Source: Pyrenula massariospora | Taxonomy: Eukaryota > Ascomycota > Eurotiomycetes > Pyrenulales > Pyrenulaceae | Direction of reading: 5' to 3' | Length of the DNA stretch: 64,000 nt | Assembly (NCBI GenBank): GCA_021030905.1 | Contig: JAGFMI010000005.1 | Span: forward strand, 1,488,001-1,552,000 | Part shown: positions 1 to 64,000 of the stretch, in pieces | Layout of the letters: every line of letters starts with the position of its first letter | Numbering within the stretch: position 1 is the first letter of the stretch | The notes under the pieces: generated by a model | What the model was told of the DNA's origin: nothing | The model's input: the letters and a program-made list of their open reading frames with translations, nothing else | Databases searched by the model: none | Made by a program: the position numbers and the translations under genes

Positions 1-19
1 TGAAGTGAATAAATTTGAG

Positions 20-205
20 GTGACGATGCGTTCATCCAACTATCTAACTGATATTCTACCAATCCACCTTCATCTCCGCTCACAATCTCAACCATCTCCA
101 CCCCTCTACCTCCCCACTCCTTTCACCCCTCTGCTCCTCCACCACCCTTTCCGCCGCCCTCCTCCTCTTCCCCTCAGACCACCTCTTCCCCCAGGCAAAC
201 CATGA
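20..205 (-). pseudogene. Truncated copy of the 3' end of the NicO transporter gene
   Basis: About 185 bp resembles the 3' end and immediate 3' flank of the nickel transporter gene at 3823-5876, in the same orientation and roughly 3.7 kb away. The shared stretch starts near the 'gcgttca-cccaacta' block (about 30 here, about 3760 there) and runs through the CT-rich segment encoding the basic, glycine/arginine-rich carboxy end of the transporter. Similarity stops near 205; beyond that the sequences do not match. None of the NicO signature motifs is present, so it cannot encode a transporter. The window begins here, so a longer copy to the left cannot be excluded. Confidence 0.6.
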
Positions 206-3200
206 CGATGGAGGCGAGGTTGGTAGATTGGAGCTTCATATTGATAATACGCTGTTGTGAGATGGGGTTTCTGGGTTGATGCTAGATTTTGACTCGAGGC
301 ACTGTAGCCGAATAGCTTGTACATCAGACTCCAGTTTGGGGAGATGGAGATACTTATACTTCTGTCGGGCATTCGAGAAACTCCTTGAATACAAGCCATC
401 GGTTTAAACGTCCTTCTTTTCAAGACCATTTCTTCTAAGCCGGAGTGGGAACGAGAGGTTTCTGCTAGCCATATCACCCAGGTTCTTTGTCGGTCACCGC
501 GTGCCAACCTCTTATACGGTCAGCCACCGGAAAAAGCTATCCTATCTGCAGTGCTTCTGTGTAAATGACCTAGAGCATATCGATTGCCATCCCTGTGATT
601 GAGCCATCTTTCAGGGGCACAGGTCACACTTGCACTGTTTAGTCTGTTCAAACGACAGGCGTAACCCTCTGTGGAAAGCACCGGTGGAGCAGCGAGAGAT
701 CTAGCGATGCGCCTACCTTAGCCCACTTGCTGTGATTTCAAAGCAACTGGCTGGGAACAAGTGCGAAGTCTGGACTTTTAATAAAATATATGGGTAATGT
801 ATATTAGAGGCACCATCTCAAGAGGCCGTATGCCAGCTCAAAAGAGTTTTTATCAGATCTTAAATAATTTGAAGTTTTGGTCCCTTGGGACGACCACAAA
901 ACTACCAGAGCCGCCAATGACAGTAACGATTTACAAGTGTGCGTCTCCAAAGGTCGAGTAAATGTCAGCGTATGTACTTCCACTTAGTTCCGGAAGCGAA
1001 TCCTTCCGTCAGCAATACGAGACATTGTATTTTGCTCGAAGCGCGACTTGGGAACCTTGAGGGCGGAGCGCCGCCATAGGTAAGTTGGGACTTTGGCAAT
1101 TAGGAAAACCCTGCAGCGGCCGAGATAAGAGGATGGAAAACGAGACAAAGATGGAACTTACCTCCCTTCTCCCCAGAACATGTCTCTGATATCCGTACCC
1201 GGCATCGTTCGTCTCGTGTAGTGCAGGTGCTTGGACCGGCTCAGTTTCGAGGTTTTGCTCTAGAGCGTGGATCAATTGGCGATCCGTCGGGAGGGTGTGG
1301 GCGAGAAGGTCTATGGAATTTAGGTGTTTCGGGGACCATGTATAAAGGCAATGGTTCTGGTAAAGGGGGGTGCTCGAGTTGTGATCTGATTTTGAAGGAG
1401 ACCCATTTATGTCCACGAAATGAATGACTTAGAGGTGGTGAGAGAATAGGGGTGGCGTATAAAGATTTCAACGCAGCTGATTAGAAGAGAGGTATGTGCG
1501 AGGTGGTTGAACACAAGCAAGTCATAACTAGAGCTAATACCTCACTCAATTCAACCGTGGTACTTTCAACTCTGAAATATGGGATTGAATCATGAATCAG
1601 TCAGACTATGACGGATTAGGGATGACGGTTGTACACTGCTCCAGTGATATCCATCGTGAGAAGGGCTGCTTGTGGACTCTGTCAAAATTATTAAGAATTG
1701 AACTCGTTACTCTCTCTAAGACTCAGGGGGCACCTCCGAGTCTTAAATAACTAGGTAGGGGGCTGTGCTTGTAAATTCTAACAGACTCGTGATTGATATA
1801 AGTTAGCATTTCGTCAGGATAGAAATTTGTTGAATTTGTATTGGAGTCCATCGAGCTAAACGCCCTGTTCATTTTTTGTCTCATCGTAACCAGAGATCTT
1901 AGACACGCTAACATTAGAGAAAGAAATTTTCAATTGACGCCGTACGATCAAACTCTATACTTAAGTGATACATCAGACGTAAGAGTCACCGCATCACAAG
2001 GCAAGGTCTTTTATGCAACTGCCAGCTCAGGTCTCTCCAAGATTCCGTGACTCCTCTCATGGATTCTTCCCATGGTCTATCAAGGCACAGAAACCGAACG
2101 TCGATCCATACCATTACTCAAGGGCACCAGCCCACTGTGGAGGGTGCACAAATAAATTCTCTGACTGTAATAGATAATTCATCTGTTCTGCTATTTATCA
2201 AAGATCGGCAACCCATCTTCAGTATGACAAGGTCTCACTTACACGAGGTCGCTTTCTCCGTTCCTTTCGGATCTCCAGACAGAGTAAACCTATTGTTGCG
2301 ATGGACCCAACACTTATCGCAGCAACAGTAGCGCCGCCAACAAGGAGAGTCATTGTCGGGGTTATGATGGGGTCAACCATCGCGAATTCGTTGGATTTGG
2401 CGGTCAAAAAGGTGGGAGGGATGTCGAATGGTGTTTCAAAATTAGAATGGACAACGGAGACAATTCAGACTAATCAAAGACAAGATATTGGAGCAGTGTG
2501 CTTTGCAAATTTCTTGAACCAACCCGATGTGGTACTTGGAAGTGTGGTGGACGAGATGAGGGCGGAGGTGTGAAGGCAGTTTCTGACGAGGAAAGGAAAG
2601 TTTTGGCGTTATATACCCATGGCAAAACTGGGCGCAGGGAACTAGTGGGGTATGAGGGAAGAGGTGACGCGGAATGGGGCCCTGCAGGGTGAAGGGAATT
2701 ACTACCTTACCATGCTTTAAGGCAAGAAAGGGTCGCTTTCCTGGTCTACTAACACATAATACCTAGGCCCAAAAAGGTAAATGATCTGATCAGGGAAGTC
2801 AGGAAGCAAACGTTTCCGGTGCAAGGTAAGACACAACGTGGAAAAAGAAAGAAAAAGTCAAATTAGGCTGCGGCACTATACCGCTTTCTTAATGTCTCGG
2901 CTAATTTTGCCACGACTTCTCGGCTTATTTTACCACACAAGGCATTATTAGCCTAGATGACATCTTGAGAAGATGCTTTTTACACAGGTATCTCGGAGCC
3001 TCGTAGTCCGATTAAGTCACTGACCCTGGGCCAGAGCCCGATGGGTCTAGCATGGGGAGAAGGGGGGAAGGAGGACCCGAGCAGCGCTATCCACGCGTTT
3101 CCCTTTCCGTCTTGACTATCATCTAACACGAGCCACAACTGCTGCCAGTTTCCGGAATTCAAGTGAGCCGTCTTACTAATTGCTTAGTTAGTGCTAACTT

Positions 3201-3822
3201 AGAACAGTCACGATCTTCGTAGATATGGCACGGCGCTCAGCAGCAAGACAACCGATATTTCTTCTTCCATCCATCGTGATCTTGACTGGCTCGATTCCAG
3301 GCCATTCTGCACACTATATCTTCATGAACGTCTTGATTTCCGATCGAATACGGTGCGAGCGAAAAGCGCTCGGAGTTTCCACGTGCCGAGAGCCACCAAA
3401 CAAGGCGTCTGCATGCCTTGGCTTCGCGAAATTTCTATCCATTCCAGCTGAGAAAAGTTGAAAAGCTGGCGTGCTGCCGTCTTCTGCGTCACGATTCTCC
3501 CCAAGAGCGTGACAGGGAAGAAGTCCAGGCCACGTATGGGCCACTTGTCCGTCGGTTTGTGAGGAGAAATCCGCGCCAAAATAAGATACTTCCCTCTGCA
3601 CGCTGATCCTACCATTTTCGGTTACCGGGTCGGGACGTCTTTTTTCGCCCCTTCGCCCCTGAGTCCCTTGTTTTCGGGATGAGGTGTGATCGCATCATGC
3701 TTTGGAATGTAATTGGCTAAAAGTCAATGACCCAACCCCGTAAATGCGAGGGACATGACGCGTTCACCCAACTATCGATCTCTCATCTCCCCGGCCCAGT
3801 ATCTCCACCCCCTTCACCTCCC
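206..3822. other. Gene-poor stretch with no supported gene
   Basis: No frame gives a recognisable protein. Two weak candidates are on the minus strand. Around 1170-1410 a 70-80 residue open stretch ends at a GTAAGT-like donor. At about 2235-2470 an open stretch encodes a hydrophobic helix (around TMTLLVGGATVAAISVGS) followed by basic residues and a GTAAGT donor, which looks like the transmembrane exon of a type I membrane protein. I found no convincing flanking exons for either. They may be gene remnants or chance. Confidence 0.4.
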
Positions 3823-5876
3823 TCACTCCCCCCGACCCCCCTGCTCCTCCATCCCCCTCCCCTCCGCCGCTCTCCTCTTCCCCTCAACCCACCCCTTCCA
3901 CCTCCCAAACCCCACCACACTCCCAACCCCCACAACAATAAACGCCCCACAAATCGCCCCCCCAATAACATCATAATGCTCCCCCGCCCTCCGCACCCCG
4001 TCCCAAAACTCCCCTCCCCCCTCATCCCCATACTTAACATTCACCACCAACGTCAGCACCTGCACGCACCCAATCACCCCCGCCGCGAGTACCGTGACCC
4101 CCGTCAACACCCCGCTGTAATACAAAAACACCAGCGGATCCCTCTCCCTTGCCGCAGGCGCCCCCCCACTCCCCCCGCCCGCCGCCTGTTCCGGCAGCAC
4201 ATACAAGCTCAACATAAGCGCCCCATCAGCAGTATCAAGAAGGCACATGCCGGCGGTGAAGAGGAGGGGGAAGAGGAGGATGAGCCAGAAGGAGGTGCCG
4301 CGGGTGGCTTCGATGCTAGAGAGGCCGAGGAGGGCGATCTCCGAGGAGGTGTCGAAACCTAGGCCGAAGAGGACGCCTAGCGGATCTATGGGAGGGGGGG
4401 TGTTAGATGGTGGAGGCAAGGGGGAGGGAATTCGTCAGACGGTAGGGCAAAGGAGGGAGAGGGGGGGTGAGGAGAGTTTGTTAGATGGTAGGGGAATGGG
4501 GGAGAGGGGGGGAAGAGACGCACACATTTTCCATGGCCGGTCGATGAGGCGGAAGAGGCCGCGGAGGAGGGGGAAGAGGATGCCGGTTGAGGGTGAGGAT
4601 GAGGTTATTACTGCGTTTGGGTCGTTGGGGTCGGCGGGGGTTGAGTTGGGCGAGCCGGGGTCTGTGGGAGGGAGGAAGGAGACGGGCTGGGAGATTGGGG
4701 TGTGCATGATTTGGCGGATGCGGAGGATGATGCGGAGGAGGATGTAGGCGTTGAGGATGGCGAGGAGGAGGAGGAAGGCGGCGGACACGGAGGTCTGCAG
4801 ATGATGACGGGGTCAGAAACGGCTTGTGGTTGAGTAGAGATGTGACTGGACCCGTTAAGAGCTTAGTGCTTGGGCCTGGTAGATGAAAATGCACGGTATT
4901 GTTGTACGAGCGGGCTACTCCTGTACCTCGCCAAAAGGCGAATCGACAGTTGGTGGGACAGAGAAGAGTTGAAGATATACTAACCCCAACAATTCCGCCA
5001 ACCGAGCTATACCGGTCAAATTTGTCTGAAACTGCTCCTGCTGTGGCTGCAACGACGATAGAGGTGATGATCACAATCCTAACGTACAGATATCAGTCAG
5101 CATGATGGATAATAATCCTTTGAATGCTGTCGAGTCATGATTCCGTTGCATCAAAGTCTAGATACATACGTTGAATGTCCCAGCGAAAACCATGTACCCA
5201 CAGTCACGCACTGCTTGCCCGAGGCAAGAAGCCGGCGAGTCATGAGGTCGATAGCCTAACGGAGATAAGACAGTTAGAGCTAGGAAATCGCCGAAGAAAG
5301 CAGGAACAAGTGCATGAGACGAACTGAAATGTGGTCAGCATCAAGTGCGTGTCGTAAGCCTAGGGTATAGGAGAGCGCGGCTGTTGATATTAGGTACCTA
5401 GTAGCAGGAGGTCGTAAATTAGCCTGGGCTGTTGGATACAAAGAAGAATCGACCTCACGGATGAAAATGCTAGATACACTCATGTTAGCAATAAGTATAT
5501 CTTGAGCAATTACAGATTCGCAAGATCCATTAGATGGGAATGCAGATGATGATAGTCAGAACCCAATACGTATAGGCTTTTAAGAGATACGTACCAAGAC
5601 AATTGCAACAACAACCCAAATCAGCAGATTTACCGAAACGAGCAATAGGATGATTCCGATCGCTGGAAGCGGCATCCTCCGCAGCACCGGGATGGTGCCA
5701 TGGCGTTTTTGGGCTTTCTGGAGAAGCGATTCTTTTGCAGATGGAGGAGCTGATTCTGGAGCTTCGAAGTCGTCTTCTCCATCATCAAGAATCCGATCTT
5801 CATGTTGGGTCGATTTTGCTTTCGCAGGTGGCTGCTCCGGGTCGGTAGTCTCGATGAGATCGTCGCTTGAGCCCAT
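3823..5876 (-). CDS. High-affinity nickel/cobalt transporter, NicO (NiCoT) family
   Basis: Multi-pass membrane permease expected to import Ni2+ or Co2+ at low concentration. I read six exons: 5595-5876, 5325-5423, 5170-5255, 4985-5078, 4524-4794 and 3823-4385, which join in frame to about 464 residues. The family signature HX4DH is present as H119-ALDA-DH125, in the second helix where it binds metal. The second signature, LGFDTSSE, lies near residues 286-293. A hydrophobic helix follows an acidic, probably cytosolic amino end (about residues 1-70). The loop coded at 4524-4700 is Ser/Pro-rich and the carboxy tail is unusually basic and glycine-rich. The exon 2 donor is GTTCGT, weaker than usual, but the frame on both sides matches the family. 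Ni2+ would serve urease. A truncated copy of its 3' end lies at 20-205. Confidence 0.9.
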
Positions 5877-6466
5877 AGCACACTAATGTGAGAGATTCAC
5901 CGGCGAGGAACGGAGACTCATTGGCAGAGAATGTTTGCTATTTCAAGGAGTATGAGATCAATTAACTCATCTTTGATCAGATAATGTGAACAGTGAGATT
6001 GGTAAGGAAGATACGATCTTCGGTAATGATCTGATTGAGAATTGATAACGCTGTGATCCCATTTGCGGGGTACATCGATAGCTCCAAAGAGAAAGCGAGA
6101 CGTGGATGGTCTAGACTTTTTGATAAGCTTTTTTCTCTACCAACTATTCGCTTCTAGAAAATCACACCAGCAGCGCCGCTTTTGGTTTGTCATTCACAAC
6201 ATTGTCGTGCAACGGAGATTTAGCTGGAAGCCAAGAGGGACAAGGCGAAGATCGCCCTGGAGATTAACGCGGCACCGGAGTACCTTTTAATTATATGTTG
6301 CTCTATTTCATCACACAAAGTGTACATTGTCTCTAGATTCCGTTTCTTGATGCCATTTAATGCAGCTGCTTCCAAACGTAGAGAAATTTTGAGTCGTCCT
6401 TAAAATTCCACTTCTAAGCCTCCACGGCTGTCAATGAGATCGAGCTAAATGCCAACGCATATCTTA

Positions 6467-8483
6467 TCACAGCGATACCTTCCGGCCGTTGATCATTCCA
6501 TTCGCCATCTCTAATCCATGCACACCGTTCACCAATTCATCGACCTCCACTGGAGATCCGACCGGGCTCTTTGAAATTTGGTGTATTACGCTATCCAAAA
6601 TACCAGCGCTCGCTGCGAAGAACCCGAGATAAGGCGCACTTGGCTTCAACACCCGGCTAACGTATTCTGGATGGTATTGCACGCCAACGAACCACGGATG
6701 GTCCGGCAATTCCAGGATCTCCATTCGCTCTCCCTTGTCATCTTTGCCGATAAATGGGAGACCCGCTGTGGAGAATCGTTCGACGTATTGTGGGTTGACT
6801 TCGTAACGGTGCCGATGGCGCTCATCAACAGAGTGGATCTGCTCGCCGCCGTACAAAGCCCGAAGTTTTGACCAGCTTGTTTCTGGCTGGAAAATCGTCG
6901 GCCTCAATCCAAGACGCATGGTTCCACCCATTTTGACTTTGTCGATCTCGGGCATGGAAATAATAACCGGATCCAGGGTCTGGTCATTGAACTCAACGGA
7001 AGAGGCTTTTTCGAGTCCACAGACCTTTCTGGCGTACTCGATAACTGCAATCTGCATTCCTAGGCAAATTCCGAGATATGGCTTGGAATTGGCTCTGGCA
7101 TAATGTGCGGCCTCAATCATACCCTCGGTACCACGGTGTCCAAATCCTCCGGGAACAAGCACACCATCAGCGGTACAGAGAGAATGCCAGGCCTTATGAA
7201 AAGTCTCTGGCGAATTTTCTAGGGTTGCCCGTTCTAGGTGTGAAGCGTCGATCCACACAATCTCGAGTTTCCGCGCGCAGGCCATAGCTGCGTGTTCGAG
7301 TGACGATTTGACCGAATGATATGAATCATGTAAGGTAGTGTATTTGCCAACAAGGGCAATACTGACCTTCTCGGATTCGTGAATTCTCAACTGGGTAGTG
7401 GTTAATACTTGCCATTGGTCCCAGATCCGTTTTCCTCTCAAAACAAGCCTAGGAGGAATAGAACCAGTGTCGAAACGCAGGAGAGACAGAAGCTGAGGAA
7501 CAAAACCTCGTTTTTCCAGAAATTTCGGTACGTTGTACGGGCTCATCTGAGGTATTGCAATAACGTGGGACTTCTGTACGTTTCCATATAGTGCGACCTT
7601 CCCACAAGCACTATCATCAAGTGCTTCTTCCGAGCGACAGGCGATCTGAGAGATCAGAATAGACTTGTTGGAAGGGTGCAGTAACTTACCAATTCTGGAA
7701 CCAGACCACCAGACCGTGCCTCGCGTATCGCCTGCTGTGTCGGCTTCGTCTTCTGCTCCCCGTTCACTGAAGGGATGAAAGAAACGAAAATGTGAACAAA
7801 GTTTTCAGATCCGACTCTTAAGAGGCGCAACTGTCTCATGGCCTCTGTGAAAGGACCGCTCTCAATGTCGCCGACGGAGCCTCCAAGCTCAATGATACAA
7901 ACGTCTGGTTCTTCGTTTGTATCGTCGACCGGTATCCGAGCCACTCGTTCTACCCAATGTTGGATTGCATCTGTGAGGTGAGGAACGACCTGTACGGTCT
8001 TCCCGAGATAATCTCCTCGTCTCTCCTTCTCGATGACATGTTGGTAGATCTTGCCAGTAGTGATGTTGTTGTCGCGGGTCAAAGTGATGTTCAGATATCG
8101 TTCGTAGTTGCCGAGATCAAGGTCGACCTCGCCTCCGTCGTTCAGGACGTAGCATTCGCCATGCCTATAAAATCGTTAGAGAAATATCTTCCATTCTCTA
8201 CCAAAGATTCGACATACTCCGTAGGAGCCATGGTCCCAGCATCGATATTCATGTACGGGTCAATCTTAATTGCAGACACGTTCTGTGGTTGTCAGCGTGA
8301 GACAATTCGGTAACGCAGTCGCAAACTTATCTTGAGACCCTGAGTCTGCAGCAGCAAACCCGCCGATGAGGCTGCAAGATCCCATTAGCCTCGCATTCCT
8401 TTGTGAGGGGCTCGGATGCACAAACCAATTGTTCCCTTCCCTACCCCGCTAATCACACCTCCAGACACGAGAACGTACTTCAT
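6467..8483 (-). CDS. URA7: CTP synthase
   Basis: Makes CTP from UTP, ATP and glutamine, the last step of pyrimidine nucleotide synthesis, in the cytosol. Exons read as 8426-8483, 8331-8371, 8218-8279, 7690-8164 and 6467-7645 give about 604 residues, normal for fungal enzymes. The protein starts [17 protein letters not shown], the synthetase P-loop region, followed by the UTP/ATP-site segment around [15 protein letters not shown]. The carboxy half is a class I glutamine amidotransferase with the nucleophile in GICLGMQ (Cys near residue 404) and the HPEY His/Glu pair. Between exons 2 and 3 there is no GT donor: the conserved [11 protein letters not shown] join is restored only by an intron starting ATAAGT and ending AC (8280-8330), or AG (8283-8330, adding one Asn). 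Identity is clear; that splice is inferred. Confidence 0.95.
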
Positions 8484-8861
8484 CTTGGGGAACTATAATA
8501 AAAGATATGAGAATTATGGTGCCGACCCTGCCTGTTGGCAGGCGGGAAGAAAAGGAAAGGAAGGCTTCGAGGCCGATTGTGGGGCAGTCAAAATATATGA
8601 CTCGGCGCGTCGCGTGTGAAGTCTTGGCGTACCCCGCGCCTCATGCGTGCACTTGGGAGTCACCAAATCACGGGGGAATGGTGCTTTGGTCCCTTTTACA
8701 TGTGAAGACTTCAGGTACCACGTCACGGATTTGCCATGATTTCCTTGGGTCTGCTTTGAAATAGCTTTGACTTTCACTTTCCAAGTGACCGCACCGTGTT
8801 CTAATATGAAACCAAAAGTGATTGTCAAGCAGTGAACGCCACTCAATGAACGCTCGTGCTC
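8484..8861. other. Intergenic: CTP synthase promoter side and coronin 3' side
   Basis: Spacer between the start of the CTP synthase gene and the end of the coronin gene, both on the minus strand. It should hold the CTP synthase 5' UTR and promoter and the coronin 3' UTR. No distinct motif or further gene was seen. Confidence 0.5.
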
Positions 8862-11001
8862 TCAAGAACCAAGCTTAGCCTTCAATGCTGTCATCTCCGC
8901 CATAAGATCAGCCAAGGTCTGTCCTTGTGCTGCTATTTGCCGTGATTGCTGTGCCACTATCGTCTTCAGATTGCGCACCTCACGATCAATCGCGTCATTA
9001 CTAACTCCTGAAGGAGACAAAGGAGGGTCTTGACAGGAAGAGGCCTTTGTAGGCGTCTTGGCTGCTGCAGACTTGGAGTTGTCAGCGAAAGAAATCAGTC
9101 AGGATATGGAACAAACCTTATCTACGCCGCTGTCTCTTGACTCATCTTCTGCATTGCTTTCGCTTCTGGACAACCCTGCGCTGGGAGCTGCACCTTCCTT
9201 GGGTTTGATTGATGAGGAAAATGGCTTCACATCGGAAGCACGCTCAGGAGGCTTTGATACCTCTTCAAAGCTTGACGTGTCGCTTTCCTCTTCTTTCTCC
9301 CCGCCCTTGTCAGCGTACTTGTCTGCCATGGCCATCATTGAACCACCTTGCTCTTTCATGGAGGGTGGAGGAGCTCTCATCGCCACAGGTGTTGGCTCAG
9401 CTTTCGAAGGCTCAGGCTGTTTCTTCGCAGGCTCTGGAGCCTTGGTAGGCTCGGGAGCTGGTCGAGGCTTGTAATCCGAAGCAACTTCTTTGACACCCGT
9501 GCCTTCGTAGATACTTTCCATATCCAGCTTGGGTGGTAGAGCGGTCTTTCCTCCTAACCATTCACCGCTGCTTATTGCAGGTTTCAGTCCAGTTGTTGGG
9601 GGATAGATGTCATCTTGGAAGGTCTCAGCCCGCCTTGGCACGATGAACGAGACCGGTTCGACATAATTGTCGTTAATGGTTTTGAATGCGCGCATAACCT
9701 CGTTCTCTTTCAAATTGATACCTCGCTTGGGTAGGAAGGCAATTCCTCGCTGAGGCTCGGTCGATTTGTATTCGGACAAGTATTCGAATTTATCATTCTG
9801 GTATTCGTAATACCGGATATTGCCGTCGCCTTTCCCAGCTAGATAGAGACATTGTGTACCTTCATCCCAGAACGGAATGCACACTCCTGAAATTGAGTCG
9901 AGCCTTTCAAAGCCGCCGACAGGTTCCTTGGGATTCTTAATATCCCACAATGCCAATTGACGATCGCTCATCCTTGAAAAGCCCGTCGTAGCAATTCTGT
10001 CATGCTCGCCCAACCACACCGATCGGCTGTTCTTGGCCCCTGAATGGCCTGGAACCTCAACGACTGGCTTCTCTTGCCTTACGTCCCATACTCTCAATTT
10101 CTTATCACGTGAAGTTGTGCACAAGAGCGCACCATCTGCACCCCACGATAGCGACTGTACAATATCGCCAAGTTTGAGATTCAACTCTGCCGATCCTGCC
10201 TCGATATCCCATATTTTGATCGTGAAATCTCCGGACGCTGATGCGAGGACATTTTCTGCCGCTGGGTTAAAGAGCACGTGCCCTACTTTCCTGTGGATTG
10301 TGAGACAAGTTTTCCATTGGCGCTATGTCTGAACTTACCGCGGATGACCACTGAGTTTCCCCACGGGAGAGATATCTTGAACATCGTCCGGGTCTCCATC
10401 GTGTTGTAACGTAAAGCCATCCGGTACCCTCCATAGAAAGACCTAGGCCTGTGAGTGTACGCAACAGACCAATGCTGTCGTTGAATTACCTTGCCATCGT
10501 CGGAGCCAGAAGCAATGAGAGAGTCATTGAATGGATTCCTTGTGCCATGAGTATTGCCAGCCAGTCAAATATGAGGGCAGCCTACCAATTGGTGTCTAGT
10601 ACGGCTGCGGTGTGACCACGAAACAAAGGTATCCTATCTGGCAGACGTCCTTTTTCACTGAGAGGTATGACTGCGAATGCTCCTCCTCCACCTGCTTCCC
10701 AATTGACTGCGAGGTATTCGGGGTTGACCTAGGGAGGGGTTGAGCTGAGGGATAAAATGTCTTTCGAAGGTAACGAACTGCGACAAGGTTTGTGTCCCAG
10801 GCATTGTTGGATACTCGTATGTTATCATAACATTGGTCCTAGATTCTGTGAGCTTAGGAATCTTGAAAGGATCATGCGCCATGTACCTTTCTTGTGGATC
10901 GACCAAAAACGTGTCCTAGGTGTAAGCGTGAGCATAGCGGCGCGGAGCTGTTCAAGAGGGCGCATACTGTATTTGGAGGCACGCACGAAGCGACCAGCCA
11001 T
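8862..11001 (-). CDS. CRN1: Coronin, actin-binding WD-repeat protein
   Basis: Binds F-actin and the Arp2/3 complex at cortical actin patches, bundling filaments and tuning branched nucleation during endocytosis and polarised growth. The first exon (10968-11001) encodes MAGRFVRASKY, the conserved coronin start, continued by a 29-bp exon (10887-10915) giving HVFGRSTRK. Further short exons supply the 'CYDN-R-S-NAWDTN' block and the first WD blades. The long exon (about 9115-10277) encodes later blades, including SGDFTIKIWDIE and RDKKLRVWDVR, the coronin extension with NDNYVEPVSFIVPRR, then a variable Pro/Glu/Ser-rich linker. The last exon (8862 to about 9055) gives a short carboxy coiled coil (IDREVRNLKTIVAQQSRQIA), typical of coronin trimers. 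An intron with donor GTTTGT joins the last two exons. One early intron has a GTTCGT donor. Confidence 0.92.
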
Positions 11002-11527
11002 TTTGAAAGCTTTCTCTGTTCGCTAGAGGAAGGCAGCCTTATAGATGATCGTCCTAAGGTGTGAAAATCATGGTAGATTGCAGCTGGACGCAGAAGATCC
11101 GGCTCGTTTCAAGGCCGCGCATTCATCGTTTTGGGATTCACCCTGGCTTAAGAGACTCCCTGCCTAGAAAACGAGGTCACTGCCCCGCAGCCGTTTTCGC
11201 CGCGGAGCCCCTTAAGCCCCTGACATGGCAGGCTATGCTTGCATGAACTGCAATTTTACAAAGGCTTACAGCATTATCAACAACTTAAACCCAATCACAT
11301 TGCATCACGTGGCGATATGCATTCTCACATAGTGGTCACTTCGACGCTAATTCTTACTAAACACGAGTTGTTTAAAGGAGTAAATGTTTTAAGATTGGAA
11401 GGAAGAGCAATAGCGCAGATTTCTATCGAATGCGGTCTATCATAACAAATCATAATCGATATTACGGGATCACTCATACCGTCATTAGCAAGTGTCTCGT
11501 CAAGACAGCTACGAAAGACTTAGGTCA
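11002..11527. other. Intergenic: coronin upstream region
   Basis: Contains the coronin promoter and 5' UTR. A GC-rich segment near 11160-11220 ('gcagccgttttcgccgcgg') is followed by AT-rich sequence. No further gene recognised. Confidence 0.4.
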
Positions 11528-12136
11528 TTAGCGGCGGCTATGGGCAGTGCAATGATTACTGCAGCCATTGCAAGAAACGTGGTCTGGTCTGTTGCGGTGA
11601 CGGCGATGCGAATGGGCATGAGAATAGGAAAGGGCACGGCGCAGAGATGGCTCGATATACGGATCCATTTCAAGACCATCCCGATTGGCAGAGTAACTTG
11701 GCCTACGACGAGGGTGACCATACTGGGTTCGACTGCGCCTAAGACCCTCAGCATTTCCAGAGTCATGAACGGCAGAGTCATTCATCGTGAAGCTCGACGG
11801 CGGACGTGATGAATGTGTTGCATGTCGACGCGGGCGATGTTGAGCCACAGAGTTGGTGTTACGCCTGCGAGTGCGAATAGCGACTAAAACAATGTCGTCT
11901 TCATAGACGCCATTGGTATTTGAGTTTGCTAGGTCATCGCGATGCCGGCTGCCCTGGAAACCTGAATCCTCATGATGGGACCTGGAAGATCTATGATGGA
12001 TAGCAGATGGACCATGGCGGCTGCGATACGTAACTGGGAGACTATCATGCATACTAAGATTGTCCTGCTCCCTTCTTCTCTCGTCTCGATGGTTGAGGTG
12101 GTAATCATCGACCGTCAAGCGGTTCGGAGACGCCAT
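11528..12136 (-). CDS. Hypothetical disordered His/Arg/Ser-rich protein
   Basis: An uninterrupted reading frame of 202 residues starting MASPNRLTVDDYHLNHRDE. It is rich in His, Arg, Ser and Asp with many RR, RH and SR steps, and has no signal peptide or membrane helix, so it is predicted to be disordered. I do not recognise a family. A second frame at about 11509-11600 on the same strand encodes a hydrophobic stretch (FLAMAAVIIALPIAAAN), so the true gene could use an intron near 11600 to end in a membrane segment; I could not decide this from splice signals. The composition could also come from a non-coding repeat-rich stretch. Confidence 0.35.
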   Translation of the reverse strand: MASPNRLTVDDYHLNHRDERRREQDNLSMHDSLPVTYRSRHGPSAIHHRSSRSHHEDSGFQGSRHRDDLANSNTNGVYEDDIVLVAIRTRRRNTNSVAQHRPRRHATHSSRPPSSFTMNDSAVHDSGNAEGLRRSRTQYGHPRRRPSYSANRDGLEMDPYIEPSLRRALSYSHAHSHRRHRNRPDHVSCNGCSNHCTAHSRR

Positions 12137-13036
12137 GTATGGTGGTTTGGACGTAGCTTTTCGATCGATAACTTTGCTATGTATCTTGGGTGAAGAACTC
12201 GAGGTATTTATCCAGTTGAAACAGAGATGCGCCCATTTAGGTTTTTAAATCCGGCGAACAAGAAAATGATTCTTTGTTTCCTCTGACTGCGACGAATCTT
12301 TAGTAAGATAAGGCTAGCTTTCTCAATTTCTCGGTTCGTTCTAAGAAAGATCATGCCTAGATGCTTTCAGACATCATCTAGTTGCACTGAAGTCAATAAA
12401 GCAGTTGTGAAACGGCCACAAAGACATCACAGGAGTGAGAGAAAATAATAGCTTTGAACGATACATAGGAAATAATTGTGACAGGCTGCTTTGTGCAAGA
12501 ACAAAGACGTAACATTGCTGGAGCGGCTGGCAGTCTCGATACCATCGTTTCAACAACGGTTATGCGTTAATGGTCTGAAAAGGCTTGACAGGACAAGAAG
12601 AGAACGTGTGTCTGCAAAACATTCGCGAATGCCCCATCATTTCCCATAATTTAAAAGATCGGTAGTGTGGCGCAAAGGGATACTGCTCCGAAACGAAGGC
12701 TACATCCGCTTTGAGTGGTGAATCTGCTCATTCCCATGAGACTAATGAGGTTGGATTCTGGCAGTTTTGAACAAGGCCATTTATTTCTTGGAGATTTGGA
12801 TTTTTAAAGAATCTGGAGCAAAATGGCCACTTCCCATGAATTGAAGAGACAACATAGCCAGGATCTTCAACATAGCCGGCGACTTTAGAAGTAATTCCTA
12901 AGTTTCTTGGATAATCGTGGAGAGGATTTCAGAAGTATGAAGTCTGTCAAGATTGGACGAAGCGTAGATTTTATTTGTCGTACGTCAAAAAAATTAGAAT
13001 ATATTTTAGAAATAGGGATTTGGTGACCTAATTGCC
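12137..13036. other. Intergenic, no gene seen
   Basis: Moderately AT-rich spacer between the disordered-protein frame and the tRNA. No open frame looks coding on either strand and no repeat was noticed. Confidence 0.4.
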
Positions 13037-13141
13037 GACTTTGTGGTGTAGTGGTTATCACGCATCGTTCACATGAGTTGAATATTTTCTGGAAGCTGCC
13101 AGATGCCGATGAGGTCCCCAGTTCGATCCTGGGCAAAGTCA
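13037..13141 (+). tRNA. tRNA-Val (anticodon CAC) with a ~32-bp intron
   Basis: The acceptor stem GACTTTG pairs fully with CAAAGTC, followed by an A discriminator base. The D arm is GTGTAGTGGTTATCAC, the usual fungal tRNA-Val form. The anticodon stem CATCG pairs with CGATG across an anticodon loop beginning TTCACA (anticodon CAC, reading GUG). A ~32-bp intron, TGAGTTG to CCAGATG, sits one base after the anticodon, the normal place for a nuclear tRNA intron. The T arm is CCCAG-TTCGATC-CTGGG. All stems pair, so it should be functional. CCA is not encoded, as expected for a eukaryote. Confidence 0.93.
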
Positions 13142-14453
13142 AGTTTGTTTTGTTGTGGTCAATGAAGTTCTTCATTGGATATACTTTTTGGCAATTTCGT
13201 AACCAAGAGCAGCGGCGTGGGTTGGGACAGGTGAAGTTAGGAGTGTTGAGAGGGAAGTGTGTAGGGTAGGGATACGAAGAAAGAGGGACAATTGACGCAG
13301 AGTTTTAAGCGTTACAGAGAGTTGGATTAAGGACGGGAAGATCGGGTGGTTTGGGATGTACGGGCATCGCGGCTGTCAAAAAGATTGGATAGCCAGATAG
13401 GTACATTTTTATGTAACAGGTAAGGCGGGGCGTTTTCAGGGAATCTCTTGTGTGAGTATATCTATGAAAACCTTAAAGGCATAGCCAGCATAGCGCGATC
13501 GTCTGGCCAAGGACACTGCAGCGAGGCCTTTATGCTTGGCTGCGCGGGGCTTGGTGACACAGGAACTCAGAAACCGTGACCTTCAAGTCTCTTTGTTAAA
13601 GAATTCATCGTAATGAACAAAGGTTTCGATAACAATTATTCTGTTATCTACACGAAAGCTTAGTTGATGTCGATGACTTTCAATTGAGTGATTTGGTCGC
13701 AAGGTAATCTACACAAAGCTTTGATAGCTTTTGATCATTGTATCCCTAACTCTGTCGAAAATGGACACACTTTTTGATTGGTCGAGCCCGGTCGGCACGG
13801 TGCAACATACGACGAAGCGAGTCCGCCTTTGACACAACAACGTACGGGGAGCGTGTAATGGTTTCCAGAAAGGTCGAAGATTTGGACAGCTCTGTCTCCG
13901 TTAGCCACCTTCCGCTTTGCATGAATTTGCCAAAATTTGTGCTTTGTCTTCAACGTGACCTCGATCGGCCAAGCCTTGCGCTCACACTCGTTAGACCGTC
14001 TTTACTCTGTACGGTGAGGGCACTATCCTACCAAGGCTCTGGACAAGGCGTATTTAGCACCGCTACGTGCAGGCATATCATGCTTGAGACCTTCACTGGA
14101 CGAAATGCATGACCCGACCCGTGTCAAGTGCTCCAATCTTTACCCGGCCAATAGATCTTGAGGTGACTGGGTCTGGACCGCATGCAGCTGTGAACAGCAG
14201 TAAGGTCTTTTTGAATAAGGCTAGGCCGCTGGCGATGTTTGCCCAAATGAATCAAGCGTTCCACAGATGGTCTAGCGGTCCGCTATCTACCTCTCCACGG
14301 CGCTTACAAGATAATTGTGCTTGACTCTGATTGGCAGAGACAGTTGGCATGTTGAGACGTCCAGCCTGATGCAGCTGGCTTCAAGGTGATAAAGATTCTG
14401 CACCGCTTTCACGGGTGGCAGTCTGCCTCTTCCCCTCTCTATCTATCGTCGTC
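13142..14453. other. Intergenic, no supported gene
   Basis: Spacer between the tRNA and the DUF3176 gene. Open frames at 13774-14112 and 14109-14324 are short, lack recognisable domains and overlap opposite-strand frames. The last few hundred bases should contain the promoter of the downstream gene. Confidence 0.4.
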
Positions 14454-16401
14454 ATGTCCTGGTCAATGCTGCGAAAAGGACTAAAGGCATTTGCCACAGA
14501 TTCCTGGGTCCTCGAGATACTATCTATCATTGTCTCTCTATGCTGTTGGTTGGCGGTGATCGCTTTTCTTTACCACTATGATGGCCAACCAATCTTTAAC
14601 TGGTATCGCATAACCCTAAATACGGTCGTTTCCCTCTTTTCCACAGTCTCAAAGGCTCTTCTTTTGTTCGCTGTCTCTGCTTGCTTGAGCCAGTGGAAGT
14701 TCGTCGCCTTTGCACCTCGTCAGAGAAAGCTGATCGACTTTGATGTCATCGAAAAGGCAAGTCGCGGACCGTGGGGTAGTCTTGGCCTCATACACCACTC
14801 ACGACTGAAGTGCGTCGATTACTGAGGGGAGGGGCTCAATATACTAAGTATTACCAGGTCTCCCGTGGTCATCGGAGCTATGATCACGGTCTTGTCTTTA
14901 GCCCTTGACCCCTTCGCGCAACTGATTATCACCTTTGAAGCCCGTCAGGTGCTGCCGAATCAAGACACTTCCACCATTGCAAAAGCAGTGAGATATTCGA
15001 AAGGCTCGCAGCCCGGATATGCCGCACCACGTAAGGAATCCTTGACCTCCAACCATTATTCTAAGCTAACTGAGGATATCAGGAATCGATGTGAATGGCG
15101 TCGAATACGATGGCCAGATTCCAACATTGGCCGACTTTACAATGCAATCTGCCATTCTCTCTGGCCTCGTGGGTCGATCTTCGGTCATATCTCAACAAGT
15201 ATCGTTCAGCTGCCCTTCGTCTGAGTGCAGATGGGGCAACTTCTCATCGATTGGTGTGTGCAGCACATGCAAGAACATAACTTCACATATGCAGGAGCGT
15301 GTTGTTGAATATTACCCTAGTGATCCTATTCAGTGGGCGATTCTTAGTGAATCTTCGGGAGGTGTAACGACCAACCCTAACGGTGGGGGTGATACAACAA
15401 CGTACTACGCGCTTCCAAATGGACTTTACACGGATGGTTCGGTGCAGATGCTAACCTTTGGAACGAGTGATCCTACTCAAACAGTGGCCTTTCAAAACTC
15501 TGACTCACTGCTGTTCTCTCTTACCATCATGAATAAAACTTTGTCTCAAGATGACGCAATCCATATTACACCAGTCGAATGCGCGCTCTTTTATTGCGTC
15601 TCCCGGTTCGAGTCGCAAGTCGTCAATGGAACTCTCCAAGAATCGGTTTCAGTTGCACCGTCCCACAGAAACCCTTCCTCCTTCCAACCGCGGGTTCGCT
15701 CCGCGCAGCCTCCCCCTGTCCACTCGCTCGACGCCGCTAATTTCTACTACCCACGGACCGATCTCCAGTTGGGCGACGGGTTCAATATCTCTCAAATCTC
15801 CATCGACGGCATAGGCTCATACATGGACGAGGTGCTCACCAATACCACAAGATCTCGGACGAGCTTGACAAACGCTACAGGATTCTACCTAGAACCGCTA
15901 CCTGGAGGCGGTCAGGTCGCCCCAAATTCTATGCAGCCAATCTATGATTCACCTGATCTTAATGCGACGTTTGCAAACCTCGCGAGAAGTATGAGCGACA
16001 GCATGCGGACCAACGCCGATAACGGAACCGTAGTCAAGGGGACAACTAGCGTCACAGTCTATGCGGTCAACTGGCCCTGGATCGCTCTGCCCATTGTGGA
16101 ATGTCTTGGTGGGGTGTTGTTCCTCCTTATTGTAGCGTCTCAAACCCGGAGATATGACCTGCAGGTCTGGAAATCGAGCTCACTCGCGATTATGACTTGC
16201 TGCGCCTATGCGCAGGACCTGATGGCTGGGAGTGGTCACAAGATTAGCGATATGGAGGCCAAAGCTAAGGAAATCAATACTTCGATGCTTGACCTCCAAT
16301 ATAATGTCCACGGTACGCTGAGTTCTTTTGCCGCTCTATCCCTTCATAACTTACCCTCATCCTGGCTCCATCTAGCCTTGTCCACAGTCTCCTGCTCCTG
16401 A
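14454..16401 (+). CDS. DUF3176 family membrane protein
   Basis: A large fungal membrane protein of unknown function. Exons 14454-14809, 14858-15030 and 15083-16401 join in frame to about 615 residues. The amino part has the family's three close hydrophobic helices (around WVLEILSIIVSLCCWLAVIA, TVVSLFSTVSKALLLF and VVIGAMITVLSLALDPFAQL) and the block ASRGPWGSLGLI typical of DUF3176. A long, probably extracellular region with Cys pairs (CPSSECRWGNFSS and CSTCKN) and many N-glycosylation sequons follows. A last helix lies near WPWIALPIVECLGGVLFLLI. I chose MSWSM as start; an in-frame Met at 14415 would add 13 residues. A possible extra intron near 16313-16375 would shorten the tail without changing its end. 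A paralog lies at 54251-56455. Confidence 0.82.
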
Positions 16402-17812
16402 CGTCCTACCAAGGGCCTTTCCCTTTGATCCCTCTCTTCTCTCTCTTTTGACCAACCGTCTTATCCTATGCATAGCAAATGGCTCTAACCGCGGCACAGA
16501 CGAATCTCCGTCACCCCAACTGGACGGGTCGGACCGAAACTCTGAGATGCAGCATCTAGCCCTTACGCCAACGTCTCCATTCCCTTCACAAAGACGAGGA
16601 AACAACCGCTTGTGAAATTAAGACTGTCTTATTGTATCTCATATGTCATTTATTGAAATTGTCAAGCTGGATGGGATTAGCTGCAGTAGCTACTGATTTT
16701 CATATAGCATATTTTTTAACAAATGAGACCAAGCTACGTAGTTAATTACTTAGAAAGGCTGATGAGTCACAGGCCTTCGGTCCACTACGTCAATTACTTA
16801 TCTGCAACAGCCACTGAGGGCAACAGCATGAGCTGTCGCGGTAGAGCCTGGTTGACGCTAATCTAAAGTTGCGTCGAGTGGTGAATTAGCTGATATAGAT
16901 TGGCATTGGGACCCACCAGAAAGGAGAGTCGAAGTCGGTCAGTTTCGGTTGTGCTGTAGCCACAGGGTCGACGAGCATAGAGAGTTGCAGGGTCTACCGA
17001 GTGTAGAAAAACCAAAGTTTTGGATTACGGGCAGGTTTTGTGAACGAGACTGGGTGACAGAAGTCGTGGCCCCCCTCAGACTCTTCAGGCCGATTATTAG
17101 CCGGTAGGGGGCCCACGATTTCTGTCACCCAGCCTTGATTATCGACACAAATTTAAGCCAAGCAATGGAGTCATTTATTCGTCCGACAGTCATCGAGTTT
17201 GCTTTTCACCTTGACGATATACAATCTTTAAATGACCCTTGGGAGGAGCTCCGCTGAAAGCCTCATCTTACAGACACGGCCACCAGATCGATTCTAAGTG
17301 GATGTGGTGCTTTGACAGATTGTCCGTGGAAAGGCTCAAGGCAGACAAAGAGCCACCAGCGCCTGATATGATTAGCGTGCAATCAGTTGCCAACGGTGCA
17401 ATAGCAAAGGTTGGGGAGTCATTGCTCCAGTTAGGTAGCAGTGGCGATCTGCAGCCACATCGTCTTGCTCCCGCCATGTACTGCCTCGCGCCTAGATTTG
17501 GGAGTGCTGCCACCCAATCGGCTACGACAGCATCGAATGCCACGACAAGATGCGATCAGCCTCGTCGCCTTCATGCCTGGCTTCTCAAATCCTTCCTCGC
17601 TTGCCAGCAAAGGTCACAAAATGGCTCAGCCTTGTCTGCAAATACTAGAAGCAGGGTGGACCGCTCAGCACTTGCCTCTGGAGATCTCCGGACGCAAAAA
17701 CTTACCAAGTTCCTGGTCACTTTAAGCTCTGTGTATTCCCCTTTGCGGTATGGTGGAGCTGCCACTGTGAGTATCATGATCCGCCTCATTCCCTTCGCTG
17801 CTCGGCAGAACG
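16402..17812. other. Intergenic with a hairpin and a degenerate repeat copy
   Basis: Separates the DUF3176 and HET genes. It contains an ~80-bp sequence near 16955-17035 that recurs in weakened form near 21270-21345, and an inverted repeat at 17050-17132. The 196-codon frame at 17239-17829 is not supported as a gene. Confidence 0.45.
17050..17132. repeat. Inverted repeat (hairpin), ~25-bp arms
   Basis: The left arm CTGGGTGACAGAAGTCGTGG plus CCCCC (17050-17074) is complementary to the right arm at 17107-17132 (GGGGGCCCACGATTTCTGTC then ACCCAG), with one mismatch and one extra base. The loop is about 32 nt. It could be the end-pair of a tiny foldback element, or a transcribed hairpin. Confidence 0.75.
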
Positions 17813-20620
17813 ATGGTTGTTTCGAATGATCCATCCGTGGCGTCCCAGCCGAGAAGATCGGGGCAAAGCCCGGAGCGCAAGCTTTGCAATGTGTGTCAAG
17901 ACATTGATTTTGATCGTTATCGCCACCACCATATATCTAGAAAAATCACACTTGGAGAATGGCGCGATGTGGTTCGAAGCCACAATTGTCCTTTCTGTCG
18001 ACTCGTCGTTCGGTCTCTTGCATTGAATTCGACTAACCAACCACGAAATCTGGAAGACAGTATCGTTCTCACTAATCATGCTAGCTGGAAGCTTGGAATT
18101 GAGATGTCGCCTTATGATCGGTTGAAGTCAGAGTCGTGTTCAAACAAGTTCGATTTGAGATCAGTTTCGAAAGACTGCGAGAAGGTTGCATATCGCCTTG
18201 TCGTCTTTCCAAAACAGTTTCCTGAGGACCAGCGTTTTATTCAATACATTGCCCCTCAAGATTACGACAGAGGAAAGGATCAATTTCTCGGACGGCACGT
18301 TGACAGGGAAAAAGTGAACATGAGTCTTCTTAGATCTTGGATTAGAAGGTGTGAGAAATTTCACGAGTATATATGCGAAGAGGATGGTATAGTTGGCCGG
18401 CACTTGCCCGATACTTTGAGACTTATCGACGTGGAGAAAAGGAATCTTATCAAGGCGCCGGCAAACAAGGATCTCTGCTATCTTACTCTGAGCTATGTAT
18501 GGGGTGCGAAGCTAATGGAGCAGGAGACCGGAATTCGTCCATTTGTAACGAAAAGGGCAAATTTGCGAACAAACGAGTTTGGCGAAGAGTGTACTCCGCT
18601 CCCGGAATCTCTGCCAAGGACGATTGACGATGCAATTTTGCTTACGTGTCAGCTTGGATATCGGTATTTGTGGGTTGATGCCCTCTGCATTGTTCAGGAT
18701 GACCCCATTGAAGAGAAGAAGATCCATCTGGAAAGAATGGATGCAGTCTATAATTGTTCGAAACTCACCATCGTGGGAGCATCGGGTTTGCATGCGAACT
18801 CGGGCTTGCCAGGAGTCAGTGTGCCTAGGAAATACTCGCAGTCTATTGAAAGAGTGAAATCTTTCCAGATGGCTGTAATGTCGCCCTCATTCTCTGAACT
18901 GGAAAACTCGCGGACTCTGCCTTGGAATACTCGAGGTTGGACGTTTCAAGAAAAAGTCATGGCTAAGAGGATTCTGCTTTTCACGGACTTCCAGGTCTAT
19001 TTCAGATGCTCAGAATCAATCTGGACGGAAGAGATTTTAATGGAGACCAAGACAACATCCAAGAGTATCGAGGCACGCTCTGCAAAATATCGCTGGGCAG
19101 CTGATAGACAACCACATATTCCCAGCAAAAAGCTTCTTTTGGTCAAGATGATTATCCCGCAATTGAACGTTAACGATGAATGGAACTATTTGGGTAGATT
19201 TCCGGATTACGCAGCTGCAATTCGGGAATACAGCCAACGAGAATTGACTGATCAGAACGACATCTTGATTGCGATTAAGGGTATTTTACAGACTTTATTC
19301 ACAGATGGCGGAGATATGATCTTTGGCCTCCCAGAAACACACTTTTTGCAATCATTGCTATGGCATCCAGACTCGAGATCTTCTCACACAAGGACCCGCC
19401 ACGACCTCCCAACGTGGACGTGGGCAAGTTGGTATCTTGACAAGGGGGTTGCCTTTGATGTTCTTGACGTGCGCGTTCTTCGGATTGTTATAATGACGAT
19501 TCGAAATGTGTTCATCACTTCCAAGAAATTATTGTCAAAAATTCTATCGTCGATCGCAAGCTCATCGTCCTCCGATTCTTCTGCTCCAAATTCCGACTAT
19601 ACTAGCAATTCCCCGTTTTCCTCCTCGACGACGTCCTCCTCGACGCTGTCCTCCTCAAGTCCATCATCCTCATCAACGTCGCCGGAGTCTGGTCTGCCAT
19701 TTGCACCGCCAATGATTCCCTACGGAAAAAAGGATTGGACCACTCTAAACGCAATGAGCAAAGCAACTGTTAATGTTTCCCTATGCTTTGGATTGCCCCT
19801 CATGTTTCGACACCACACGGTCAAGAACGTCTTCCTTTATAAAGATGGTAAAGCTTATGAGTTGGGGTGTGAGGACCCTTTGTCCTTTTCGACTTTTGCG
19901 AAGGACGAGAAAGATGAAGAGGAGAAATTGAGGACGGAGCCATCCGGTGCGAGTAAGACTCGTGCTAGCACCGAAGTTCGTCGACATCATTGCAAGACAG
20001 CAGCGCGCATCAACAGACCCGTTCTTTCTATGAAGACAGTCGTGCTGAAACTGTCAATCGGTGCGTGTCTTTCCCAGCCTCCACCGCACGATGAGAACGA
20101 AGCTAGCGTTTTTGAGCTTCTGGATGCCGGCCTGTGCGTGGGAGAAGTTTGGACAACACTCAAGCACGCAAAGAGAGGGAGGACCCGACCGTTAGAACTT
20201 CTAACAATATCATGGGGACTTTCCTTGCAAGCGGCAGAGATTGCTGACCCATGGATTCCTCGTTGGACCTTTGATGCGAAAATCCTTCCCAAGTCCAAAA
20301 CTAATGCGCTACTAACCTGCTGTCAGGTGGTCGAGGAGGTAATGAAATGGAACTCGGGCAAGCATTTGGCGGGAAGTTACGGCTTGAGGAAATCCGCCTT
20401 GACCATGGAGGAACAACCATCTGTGATGTCATTTTTCGACGCGCTCCTTGCAGCAAAGAAAGGTGAGCCCCGGCCAAAGTTTCTCTGGTCAACAGTCAAC
20501 TTACTCCTTATCGACCGCGAAGCCCCGGGAAATATTGCTGAGCGGATTGGAGTTGGGAGAATCATATTCGAGGCGTGGCTATTCAAGTGGTCAAAGCCAG
20601 AGGAGATTATCCTGGCTTGA
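17813..20620 (+). CDS. HET-domain (heterokaryon incompatibility) protein
   Basis: A single open frame of 935 residues. HET proteins take part in fungal non-self recognition and can trigger cell death after fusion of unlike hyphae. An amino cysteine region (LCNVCQDIDFD then CPFCRLV) precedes the HET domain, which starts near residue 221 with YLTLSYVWG. It continues through LPRTIDDAILLTCQLGYRYL, WVDALCIVQDD and the Met/Asp-rich 'YNCSKLTIVGASG' block, to RGWTFQEKVMAKRIL near 375. A low-complexity Ser-rich stretch coded at about 19545-19690 splits the carboxy half, which has no domain I recognise. No introns are evident. A start at 17813 is the first Met before the cysteine region. Degenerate ~80-bp repeats lie on both sides of the gene. 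The partner or allele specificity cannot be told from sequence. Confidence 0.9.
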   Translation: MVVSNDPSVASQPRRSGQSPERKLCNVCQDIDFDRYRHHHISRKITLGEWRDVVRSHNCPFCRLVVRSLALNSTNQPRNLEDSIVLTNHASWKLGIEMSPYDRLKSESCSNKFDLRSVSKDCEKVAYRLVVFPKQFPEDQRFIQYIAPQDYDRGKDQFLGRHVDREKVNMSLLRSWIRRCEKFHEYICEEDGIVGRHLPDTLRLIDVEKRNLIKAPANKDLCYLTLSYVWGAKLMEQETGIRPFVTKRANLRTNEFGEECTPLPESLPRTIDDAILLTCQLGYRYLWVDALCIVQDDPIEEKKIHLERMDAVYNCSKLTIVGASGLHANSGLPGVSVPRKYSQSIERVKSFQMAVMSPSFSELENSRTLPWNTRGWTFQEKVMAKRILLFTDFQVYFRCSESIWTEEILMETKTTSKSIEARSAKYRWAADRQPHIPSKKLLLVKMIIPQLNVNDEWNYLGRFPDYAAAIREYSQRELTDQNDILIAIKGILQTLFTDGGDMIFGLPETHFLQSLLWHPDSRSSHTRTRHDLPTWTWASWYLDKGVAFDVLDVRVLRIVIMTIRNVFITSKKLLSKILSSIASSSSSDSSAPNSDYTSNSPFSSSTTSSSTLSSSSPSSSSTSPESGLPFAPPMIPYGKKDWTTLNAMSKATVNVSLCFGLPLMFRHHTVKNVFLYKDGKAYELGCEDPLSFSTFAKDEKDEEEKLRTEPSGASKTRASTEVRRHHCKTAARINRPVLSMKTVVLKLSIGACLSQPPPHDENEASVFELLDAGLCVGEVWTTLKHAKRGRTRPLELLTISWGLSLQAAEIADPWIPRWTFDAKILPKSKTNALLTCCQVVEEVMKWNSGKHLAGSYGLRKSALTMEEQPSVMSFFDALLAAKKGEPRPKFLWSTVNLLLIDREAPGNIAERIGVGRIIFEAWLFKWSKPEEIILA

Positions 20621-22109
20621 GAGCCCCCAACAAGGCTATTATGTTATTGTCCCGGCTGGAAGGCTGCTGACTGATTTTTCTCTGTGAAAGTATTCTCCTA
20701 AGAAAGGCTGCTTATGTATTCAACATACTTCAATGCGCGACTCGGCCCGCTTTCACTGTGGTTGGGCTTGTCTCCTACAGGCGCAGACAACAGCCCGACG
20801 TTCCCATTCCCCATCTCAATGCCTTACTCGACACTGTGCTCTCGATCGACATTTCCATTTCCACCCTCAGCTTGCTTCTTCCCAATTTCAGTATTCGATC
20901 TGTATTGAGTTCAGAATGGGATACGATGCGCTACTACTTGAAAACATTACTAGATTCTATCTACAAGAATTGGGCTACAATGCCACCAGCCTTGTAACGC
21001 AATTGGCTCGATAGTGTGACGCAGACGCGAGCTAAAGCGAGGGCAGTGAACAAATGGAACCAGGAGTCAAAGGCTAGCGCGGATAGAAAACCTTTTCGAT
21101 AAGTGTATGAACAACGCCCAGCGACATTGCTGTGTGATGTTATCGTAAGAACGCGGATTCCGTAAGCCCAGCAGCAGTATCCCAGCATTCCTTCTACTAC
21201 GTTGATTGAATACCGTCGGCCGTCTCCATCTTCGGTCTGCTATATCCACCCGCAGTCATCCGGATGTATTGGTCGTGTGATAGCCACGGATTCAACAAGC
21301 ATAAAGATGTGCTGGGCTTGCCGAAATGTAGAGAAACCAAAGTTTTAGATACTAGTAGAATTAGTTGAAAAAAATTTTCCAGCTTAGAAGAAAGAAACAG
21401 ACAAGTAAGATCATGAAATATGCAAGGATTAGTCACGATGGTAGTTTAAGATCTGAAAAGGAAATACTTTTGAAATCTTAGCCACGCATTTTCACGGATT
21501 TGTAAATTTGGCTGTCGGAAACTGGAGCGACGGTGTGATGGTGATCTCACATACGATCGTCTTCTGATGCGAGACATATCACAAGGGTCGAGAGGAATGT
21601 TGATCGATGGAGATGGAAGATGGGCGAAGAAAGGAATAAAAAAAGATATTATTCACGACGGTTATGTAGCCCTTCAGTGAAGGGCTGCATACGACGCGCC
21701 GCAGGTCAAGAAGGATTAGGTACAGCCGAGCCGGAGGCAGCGTCTGGAAGACGATCTATATTAGCAAATATACATCTTACGCGGAGGAGACTTAGGATTA
21801 TCATTGTTCTGTTGCGTTTGAGAGCGCCAAGAAGCTGATCTTGTTGTGGCTGCTGTACGGCCAACGTCCTCAGGTAAACTTACTAACCCTATTTCGGACA
21901 AGCATAAACAAAAGCTCCACAGCCGAGGGATCGGGACCCTGAGCCTGGGAAAGCCAATGACTTTAGATCGAGAACGATGAAATCTGAATGGATAGAGTGC
22001 CTCGTCTTGATGCCGCAAACTTCTTTGTTTTGGTTTGAATAATAGTGATGACCTAGCCCTCTTGCGCACGATCTATTTCATTCCTATCCGCAACTTCCAG
22101 CCCTTCACA
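20621..22109. other. Intergenic with a degenerate repeat copy
   Basis: No supported gene. Around 21270-21345 it holds the second, weaker copy of the sequence at 16955-17035 (both contain 'gaaaccaaagtttt' after a 'tagccac..agcata' block). The last 200 bp should be the kinesin promoter. Confidence 0.45.
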
Positions 22110-25100
22110 ATGGAGCAGAACGAGAATGTAAGTCGCTGCAGAGTAAACAATACACTGGCGAGGATGGCCACAGTGCACTTGTAATGCTCAAGATACTGAC
22201 GAGATGCCTTCTACAGCACCACGTTTCCTTTCTTCCGCAACCTAGCCGACTGACATCGCCTGGGAGGCTTGCAGAGATGTCGGCATCTGCGACCAATGCT
22301 AGGAATACAACGATGATGCCACCGCCAAGTACAATTGGCAAAAAGCACCACCTATCCTCCCGTACGTCTGTAATATGCCGCCTGACTTTGGACTCACCAG
22401 TAGCAGAAACCGAGTCTGCCCCGAAAAGAAAAACCTTGATGGAGAAAGCTGGGGAGCCCAGGTCAAATCCAGCGGCTCCTCCAAGCTCGAGAACACTCAA
22501 TCCCGCCGTCAAAGCCACCGTCCAAGCAGGCCCTACCCGAAACAATTCCTACTCAACCTCGTCTTCGCGCGCTACCTCAGCATTGTCCCGGCAAACGTCC
22601 AATACTTCCTTCTCGTCAAGCGTTGGATCGGGCTTGAGGCCACCCTCTGTCCAAGCTTTCTCACGGCATCCAACCTCTACTTCGAACCCTCGCATAACCT
22701 CGAAAACTTCAAACGTTAGACCGGCAACGGCGCTTGGAACTCGTGATGGAGGCCTCCCAAAGAATGGCAATGGTACGGATATAATTTCCTATAAAACTCC
22801 TTCCCGAAAAGTACACAATCCCAGGAAGCGAGGAGCTCTTCCTCGCCCGGTCAACACTGTCGGCGCAAGACCGAGCTCTCTTTCGACCGTGTCCAGCAGA
22901 TCGAACGTTGCCCAAGGTTCACGACTTAGCTCCCTTTCACTGATGATGGGAGAGCTCACCTTGGACAACACTCCGTCTGCTGAGATCACATTGAAAGAAT
23001 GTCCCACCAGCCCTTCTAAATTACCACGCCCTGTAACCCCTGCCCCCTTTCATAGTGTTCCCCCTTCCCCTTGTCCCCAGAGAACTCCTCAATCAAGGAA
23101 AAGGTCCCCCAAAAAGCTTCCGTCGTTTCTAACGAAAGACTCTTCCCTTCTTCAAGACTGGGAACCTCAGGAATTTATGCAAAAGTTCGAGCGAACATTC
23201 TCCGATACGATGACGAAATTTAACGATAATGTGGCCGAGTCGACCGGAATGAGAGAAGCAATTGGTGCCTATAAATCTATGAGTATGTCCCTTTCTCAAC
23301 TTCGTGCTGCTATCCAGGAACAAATGCCCCCAAGGAAGACCCCTCAAGACCTTAAATTGGCTTACACGTTCATGACTCTAGTCAACGAGCTCGAAAGGGT
23401 CCGCTCGCAATTGACTGAAGAGAATGGCAACCTTCGAACGGAACTTGACACCACAAGATACCGACTTACGGCTGCCGACCGAGCACTCCAAGAGTCGACT
23501 CGGGATCACGAAATTGAAATTGATGACCTCGGTCGGCAGCATCGCGTCGAGGTTGAAGATTTTAGACTCGCAGCGCGGAAAGAACAAGAATCGATCAGAG
23601 ATGAGAATCAGGAGAAGCTCCGAGAGATGCGCAGAAAGCTAGAGGAAGAGATTGATGTTGAGAGGAATCAAAGAATTCAAGCACTTCGTCAAGTGTCAAC
23701 ACAAGGAGAAATGGAGAAGGAAAAGTCACACCGCGAGCTAGAAGAAAAAGATCGGGAAATGCAGAACTTACGGCAGGATGTCGAAGATCTCAAAGCGACA
23801 ATTGAACGTGAGTTAACCATCAATTCTGACCTTAGGAAAGACCTCGCCAAATCCTCCTCCACAAACAACACAGTCGAAACTACCAACCATGCCCTCCAAG
23901 CCAAAATCGAGTTCCTCGAGTCAGACAGCAAATCACAATCCGAAGCCTACGCCACCATGGAGCGCCAGATGCGCGAAGCCATCGATCGTGCTCAAGAGCT
24001 CCAAGACAAGCTCCGCGCCGAGGAGACCGTCCGCAGGAAACTCCACAACCAAGTCCAAGAACTCAAAGGCAACATCCGTGTCTTTTGCCGCGTACGGCCC
24101 TTACTGCCCTCCGACGCACCCGACTCCCAAGCCCGCCTCTCATTCCCCGACGCCCGCGGCGACGCGAAAGACATCGAAGTCCGCGGGCCCGAGGAGAAGT
24201 CGAGCCTGGGAAACGACATGACCCGCACCAACACCTTCTCCTTCGACCGCGTCTTCGGGCCCGACACCCGGAACCCCGCCGTCTTCGACGAGATCGCCCA
24301 GCTCGTCCAGTCCGCCCTCGACGGGTACAACGTGTGTATCTTCTGCTACGGCCAGACGGGGTCGGGCAAGACGTATACTATGTCCTCGGCGGACGGCATG
24401 ATCCCGCGCGCGGTGGGCATGATCTACGCGCAGGCGAAGGCGCTGGAGGAGAGGGGCTGGACGTACCACATGGAGGGGTCGTTTGTCGAGGTGTACAATG
24501 AGAATTTGAATGATCTCCTCGGCGACGCGGAGGATTTGGATAGGAAGAAGCACGAGATACGCCACGATTTGGCGGGCGCGCGGACGACGGTTACGGACGT
24601 GCAGAGCGTGACGCTCGACTCGGCGGATACGGTGGAGCGCATGCTGGACCGTGCGATGATGAATCGCAGCGTGGCGGCGACGAGGTCGAACGAGCGTAGT
24701 TCGCGCAGCCACTCGGTATTTATGCTGAGGCTGAGCGGGAAGAATGGCGTGACGGGGGAGTGCTGCGACGCGACGCTGAATTTAGTTGATCTTGCGGGGA
24801 GCGAGCGGCTGAACGCGAGTAAGGCCGAGGGGGCACGGTTGAAGGAGACGCAGAGCATTAACCGGAGTTTGAGCTGTTTGGGGGATGTGATTGGGGCGCT
24901 GGGGAGGGGGGAGGGGGGCGGGAAACACGTGCCGTATCGGAATAGCAAGGTATGTTTATCCCCCATCCATCTATCGGTTCTCTTTGAGTTTGGATTTGGG
25001 GTGAAGTGCTAATGTGTGGGGTGGGGGATATAGTTGACGTACCTCCTCCAAATGTCCCTATCCGGCCACTCCAAGACGCTCATGTTCGTCATGGTGAGCC

Positions 25101-25198
25101 CGCTGCGCGAGCATCTCAAGGAGACGGTGGCGAGTCTGAGGTTTGCGACTACGGTGAATAGTACGCATGTTGGGGTTGCGAGGAGGGGGGTGAAGTGA
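22110..25198 (+). CDS. Kinesin-14, C-terminal minus-end-directed motor (Kar3/KlpA type)
   Basis: Spindle motor that crosslinks and slides microtubules toward minus ends. Exon 1 (22110-22127, MEQNEN) joins through an 89-bp intron to 22217-24949, and the last exon is 25034-25198, giving about 971 residues. A Ser/Thr/Pro-rich basic amino tail (to about residue 320), probably a second microtubule site, is followed by a long coiled coil (about 390-640). The motor begins at [14 protein letters not shown]. It has the P-loop GQTGSGKT near 717, switch [10 protein letters not shown], switch [10 protein letters not shown] and [15 protein letters not shown]. The motor at the carboxy end after a coiled coil defines kinesin-14. 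An optional 39-bp in-frame intron (22362-22400, GTACGT...CACCAG) could remove 13 residues. The motor exon is noticeably more GC-rich than the tail. Confidence 0.93.
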
Positions 25199-25712
25199 TG
25201 GCGGGGTTTGTGGTGACGTCTGTGTGTCTGGTTTGGATGTGATATTGGGACTATGTAGAGCGGAAGGGATGAGGCTGCGCTGCTGAACTGGCTGGCTTGA
25301 GTTGGGTTGAGTGGTGTTTGGATAAGAATGAATGAAAGGTATAAAGAAAGAGAGATACCTACCTACCTAGGTAGCTACCCACGCTCCCGGTAAGACGCAA
25401 GCGGCGTTCAATTGGGCAATGGCGTATGGGCGTCGAGGAAGCGCAAGCAACGCGAAGCGAGGTGAAGTGTCTTGGATTTTCAAATCAAATGACGAGGTGA
25501 GGGTTTGTATATACCTACCTCCTTACCTAGGTACCTTAGCTGTCTGCTAGTGTCGGGAATTGAGACAGTAGGAATCGACGAGTTTGTTTTGTACCACGGA
25601 GTTTTTTCAGTTGTGATCACGTGACCTTGACATTTTCAATCTAGCGTGTCCGGTGAGGGTATCGTATTGTGTCTAACTTGTTTGTTTTCTCTACTACATC
25701 CTCTATTTGCCC
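25199..25712. other. Convergent intergenic region
   Basis: Lies between the ends of the kinesin and CCT theta genes, so it should hold two 3' UTRs. It carries CCTACCTACCTAGGTAG near 25360 and a similar CCTACCTCCTTACCTAGGTA near 25515, small palindromic tracts. No gene. Confidence 0.45.
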
Positions 25713-27560
25713 CTAATCCTCATCCCAATTCGGATTCTGCCCTGGCGGTTTCGGGCCCCCGGCCTGCTTGGCCACGATGATCTGGTCCACGCTCAACACG
25801 GTCCGCGCCGCCTCGCTGGCCAGCCGTATTGCCCACGACTTGGTTGACATGAGATCGAGGATGCCCTCGTCGGCGGCGTCGAGGGTACCCGTGTTGTCGG
25901 AGGATTCGATGTCGACGCCGGTCGTCCAGTAGGGGTCTTCTTCTGAGGAGTCGTCGTCGGAGTTGCTGTCTGAAGAGGAGGATGGAGAGGGTGGGGGTTT
26001 TTGGTTGGCCTTTGATGATGAGGAGGGGTGGTGTTGGTGGGCGGTGTAGAGTCTGGCGAGGACTTCGGTGGCGTCGAGGCCGGCGCTCTCTGCAAGCACG
26101 CGCGGTACGACCTCGAACGCCTCGGCGTACTTCCGGATCGCGTGCTGGCTCAGGTCTTGCGTCCGAGAGGCGTATGCGCCTACCCGTTCTACGAGCTGCA
26201 TCTCTGTGGCGCCTGCGCCGGGAACGAGCCGATTGTCCTTTGTGATGGCTTTGACGACGTTGACGCCGTCGTCTATTGCTCGCTCTACGTCGTCAAGATG
26301 GTTTTGTGTGGCACCGCGGAGGATGATGGTGGCTGTTCGGGTTGCTGCGGCAGGATCTTCTTGTCGGAAGACGGTGACTCGATCTCCCCCGATCTCGGTG
26401 GTTTCGACAACATCAATTGAACCCATTTCGTCCGGCATTGGGGCGCCAAGGCGGGCGAGTGGAGTGGCGCCTACCACCCGGCACAGACGGCGAAGTTCGA
26501 ATTTGGACATCACTTTGATGAGGAGGATATTAAAGCGGTTGATGTAGTGTAGAGCAAGCTCACCGACGGTGCTTCCTGCTACGATGACGCGCAGCCCGCT
26601 GTCGTATAGCTCTTTGATAGCCGATTCGAGCTGATCTTCTTCTCCGCGGGAGAAATTCAGCATTTCTTTGGCGTTCTTGAGAAGAACGGTGCCTTTTGTT
26701 TCTGTTTGAGAAGTGTCGATAGGGCAACTGAAGACACCGACTTTAGCCCTACGCACACGCTTGACGGCGCTGTCCGGTTCCCTGGCAAAGACCATACCGC
26801 GGACTACGCGGGACTGCTCGAGAGACCCACCCATTATTTTGACTACTCGTATATTATCAACATTGAATGCGGAGGGATTCTTCGGCAGTACTGCAAGGAC
26901 GGCTTCAGCTACAAGCGATGCGAGTATATCTTCTGAACCGGATTGCTTCGAGCCGATAGGTGTTCGAAGGGCTTTTGTTAGATCGTCTTTTGAGCGTATA
27001 TCGGTGAGGCGATCGACCTCGAGATCTATGTATGATCAGTGTGCAATCTTAAAGCTGCTATGCGCGACAGAGGTTCCGTACTTTCTAAAGCTTTCAAGGC
27101 AAATTTCATTCCCTTTTCGTAGCCTCCGATAATGTCGCTTGTCTTCAAGCCTAGCCTTAAAAGCTCCTCGGCTTTTTTCAGCATCTCCCCCGCTAATATA
27201 AGAACAAAGTTGGTGCCGTCACCCATCTCCGCCTCTTGCTGCTGGCTTGCCATGACCAAAAGCTTCGCGGCTGGATGTACAACGTCAAGCTCTCGTAATA
27301 TTGTGGCAGCGTCCGAGGTGAGGATCATCTTTTGGAGATGATTGATGACAATCTTGTTCCGTCCATAAGGGCCCAAGGACGTCTGCACCGTATTCGCAAT
27401 TGTGAGGCAGGCATCGATATTTCGTATGACCGCTCCATCTTCGGCATCGTAGCTATCATAGGGTTAATTGCAAAATTTGAGAAGGTGAGAAATTGATCTA
27501 CCTATTGTAGCCTTGTTTGAAGAGGCCAGCTTGCGACGCTTGAGGAATTGACAATGACAT
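25713..27560 (-). CDS. CCT8: T-complex protein 1 subunit theta (CCT8), cytosolic chaperonin
   Basis: One of eight subunits of the TRiC/CCT ring that folds actin, tubulin and other proteins with ATP. Exons 27502-27560, 27082-27452 and 25713-27025 give about 580 residues. The start MSLSIPQASQAGLFKQGYN is typical of theta. ATP-site motifs include TSLGPYGRNKI, the conserved DGTN in 'AEMGDGTNFVLILAGEML' and VVPGAGATE. The final part has STKSWAIRLASEAARTVLS and VDQIIVAKQAGGPKP. Between LARLYTAHQ and GVDIES there is an insertion of about 40 residues, Ser/Pro-rich then acidic (about residues 472-512, coded at 25920-26042), in the lower equatorial region. I do not know it from other theta subunits. 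The gene should be constitutively expressed; it converges on the kinesin gene. Confidence 0.95.
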
Positions 27561-29529
27561 GACGACGTACTGGACAAGGCCAAGTAGAATTTGATAGGGC
27601 GGAGATGGACTTTTTTTGGTGGTGGAGTGCGAGTGGGAGCGATGCCAAGGCCAAGCTTCTCACCCCCGACCCCTTGGTCTAGCAGCGGAGAGGTATGGAA
27701 AGAGATGCGTTACCAAAAAGTACAGAGCGTTCCGAGGCGAATCAGGGCTCTTTTCACAATGGACCGATATGGGTACCCAGACGCGTCAAGACCATTTCTC
27801 CATCTGGTATACATAGCGAGGACCAGTGACCACCAGTGACTCACGGCAGGGGGCCGTTTGGCTGGAGCCTAGCAGACTCCACCGTACATAAGGAGTCGAC
27901 CGCCTCGAGTTCAACACACGTCTTTCATCTCCGCTGTAGGCCGCTCTGACGGGACGGAGCTCCTCACATTCTATGTCTACATACTCGATTCGATCTCATA
28001 ATGCCCAGACACCTTGAGGTGTCACCGTCATGCGAGACCATCTGGAAGATCGTGCCCCCGAATCCGCGCCCTTCTCCCCAGGGGCAAAGTCCCGTGACCA
28101 CCAAGCCTAACCTCCTGCCACTACTGCCGAAGACTTTCCCACCTCCCTAAAGCGGGACTCCCACACGGTGACGCAGCATTTCACGACGCCCTTTTGCTCG
28201 GGGTGCGATGATATTAGTGCTATCAGTCCGCGCCAGCGACCCTTTCCCGTTATCGCTCGCCTGCTCGCTAGCGGGTTTCCTCGTCTCACGTTAGGATCGG
28301 ACGAAGCGATTATGCTGGTGAGAGTATACGCTCTCATCTGGTCTCGAAGTCTAGACCGTTTGACCGTGGCGAGCGAAGGGCGATGACGAGTCTGCGGTTA
28401 CAGCCGACGGCCTAGATCGATGCTTTGCAGCTTGTACTACTCACGTTGAGGTTCAGGTGGCCTGTCCCTGGGACTACGGCGAGCTTTGCGCTTCGGCCCT
28501 AGAGTTGGACGGAGGCTTGGCTTTCAACGCTCCTCTTGCACCACGCCCAGACTGAATGGCGGAATCTTCCCGGTAGACTTACCATGGTCGTGCCCATCTT
28601 AACCTAGCTGCAGCAGCTCCCCGACCAGTGAGACCCTGGATCCAGTAGTAGGATGCCCATGCTCTGTGCCGCCTAAGGTTAGCCGCAGAAATTCGAGCCC
28701 AGAAGAAAGCTTCAAGACCTTCGCTGCAATGGATACCCCTGGAAGCAATCCTTGGCAAGGCGTCCGGAGATGGCACCTTTAATCTGGAAATTTGCCTCGT
28801 AATGGCAGCCACATTATCGCCACCATTGCGTCCGGACTCTATCTGGCAACCCGCAATCTCTGTTCCCTTGGCTTTTCTTTGATCTAAATTCGAGTGCTCT
28901 TCTATTCTTCAGCAGACGAACAGGAGCATTAATACGCTACTGTCTTCGATATGATGGTGAGCTGATCATGAAGCTTGCATGCGCCTATTCGGCATAGCTG
29001 TGGATCATCAAGATCGCCTGCTCCGATCTCATATGCAACGGGCTGAGTACGCCTTGTGCAATTCCAAGTCTGGACACGGCATACCTCGGTACGACGTCAG
29101 CTTGCTATGTTCCATGGATCCTGATAAGAAGTGAGGTGCCGTGCCCTTGCAGCGGCGGCCATATCAGAGTGAATATGGTAGGTGGGATCACACGCAGATG
29201 CGCCGCTCCCAAACCCAGTTCTCTAAATTGCCCCCCCTCACAGCGAAGCTGTTTCGGTAGAAATCGCAGTGTCTTTCCGTCCTAGGCTTGGTCTGCCACG
29301 ATGGATGGCACTGCTTATCTCGACTTCTTCTTGCTTGCGAGAAACACATATCTTTCTCGCCCAAAGCTCGATCACCAATCGGTGGAGCGAGTGTCATAGA
29401 TAAATCCCAGATCGAGATCAAGAGACATTAATTGCTCGCGGTCCCCTAGTTTTCTCTGACTCCTTTTTTGCTTAATTTTCCTAGTATTTTCTTGAAACTC
29501 CTCTTCATCAACTTGCTGTCGCTCTAGTC
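27561..29529. other. Divergent intergenic region, no gene seen
   Basis: Nearly 2 kb between the CCT theta and OPT genes, which are transcribed away from each other, so both promoters lie here. Frames at 28107-28386 and 28579-28812 are short, antisense to one another and have no recognisable content. The stretch just before the OPT start is rich in CT tracts (29440-29528), usual for fungal 5' leaders. Confidence 0.45.
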
Positions 29530-31993
29530 ATGGACGGCGGCACCGAGGCAAAAGTAGCTGGGATTTCGGAGAAACATCACAGTATTGTAGATGCTTCTCA
29601 TCCTGGTTTTGAGTCCGTAGAGGATATCAACAAGGTCGCCCTTGGCGAAGGGATCCGCCCCGGTGACCATGATACCGTCGTCGATCCTAGGCTCAAGAAC
29701 TATCCAATTCCCCTAGTCGCAAAGTGTGTCAGTCTAGAAAACGACCCGACGTATGTATTCTGTTCGCTGATTCAATGTCGTGACATGCTGAATAACCTAT
29801 AGCGAACCTATTCTTACGTTTCGCTTCTGGTTTCTGTCCACTTTCTGGGTCGTGATCGGATGCGGCGTGTCGTCCTTTTACTACTTCAAGCCCTACTATG
29901 TCACCTTGACAAGCTACGCGGTACAGCTTCTCGCCTGGGGTATGGGCTCAGCGATGTCCAAATACCTCCCTAGACGGCAATTCAACATCTTCGGTTACCA
30001 TTGCAGCCTCAACCCAGGAAAGTGGAATGCGAAAGAACACGCCTTGATTGTTGTGGCATACTGGGGTTCCTGCTATACTGCTTACGGTCTTGGTCCTCTG
30101 TCTGCTCTTGAACTTTACTATGGCAAGAAAATCAATGCCGGCTGGTCCATTGTCTTCTTGCTCGCAACTCAAATGATCGGCTACGGCTTTGCAGGTCTTT
30201 ACAGAGACATTCTCGTTCGTCCACCGAAGATGTATTACCCTGGTGTCCTCCCGAATGTCGCACTCTTCAATGCCATGCACAATGATCCGGCTACCACGCG
30301 ACATTCCCTAAGGTTTTTCAGCATTGTTGCTGTTGCCGCTTTCTGTTACGAGTGGTTCCCTTCCCTCGTCTGGCCTCTTCTTGCGTCGCTGCCTCTGGTC
30401 TGCTATTTTGGCCACGGTCATTGGAAAGCTTGGGTACTTGGCTCCGGAACGTATGGTTTCGGTATTCTCGACCTTTCACTCGATTGGAATTATGTATCAT
30501 TCCTCCAGCCTCTGTACACACCTCTCTGGTCAACTGTGACACAATCGATCGGCGTCATATTTGCTGTGTGGTTTCTTTACCCAATCATGTACTTTTCCAA
30601 CACCATGAATGCCAAAGATTTCCAAGCGATGTCCTCTAGCACTTTCGATAAGACCGGGTCTACATACAACATATCGCGTGTCATGAACGATGATTTTACC
30701 CTGAACCAAGCTGGCATGGATGAATACTCCAAACCATTCTGGTCACCTTCCTATGCTATGTACTTCTTCTGGGGGTTTGCTGCCTCCGCTGCTGCGATCA
30801 TGTATGCTGTTCTTTGGTATGGAAAGGACAACATTGATGCTCTCAAAGAAGCCTACCACAACCGCCGTGCTGACTACGACGACCCATATCTGAAGCTTAT
30901 GTCATTCGACCCTCGCGTTCCTCATTGGTGGTACCTGGTTCTGCTCGCCGTCTGCGCCGCCCTGGCTTTCGCTCAAATCTACCAAGCCGACATGGGACTC
31001 CCCTGGTGGGGCCTCATCGTCATCGCCATAATCTCCTTCATCTTCACCTGGCCCAACGGCATCCTCTGGGGCGTCGCCAACCTCCAGATCGGCATGGCCT
31101 TCCTCGCCGAGCTCATCGCCGGCGGTCTCTTCCCCGGCAACCCCGTCGCAGTCCTCACCGGCATCGCCTACGGCCGCCAGATCCTCGAGCAGAACCTCAA
31201 TCTGATCTCCGACTACAAGTTCGGCTTCTACATGAAGATCCCGGAGCGGGAGATGTTCATCGGACAGGTCTGGGGCACGCTCGTCGGGCCGTTTGTTAAT
31301 TACGGCATGATGCGGTTTATTCTCGACCACGAGGGGCCGAAGATCACGGGCGAGGTCGAGTCCACCGCCTGGCTGGGCCTGAAGACCCGCAACTTCTACT
31401 CCACCTCCGTCGTCTGGGGGGTGATTGGCCCGAAGGTGTTCTTCTCCAAGGACAGCATCTACAGCTGGGTCTACTACGGCTTCGTCGTTGGGGCGGTGAT
31501 CACGATCATGGTGTGGGCGATTAATAAGGCGAAGCCGAAGTGGAATCTGGAGGAATATGTTAATCCGACGGTGTTTTTCTACGGGGCGACGCTGTTCCCG
31601 GTGTATACGATGACGAACTTTATGACGAGTTTCTTGGTTGCGCTGTTTTTTATGGGATATATGTATCGGTACCACCCGGTGAGTTGCAACCCCTCTTCAA
31701 TCCACGCCCGGTTGCCAATGAGTACTGACACGGGGCTCCAGGTCTGGTTCAGGAAATACAACTACCTCCTCGGCGTCGGCCTGGACTGCGGGACGCAGTT
31801 GATGCAGACGGTATGCTCTTAACAACTCCCCCTGGGCCCCCCTGCTACTATTATTAACGTACATTAGGTGATGGTCTTCACCATCAACCTCCCCAACGCC
31901 CAGTTCCCCGCCTGGTGGGGCAACAACCTGACCGCCCCCGACCGGTGTTTCCCGCCCTCGAGCCTGCCTGCGGGCGCCGTTCCGGCTAGCTAG
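29530..31993 (+). CDS. OPT family oligopeptide transporter
   Basis: Proton-coupled plasma-membrane importer of small peptides (tetra/pentapeptides, glutathione) or related molecules. Exons 29530-29750, 29803-31678, 31742-31810 and 31868-31993 give about 763 residues, normal for the family. A hydrophilic amino end precedes 'DPTEPILTFRFWFLSTFWVV', the first helix. The family signature is present as SLNPGKWNAKEH. About a dozen further helices follow, with PPKMYYPGVLPNVALFNAMH, QIYQADMGLPWWGL and IPEREMFIGQVWGTLVGPFV. The end is FPAWWGNNLTAPDRCFPPSS, a conserved OPT tail. GC content rises sharply from about 30930 onward. Substrate cannot be told from sequence. A minisatellite begins about 190 bp after the stop. 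Confidence 0.94.
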
Positions 31994-32177
31994 AGCGAGC
32001 GCGTCTTGGGTCGATTGAGGGCTTACGGGACTGGATTTTGGTATGATGTGACGTTTATGAGGGATGAGGAATGACTGGTAGCAGATGGATGGATGTTTGG
32101 ATGGGGTTGTGTTGCTGGTGATGATACGATCGCTGTATATAGGTACGAGAATTATAATTTCGAAATGGTCTGGCTGT

Positions 32178-32236
32178 GTGGTGTAGGTGCATGCTGTGTA
32201 AGTGCATGTGTTGTAGGTGCATGTATTGTAGGTGCA
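32178..32236 (-). repeat. Minisatellite, left arm (units in antisense)
   Basis: Four units of about 16 bp, each with GTGCAT (GTAGGTGCATG, GTAAGTGCATG, GTAGGTGCATG, GTAGGTGCATA). Read on the minus strand the unit is ATGCACCTACAA-like. It faces the right arm at 32260-32422, with CTCCTACGTGGAG between them. Confidence 0.75.
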
Positions 32237-32259
32237 TACCCTCCTACGTGGAGGTACGA

Positions 32260-32422
32260 GATGCACCCTCCACGAGATGCACCCTCCACGGCATGCACCC
32301 TTCATTGCCATGCACCCTTCATTGACATGCACCCTTCATTGACATGCACCCTTCATTGACATGTACCCTTTATTGACATGCGTCTTTCACTGACATGCAT
32401 CTTCCATTTACATACATCTTGG
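32260..32422 (+). repeat. Minisatellite, right arm (~17-bp ATGCACCC units)
   Basis: About nine units. The best conserved is CATGCACCCTTCATTGA, repeated almost perfectly four times between 32298 and 32370. Two units at the left carry CCTCCACG and those at the right decay to CATGCATCTTCCATTTA. The same core (ATGCACC plus TTC) is seen at 49183-49320, and ATGCA(T/C)CC also starts each unit of the coding repeat at 47485-48000. Confidence 0.85.
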
Positions 32423-33362
32423 GCTTTCAGACCGCTAAACTATGTCTGTGCTGGCTTTCCGGTTCTGGAGACGGGAAGGCAGCGGGAAGGCGACGGTTGG
32501 GTCGGCTTAGTGGGATCAAGTCCGTCTATGGTGGTTCGTGTGGGTTTGGGTTGATTGCCCTCTCATCGTCGTTTTGCGCTGATGTGGGTGGAGTGATCTG
32601 GTCGCGTCGGTTTGGTATTTTTGGTGGAGGGTTGGGTGTGGATTTGGTCGTGTGCGCGTGGATTTCGGAGATTATTGAGATTGATTTGGAGAGGCTCGTT
32701 GGACACTTTTCTTGGAATCTCTGGCGGATGTGTCTTTTATGCTAAGGTTCTGAAGCTGCCGCGTCTCTTGCGAGAAAAAGAGGGATGGATATAAAATCAA
32801 GTCCTACTCCACCGAGAAGACTTGTCCACGAGTACTCAAGACTTGGCCACTTGGATGTAACATTCTCTGGCCTGACTGTGCAAGAGAAAAGTGACTCTAC
32901 CTCGTCCCAGAGAAAAGACTTTCGGAATTGATGGTGAATGGTTCGGCTCGAAATCCTCTAGGAATATGGTGTGGAAGAACATGTACATATCTTGGTCTGT
33001 GCAAGGAAGACGGTCATCGCTGGGAGGACTTTTAGGTCTTTTCTCCGGCAGAATCTGTGACGGGTTTGTCTCCGTCGCTGACCTCGGAGCCAGACCGAGC
33101 GTTAGCCCAACAACGAATCAGCATTCTTCAGATCGCTCTTCTCGATCTTTGGCGTGGCCCTCAGCAGAACAGTCTCTTGCTTTGTCAATTTTTACTGTTT
33201 ACATGGGCGTGGCTAGATTGCTAGAGACGTCGGTCAGAAGTTTGATTGGAAGGTAAGACGTAGATAATGGAATTTCTATCATGCATGACGCAAAACGAAC
33301 GACGAGGGCCTCCCCAGTTTGGTCCACGTCACAACATCGATGAGTGCTCCAGCTCATATATT

Positions 33363-33647
33363 TCAAAGCTTGTTATGCTGCCCGTCTTCCGTCCGGACCA
33401 GATGAAACACTTCCCCTTCTGTACTTCCGGCTAAGCCAACTCCAGGTGAAAACTGCCGAGCTTTAACCGTGGCCGGCGAACATGACCCGCCGAGACGTTG
33501 ACATGCTGGATACGGGCATTGCAGAGGAAATAGAGAGCCTTTAATCTTGAGGAAACCCCTGATGGTGTGGAGTACTGCTTGAGCTTGAGTGATGTGTGAG
33601 ACAAACAGTGCTAAAGTTGATAAAATGTGCAACAGACATCGCCACAC
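33363..33647 (-). CDS. Possible small secreted cysteine-containing protein
   Basis: A 94-codon frame whose amino end, MWRCLLHILSTLALFVSHIT, looks like a signal peptide with a likely cleavage after QAQA. The mature part has three Cys in CPYPACQRLGGSCS. No family is recognised. It is divergent from the zincin-like gene at 33842, about 195 bp away. Small secreted proteins are common in fungal accessory regions, but a frame this short can arise by chance. Confidence 0.3.
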   Translation of the reverse strand: MWRCLLHILSTLALFVSHITQAQAVLHTIRGFLKIKGSLFPLQCPYPACQRLGGSCSPATVKARQFSPGVGLAGSTEGEVFHLVRTEDGQHNKL

Positions 33648-33841
33648 GGCTTACAGACACAGCGTGTCTGCAGCAGTTGGCCCAGAATACGACTCGTTGT
33701 ACCGAGCTGGATTCCACGAGGCCGCCGTCCAGCTGCAATGCTAGCCGATGCTAATATGGTGGACCTCCTGTAGCTTTCTCTATGATAAAAGGAGAGCCGC
33801 TTCTATCTCGACCAACCGATATATGCACCATCCAAAGAATC

Positions 33842-34933
33842 ATGAGGATGTTCGTGGGCTTTGTAGTATCTACTATGCTGTCGATTGGGTTGAGTCAGGA
33901 TCCATTCACATACTGGGTTCACCGATCATGTCTATATAGACCAGGTGAAATATTCGAGAAGGAAATGGCTGCAGCCAAACAGATAGCGAGAAGCGCGTTA
34001 TCAATGCTCCATCAGCAAAATGATTTCTACAACATTTTCCTTTTTCGTACAATCTTCAGGGTTGTCCCACAGCAATTTGAAGCAGAAGACTTCAAGAAAC
34101 GTCTTCAAGAAATCTTTACGGCTTTCGTGGAGATGAAGGATGAAACGCCGCCAAACTATGTGCCGACGGACACTGCAGATCAGCCGAGGGGAAACTATCG
34201 CTATTACTGCGACGACGATAGACTCGATGGTAGCTCCCGGTGGCAACTTCGTCCTGACCCACCAGTTTCTCAGCGACCTGTGGATTATATACCTAATGCG
34301 TTGCGAGCGAAATGGAGTCTTGTAGGATATGCAGGACAGACCCGGTATCAAGAGTGGTGGGATCCTGTGAACAATATCATGATGGGTCCTACCAGCGGCT
34401 GTCAACGTCCCATAACTTTCGCTCATTCATACGAGCCGACCGCCCCTGTTACGCAATTCGACCCGACGGCCGGGCGCACTTTCCATCCTGTATTACCCCG
34501 AGCCTTGATGAGAACTACAATCACTGTTTGCGAAAAGGTGCTGAACCCAAATGGAAGACCGGCCCTACCCATAGAGGATACCATGAAACGTAGCGACCTT
34601 AGCCGCTCCATCTACGCTCTAAACGACCTCGTGATGGCTACAACGAGCTCCCATCTCCTCCGGGAATTCTGCCGCTCGTCTCCATGGCAACTTCAAGATT
34701 TCAGGAATTTCGCGGATGCAACGGGAAGAATCGGTTGGCGGGCGACAATCAGCAACCTCTCGGCCGGGGAGAGGTTAAACAGCATTAATACTTTCGTATT
34801 CTACGCGATGTTGGCGAGGCTGAGGGATTTTGGCTGGTGCTTGTTCCCACCGGCAGAGACACCTTTGTTGGGAGATGGGTGGCTGGGTCGATGTGGCAGC
34901 GTGCATGTTGATATCAACCAGCTACCAGACTAG
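33842..34933 (+). CDS. Secreted zincin-like protein with degenerate active site (RExxR)
   Basis: A 363-residue protein starting MRMFVGFVVSTMLSIGLSQ, a clear signal peptide; an upstream in-frame Met (33782) would hide it behind 20 extra residues. It is a paralog of the 52047-53087 protein. Both share DPFT(Y/F)WVH near the mature start, RPxxxFxxxxxxAxxxA, YYCDDDRLDG / FYCDEDRLDG, RWQLR-DPP, WDPxNxxMMGPT-GC, and FCxxxPWxLxD. At the position of the paralog's HEFCH this protein has R-E-F-C-R (34661-34675), so both zinc histidines are lost, while the flanking bases GAATTCTGCC are the same. It should therefore be a non-catalytic pseudoprotease, possibly a binding or decoy protein. The frame is intact, so it is not an obvious pseudogene. 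The family's function is unknown to me. Confidence 0.75.
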   Translation: MRMFVGFVVSTMLSIGLSQDPFTYWVHRSCLYRPGEIFEKEMAAAKQIARSALSMLHQQNDFYNIFLFRTIFRVVPQQFEAEDFKKRLQEIFTAFVEMKDETPPNYVPTDTADQPRGNYRYYCDDDRLDGSSRWQLRPDPPVSQRPVDYIPNALRAKWSLVGYAGQTRYQEWWDPVNNIMMGPTSGCQRPITFAHSYEPTAPVTQFDPTAGRTFHPVLPRALMRTTITVCEKVLNPNGRPALPIEDTMKRSDLSRSIYALNDLVMATTSSHLLREFCRSSPWQLQDFRNFADATGRIGWRATISNLSAGERLNSINTFVFYAMLARLRDFGWCLFPPAETPLLGDGWLGRCGSVHVDINQLPD

Positions 34934-35039
34934 ACGAGGCAGAGATTAGAAGCGAATGATGAGTTCTCGGAGGATGATCCGCGTTGGAGCGGAACTAAAA
35001 AGCGAAGACGCTGCTGGCCAAGATAAGAGACAATTACTC

Positions 35040-36000
35040 AATGTAGAATGTCCTACTTGTGAAATTCACCGACTCTCTGTCTCTACAAAGAGGATCAAAT
35101 GTCGCTGCTGACCGCATGCCTTCCATCAACCTCCCATGAAAGGGTGCTTCCAAGTAGCAATGGTTCTGCGCGCAAGTGATCAGTGTTTTCCGATCCGCTT
35201 TGCCTTCCTTATATAAATGTCTATTAGAATGCGACGTTCTCCGAAATGCCACATGACGGATGGACCTAGACAATCAAAGCCAAAGCGTAGGGCTCTTGGG
35301 ACCCCTATGGAATGCTTTCTCCCAGTACCAATTACTTTGTCCTTCCCTCCTCCGGCGCTGACAACGTCGGTTCCGCTGGCAAAGGCAGCCACTTTACCAA
35401 AAATACCTTCAAAAATACTCTAGCTAGATGATGCATCGAGCATGGCGAGAGCGCGGTGAGTATCGGCCTCGGTGTCATCTTTGGCGCTGGGTTCGTAGCG
35501 GAGAACGAGCAAGACATAGACCCATTGATGAGATTTAGGGCTTTCAACCTAATTGAAAGGGTGAAATTTTCGCTATGTTTGATTCCTATTTCGGTTTCAG
35601 GAGGGCAATAACGGTAACGGAGTAGAGTCAAGTAACTACGGATTTAGAGCATCCAGTAAATGTGCGCGCAATTGTACGGGAGCCTACTGTCTTGCTCAAA
35701 GTGCCAAAACTCAGAAACCTGCATCAGTTGAGGGCCGCCATACAGTACCAACTACTAGCAGCAGCGATAAACAGGCGCAGAGGGTTACGAAGAGCCTTCT
35801 TATGAGGACGTTGAGCCTGGAGGGGGCGGACAAGATCATTGCACAGATTGAAATGGGAGGTGCGCCGCGTGCTGGAGACCAAATGGATCTTGAAAGTCGA
35901 TTGGAGTTACACGGGGTGGACTCTTTGGGTGCAGTCGACCTCAGAAATTAGATGACGATGAAGGCTCGTGTCGAGATGGCTGTCTTTTAGATAGTAGATG
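35040..36000 (+). pseudogene. Relic of a highly-reducing polyketide synthase (KR to ACP region)
   Basis: Several fragments in different frames read as consecutive parts of a fungal PKS. At 35100-35175: AADRMPSINLP then, after a frame change, MKGCFQVAMVLR, matching the KR block around 'KGCIQ-AMVLRD'. At about 35385-35500: KNTFKNTLARCCIEHGESAV and GVIFGAGFVAENE, matching the KR end and linker. At 35860-35990: LESRLELHGVDSLGAVDLRN, the acyl-carrier site (phosphopantetheine serine in GVDSL), interrupted by TAG where a Trp is usual. It is followed by MTMKARVEMAVF and a second stop where the family has Asp-Ile. In-frame stops and at least two frameshifts show it is dead. KS, AT, DH and ER domains are not in the window. 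Confidence 0.75.
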
Positions 36001-36102
36001 GATGTTGCTTGTTTGAGGTGGGAAGCCTCTGGCGAGGGGAGCAAGTTTAAGTAAAAGTATTAGATGGGGTAATCTCCTGCTACTGTCTTTGTTGTCTCAA
36101 AA

Positions 36103-38358
36103 TCATCCAATACGAATGCTTCTTCGCTCCTTTGATTGAAAGCAGAGTTCCCATGGTGTCCACTCACTATCGTATGAAGACCCTGGAAGTTTGGAGACTA
36201 CCCTGAATAATCCCCTTTTGAACTCCATGTGACCGACACGTTCGAAATAAGGCCCTTTGTTCTGCACTATCAAGACAAATATTCCTTCAAAGAACTCGAG
36301 ATCAGAAACATCCTCGCATCTGCCGAGGATAATACCCAGAACCTCTTCTTGATCGAAGTTATGCGCAAGATCTTGTTGCTGAGCGTCGTCCTCATACGTC
36401 CCATAGAGCGAGTACAAGCCTACTTGCAGGCTGATTTCATCATTTTCGAAGACAGCAAAATACTCAGAAATATTTTGTTGACAATATTCCTCAGATCGAA
36501 AATTATGAATCCAATCCTTTGTTCCAGGCATGTATTGAATGGTCAAAGGAATCACCCAAGCTTCAAGATGGATAAATTTACTGAATGACTTCAGATACCC
36601 TGGCTCTTTTGAAAAGTCGTCATAACCTTCAAAATCTAAAAGAGACCCACCAAGTGTCTCTACTGAAACCTTTGGGTGGCTTTCTGTCTCCAATTTAAGG
36701 CCATCCACACACTCTGGAATATCTTCTGTCAGTGGAGCGCTCCATCCAGCCCAGCTCCACGTGGGAAACTGGACACGCCTTTTTCCTGGCCCTGAATTTC
36801 GCCAGCAAAGCCCAGCAATGAAACATTCACTTTTATTACGGTCTGACGGTTGAGGATCTCCACCGGTTCCTTCAATTACAGATGGCATGATCGGCACGCC
36901 GAAGTATTGACGTACCGGGAACTTTCTGGTTCTGAAATCATGGAGAATTCCCTCAAATGCGTGTATGGCATCAGCTTCATAGGAGAAGCTTCTCCCGCAA
37001 TATTGCCCGAGATGTTTGCAAATTGCCCATGGGCGTTGATCTTCGCTGTGGGAGGAACTGAAAAGGTGGGGGCTTGGAAATAATTGAAAACCAATAAGTG
37101 TTTCGCGAGCAATACTAGTACGGCATTCGTAATATACTTGTTGTTCTGTGAATACGAGACGTCGACGTGAGAAAAAGCTTTCCTGATAGGTCCACGCCCG
37201 TTTCATCCATGTGGAGTCTCTGATAAGCTTTTGTGGATTAGGTAGTGTTGACACAAAGCATTGTTGTCCATTCCAAGCTCTTTGTTGAGGAGACCTTGGA
37301 GTCTTACCAATTCCAGGTAGGCCATATTCTGGACTGTTGCCTGTTGCAGCAATTATAGTAACGAAGGAGTTTCGATAAACGAGGTCCATTTGCCGAATCT
37401 GAGTGTACTTCTTAGCGTCATCGTTCTGATCAATGCAATATCTATCAATCCAGATATATTGAAGACCAAGCTCTTGAGTGACTTTCAAGGCATCCTCAAT
37501 CGTTTGTGGCAAAGTCTTAGGAAGTCTTCCATTGAGAGGATGATCATCGCTCTTGGAGATATTTTTCCCCCACACATAGCTGAGAGTGGAATATCTATAA
37601 GATGATGGTGGCTGAACGATCTTTCTTTGGTAACAATCAATAAGTAGCAGGTTCTTTGGACATGAATCTGATGACTCATTCCCACCGCATCGCGATTGAT
37701 GTTCTCGATCACAGACACCTATCCAATTTCGAATGATACTAAGATCAATGAAATTTGCATGTATTTGTCGAGCTCGCAACGAATTTACGTGACACCCCTT
37801 CTCAGAAGTTGCTCCAGAGGCAATAAAGCTCGCATTCTCCTCTTCAAGTCCATTCTGCCATACCCACCTCCTTCGATCGACGATGACCGCGTCTTGAGCA
37901 ACAGCGAGCATAAAATCTTCATAGCGGCGATAACCGAACCGGGCAGGACTTTTCACCGAGTACAGAGAATATTCAATTTGGTCGGAACTATCTTCCTTTC
38001 GTAGCTTTACTGCATTGAAAAGAAGGCACATGGAGCATGAAGATAGCTCGTTCTCTTCGTTAAGTCTTCCAAGGTTCATAATACGGTGCACAGTATCGGA
38101 GGTCTGGTGAATATTGAAGAGCTCCTCAACATTAAGCGAGGCGCACCTGGAACATAGTTTATCTAGATTTCGGTCTTCAGATAGGAGATTCGTCTTGAAG
38201 TCGATTTGGGCGGCGTTTCCCATTCCTGTACTATCATTGTGTTTGGAGCATCCTTGTGAACCAGGGGAACGCTGTCGTTTCCGCCTAGCTTCGTCATTAC
38301 CGACCGCTACCTCGAGTCGCTTCATATTGTCTAGGAAATAATAGGTGGAGTAGCTCAA
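36103..38358 (-). CDS. HET-domain (heterokaryon incompatibility) protein
   Basis: A single open frame of 751 residues. A cysteine pair (LCSRCASLNVEELF and SSCSMCLLFN) precedes the HET domain, which starts near residue 260 with YSTLSYVWGKN. It continues through LPKTLPQTIEDALKVTQELG, YIWIDRYCIDQND, the YRNSFVTIIAATG block and MKRAWTYQESFFSRRRLVFT. PTWSWAGW follows in the carboxy half, as in many HET proteins. The remainder is not assignable. A second Met 33 bases in (38325, MKRLEV) could be the start. The same general role as the HET protein at 17813-20620 is expected, but the two differ throughout and are not a recent duplication. Confidence 0.9.
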   Translation of the reverse strand: MSYSTYYFLDNMKRLEVAVGNDEARRKRQRSPGSQGCSKHNDSTGMGNAAQIDFKTNLLSEDRNLDKLCSRCASLNVEELFNIHQTSDTVHRIMNLGRLNEENELSSCSMCLLFNAVKLRKEDSSDQIEYSLYSVKSPARFGYRRYEDFMLAVAQDAVIVDRRRWVWQNGLEEENASFIASGATSEKGCHVNSLRARQIHANFIDLSIIRNWIGVCDREHQSRCGGNESSDSCPKNLLLIDCYQRKIVQPPSSYRYSTLSYVWGKNISKSDDHPLNGRLPKTLPQTIEDALKVTQELGLQYIWIDRYCIDQNDDAKKYTQIRQMDLVYRNSFVTIIAATGNSPEYGLPGIGKTPRSPQQRAWNGQQCFVSTLPNPQKLIRDSTWMKRAWTYQESFFSRRRLVFTEQQVYYECRTSIARETLIGFQLFPSPHLFSSSHSEDQRPWAICKHLGQYCGRSFSYEADAIHAFEGILHDFRTRKFPVRQYFGVPIMPSVIEGTGGDPQPSDRNKSECFIAGLCWRNSGPGKRRVQFPTWSWAGWSAPLTEDIPECVDGLKLETESHPKVSVETLGGSLLDFEGYDDFSKEPGYLKSFSKFIHLEAWVIPLTIQYMPGTKDWIHNFRSEEYCQQNISEYFAVFENDEISLQVGLYSLYGTYEDDAQQQDLAHNFDQEEVLGIILGRCEDVSDLEFFEGIFVLIVQNKGPYFERVGHMEFKRGLFRVVSKLPGSSYDSEWTPWELCFQSKERRSIRIG

Positions 38359-39144
38359 GAGTTGTGTCTAAGTAAATTTAGTCGTGTTGCAGTCTAAGCT
38401 ATTACCTCGTTCTATAGAGATCAGCGCGGAATGTGCGCCTTGCTCACCCGCTTCGGCAGATTTAGCGCTGCTATCTCATGCTCAACGTAACAGCTTCTAG
38501 GAATTGTTGCAGGTCCCCGAGAAACTTACGATCTTCAGGGTCGCAGAGGGTTGATCTTGGGCACTAGGCGTATCCTGCACGAGGATAGTGCTAGTCCGAC
38601 ACAAGATTCCCGGCTCGCTTGCGATAGATTCTAACGGGGATTGTTCAACGTGTACCAACCAGGCTCTGCACTATTTGGCAAAGGCGTTAAAGATTTAAGA
38701 TGCTGTAAATGAAGAATATTGGGCTCCAAAGAGTTCGTGAAGATTTCGTGTCGCTGAATGAAATAGAGATATCAGTTAGCGGGAGAAGGAAAGCCGCCGT
38801 GAGGCGAAGAGAAGATCTAGGACGTGGGGTATTCGTTGTTGCATTTGCCTTCTCCGTGCCAGGCAGCCAGGCAGCCAACTCTTGGCGATACCTCGTCACA
38901 CAAAATTATATTGAGGGCAGAAGCGCTTGTGCCTTTCAATGTACCTCTCTACATGCCTCAAGATTCTGAAAGACACGCTACATCAATAAGAGCCACAGAA
39001 GTAAAACCAAACGGCAAGACTTAATCACATTGTAAAAGACTATAGTCGACGTGCCGTGGTTGCTCTGCGAGACTTTTGACGCCGGTTCGTAAATTGTTGA
39101 TTACGCATCCGCACGCCATCGCTATAAAGCAGAATCTTCATTAC
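38359..39144. other. Intergenic, no gene seen
   Basis: Between the HET promoter and the 3' end of the dehydrogenase gene. The open stretches here are short and unrecognised. Confidence 0.4.
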
Positions 39145-40303
39145 CTACACCACCACATTTCTCAAAATGCCACTCGCGTACCCCTCAACAACCTCTTTGA
39201 CCCCATCCGCCCGCGCATCCTGTGTCGACTGAGCGTACCAAGCTACATGCGGCGAGACGACCAAATTAGGCACGTCGGCCTCCAGCAGCGGACTCGTCGT
39301 CCTTCCCGCAGGCTCGGTGGCGAAGACATCGGTCGCGGCGCCGGCGAGCCAGCCTCCCCGGAGAGCGCGGGCGAGGGCGTCTTCTGAAACGATGCCTCCA
39401 CGCGCCACGTTGATGAGGATGGCGTTTTTCTGCATGCTCTGAAGCTCGGCGGTGGAGATCAGGTCCAACGTCGAGGGTAGGCGGGGGACGGCGATCACGA
39501 CGACGGTACTGTGGCGGAGAGTTGAGAGGAAAGAAGTACGTTGCGGCTGTTCTGGAGGAGGAGAAGGAAGATAAGTCGGAGGATCATCAATGTCGCAGCC
39601 ATCATCTTTCCGTTTGGCGGTTAGGACTTTCATACCCAAAGCTTGAGCAAGTCGGGATATTCGCTTGCCTATATTGGCAACAAAATGTGTCAGCCTGTCA
39701 GACGATACTAATTCCTTTTTGGGATTTCCTATTCTTCTTCTACTCCTCTGCCATACAAAGAGCAGCTCAAGAGCTTTCCGCAACACAAGAGGCTCCGCCG
39801 GACCACGCACCTATAGACCCATACCCAATAATACCCATCGTCTCCCCTTCGCACGTCAACGGCAAGCCCCCGTAGACATCCTTCATCGTCCCCTTCGTCT
39901 CCCACTCGTCCGATGTCGTAGTCCTCTGATGCAGCTCGACTATTTTCCTCCTCACCGCAAAGTACAGCGCGATCGTATGCTCACTCACGCTCACCGCGGA
40001 CCCTCCAGGGATATTGCACACCTTGATCCCGCGGTCCTTGCATGCTGGTAGATCCACGCAGTCAACCCCGGCGGCCATTACCGCGACCAACTCGAGGTGT
40101 GGTGTGCATTTTGGGTCGAGAATCTGTGCATCGATACGGACAAGGTTAGTAATGATTATGGTGGCATTAGAGACTCGAGAGGGTGTTTCGGAAGCAGAGG
40201 TATTTGGGTACTCTGTATACGTGTGAGGAGTGGGCAAAGTGAAAGCCGGTATTGACACATAACAGCCATCGAGAGCGACGATGTGGTGGGTTTCTGGTGC
40301 CAT
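39145..40303 (-). CDS. D-isomer-specific 2-hydroxyacid dehydrogenase
   Basis: NAD(P)-dependent oxidoreductase interconverting a 2-oxoacid and its D-2-hydroxyacid. Exons 39811-40303 and 39145-39668, joined by a 142-bp intron inside the nucleotide-binding loop, give about 338 residues. The spliced Rossmann motif reads MGIIGYGSIGKRISRLAQ. The catalytic set is present: Arg in NVARGGIVSEDAL, Glu in DVFATEPA and His in SPHVAW. Start MAPETHHIVALDG was preferred over a Met 60 bases upstream because it leads straight into the first beta strand. Residues between the nucleotide loop and the next helix include a Pro-rich insertion (YLPSPPPEQPQ). It sits beside an MFS transporter and a dioxygenase on the same strand, so the substrate may be a special metabolite; a general glyoxylate/hydroxypyruvate reductase role is equally possible. 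Confidence 0.87.
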
Positions 40304-40637
40304 GACGTGGGGTGAGTAACTCGGATGGCTAATTTCACGACAGAGAGGGAGAAGGAGGACCATTAATTATATTCAGAAGCCCCAAATCCTTCGCACTGAC
40401 TCTGCGCCGCTCAATATGTTCTATTACAGCTACGTCACTGTCATAATCGCTAGTTGTCGAACTTGTGGAAGGTCGTGGAAAGTATTGTTTACATGGTAAT
40501 ATTTGTCTACCTGCAACTTCCACCAGCCGTCATGTACGATCCAATACTTTATATCGTAGACGGACTGCCGTGGAAAGTATTGAGACAAATATGTATGTAT
40601 GATATATTTAAAACTCTTCTGTCTACCTTCGCACCCG
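40304..40637. other. Short intergenic spacer
   Basis: Between the dehydrogenase start and the MFS stop. It contains GTGGAAAGTATTG twice (about 40474 and 40570), near opposite-facing copies of ATATTTGTC. No gene. Confidence 0.4.
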
Positions 40638-41999
40638 TTAGACCTTTGTTCTCAATCCAGATCCTGCCTTCGCAACCCGAGCCACCAGCAGTATCACGAC
40701 ACCCAAGGCCATAGAAGTGCCGGCAAACATCTGCGCATATAGATAGTTTCCAGCATCCTTCCGAATCAGGAACCCCGCCAAAGGCGAGCCAGTTAGCGTG
40801 GCAACACTCATGATGCTTAATACCATGCCCATTCTTACACCCATCTTCGTCAAATCCGTCGTGAGGCTGCTCACAGAGGCTAGGAACAGGGACTGGACTC
40901 CCGCGGCGAAGAATCCATATACGGCTGAAAACACCCAGATGGCACCAAAGCTGTTCACAGCCGCCCAACAGTAGAGCAACACGCTAGAGGAAAACACAAA
41001 CGGGATGAAGGTATTCAATGGACCCAGGTAGCGGTCAGCAAGAAAGCCTGGAATTAGACGGCCAAAGAATCCGAGGCCGTTCATGACAGCAAGAAAGTTT
41101 ATGGATGTAGATTGAGACGCTCCCAATTTCTCGCGCGAGAAGGTGCCAATGTAGTAGAAGGCGAAATAAAGGCCCCAGAATGTGAAGTAAATAGCGATCG
41201 AGAAAAGAAGATAAGGCATCTCTTTAAAAGCGGCCCACTCAACCAAGGGCCCGGTTTGCCGCGGAGGTAGTCGAGGCTTGAAGAAAGGTGCACTCAAACA
41301 CATGGTCGCTAACATGACAAATCCAATGATCCGCATTGTCCACGGAAAACCGATCTTTGATAGCAAATGTTCAGCAATTGCAGGAAAGATAACGCCGCCG
41401 GTGGCTGATCCAGAAGCCGCTACGCCGATAGCCAAGGCTCGATTTTTAGAGAAATATCCAGAGAGAAGGGCAAATGATGGACAGAAAACCAAGCCATTGC
41501 CGATGCCGCTGCAAAAGCCCTGGGCAAGAAGGAGCTGCCAGTACGTCTTGCAAAGAGAGGTTAGGAAGACGCTGAGGGTTTGCAAAATCGACCCCACGAT
41601 GAAGACCATGCGAAAATAGCCGGCATCGTTTGCACGGCCCGAGAACGTGCCGATGAAGAAAAGCAGTGAGATCTGAATGCTACCTATCCACGAGATTTCT
41701 GAAGGAGAACGATCGAGGACGGCCTCGTAATACGTCTGAAAAATTCCAAAGCTGTTGATTATGCCCCAGGTATTGAAAATTGCGAGATGACCAAGCAAAG
41801 CTTGGCTCCAAGCATAGTAGCCTCCATCTGGAGGTGGCCCAATATCATTCTCAAAATGTCGTTTTCTGCTTTTCCGGTGCCGGAACTTTAGAGTGACAGC
41901 ATCCGGCGTTGTTGGAGCGACTTCATCCTGAGTTCCTGACGACTTTTTGTCAGTACTGATGTTTTCTGTCATGCTATCTCGCTTTATGGAAGGCTGCAT
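40638..41999 (-). CDS. MFS transporter, monocarboxylate (MCT) type
   Basis: A single-exon 453-residue permease. After a hydrophilic amino end, the segment PPPDGGYYAWSQALLGHLAI is the typical fungal MCT-like entry to helix 1. Twelve hydrophobic helices follow, with FNTWGIINSFGIFQTYYE, the SPSEISWIGSIQ loop, LAQGFCSGIGNGLVFCPSFA and the family's YFSKNRALAIGVAASGSATG after helix 4-5. The second half includes FFGRLIPGFLADRYLGPLNT. Such proteins export or import monocarboxylates or related organic acids, and are often found in metabolite clusters. The neighbour downstream is a 2-hydroxyacid dehydrogenase, which would suit a hydroxyacid substrate; this is inference. Confidence 0.92.
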   Translation of the reverse strand: MQPSIKRDSMTENISTDKKSSGTQDEVAPTTPDAVTLKFRHRKSRKRHFENDIGPPPDGGYYAWSQALLGHLAIFNTWGIINSFGIFQTYYEAVLDRSPSEISWIGSIQISLLFFIGTFSGRANDAGYFRMVFIVGSILQTLSVFLTSLCKTYWQLLLAQGFCSGIGNGLVFCPSFALLSGYFSKNRALAIGVAASGSATGGVIFPAIAEHLLSKIGFPWTMRIIGFVMLATMCLSAPFFKPRLPPRQTGPLVEWAAFKEMPYLLFSIAIYFTFWGLYFAFYYIGTFSREKLGASQSTSINFLAVMNGLGFFGRLIPGFLADRYLGPLNTFIPFVFSSSVLLYCWAAVNSFGAIWVFSAVYGFFAAGVQSLFLASVSSLTTDLTKMGVRMGMVLSIMSVATLTGSPLAGFLIRKDAGNYLYAQMFAGTSMALGVVILLVARVAKAGSGLRTKV

Positions 42000-43046
42000 C
42001 GGAGTTCAGTAAGAGCTGAGAAGCTCTGACCGTAAAGTCATTCTTCGCAAAATTAGGAAGCAGAGTGATACAGTGAAATTAGGCTCGGGCCGCATGTAGA
42101 AGGGCATCATGAGTAGTGTGATAAGACTACTGTTTCGGGTGCGAGGAATAATTAATGATTGGATGAGTTGCGGGTACCACTAACATCGTATCCTAGCAGA
42201 GTGTTGTCGATAAGAGGGGCATGGGGTGGGGATGTTCAAAGGCTAGTGACGCCTCAGCTGCACCATGACAGCAGGCGGGCTTACGTGCGCAATCCGACTA
42301 CGATCACCGAGGATGTTGACGATGAGGAGAAAGAAGTAAAATATCGTGTGGGGAAAGAAGGAGAACACAGCATTGACATTTCCAATCAACTTACAACGAT
42401 AGCGAACATCGGCCCTTTGGCCTAAGCTGTTCTCGACATGTAAGCGCTAAAGCCTTTTTGCTTGGCCCTGCGCTCGGGTTCGGCCCACAACTTGAGCGTA
42501 GATCATACATGCAGAACGGGGAAAAGAATCAGTTGTAGATGCAAAGATATGGCCTTATCACATTTTGCCCGAGGTGGAGAAAATTCCCGCATTTACTAGT
42601 AAGCTGTGTGTCGGCTGCATGATTTACATCTTGCAGTAGCGAGTTGTCCTTTACGAGATGTTTTACGTCCTGGTAAGTTTCTGCAATGCCAAGGACAGCA
42701 AAATGACGTTGAGGCCCTCTATACGGCGGCTCTAACACTTGAATGAGTTCGCGCTTATGTCTCGTAGGCATCATGGGCTTTTCACGTACGAGGTAGTCTA
42801 GGCGCTAGTCTTTTACGTGATGTTCTCTACACTAAACCTGACCTAGTCATAAATTACAACTTGCATGATGTCGCTTCTATCGCTTCTATCGTTCAGATCA
42901 CGGAGCGAGTATTGTACTATGCTCCACCCTACCGACATCCGCTTGCCATTTCGGTACTTTGTGAAAGCAGGATCGAGGAATGCATCGATCCACACCCTCA
43001 AAAGTATGGCAAACGTCATAACATTCCCAAGGTGTTGCACTGGGAC
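42000..43046. other. Intergenic, no gene seen
   Basis: Contains the MFS promoter and the dioxygenase 3' UTR. Frames at 42159-42425, 42529-42774 and 42843-43143 are short and unrecognised. Confidence 0.4.
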
Positions 43047-44499
43047 TCATCCGCTTGTTCCGTTCCCATTCAACCACGTGGTGGTTTTACTGAAGGGCGT
43101 CTCATATGGCCTCTCAGCTTGTGGCGTTAAACGAGCTAAGTGACGACGAGAACCCTGTGGGACAGTCAGCACAGCCTCTATGAGTTTCCGTCGTTCATCG
43201 ACTTACGTCAATCCAATCAATGAGGCCGGAATGATTGGCGACTCGGTTCTGGTATAATTTAGTTCTCTATGTTGGAGCATGTGAGGTATGGCAGCCGAGG
43301 ACTTACATCGAAGACGACAACGGTTTTCGGGTCCCATTTGAGCCTTGCATGGAAGTCTATGCCATATGCAATATGGTCGTATAGGAATTTGAGTAAGGCG
43401 TCGCTCTCTTCTTTCTTGTAGCCAACAATATATCTAGTATCTATCGTAATATTAGCAACAGGATCCGGAACACCATGATCGACTCACACTGGGGGTTCAC
43501 AAATAAAGCCTTCTCTCCGGTGGCTGGATGAGTCCTAACCAGCGGATGCTCGCAGGTTGTGGCTTCCCTCCTTGCAATTCCCCCTTGGGCCTTACTCAAT
43601 TCCACTTGCTCGATTCCTGAATGGAAGGCTCTGAGTCCGTGCAAGCGCTCCTGGAATGCTGGGCTTAGTCGCTTGTAGGCCTCTACTTGATCCGCAAACA
43701 CTGTATCCCCACCGGTCTTTGGTCCATCAAGTATATACATGATAGTAGTTCCGGGGGGTTGCTCCTCATAAGTCACGTCACTATGCCATGTCGAGCTGGT
43801 AGTTCGATTTGCCAGCAATTGATGTACACTTGTGTCTTGGGCACTCCTATGAACCACGTGGATCTCTGGAAACCCCTCCGGACATCCACTCACGGGCATG
43901 ATATGAAGCCTTCCAAAATAAGTGGCAAATGCGACTGCATCAGAGATAGGTAGGTCGGCGAAGTCCTGGTCTCGAAAGGCGAGTACTTTCCGATGAGCAG
44001 TCAAAAGTGCAAGCTGGTCCTTTCCAGCGGAGGTCAACTTGCTGAGTTGGACACCACGAATGACGGACCCGATCGTGGGAGTCAGATCTTCAATCTGGAT
44101 GGAAGCGTCGAGCAGATCAGGATAGTTTTTGTCCGCTCTGGCGCCGTGTTCACTGTGCGTGAAGGACTCGAGAGCGGGAAACTTCTGAGATGGGTCCCAT
44201 CTACAAAGCAAGTCAATGTTCGTGACGTCTCTTATGATTTGCTATCTTTTCAAGAAGACGAAATGGACGCACGTTGGTAAATACTGCGGATACTGGTAGA
44301 AGTTAGCTAGCCAACGCATGAGGAGAGTATAGGGCAAGAATCGACAGCCAGAGAGACTTGCAGCAGCTTTTGCATGGCTTTCGGTCCCCTCCTCTTCAAG
44401 CTTTTTGTCAAAACCTTTCGGACCAGTAAATATTTCCTTATATTGGCCACGGTTTTCGAGTTTCGAAGGTCCTGAAACTGATAAAACGGATGTCGCCAT
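43047..44499 (-). CDS. TauD/TfdA-family Fe(II)/2-oxoglutarate dioxygenase
   Basis: Hydroxylates a sulfonate or other small acid using iron, oxygen and 2-oxoglutarate. Six exons (44362-44499, 44273-44292, 43488-44200, 43307-43440, 43207-43248, 43047-43154) join in frame to about 384 residues. The iron triad is visible: H-x-D in STWHSDVTYEE (near residue 190) and the distal His in RVANHSGLIDW. The 2-oxoglutarate Arg is in the final exon, SRRHLARLTPQ. Exon 2 is only 20 bp and encodes YPQYLPT with the next base. Intron 1 begins GCAAGT, a GC-AG intron, needed to keep frame. The upstream motif KFPALESFTHSEHG is usual for fungal members. The substrate is unknown; taurine use is only one option. Confidence 0.9.
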
Positions 44500-46481
44500 T
44501 TTGGGGACCAGACTCTGTTTACTTGGCGGACTTCTTACTTCTGAGCATATGGGAAAAGAATTGTGGAAAGCAACCAGTCTCTACTCTATAATAGATTTAT
44601 TTGTTCTTACTCATGGTCTGAAAGATGAAACAGAAATGAAGCGAGACCAATATCTAGCCGCTAGCCTTAGGGAACAATTGAACCACTTTCCAAGATTGGA
44701 GCCATCTCTCCGCAGTACATGTTGAGTATGATCGACAAAAGGTTGCTCCACAACCCGAAATCGCCACCGCCATATTCTTGAGCACTAACAATTCGTCCGA
44801 ACTTCTGAAATGTCAGGATTTACAGCAAGCGTTTGGACCTTAAGCGCATGAAATCCAATACAAATAAAGTAAGTGGTAATTTTGACCGAATACACGTGCT
44901 AGGCAAATAGGTTACGTTTACCGCTGACGGGCTGGGCAGCACATCAATACTTCATAAAGCATCGGACTTAAACGAGAGAGACTTGTAAAATATCTCTAAC
45001 CCTAGACAGAACGGAGGCTTGAAATGAGGGACATTGCGGGGTTGGTTCGGCGGAGGCTGCGGGCGGCCTGAATCCTTCCGAACGTCTAGAAAATGGGTAT
45101 GACTTGTACTTATCGTCAAGTAGAGAATAGAAAGGCACGGGCCTACTCTGTGCTCGTGGAGGTGACCCGCTGATGAAGCTATAGGAGTTATGCAGTATGG
45201 GGATGGACGTGGGATGACCCGGTGCGGAGCCCTGCCGGCCCCACGCTGTCCGTTTTCCAGACTAGTAGCCGTAGGATCAGCCTTCCGCGTTAGCCCGGGC
45301 TGGCCCGGATATCCATATGATAACCTAGGCCGGTCGAATGAAAAATGCTAAGAATTTAAAACCATCTGTTGGAACGCCAAGGGTACCATACAAATAGCTT
45401 AGTAATTACGGTACCATAAACTGCTTTGGGGTTGAGAAGGTTGAGCCGCCACCTTAGCACGTGCCTTGTCTCCCCTCTTCTATCACGTCTGAAGGATTTC
45501 CTTTTATACGTAAACTCATCGGTCTCGACAGGCATCTATGGGCCAATTCAGGTCAAACGTTAGAATATATGGACCTCAAAGGTGCAGAACACTGCAAATG
45601 GCGGTCAAAGCTGTGAGCTACAGTACGCCGAATGATATTGTCTTCATTCCATATCATCACATCGCAACCCACTGTCAACAAGAACGTGCTAACCAGTGAG
45701 TCGCTTCTTGCCGAGCTTATCTTGTCTCCTCGGCGTTATAGGGCACTCTAAAGCTAAACTAGTAGCTGCATTTCCCAAAGCAACAAGGTATAGATCACCA
45801 TTTGTGAACATTACCGATCGTCCGCAGGGTGTATTTCACGCTATATGCCCTTAAATGTAACGAACTCTCAGACCCACTTATATGAGCATATTTGGTACGA
45901 ATCACTCAACCACTGAGATCCATACACGCAACGATAAGAAGAACAACTCCATCGGACACACCGTCGTGACATTATTCGGCCAATGGTGGTCCCTGGACAT
46001 CTTGACCGTTGTCAGCACTAGACTTCTGTGCTGGCTACTCTTGACCTAAGCCATCGATAATCGCTTATGACGCAACGTTGCTTCTTTGCAGTTGTGACAA
46101 AGCATGCTATCACACTCTTTCTGCAAGCCACTAGACGTGAAGCCACGGCAAGCCTCTTGGACGATTCACTCGTTGCGCGGACATGACGTTATAATATGTA
46201 CAACCTGCAGCTTATATGCCGATAAAACGACCCGGTCTTATCTTTCCTTGGCTTGATAGATCGTCATGTCCTACGCTATATCTTATACTTCACCTCCTAT
46301 ATCCTTATTTCGAAGAAATTCAACCTTTTTGTGAACTTCAGGACAGTCTGTTTTGAAATCTCTGAGCAGGTAGATTGTGGTACTGAACGCTATCAGACTA
46401 GCCAGCAGGCAATGTATGTACAGAACTATTGAACTCAATCGCTCAATGTAATTTGAACTAACTAGATATACAGATCTATTA
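44500..46481. other. Intergenic, no gene seen
   Basis: Almost 2 kb between divergent genes (dioxygenase minus, HxxHC protein plus). The only long frame, 44405-44725, is antisense to the dioxygenase first exon. A GC-rich patch near 45225-45310 is not explained. Confidence 0.45.
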
Positions 46482-48006
46482 ATGGAGAAGGTCGTATCCG
46501 TCCTTAGAGTAGCGCTGAATAAACATCCACGTGTATCAGAAAGGATGGACTATGAGACAGAAAAGCTACTTGGCCGGCCGAGTATCGAGTCTTCAGTTGA
46601 GCAGATCGATCTCGAACGATTGACACCTCGGCCGAAGCGCTTCTCTCGAGCCCTGACTTGGATCTGGAGGGTACTAATCCCGGGGCTTATTTTCTGGGTT
46701 TTCGTTAACGTCTCGCTCAAAATATGGCCCTTTTCCCCGTTTCATACCGGCTCAGACGTGAAAATGAGCGGAAAGGTTTCTTGCTCTTGTGGGAACTCCA
46801 TTGCCGAAGCCAAATCTCTTGGATGTAGATTTGATGCTCTAGCCTCAGCTTGGCTTCCTCCTGCGTGTATCGATACTGAATTGAGCGCAGAATTTGATCG
46901 GGCTGGCCCGGAGCCTGACGGTTCGTGGGTGTATTACACCGATTATGACAGGAGTGGGACTTATACACCGGACGAAGTCGCTGCTCTGGCTAACACCGGA
47001 AGATACTATTATAACACTCTGGCCTGGCATTTGGCTCACTGCACTTTCAATTGGCGAAAGGTAGGTTTGTTCTTTCTACCATTCTTTTGTTCACTCTCCT
47101 TGCGTAAATTTAAAGCTAATAATCATCCTGTAGGCCGTACGATCTCGTTATACAGGAGTCACTCTTGAGGCACGTTCTGATACCGAGGCAAGCACCCCCT
47201 TACTTATATTTTTTACAAGATCCAGCTTTTTTAATGTTTATGTCTAGACTCACGTTTTCCATTGCGAGACGATGTTCAAAGACAGGTAAGGATATATTCG
47301 ACGTTCAAGTCGTCGAGGATTCGAAATTTAAAGAGAATTGACCAAGTTGTTTAAGGACTTCACTCGAATATGTCGGCACAGTCTCTATGGTAAGAATGCC
47401 GTTCCCAACCTGCACGTAAGCAGACGATGGCTGCGAGGGGTTGGCTAACTGGACCAGATCACCACTAATGCGGATTGGGAAGAGATGCATGAGGAAATGC
47501 ATCCCACAACTAAAATGCGCCCATCAGAAATGCATCCAGAAATGCATCCAGAAATGCATCCAGAAATGCATCCAGAAATGCATCCAGAAATGCATCCAGA
47601 AATGCACCCATCAGACATGCATCCTGATATGCACCCATCGAATATGCATCCTGATATGCACCCATCAGACATGCACCCATCGAACATGCATCCAGATATG
47701 CATCCTTCGGACATGCATCCTGATATACACCCGTCGAGCGAAATGCACCCTTCGAGCGAAATGCACCCTTCGAGCGAAATGCACCCTTCGAGCGAGATCT
47801 ACCCGTCAAGCGAAATGCATCCGTCAATCGAAATGCATCCGTCAAGCGAAATGCATCCATCAAGTCAAATGCATCCCTCAAGTCAGATGCATCCCTCAAG
47901 CGAAATGCACCCCTCGAACGCAATGCATCCCTCGAGCCAGAACATGCACCCCTCGAGCCAGAACATGCACCCCTCAAGCCAGAACATGCACCCAGATCTA
48001 AGCTAA
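46482..48006 (+). CDS. Membrane protein with two HxxHC motifs and a Met-His-Pro repeat tail
   Basis: Exons 46482-47060, 47134-47187, 47248-47285, 47356-47389 and 47458-48006 join in frame to about 417 residues. A cytosolic amino part is followed by one helix (about 58-80, WIWRVLIPGLIFWVFV), so type II topology is likely. The outer part has CSCGNSIAEAKSLGCRFD, LPPACIDTELSAEFD, then HLAHC (183-187) and HVFHC (213-217). Paired HxxHC after one amino helix is the layout of UstYa/DUF3328 oxidases, but the 'CG-IAEAK-GC-FD' family it matches has no known function to me. Residues 245-417 are tandem MHPE, MHPD, MHPSD, MHPSSE and MHPSSQN units, with about 29 MHP. Such Met/His density suggests copper or other metal binding (inference). 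Intron 2 is GC-AG (GCAAGC). Exon 4 is 34 bp and less certain. Confidence 0.72.
47485..48000 (+). repeat. Coding tandem repeat, 12/15/18/21-bp ATGCATCC units
   Basis: Six perfect ATGCATCCAGAA copies lie near 47530-47603 (MHPE). Then come alternating 12- and 15-bp units (MHPD, MHPSD, MHPSN), then 18-bp units (MHPSSE/MHPSSQ) and finally three 21-bp units (MHPSSQN). All unit lengths are multiples of three, so expansion keeps the frame. All six frames are open through it, which is a side effect of the repeat. Confidence 0.93.
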
Positions 48007-49685
48007 ACGCAGCCAAGCCTTATCTAAAGAACACATGGCTTCGCAAGTTCACCTAAGACGTATCAGGAAACAAGATGGAACGATGGCGAGAATTGAACGG
48101 ACGCTCACAGACACAGATAACCATCCGTCCACCCACATCTCATATGGTTTTCATTCCGTGAGCTTACGATCGGTCACTTTTTTTTTTCTGTTTGAAACAG
48201 CACGTCTTATTCAGTCTCTCCAGCTTGATGATCAAGTCAGCCTGAATAGTTCCCCAACATTCTTTTCGCAGCTCAGAAAATACTATTGAGACGAGGTCTC
48301 CAGCTTATTGACAGAAACGAAAAACCCATGATCTACCTGAAAGAGCGCTGGCATTTTCTATCTAGTTACCGGACTATCTTTGAAATAGAAATCGACTCAT
48401 CCCTTTGAACACTACGCTCTGATCAAGTGCTGAACCGTATGATCCGCAATGTAGCCGAAGTTCGACGCGACTTGAGCTAAGTAGTGATGTAGAAGCTTCA
48501 TCCTAGCACCATCCCACAAGACTTATCACTATTCCCACCCCTCCCAATCCTAAGGTAGATCTGGAGCCAGAGTTGGCGGCACGATAGGGAGATAACATAT
48601 AATCTCCACTCTCCTATGATAAGCCTAACCAACACAAACATACGTTTCATTGTCGGAGCGAGCGAGGTCGATCTTAATAGTTGAAAGCTCTTAGGATATC
48701 TCCAATCGCTTGGAAGCTTCGGCAGAGGTCGTACATGTCTCTATCCTGTGTTATCTCATGAGAATTGAGACCATCTGTGTGACTTTTCTTGCGTCTGAAT
48801 GTACTCACTGCCAAGATAGACAAAAGTCTGGGAAGAAGATGAAGTGGTTAAAGATTTAAAATTCTGATCAATTGAGCATGTTTGTGCCTCAATCGTAAGG
48901 GTACAGGGTATCATAAGCTATATCTGGTAAAGTAGCCTATAAGGGAATTGTATTATCGACATGTCGTTATAAAGAATAGACTGAATAGTTAGTTCTATCT
49001 ATTTAAACCTTCTTAATGCCCTCACATATATATATGTCTTGGCATCAAGTTCAACTATCCGGATATTACTTACAGATAAATTCTGAATAAATCTTAGATT
49101 CTAAAATTCTATATATGATTATTCCGTTTGCTGAGGATTACATTCACATATTTAATATATTGAGAAAAGAATTATATTACGAGAAATGCATGTTGTGGAA
49201 GGTGCATGTTAGGATACATGTCATGAAAAGTGCATGTTATGGAAAGTGCATGTTGTGAAGAATACATAGCGTGGAGGGTGCATGTTAGGATATATGTTGT
49301 GGAAAGTACATATCATGAAGGCGTCAAAATTTAGTCTATATAATAATAACTGAGTATGTGTCGGACTACAAGATTTCCGATTCCGAAGATCGCGACGGAT
49401 AGGAATCGTTTCAGTAAAGATTGGGAAGATATTGATTTATCTTGAACAGCTAGTAAGAGGACAGGATGATCTCATATTTTGATGCCTTTGCCCCATACCC
49501 AAGACACTAGGGCAACACACTCATCAAGCTAGACGGAGATAGAGACACGGGTGCGACTGATCAGCCTCCTGTTGTCCACCATAATCTAGATCGATCCGTG
49601 ACTTGGGCGCTGGCACGCCTAATGGCTCGGGCCGTTCAAAAGCTATGCCGTCTGCAGATCAAGCACTCTTCACGTTCAGGCAGAT
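48007..49685. other. AT-rich intergenic region with a minisatellite
   Basis: No gene. AT content rises between about 48840 and 49180 (for example repeated TATATA near 49026). The repeat at 49183-49320 is entered separately. The rest shows no pattern I can name. Confidence 0.45.
49183..49320 (-). repeat. Minisatellite of ~16-bp ATGCAC units (antisense)
   Basis: About eight units of GTGCATGTTGTGGAAA type. On the minus strand they read ATGCACTTTCCATAAC, ATGCACTTTTCATGAC, ATGCACCTTCCACAAC and ATGCACCCTCCACGCT. The last matches units in the 32.26 kb array (ATGCACCCTCCACG), so the two arrays belong to one family. Some units have decayed to ACATGTA or ATATGTA. Confidence 0.75.
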
Positions 49686-50834
49686 TCATCCCGGAAACAT
49701 CAACTCTTTCATAGCTTGAAGTATTAAATCCGCATCAGTGTTCTCTACAGATCCTTTTTGCCCGTTGAGGATAGCAATTGACCCATGCACAAATAAGCAG
49801 TGTTTGTTCTTTCGAGGTTCACTCTCCCAAGCCGCCGACCAATCTTTCCAGGTGCTCAGACACCACTCCTTCGGTGTCAAATGTAGCAAAGCCCCTGACC
49901 CGGATTCTGGAGGTTTAGGAACTTTGACCGTCTTATCATCTTGTTCGCTTACGGAGACCGTGATATGGAGAACAGGGCCAACAATGCTAGACATTTTATT
50001 AGTAAGGTAATAAACCACATCGACTTTGGAAACATGCCTTTTCCAATGCCAACATTTGCTTTTCAGGCTCAGCTCATGTCGCTGTGCTTTTGGCAAGCTT
50101 TTCCACAGTTCCTTGTCACCTGAATTCCAGCCCACAAATGCGAAATAGATCATTGGGAACTTAATTGGAGCTTTAACTGTGGCAAAATCATGACATACGC
50201 GCCCTATATTCGTTAAGAAGCTTGAATCATTAGAGAACAGACGTCACTTACCTGGAGCTCCGTTCATGCAGGTGAAATCATTGAGCCACAACGCAAACCT
50301 TGCATCTAAACCGATCAAATATCCAGGCTTTTGGGTTACGTGACCAGCCACCACGGACAAGGGACCGGCTGTGAAGTGGGTTCGAAGAATATCTTGGAGG
50401 AGGGCTGGGGACATTGAGGTCACGTGTTCTTCCAGTATTTCATGTTCCACCATGTGCCTCGTTAGATGCTGTAGCTGCAAATATGTCCTCGGACATAGAT
50501 GGCACTTATATTCGGCCGCAGTCTCATCCTCGGCACAAGATTGCTGATGACTTGCAAATTGAGCTTGGTCCAGAAATTCCTGTCCACAGTGAAGACACCC
50601 GTAAATATCCGCGACCTCAGTCTCAGTCTCAGTCTCTCCACAGCCCCCACATTTATGCATTTTCGCATGAGAATGGTCCTCATCGGAATTCGTGAGGTCG
50701 ATTACTTCTCGCGAGGGCTGCCGAGCATCAGCATCGTCCAACTTAATCAAGTAAGGATTCGGAAGATGCAGTGCACTCACCTGTTGGCGATCGTACCTTG
50801 CACCAGAGCCACCTGAATTCGCGATCGTCTCCAT
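49686..50834 (-). CDS. Zinc-finger protein (C2HC plus C2H2) with a SUMO-interaction-like motif
   Basis: Exons 50252-50834 and 49686-50203 give about 366 residues. Two adjacent fingers are visible: C80-x2-C83-x12-H96-x3-C100 (C2HC) and C111-x2-C114-x12-H127-x3-H131 (C2H2). Before them, VIDLTNSDED (from residue 44) fits a hydrophobic SUMO-interaction core followed by acids, and KCGGCG adds another Cys pair. The second half has GYLIGLDARFALWLNDF and FPMIYFAFVGWNSGD and may be a folded domain, but I do not recognise it. Two fingers alone do not prove DNA binding. The intron (GTAAGT...AATATAG) keeps frame. Expected to be nuclear. Confidence 0.7.
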
Positions 50835-52046
50835 TGTTTGAAAGGTTCTCTTCTTGTTCGGCGTGGCCGGAGAATTCCCGACGACTGCAGATTTCTATTG
50901 GTAGTGATACCTTCAAGGGCCCTTACGAGAGCTCGATAAACAGCCCTGACGTCTCTTTGTCTTAAATCGCGATATCGCAACGAGGATTTTTCGGGACCAG
51001 GCTAAAAGTGTGCAGGTGGAACGTGGGGCCTGCGGTTGATATATGTACAAAGTTTCTAGTCCAAGACTGTGACATGGGCGGTTCAAAGAGACCGCAGCGG
51101 TGGTGATGCGGCTGCGGGCCACGCAGAAGATCATGGTGACCTCGTGGAGGTGATTTCCAGACGCATCGGCCGAGCTTCAATTTTGGTGATAGGTGAAACG
51201 ACCGTGAACTTGTTCGGCGTGTGGGTGAATATAATTTTGATCTGCGCACAGAACACGCATCAGCCGTCACAGCCACTATTGGCGCCGTTGCCTTTTGGCG
51301 GGTCAAATTAGAGTGGACACGGGTCGCATAGAAAACCCGATGCCACGAGAGTGGCTACCATCATCGATTTGAGAACACAAAATCTTTCCACGTTCACTTT
51401 GCAAAAAGCCATCCGCTGACAAGTACAACGGCTTTCCCGACCGTTGAGCAGACAAGTAGGAGGATGATGCAGGCATTACAATGGCAAGACAGGACGAGAG
51501 AGAAAGAACAAAGTTTGAGGATGAGAGTGAAAGGGCCAAACAAAGGACGTGATGGGTACCTGTACCATGCCGCTTTCGTTCTTGGCCAACGCAGCGTCCA
51601 CGATGTGTTGCATTGTCAAAGGTCAGAAAGGGCTGAAATCTGAGTGTGGAAATTAAGGAGAACATCAAGCATTACGCTACTCTTCTCGGTCTGCCTGGCT
51701 TTTTCGCCGTTGTCCTAACGGCACGGCTGGTAGTCAGATTTCGGTTGTATTCAAGTGTGCTCATCAGCTAGCGTAGTGCCCTGAGGCTCTCATGACCAGG
51801 CGAGTATTCTGCCACAGTGTAATATTTGTCGATCGCGTACAACAAAACTGGCACGGATAAACGACCAGCTCTTCCGCAAAGCAAATAAACCGCGCCGGTG
51901 ACCTTCATCAAGGTTCATTCCAGAGCAGGAAACGGCCGCTGTGACCTTTGACGGACAGCCTTCGGTTCATTCTGTTGAGTGATTGGGGCTGTTCGACTGA
52001 AATCTCGACATTCGTGATGGTAACGTAGAGTTCCTACCATGCTGAA
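50835..52046. other. Intergenic, no supported gene
   Basis: Frames at 50913-51306 and 51303-51668 are open but have no recognisable motif or signal sequence and overlap opposite-strand frames. The zinc-finger promoter and the zincin 3' UTR lie at the edges. Confidence 0.4.
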
Positions 52047-53087
52047 CTACTCAACCGGTGTTACCCGATATAACTCCGGCGCCCAAAATGGACTATCAAT
52101 ATGCAGGAACCAGCCGCGCTCCTCTCTCAGCGTCGCCAAAATCGCGTAATAGAGGAAATTGTTCACATTGCGCGTCGACTGAGAGGGCGAAAGCAGTATT
52201 ACTTCTTCCCACGTATACGCCTTCGGAACCCAAAACTGGGGTAGGTTGAGAAAGGGACTTTCCAGATCCTCCAGCTTCCATGGGGGCAGGTGGCAGAATT
52301 CGTGGAATATGGTGGCGGAGAGCATGTTGGTTGCGAGCGTTGTCAATTTGTTAGGGATGGCGTTGAAGTCTACACGCTCGGGAAAGTCGTCGATATTGGT
52401 CCAGGAGGGGCGTCGGTCGAACGCTTTGGAGCACAGGGTGACGGTCGCCCAGATCATGGCCCGGGGGTAGCCGGGATACGAAACCCGGCGGGGCGTCGGA
52501 TCATATGTCTGAGCATTGGGGCAGCGGTCTCGGTCTGGGTCTGCGCAGCCGGTGGTCGGGCCCATCATGACATGGTTGGTCGGGTCCCAATATTCTCTGA
52601 ATGGCGATTTAAATCCCTGGTAGTACTCCGGTCGCAATACATGAGGGGCATAATCCGCGATCCAGTCAGAACGTGGTGGGTCAGTCCGAAGCTGCCAGCG
52701 ACCGGTGCCATCAAGCCTGTCTTCGTCACAGTAAAAAGGAAAGTTTCCATTCGGCTGGTCTAACTCGGCTTGGCTTTGCGGCTTCATCCACTTCATCTCC
52801 GCAAAAGATATAAGCATATCCTCGAAACGGTCAGCAGTTGCTTCACCCTCGTTGCTAAACCGGGGAACCTCGAATATCTTGTGAAAAACAGACTTGCTGT
52901 AAGTATCTGAAGCGCGGATCATCAGCAATGCATATTCTGCCATTTCTTGGGCTCCCGTGAAAGCTCTCTGAAATTCCATTGCTGGTCTTAATAAACATGT
53001 ATGATGGACCCAAAAGGTAAACGGATCTGAAGTCGTAGCAGATGACGTCAAAGCAAGCACTAATACTAGGCACGTCGATACCGTCAT
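52047..53087 (-). CDS. Secreted putative zinc metalloprotease (HEFCH)
   Basis: A 346-residue single-exon protein with signal peptide MTVSTCLVLVLALTSSATTS. Residues 262-266 are H-E-F-C-H (52290-52304) inside the hydrophobic segment MLSATIFHEFCHLP, a standard zincin HExxH helix. The third zinc ligand is not obvious, so the clan is uncertain; a relation to deuterolysin or lysine-specific (M35) enzymes is possible but not shown. Conserved blocks shared with the paralog at 33842-34933 include DPFTFWVHHTCLLRP, FYCDEDRLDGTGRWQLR-DPP and WDPTNHVMMGPTTGC. Cys residues suggest disulfides in the secreted form. It is likely an active enzyme while its paralog has lost both zinc histidines. Confidence 0.78.
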   Translation of the reverse strand: MTVSTCLVLVLALTSSATTSDPFTFWVHHTCLLRPAMEFQRAFTGAQEMAEYALLMIRASDTYSKSVFHKIFEVPRFSNEGEATADRFEDMLISFAEMKWMKPQSQAELDQPNGNFPFYCDEDRLDGTGRWQLRTDPPRSDWIADYAPHVLRPEYYQGFKSPFREYWDPTNHVMMGPTTGCADPDRDRCPNAQTYDPTPRRVSYPGYPRAMIWATVTLCSKAFDRRPSWTNIDDFPERVDFNAIPNKLTTLATNMLSATIFHEFCHLPPWKLEDLESPFLNLPQFWVPKAYTWEEVILLSPSQSTRNVNNFLYYAILATLREERGWFLHIDSPFWAPELYRVTPVE

Positions 53088-54250
53088 GCTCTTTGGCCTG
53101 GAGACATGCCATAGGGTTAGATCAGACGGAAAGAGCTGTTATAAAGTACTTTGAAAGTAAAAAAGGATAGAGAATTGCACGGTACCGACAATGGGACAGG
53201 CACCTGCCGTAAGAGCCGCGCAGTCGTTGTACAATACATTAAGATGAGAAAAGCTGCGGCAGAGCAACTGGTTGAGGCTAAGGGTTACACCAACAGCAAT
53301 GTTGCCGCTGACACTGTGAGTATTCTCAGTGGAGTAGGTATAACGAGCAGCCCCGACTTCAGTGATGTTCTCTGAGGACAGCACTGATGGAAGTCTCTCC
53401 GCAACAGGTCTGCGGGGAATGGTGTTTCAACGTTCGAGGGGCCACAGCCATGAGGCTTGGGCGGGAATTAAAGCCTCTCCTGCGGGTGGTTGTTGTTTTC
53501 GGCTATGTAAAGTACGAACAACCTATTCTCTAAAGAGTATTACTCGTTCTACTGGCGCGACGGTGTCCGCGTCACCTTTCTTGACCATCCCGATAGAGGA
53601 TCATAATTATTTCGAAGCGCGCCCTTTTTTCGGCAATTCATAAAGCATCAACAATTCAAGCTTAAATCTATCTTATTTTGACCCAGCCCGTACAATTCTA
53701 GCCTAAATGCATGACACTTACGAGATCCTGACCTGCCGTCGATGGTAAATCACCACCTCTGAACGCAGCCGCTGTCAGAAAAGTTTGGGCTACCTAAAGG
53801 CTTGATGCTCGCCAATCAGCTAATGAAATTCCATCAATGACCAGTCTATATGGCCTAAGCTTCACAAAAATCGAAGCGAATGACGGGAGCGCGGGGGATT
53901 TTCCTTTGACATAGCGACGAAGTTTCTTTCCCCCTTTCACGTGGCTAGAATCGGGTTGTCAAGGAACAAAATTTCATGTCGCTCCGCGTAGCACGTTATA
54001 TTTGGTGCTGATAGATTGCAGGTAAAGTGCTTGCAATTTTATGGCACTTTGCGCTCACGCTGTAAAATTTCGAGAGCCAGCCAGTCTGGTGTGCAGCCGA
54101 GCGATTCCTTAAATTTTAACCCGCTGGGAGAAGCAAAGCGTAGCTGGCAGCATCAGTCTCGCGGTGGTCAGGGTTGAGCTGTGGATAGAAGTTCGTTGAT
54201 AGAGCATCATTGACGATTGCTAAAATCCCCTGCAAATTAAAACACCCTAG
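53088..54250. other. Intergenic, no gene seen
   Basis: Holds the zincin promoter and the DUF3176 3' UTR. Frames at 53151-53375 and 53362-53643 are short and unrecognised. Confidence 0.4.
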
Positions 54251-56455
54251 TCATTGTTCTCTGAGCTTCCACCCTTTTGCGTCGCCTTCCTCATTTCTCC
54301 GCATCAAAGTAACTTTCACCCGATCAGCCTGCTCCTGCATGCTCACCAAGTCATCGAACCCTCCATAGCGGCTTCTCGTGTCGTGATCCAGCCCACACCA
54401 CAGCAATGGCAATGACGATGACTTCCAAGCTCGTCTCCCGCCCTCTATGGCTCCCTTTCGCGTATACCTTAGCGACTGCAGAATAACTCCGGTGGAAAAG
54501 ACTAGCGTCAACAACAGCAAAGCGATTGGTAATGCAAGCCACGCCCACTGGACACGGATGCATGTCCGGTTGAAAAGAACAGTCCCTCTCATAGGAATAC
54601 TATTTTCGAAGTACCCGTATTGGCGGATTACGCTCGTGACGGAATTTGCAAGGCCTTGCATGTAAACTCTTGTACTATTTAAATCTGCAGTGCCGTTCCG
54701 ATAGAGATTTTTTAGCCAAAGATCTCCGACTGTAGCATTGGGCCCATACATATATGTGAGGTTGTTTGGTTGGTCCAGCGTGCCGAAGAAGCCGGCAAGG
54801 GAATCGCGGAGCGCACTCGTTGCGCCGGTGCCGAAGTCGTAGATGCAGCCTGGATCGTAGTATTGCGTGTCAGGGGCACCGTCGGCTTCTTGAGAGTAGT
54901 TGGCATACCGCGCGCCGTTGTTATAAAGGCTAGTGGCTTGGGTCTTGTTTCCTTGGGGAGTTCGTGACGGCGTGCAGTCCATGCCAGGGAAGGAGGGGTA
55001 GTCTCCTGCAAGAGAAAACCGAAGTGTAGAGCTACCACTTTTGTTCATAAATTGAAGCGGTATGGTGGACAGGACATTTTCTTCAAAAACCGAATCAGTG
55101 ACTTTTACTCTGCCGTACGTGTGAATGCAGGGGTACAAAGTAGCGACAAAAGCCCAGGGCGCTGGGGTACATGAGGTACCGTAACTGGACTTCCCACTGT
55201 CTTTGCATTTATCAGTCACCATTAAAGCTTCGAACATGAACAATGGCCGGACCTCCCTGTCGTATACAAATTGGGTAGCGTCCGCGCTTGAGAATGCTTT
55301 TCCTACCATAGTCGTAATAGGGACGTCTTGTATGGAGTAATTAAGGTAGGTGCCATTCCCTATGATCTGCCTTGAAAAGTCATCCACCGAGCTACACATA
55401 GCCAGCGAGCTATACTGAGGGTCGTTTGACTGTGAGAATGTACAATTACCCGACTGACAGTTGATAGGTATGTTGGCTGACGCATTTGCCGGCGGATTAA
55501 GGAGGCCCTGATAAAGAGCCACTGTCATAGTCCCATCCAGCTCGTTCGCTATGGCTCCGGTATGTAACCCCGTAGCTGTGTAGTTGTTCGTTCTCGGTAT
55601 CGTAGCCGATATCCCGTCAAGAGGCTGTAGGCAATCGTAATAGTGCAGGATTTGCTGGGTAAAGGGGTCGATGGCGAGCGCAATTATTGTGATTGTAGCG
55701 CCGAGGTACGCCAGCAGGCTATGATAATTTTTGAAAAGCTTGAGAGAGCCTAAAGGGCCTCGGCTAGCAAGATCAAAATGATCCATGTCACTCAATCGGT
55801 GAGGAGATGAGAACCATATCCACTTTAGCTCGCTGAGGCCTTCCGCGATCGGCAGCAGCATTGCAGCTTTGAGAATGGAGGTAAATATAGACACGAGAGA
55901 GTTGATTGAGATCAAGGAGGGCCATCTTGGCAATGACTTGTCTTGGTGGGTCGCGAGAATCACTACAATAACTGCCAACGCCGCAAAAGATACCAGAAAG
56001 CTTAAAGCTTCTTTCAGCCAAACTATTTCACCCGCTAGCCTTTTAGAATTGGAAATTAAAGCTTGAAGACAACTTTGAGTCTGCTTTAGCAAGGCTACAC
56101 CCTTTGAGGGCTTTTTTGAAGGAGGTTGGGAGGCATGATTATCGTCAGCAGATGGTTTTGGGGCTGCAGTGGAACCATTCTCATCGGCGGCGGCATTACT
56201 AGTGGACGGTATATTTGATGATTCATTGCCGAAAGAGATCGCATGTTGAAGCGACTGTTCTTCAGGGCTTGAATGAATAGAGTGTCGAGACCGGTGGACG
56301 GCCGACTGTGTGTCATCTGCCTCGATTTCGTGCTCACTGACTTGCTCTGGATAGGTGGCCGATCGCATGTCGTTCGCCTCGATTTCGTGCACAGTGCTTC
56401 CAGTGGCAGGATCATCTGGGTGGCGACCAGCAAGCTGTGGCTCATTAACTTCCAT
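54251..56455 (-). CDS. DUF3176 family membrane protein (intronless paralog)
   Basis: A single 734-residue frame. The first 130 residues are hydrophilic, with two imperfect repeats of EIEANDMRSA / EIEADDTQSA, and are probably cytosolic. Then come the family helices (SFLVSFAALAVIVVILATH, ISINSLVSIFTSILKAAMLL and YLGATITIIALAIDPFTQQI) and the conserved ASRGPLGSLKLF. The outer region has CQSGNCTFSQSND (compare CPSSECRWGNFSS in the 14454-16401 protein), many N-glycosylation sequons and Cys pairs. A last helix is WAWLALPIALLLLTLVFSTG, followed by WKSSSLPLLWCGLDHDTR, typical of the family. Compared with the paralog it has a long amino extension and no introns. Function unknown. Confidence 0.88.
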   Translation of the reverse strand: MEVNEPQLAGRHPDDPATGSTVHEIEANDMRSATYPEQVSEHEIEADDTQSAVHRSRHSIHSSPEEQSLQHAISFGNESSNIPSTSNAAADENGSTAAPKPSADDNHASQPPSKKPSKGVALLKQTQSCLQALISNSKRLAGEIVWLKEALSFLVSFAALAVIVVILATHQDKSLPRWPSLISINSLVSIFTSILKAAMLLPIAEGLSELKWIWFSSPHRLSDMDHFDLASRGPLGSLKLFKNYHSLLAYLGATITIIALAIDPFTQQILHYYDCLQPLDGISATIPRTNNYTATGLHTGAIANELDGTMTVALYQGLLNPPANASANIPINCQSGNCTFSQSNDPQYSSLAMCSSVDDFSRQIIGNGTYLNYSIQDVPITTMVGKAFSSADATQFVYDREVRPLFMFEALMVTDKCKDSGKSSYGTSCTPAPWAFVATLYPCIHTYGRVKVTDSVFEENVLSTIPLQFMNKSGSSTLRFSLAGDYPSFPGMDCTPSRTPQGNKTQATSLYNNGARYANYSQEADGAPDTQYYDPGCIYDFGTGATSALRDSLAGFFGTLDQPNNLTYMYGPNATVGDLWLKNLYRNGTADLNSTRVYMQGLANSVTSVIRQYGYFENSIPMRGTVLFNRTCIRVQWAWLALPIALLLLTLVFSTGVILQSLRYTRKGAIEGGRRAWKSSSLPLLWCGLDHDTRSRYGGFDDLVSMQEQADRVKVTLMRRNEEGDAKGWKLREQ

Positions 56456-57916
56456 TTTTGCTTCCGAGAATTATCGATAGCTGCAGCAGTCATTAGAACT
56501 GAATAAGAAACCGAATTCAGATACTCTACGCCTTCTGAGACCGGATCGCAGAGCGGGGGGGTGCTGCATGTATTTGAAGGAAGGGCCTTGCAACTACGAG
56601 CATGCCCAGCATTGCACGGGTTCACCTTATTGAGATATGGAGTGTGCATCCTTGCATAGGGATTACAAGGCTGTCGACTCTCAGTCATTGACATTTTCAT
56701 GACCTAGTCGTGAAGCGCATGGGAAGATGCATTCAGCCCCAGAGAAGCGAAGCATGAGGAGAGCTTGTTGCACAAGAGTGAGACGTTGCTTGCATCTTTG
56801 GGGCGGGGACTACGGGCGGAGACTTGCTTTCTCGCTACTTATTGGTAGCACGGCTGCAGCTGTTATGGCAATCGACAATCTCGGGCTATTTTAGATTATC
56901 AGCCTCATGGACGCTTCCAGCTTGGACGCATAATTGGAAGTTCCGCTGCAGCGTCCTACATGATCAGCTATGCATCTGCCCGACTGAGACCAAGATGGAC
57001 CGCGATCACCAGACCCTATGATGACTCTGTTTCTGCACGTTTCAGGCTGCTCAGTGGCACCTACACAAAGTTCGACTCGCACGAGAAGTGCATTACTTGA
57101 CCACAGTCACGACAGGATTCAGCCGAATGGCGGGGCCACAAATCGAAAAATTGTCGTCGGAATAGTTGGATCGAGAAATGGTAATTAGCAGAGCACAGAC
57201 TCTCAAAGGCGTGAATATAATCTAAAGAGGGAATTGTCATAGTGGGAGAGAGACGCGAATGTAAGGAAGATCTTCCGACGATACCGCAGCTGGGGATCCA
57301 GGGTATCTAATACCAAGCCCAAACGAAGTTTATAAGGCTTGAAAGGAGCGACTTCAGATCAGTATAGAACTGTTTCGCAGTGCTCAGGTATTCGGTCGGT
57401 TTAGGGACGAATTAGAATGAGACCCAGGATAGCCAAGCGGCCGGGGGGGCTGGAGGGGGCGAAGGTGGGGCCCCGAAACATGAAACATGAAACGGCGAGA
57501 AAAGCTTCGACGACGATCTTGGCCCTGATTTGCCAAGACCCCTCCACTCCTCCGCTGCAACGTCGCGACCCGAAAGACGTCACTGGCCAGCACGGGGGCG
57601 GGGATCGACCACGGATTAATTGCAAAAGCAGGAAGGCACCGCGACTGCTCTCCTTTGAGTGGAGGGTAAGATGCTGTGTCGTCACGCGCTATCAATCAAG
57701 CATTAAGCATCAAGCATCGATCAAGCTCCCGCCAAACCGGACAGCGCCGACCCCGTTTGCAAGTTTCACCTCCCACGCGCTACATAACTCCACCATTTCT
57801 TCGTAATGGGTCAGACGAGGCTGACTTGTCTCTCTCCCGCTCTTTGAGGAAACAGAGCATCGATCTCAACTCCGTCTCACCTGGTCTACGCCTCCTTTCC
57901 ACCATCGAATGTCAGC
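56456..57916. other. Divergent intergenic region, no gene seen
   Basis: Separates the DUF3176 and CFEM genes, which point away from each other, so it holds both promoters. The open frames near 57384-57806 overlap each other on both strands in GC-rich sequence and are not supported. Confidence 0.4.
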
Positions 57917-58840
57917 ATGAAGTGTACCGCCCGTGTCGCCTGTCTTGCAGGCAGCTTTGCCAGCCTCGTGTCTGGAGCTTGCTATGTTTGATACTCTTGC
58001 CAATTCGGTGACCACTAATTAACCCCAGCTTAGTCTTCCTGCCCGTCCAAAGTCGACGGTTCCGGCTGCGAGAATGAAGCCTACGGCTGCCTCTGCAACA
58101 GTGAGACCTACATAGACAACTACAACAATTGCGTCTTCTCCTCTTGCAACGCCTCAAATGACCAACAAGGTATCTTCCCTCCGTCCTCCCGTCTCGCATC
58201 CTCCACTGATCCCATTCCAGAAGCTTTTGAAGCCCTCATCAGACTCTGCAAAGCAGAGCAAGTCGCCATCACCGCCTCCCCCGAAGCCTCCCTCAACCCC
58301 TCCACGACAAACGTCCTAAACCCGCCGCCCAGCACCACCTTTACCGCCATCACCGACCCGCTCCAAGGCCCACCCCACCACTCAACCCTCAGCACCATCG
58401 CCACCGCCCCGGGCCCCGCATGCGCATCCACCGGCCTCTTCACAACCTGCACAAACGCGTCGACGCTCACAAGCGCAGCAGCATCCACAACCTTCACAAA
58501 CCCCCTCAGCACCACCCCCAGCGGCGGCAACAACTCCTCCACGCAGCCCGGCGGCCCCATCAGCAGCGCCTCCTCCGCCGCAACAAGCACCGTGCTGAGC
58601 ACCGCCACCGCGAGCGCGACCGGCGGCGGTGGAAGCAGCGGGACCGCGCTTGGCCCGAGCACGAACCCGGGGGGGCCCGTGTCCAGCGCGGTGGGTGGCG
58701 CGCCGACGGGAACTGCAGGGGCGGGTTCGGCGAGCGCCACGCCGTCGACGCAGAGTGGGGGGTTGGGCAAGATGGACCGCCTGACGTGGGCGTCTGTGGG
58801 GGTGATGGCGGTCGGCGTGGTGGCGGTGCTGTGCTTGTGA
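57917..58840 (+). CDS. CFEM-like GPI-anchored cell-wall/surface protein
   Basis: Exons 57917-57985, 58034-58169 and 58221-58840 give about 274 residues. MKCTARVACLAGSFASLVSG is a signal peptide. The Cys pattern CPSKVDGSGCENEAYGCLC, then C-x4-C and a last Cys after 14 residues fits the CFEM domain of fungal surface proteins, some of which bind haem or act in host interaction. A long Ser/Thr/Pro/Gly stalk follows, likely O-glycosylated. The end WASVGVMAVGVVAVLCL is a hydrophobic GPI-attachment tail after a small-residue site. The first intron has a weak GTTTGA donor; it was chosen because it joins the signal peptide to the CFEM frame. The last exon is strongly GC-rich. Confidence 0.8.
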
Positions 58841-59780
58841 GAGCGGATTTTTGTCTTAGCTTGCGGGACAGTGGAGCTGGAAAAATCTAAAATGGAACAT
58901 GGTACATTTATAAAGCTTCATTCGAGCTGGCTCAAATACGGGAGTCACGTGCTTGAATCTCGCCGCGCGATATACGTCCAGGCCATATCCTGGTATACAT
59001 ATCATCTCAAGGAATTAAAATTCTATAATCCTTATATTACGTCTATCTCTACCAACCCATGTCATTCCCAGATCGCGCTTAACACAGAAGAGCGTGAACC
59101 CAACCCAAGCAAAACAAAGCTCCGTCTGCACGTGCATAAGCGGAAGGATGAACCTCCGCCGTAATAACGGCGTACTAGGGAGCACTGAGTATTGGGAGAA
59201 TAATCAAAAAATTCGGGCCAGAGGGAGTGTGTGACGTTACGAAGGGAATCAATCCGGGCGTGGAGATGTGGTGGGGTATTCTTGACGGAACGTGACAGTC
59301 TTTTTAGAGAATTATCATGTTGGGGACTGTATATTTAATCTAATTCTTAACAAATTTGAAAATTTAGAAAATATTAAATTTTTATAAATTTCGAGAATTT
59401 GAGCTTCTATTTAATTATTAAAAATTGTAAATTTATTAATTTAAAAGATGTTTAACTATATGCGAATAATCTATTTATTGAGTATTAATTAAATATTTTA
59501 AGTTTTAAACCGATACAGCATTAAAACCTTAATAAATCTTCGTAAAATTTAAAAATTTTGTTAATATAACAGTTTAAACTGTTACGTTTTAAAGTTAAAG
59601 TAAGCTTCAACTTCGAATTTTATATTAATTTATATATATGTGGAAGTTCGCCGTTAGCTTAAAATATAATAATTTTTAGAAAAGGACTGTCTGGTAAATA
59701 AATTTTTAAATTTTTCGAAAATTTCTATAGAACATTGGCTTGATGGCAGGATTAATTTTTTAATTAAATATAGTACTGTG
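58841..59780. other. Transition from gene space to AT-rich block
   Basis: Base composition changes sharply near 59330: before it is ordinary, after it almost only A and T. TGTTGGGGACTGTATA at 59320 looks like the start of a long terminal repeat but its partner was not found. No gene. Confidence 0.5.
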
Positions 59781-62432
59781 TGTTATGGACACTCCTTTCA
59801 GACACCTTTACAGTACTTATGGTTCCAGGAAGGTAGTGCAAAAATAACCCTGAATTATGTGATGAGTAGCCTATATAATTTAAAAAAAAAAATAATGCTA
59901 CTGAATAACTTTTATTTAAAAAACTTTTTTATTTAGCTATTTATATAATATAAATAAAAAATATATAGAAATTAACTTTATTTTTTTTTTAGGATGAAAA
60001 TATATTCAACTCAAATAATTAAACATTTAATTAATTATAAAAATATTAAATTACCTTTATAATCTTTTTATAAATATTTTTACCTTGTTTTAACCTTAAA
60101 TTATTCTTTGAGAATCAATTTATGTAAGTACCTTTTGGTAATTTAAAAATATTTATATAATACTTCGAATATTTTAAAAATAATTTATTTAAGACAAAGA
60201 AAATTTTTAACTAATTTTGTAAATATTAAAGAGGTAAAAAAATTTTTGCTCAATAAATACAATGAAAATTATTAAAAGTTTAATAATTAGTTTGCCCAAT
60301 GCTAAATTTATTTTAAATTTTAAAGTAACAAAATTACTACCAACAAATATATTATATTTACAGTGAAGTTATTTTAAGAAAGGGTTTATAAATAGTTTAA
60401 GCCACAAATATGAAATTATTTATTAGTTAAAATTAAAAAAGGAAAAAAATTAAACAACTTTAAAGTTGTTGTTGTTAAAATCTTTGAAAATTTTAATGTT
60501 TTTTAAAAAAAAATGAAAAAAGTATTTAAAATAATAAACATTAAAAAAAATACTGATAGAGTTATACAACAAATAAAATAAATATATTTTACGGCAAAAT
60601 ATGTTTAATATTTTAAAAAGATTTTTATAAAGTTGAAATAAAAAAATAAAATTTTTATAGCGATGTTTAAAATAGAGCTAAAAAATAATGTTAAAAATAA
60701 ACTAATATAAATCGGAGTAAGCTTATCTTCGCTTAAAAACTTGATGAAGAAGGCAATATGTTTAAATAATCAGTTAAAAAATTGCAAATTAAAATAATTT
60801 TATAATTAATACAATGCAGAATGTTAATAAATATTTAAAGAAACTTTTTAAAGATCTAAATACTTTTACACACAGGGAGTAAAAAATTTTTAATCCAAAT
60901 ATAATACAAATTGATAATGTGGAAAAAAAGTTATTAAAAAAAAAAAACACAAATAAAGATATAGTTAAAAGCTGTTATTTATATAGAAAAAAAAGCTATA
61001 TAGTTTAAAATTGTTAAAATAAATCGGTATACAAGTTCAATATGGTTTATTAAACAAATATTTTAAAAATTGTATAAACACTTAAAGAATTAATAGAAAT
61101 TGAAAATAAAACAAACCCTAAAAAAAGAGATTGAAATATACTAAACCGGTTTATCAATGATAAAATTTGAATTTAAAAAAAGTTACTATTATACAATTAT
61201 ATAGTGTTGAAGGACGATAAGGCTGTATAATTAAAAAAGGTAAAAAAAAAGGCCGATTTATTTAAACGACATAACAAAAAATAAAAAATATATATTAAAA
61301 ATAAATACTGTTTAATTATTTTAAAATAATATAAAAAGAATCTATATTTTAATAAACAAAATTTTTTTTATAAAGAAATTCACTGAAGTAAATATATATA
61401 TAAAAAATGTATATTTTATTAAACAGTAAAAAAGGAATTTAAAAAATTTAAATATGAAAAGGCATACACAAAAATATAAAAAAAATATAAAAATAAAAAT
61501 TGCCTGTACTATTTATACAATAAAAAAATTAACATTTATTTTTTAAAGGAAGTAGAAATTTTTAATTAAAAAATACAAATCATTAAACAAAAATAACTTT
61601 AAAGATGTTAATTAAAAAATTAAAAACTATATCTATCAAATAGATGTGAAATTTATTAACTTTAAAAAATAATATACAAAATTAAAAAAGTTAAAGATAA
61701 ATATTTAATTATTAAATAATAAAATAATACAGCACATTTTCGGCAGCAATATTTTTTTGTTATTTTAAATTAATAAAAATAAAGAATAGTATAAAGATTA
61801 ATATTATAAATTTAAAAAATTATATTGCAACAGTTAATATTAAAAATAATATTTAAATTAAATATTTAGTATTACCAAATTATAAAAATTTATATAGAAC
61901 AAACTATATATTAAAAGGTGCATTTAAAAATAAAGTATGTAAAAATACTTTAGATTTATTGTTCCATTAATTTATATAAAAACCACTTAGAAGATAAATA
62001 TATTCAGAATTTATTTTTTAACAATTTTTAAACCTGGCACAAAAAAAAATGAAAAAATTAAACCGACAATAAATATATCCAGTTATTATAGTATATTTAT
62101 ATAAATAAATTTTTATATTAAAAATACGGCATAAATATACAGCAATATTTTTAAAAATATAAATTATAAAAAGAATTTAAAAAATTAAATAAAGAAAGTT
62201 TCAAAGAAATAAAAAATGAATCCTCCAATTAATGGACCGAAAAGGAGAGGTTTACATTTTAACCCTAAAACAACTAGTAAATATTGAGAGTGTATATATT
62301 ATAAAAAAAAAGATTACCCTTTATAGACAAAGAATAAAAGCCTTAATTAATTTTAAAGCCATAAAGAACATTATATCTTAAAAGTGTATAAACAACATAG
62401 AAATTTCAATAAAAAAAAAAACAAATATATAT
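59781..62432 (+). mobile_element. Ty3/gypsy-type retrotransposon copy 1, RIP-degraded
   Basis: A candidate LTR of about 200 bp begins TGTTATGGACACTCC at 59781. From about 59941 to 61360 the sequence matches 62581-64000 with a constant offset of about 2640 bp. The gag zinc-knuckle site is at 60973-61014 but its last Cys alone keeps a clear pattern; most G and C are replaced by A and T. Every frame is broken by many stops. Only about 2.4 kb lies between the two LTR-like sequences, too little for a full gag-pol, so pol is deleted or the copies were joined by recombination. Confidence 0.7.
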
Positions 62433-64000
62433 GTTGCGGCCCCTTCCGGAGGAACTCTGAACGGTACTTATACCATTTAATAAAATAACATTAAAGATTA
62501 TGTGACTGATAACTTATGTTATTAAGAAACAACAGTTATAATTAGCAGAAGTGATAGTCGTAGCTATTATTAACCTTGGTATTTAATTATCGATGTATAA
62601 TATATAGAAATCGGCTTCGCCCTTTCTTTTTGAATGAAAATATATTTAATTCAAATAATTAAACATTTAGTTAGTTACAAGAGTATTGAATTACCTTTAT
62701 GAACTTTTCATAAGTATTTTTTCCCTGATTTAACCCTGAGTTATTTTTTGAGAATTAATCTACGCAAATATCTTTCGGTAATTTAAAAGTATCTATATAA
62801 TACTTTGAATATTTTAAAGATGACTTATTTAGGTTAAGGAGAATCTTTAACTAATTTTATAGATACTAAAGAGGTAAAAGGATTTTTGTTTAATAAGTAT
62901 AATAAAAATTACTGAAAGTTTAACAACTGGTTAGCCCAATGCTAAATTTATTTTAAGTTTTAGGGTAATAAAGTTTTTATCAATAAATATGTTATATTTA
63001 CAGTGGGGTTATTTTAAGGAAGAGTTTATAAATAGTTTAAACCATAAATGTGAAACTACTTATCAGCTAAAGTTAAAGGAAAAAAAAATCTAAACAACTT
63101 TGAGGTCATTGCTGTTAAAATTTTTGAAGATTTTACCGTCTTTTAAAGAAAAATGGAGAAAGTATTTGAAGCAATAAATATTAAAGAAAATGTCGGCAAA
63201 GCCATACAGCAAATAAAGTAAACACATTTTACGGCAAAATATGCTCAATGTTTTAAAGAGATTTTTGTGGAGTTAAAATGGGAAGATGAAGTTTTTATGA
63301 CAATATTTAAAACTGGGCTGAAGGATAACGTTAAAAATGAATTTATGTGGATAGAAGCAAGCCTATCTTTATTGAAGGATTTGATGAAGGAGGCAATATG
63401 TTTAAACAATCAGTTAAAAAACTGTGAGTTAAAATAATTTTATAATTAATGCAATGCAGGATGTTGATAGATGTTTAAAAAAACTTTTTGAAGACTCAGC
63501 CGCTTTTATGCACAAAAAGTAAAAACCTTTAATTTAGATGTGATGCAAATTGATAATGTGGAAAGGAAGTTACTAAAAAAGAAGGGCATAAATAAGAAAA
63601 TGGTTAAAAGTTGCTATTTATATAGAAAGAAAGGTCACATAGTTTAAAACTGTTGAAGTAAACCGGTATACAAATTTAATATGGTTTATTGAGCAGATAT
63701 TTTAAAAGTTGTATAAATATTTAAGGAGTTAATGAAGACAGAGAATAAAATAAACTTTAAAGAAAAAGATCAAAGTACATTAAGCCAGTTTATTAATGAA
63801 GAGATTTAAATTTAAAAAGGGTTATTGCTATACAACTACATGGTATTAAAAAATGATGAGGTTATACAGTTAAAAAAAATAAAAGAAAAAGCCGATTCAT
63901 TTAAACAATATAATAAAAGATGGAAAATATATATTGGAAATGAACACTGTTTGATTATTTTAAAATGATATAGAAAGAATCCATGTTTTGACAAACAAAA
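62433..64000 (+). mobile_element. Ty3/gypsy-type retrotransposon copy 2, less degraded, cut by window end
   Basis: Candidate LTR from TGTTGCGGCCCCTTCC at 62433 to about 62630. The gag is readable in fragments: ELKWEDEVFMTIFKTGLKDN, then KNEFMWIEASLSLLKDL and MKEAICLNNQLKN, matching the retrotransposon gag domain of gypsy elements. MQIDNVERKLLKKKG leads into a zinc knuckle at 63612-63653: C-Y-L-Y-RKKGH-IV-stop-NC, a CX2CX4HX4C motif with Cys to Tyr and Gln/Arg to stop, both G-to-A or C-to-T changes. It has about twice the G+C of copy 1 in matching lines, by eye. Confidence 0.78.

What the first reader, a model, noticed from the sequence alone, without database searches (positions are those of the whole stretch)
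46482..48006. HxxHC membrane protein carrying a ~170-residue Met-His-Pro repeat tail
The spliced gene joins a type II membrane protein with two HxxHC motifs (183-187 and 213-217) to a tail with about 29 MHP units in ordered blocks (MHPE, MHPD/MHPSD, MHPSSE/Q, MHPSSQN). Paired HxxHC motifs are the proposed metal ligands of UstYa/DUF3328 oxidases, and dense Met/His sequence binds copper in transport proteins. A repeat tail that may supply metal to such a site is not something I know in this family. Seen: motifs, repeats, frame. Inferred: metal binding, oxidase relation.
Basis: partly seen in the sequence, partly recalled or inferred. Interest (0 to 1): 0.75.

Follow-up and report, generated by a model that had tools for sequence, protein, structure and literature searches.

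The report
Fungal copper-type oxidase with Met-His-Pro tail
A fungal membrane protein that looks like a recently recognised kind of copper enzyme carries a long tail of Met-His-Pro repeats, and relatives in other fungal classes carry such tails too, so the enzyme may hold its own supply of copper.

Summary
A five-exon gene (46482-48006) encodes 417 residues: cytosolic N-terminus, one membrane helix, a domain with HxxHC at 183-187 and 213-217, and a 169-residue tail with 29 MHP units. The tail is coding: all 29 ATGCAY spacings are multiples of three and 23 of 29 changes between units are synonymous. Of 14 close homologues, six have C-terminal tails with 7-30 MH dyads, in Dothideomycetes, Lecanoromycetes and Leotiomycetes; a seventh (Eurotiomycetes) has an MHP stretch on the other side of the domain. 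All 7 of 122 tree rows with three or more MH dyads lie in one 16-row clade. The domain does not reach Pfam UstYa/DUF3328, but shares the motif pair, a weak profile match and gene neighbourhoods: 11 of 19 family loci lie within 6 kb of a UstYa match; the window gene does not. DUF3328 enzymes hold two coppers at HxxHC and need Cu(I) in an oxidising lumen (PMC12435403). Best explanation: a lumenal copper oxygenase whose disordered tail collects and buffers Cu(I) for its own site. Metal binding, expression and substrate are untested; my paper searches showed no report of such a tail.

The parts
46482..47060 (+). Exon 1: cytosolic N-terminus, membrane helix (within residues 57-82), cysteine-rich start of the domain, first HxxHC (residues 183-187, HLAHC)
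   Evidence: matches P0001 at 64% identity, E 9.1e-77, in the own-genome search
47061..47133 (+). Intron 1 (GT-AG)
   Evidence: orthologue P0001 reads WRK|AVRS across it
47134..47187 (+). Exon 2
   Evidence: counterpart in P0001; own-genome match 71% over 21 residues
47188..47247 (+). Intron 2 (GC-AG, donor GCAAGC)
   Evidence: required by frame and by orthologues (DTE|xHV)
47248..47285 (+). Exon 3: second HxxHC (residues 213-217, HVFHC)
47286..47355 (+). Intron 3 (GT-AG)
47356..47389 (+). Exon 4
47390..47457 (+). Intron 4 (GT-AG)
47458..48006 (+). Exon 5: end of the domain (ITTNADWEEM), the MHP tail and the stop codon
   Evidence: P0001 reads VTTNADWQEMHKEMHPEAMHP across the same junction
47497..48003 (+). 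Met-His-Pro repeat tail: 29 MHP, 31 units, 169 residues

Best explanation
The gene makes a type II membrane protein whose lumenal domain is a distant relative of the copper-dependent DUF3328/UstYa oxygenases: two HxxHC motifs on neighbouring helices hold copper that activates O2. The lumenal C-terminal tail is a disordered array of about 30 Met-His dyads that captures Cu(I) (and Cu(II) through His) in the secretory pathway, keeps a local reduced-copper pool and hands it to the HxxHC site of its own or its partner subunit, so the enzyme carries its own copper loader or buffer. Shown here by sequence: gene structure, coding nature of the tail, its presence in several fungal classes, invariance of the motif residues, and genomic neighbourhood of the wider family with UstYa. 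Inferred: copper binding by the domain (from DUF3328 biochemistry), copper binding by the tail (from Met/His-rich peptides), and transfer from tail to site. Substrate unknown.
For: Tail coding and under constraint: 29 of 29 spacings a multiple of three, 23 of 29 changes synonymous. Tail in orthologues with different linkers (MHPSD, MHPSGE, MHPDN, MHSNE) but the MH dyad kept: P0001 9, P0005 10, P0009 22, P0010 7, P0013 23, P0014 30 dyads, all after the second motif, the four with an organism name being in three classes. P0002 (Eurotiomycetes) has MHPEMHPSFQNHPQMHP between the membrane helix and the domain, predicted lumenal too. All 7 of 122 tree rows with three or more MH dyads lie in one 16-row clade, SH-aLRT 97. 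A search with the tail alone (3074 candidates scored out of 5.77 billion proteins, only lengths 0.55-1.75 times the query) returned 2 hits, both of this family. Both HxxHC are invariant in the 62 rows of A3, which I chose from the 120 listed; 118 of 120 listed homologues have two or more such motifs. AlphaFold model of P0001: domain blocks at pLDDT 94-98, strand 154-158, helix 159-179 with the first motif, helix 190-201 with the second, strand 209-214; last five blocks 39-63, compatible with disorder. DUF3328 CctR needs copper and Cu(I), binds 2 Cu per monomer, loses activity when the motif is changed, has its C-terminal domain in the lumen, and its authors postulate an accessory factor for electrons or Cu(I) (PMC12435403). 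A His/Met-rich segment of CopI binds Cu(II) without stable structure and CopI is called a copper buffer (PMC13308877, abstract); Met-rich mimics bind Cu(I) (PMC11840665, abstract). 17 of 122 rows elsewhere in the family have His-rich tails, on scattered branches (9 changes of label, at least 5 forced by starred branches).
Against: No metal-binding, expression or activity data. The domain does not reach the PF11807 model, so copper at its HxxHC pair is by analogy. Of the 14 close homologues 8 show no long C-terminal Met-His tail as predicted; I think most of these gene models end too early or run into an intron, but true absence cannot be excluded. Within the 16-row clade the 'three or more MH' label is itself scattered (6 changes on the tree; 56 of 500 shuffles as low). 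The window gene is 770 kb from the nearest UstYa match, so it lacks the neighbourhood of its relatives, and none of the 18 other family loci in its genome has a Met-His tail in the frame. 87 of 122 rows have neither kind of tail, so the family at large does not need one. Low pLDDT in the tail may also come from few aligned rows there.
Confidence: 0.5

Rival explanations
1. The protein is mainly a lumenal or surface copper store or detoxifier: the tail sequesters excess copper in vesicles or at the wall and the domain serves as anchor or cuprous oxidase; no copper is handed on to a biosynthetic reaction.
For: About 60 Met+His ligands per chain is far more than two site coppers need. The gene is not near a UstYa gene and has orthologues in several classes, as a housekeeping gene would.
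Against: The HxxHC pair is kept in the tailed clade (P0002's gene model breaks there). The shortest tails have 7-9 dyads, small for a store. No copper gene is among the ten neighbouring ORFs scanned with Pfam.
Confidence: 0.22
2. The tail does another job that uses Met and His but not copper supply: binding another metal (zinc, nickel), a methionine oxidation sink that protects a radical enzyme, or a pH-sensing or sorting tail.
For: His-rich tails with little Met occur on other branches (17 of 122 rows) and are equally compatible with zinc. Met could scavenge oxidants made by an O2-activating site (inference).
Against: An oxidation sink does not require His next to each Met; the MH dyad is kept while linkers, and in P0010 even the Pro, change.
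Confidence: 0.18
3. The tail is a minisatellite that grew into the last exon and is tolerated as a disordered, functionless extension.
For: Intergenic arrays with the same ATGCAC core lie at 32181-32399 and 49183-49254 in the same window, and triple ATGCAY arrays of the searched spacing occur almost nowhere else in the 37.8-Mb genome (33 of 34 matches in this window).
Against: Synonymous bias and frame-keeping spacing; similar tails in distant orthologues with other linkers.
Confidence: 0.08
4. The tail is a fused RiPP-type substrate: repeated core peptides processed by the attached UstYa-like domain.
For: UstY homologues act on precursor peptides that typically contain multiple cores (PMC12048977, passages).
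Against: The tail has one Lys, one Arg and no dibasic (Kex2-type) site; cores of known dikaritins lie between such sites (recalled).
Confidence: 0.02

Closest known systems
DUF3328/UstYa copper enzymes (Pfam PF11807; CctR, ApnU, AprY, UstYa/b)
   Same: Type II membrane topology with a lumenal domain; two HxxHC motifs; strand-helix-helix-strand around them in the models; genomic relatives sit next to UstYa genes (PMC12435403).
   Different: No match to the Pfam model; motifs 30 residues apart in 111 of 120 listed homologues; CxCG and GCxxD...W elements of its own; Met-His tail, absent from the 7 UstYa rows aligned here (some of them partial).
Uncharacterised fungal HxxHC proteins found here (120 listed homologues; source names such as 'Ig-like' or 'EF-hand domain-containing' in two)
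   Same: Same domain and motifs; the window gene is a member.
   Different: Most have short tails; 17 of 122 tree rows have His-rich tails; tails with three or more MH dyads are confined to one clade.
Met/His-rich copper-handling segments (CopI, CueO, CTR1 N-terminus, CopA/PcoA)
   Same: Met and His in a flexible stretch of an exported copper protein (CopI abstract; Met-rich mimics abstract; CueO seen in a search listing only; CTR1 in a listing, its N-terminus and CopA/PcoA recalled).
   Different: Those are cupredoxins, multicopper oxidases or transporters (recalled in part); here the unit is a regular MHP repeat attached to an HxxHC domain. No sequence comparison with them was run.

Membership tests
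PF11807 UstYa/DUF3328 | Score over Pfam's gathering cut-off | tested here: not met
   0 families at E<=1 for the window protein; 3 of 13 close homologues weak, best E 0.08; 22 of 62 wider homologues at E<=1, best 3.1e-4, cut-off not shown there; the window gene is not among the 95 PF11807 matches in its genome
PF11807 UstYa/DUF3328 | Paired HxxHC motifs | tested here: met
   183-187 and 213-217; invariant in the 62 rows of A3
PF11807 UstYa/DUF3328 | Profile similarity to UstYa around the motifs | tested here: inconclusive
   hhalign A3 against 7 UstYa rows of the same genome: E 0.0024, probability 12%, both motifs aligned, 51 columns
PF11807 UstYa/DUF3328 | Single membrane helix, N-terminus cytosolic, domain in the lumen | tested here: met
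   Hydropathy and charge, helix 33-69 in the P0001 model; prediction only
PF11807 UstYa/DUF3328 | Motifs on adjacent helices of one fold | tested here: inconclusive
   Same order strand-helix-helix-strand in P0001 (pLDDT 94-98 in the domain) and in a UstYa paralogue, but the latter model is poor (mean pLDDT 51.9); no solved structure found for either by sequence
PF11807 UstYa/DUF3328 | Binuclear copper, O2 and Cu(I) dependence, homodimer | not testable with these tools
   Known for CctR (PMC12435403)
HxxHC family of the 120 homologues | CxCG, GCxxD, AWLPPxC, WHxAHCxxxWRK, HxxHC | tested here: met
   nearest rows P0013 (79% identity over 113 columns) and P0001
Copper-binding Met/His-rich domain | Binds Cu(I)/Cu(II) | not testable with these tools
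   Composition only

The most novel reading that the evidence does not exclude
A whole clade of fungal HxxHC copper oxygenases carries its own copper relay: a lumenal Met-His repeat arm, present in at least three classes, loads Cu(I) into the binuclear site in an oxidising compartment. In other branches His-rich arms arose repeatedly to do a similar job, so fused metal-buffer tails would be a general solution to the Cu(I) delivery problem that the CctR authors left open.
Probability: 0.35. Interest if true: 0.85.

Novelty: new variant of a known kind. Interest (0 to 1): 0.7.

Why it matters
DUF3328 enzymes were shown to be copper enzymes only in 2025, and how Cu(I) reaches them in an oxidising lumen is open (PMC12435403). 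A natural fusion of an HxxHC domain to a Met-His arm makes that question directly testable: compare loading and activity with and without the arm. It also points to an HxxHC family that Pfam models miss; in this genome it often sits beside UstYa genes and may hold unrecognised biosynthetic enzymes.

Tried and rejected

Led nowhere: viral contigs gave no relatives; dispersed copies of the two intergenic arrays were not found by DNA search, which skips simple repeats; no terminator-like site in the 32.2-kb array; paper searches for Met-His-Pro with copper, 'MHP repeat' with fungus, and PTHR35896 returned 0 papers each; passages of two further papers (PMC12871659; PMC5006380) gave nothing on tails. 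DNA of the orthologues could not be reached, so truncated gene models could not be checked for tails.

Dropped rows: P0002 and P0105 were left out of the tree for lack of two motifs 25-46 residues apart. A3 holds 62 of the 120 listed proteins, chosen by me for spread. Of 149 hits only 120 were listed, and only 7998 candidates were scored. The 19 family loci are the 22 matches less three fragments of the window gene's exons 2 and 5; they include the window gene itself. The PF11807 list typed into one search leaves out the two matches that pass the cut-off only together with neighbours. Searches read only the plus strand of the loci; one search read the strand of each match and found two HxxHC motifs in one frame in all 18 other loci.

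Full report
1. The observation. The window lies in a 37.8-Mb genome of 33 contigs. The two HxxHC motifs are at 183 and 213, the membrane helix within 57-82, with positive charge on the N-terminal side. Exon 5 carries a tail of 169 residues with 29 MHP units in the blocks described. Intron 2 uses a GC donor; the other three are GT-AG. The orthologue P0001 (Zasmidium cellare) reads across all four junctions (WRK|AVRS, DTE|EHV, KD|RT, VGTVSI|VTTNADWQEMHKEMHPEAMHP), which is the best available substitute for RNA data; P0001 is itself a predicted protein.

2. Is the tail coding and selected? All 29 spacings between ATGCAY words in exon 5 are multiples of three; unit lengths are 12, 15, 18 and 21 bases apart from the first. 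Across units the two synonymous positions of ATG-CAY-CCN vary (CAT 18, CAC 12 for His; all four Pro codons) while the others hardly change (3 deviations in 31 units). Between successive units 23 of 29 changes are synonymous, p 1.6e-14 if changes were spread evenly over the codons. Units copied from each other are not independent, so the figure is indicative.

3. Relatives. A search with residues 1-255 gave 14 proteins. Six have C-terminal tails with 7 to 30 MH dyads: P0001 Zasmidium, P0013 Fulvia, P0005 Acarospora, P0010 Glarea, and P0009 and P0014 without an organism name. Classes by NCBI taxonomy: Dothideomycetes, Lecanoromycetes, Leotiomycetes. P0002 from Pyrenula (Eurotiomycetes) has an MHP stretch between the membrane helix and the domain. 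Six others (P0003, P0006, P0007, P0008, P0011, P0012) have one or two MH dyads near the end of the predicted protein, and P0004 has none; P0008 is labelled partial by its source. In P0006, P0009 and P0011 the sequence after 'HPxxSAV' reads RQ..., and P0009 resumes MHPDS 18 residues later while P0005 passes directly from SAV to MHPDN. I take this as an intron that some gene models read into, so tails are probably under-counted; this is inference. The linkers differ between species and in P0010 the proline is gone (MHSNE), but the MH dyad stays. A search with the tail alone found only P0013 and P0014 (2 of 3074 candidates).

4. The wider family. A profile search gave 149 proteins, 120 listed; those with an organism name are from fungi as far as I recognise the names. 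118 of 120 have two or more HxxHC motifs, 30 residues apart in 111. In a tree of 122 rows (120 listed, less P0002 and P0105, plus the window protein and three genomic relatives) every row with three or more MH dyads in the tail (7) falls in one 16-row clade with SH-aLRT 97; that clade also holds 7 rows with one or two dyads and 2 with none, one of which (P0017) stops three residues after the motif. Inside the clade the label is scattered (6 changes; 56 of 500 shuffles as low), which I put down to cut-off gene models but cannot prove. Four rows outside the clade have one or two MH dyads in the tail. Seventeen rows elsewhere have His-rich tails (such as HEGHEGGHEGGHGGGHEGGHGG in P0113, HGHEHGHEHGHGGH in P0114), on scattered branches needing 9 changes of label, at least 5 forced by starred branches. 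The tree uses 139 columns and a quick search, so many deep forks are open.

5. Relation to UstYa/DUF3328. Pfam finds nothing in the window protein; 22 of 62 wider homologues match PF11807 weakly, best 3.1e-4. A profile comparison with seven UstYa proteins of the same genome aligns both motifs at E 0.0024 but probability 12%. The AlphaFold model of P0001 is confident in the domain (block means 94-98) and places the motifs on two helices flanked by strands; a UstYa paralogue shows the same order of elements in a poor model (mean 51.9). New evidence comes from gene order. Of 19 loci of this family in the genome, the window gene included, 11 lie within 6 kb of a PF11807 match over cut-off that does not overlap them, against 0.3 expected for random places; grouped into 11 clusters, 6 have one. 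Random places are a generous control, since both families may share tandem duplication or cluster-rich regions. All 18 other loci have two HxxHC motifs in one open frame and none has a Met-His tail there, so the window gene is the only tailed member that I found in its genome. Known DUF3328 genes also occur in groups (three in the cyclochlorotine cluster, PMC12435403). The window gene is an exception: its nearest UstYa match is 770 kb away. Ten neighbouring ORFs were scanned: an OPT transporter, a HET protein, a 2-hydroxyacid dehydrogenase, an MFS transporter, a TauD dioxygenase and a DUF3176 protein, one ORF with a C2H2 finger match below cut-off, and three without a match. No clear biosynthetic cluster is seen.

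6. Mechanism. CctR, a DUF3328 hydroxylase, binds two coppers per monomer, loses activity when the HxxHC residues are changed, uses O2 and requires Cu(I); its C-terminal domain is lumenal, and the authors postulate an accessory factor that brings electrons or Cu(I) (PMC12435403, whole text read). A His/Met-rich segment of CopI binds Cu(II) without stable structure (PMC13308877, abstract), and Met-rich mimics bind Cu(I) (PMC11840665, abstract). The simplest joint reading is that the tail is a copper-collecting arm on a copper enzyme, on the side of the membrane where the active site sits. The second step, hand-over to the site, is a hypothesis. A copper store, another metal, or an oxidant sink remain open.

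7. Novelty. Paper searches for Met-His-Pro with copper (0 papers), 'MHP repeat' with fungus (0 papers), HxxHC (15 papers), DUF3328 with copper (12 papers, 11 listed), UstYa with HxxHC (1 paper) and DUF3328/UstYa with Met-rich or His-rich tail terms (57 papers, 20 listed) showed no report of such a tail in the titles and abstract starts listed. The library holds open-licence papers only, so this is no proof of absence. The enzyme type is known in outline; the fused arm and its spread across classes are new to me.

8. A side observation. Triple ATGCAY arrays of the searched spacing are almost confined to this window: 33 of 34 matches in the genome (some counted on both strands), in exon 5 and at 32187-32349. 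A weaker array at 49183-49254 has the same core on the other strand. These arrays do not keep a common reading frame. They may derive from the tail or share an origin with it; I cannot tell which.

Noticed in passing
window 32181-32399: Intergenic arrays with an ATGCACC core downstream of an OPT transporter gene: left arm on the minus strand (15-base units), right arm on the plus strand (16-17-base units), together an imperfect inverted repeat that folds better than shuffles as single-stranded DNA (z -3.2). Same core as the MHP tail 15 kb away, but no common reading frame.
   Followed up: partly
window 49183-49254 (to about 49320): A degenerate array of about 16-base units, GTGCATGTTRTGGAAR, 1.2 kb after the gene; its reverse complement has the ATGCAC core too.
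   Followed up: partly
own genome, e.g. C11:2991329-2999991, C5:987274-993307, C1:35113-43360, C28:1575151-1580394: Genes of the HxxHC family found here lie mixed with UstYa genes in clusters (11 of 19 loci within 6 kb): a set not covered by Pfam that may belong to biosynthetic clusters.
   Followed up: partly
homologues P0067, P0068, P0083, P0084, P0091, P0094, P0104, P0107, P0109, P0113, P0114 among others: His-rich C-terminal tails (HGHEHG, HEGHEGG and the like) in other branches of the same family, apparently gained or lost more than once.
   Followed up: partly
P0016 (Aspergillus alliaceus, 425 aa): Four HxxHC motifs in one protein: a tandem duplication of the domain, or two genes fused by prediction.
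   Followed up: no
P0064 (Sarocladium strictum, 500 aa): HxxHC domain followed by a long stretch; the source names the protein a SAM-dependent methyltransferase. Fusion or mis-joined gene model.
   Followed up: no
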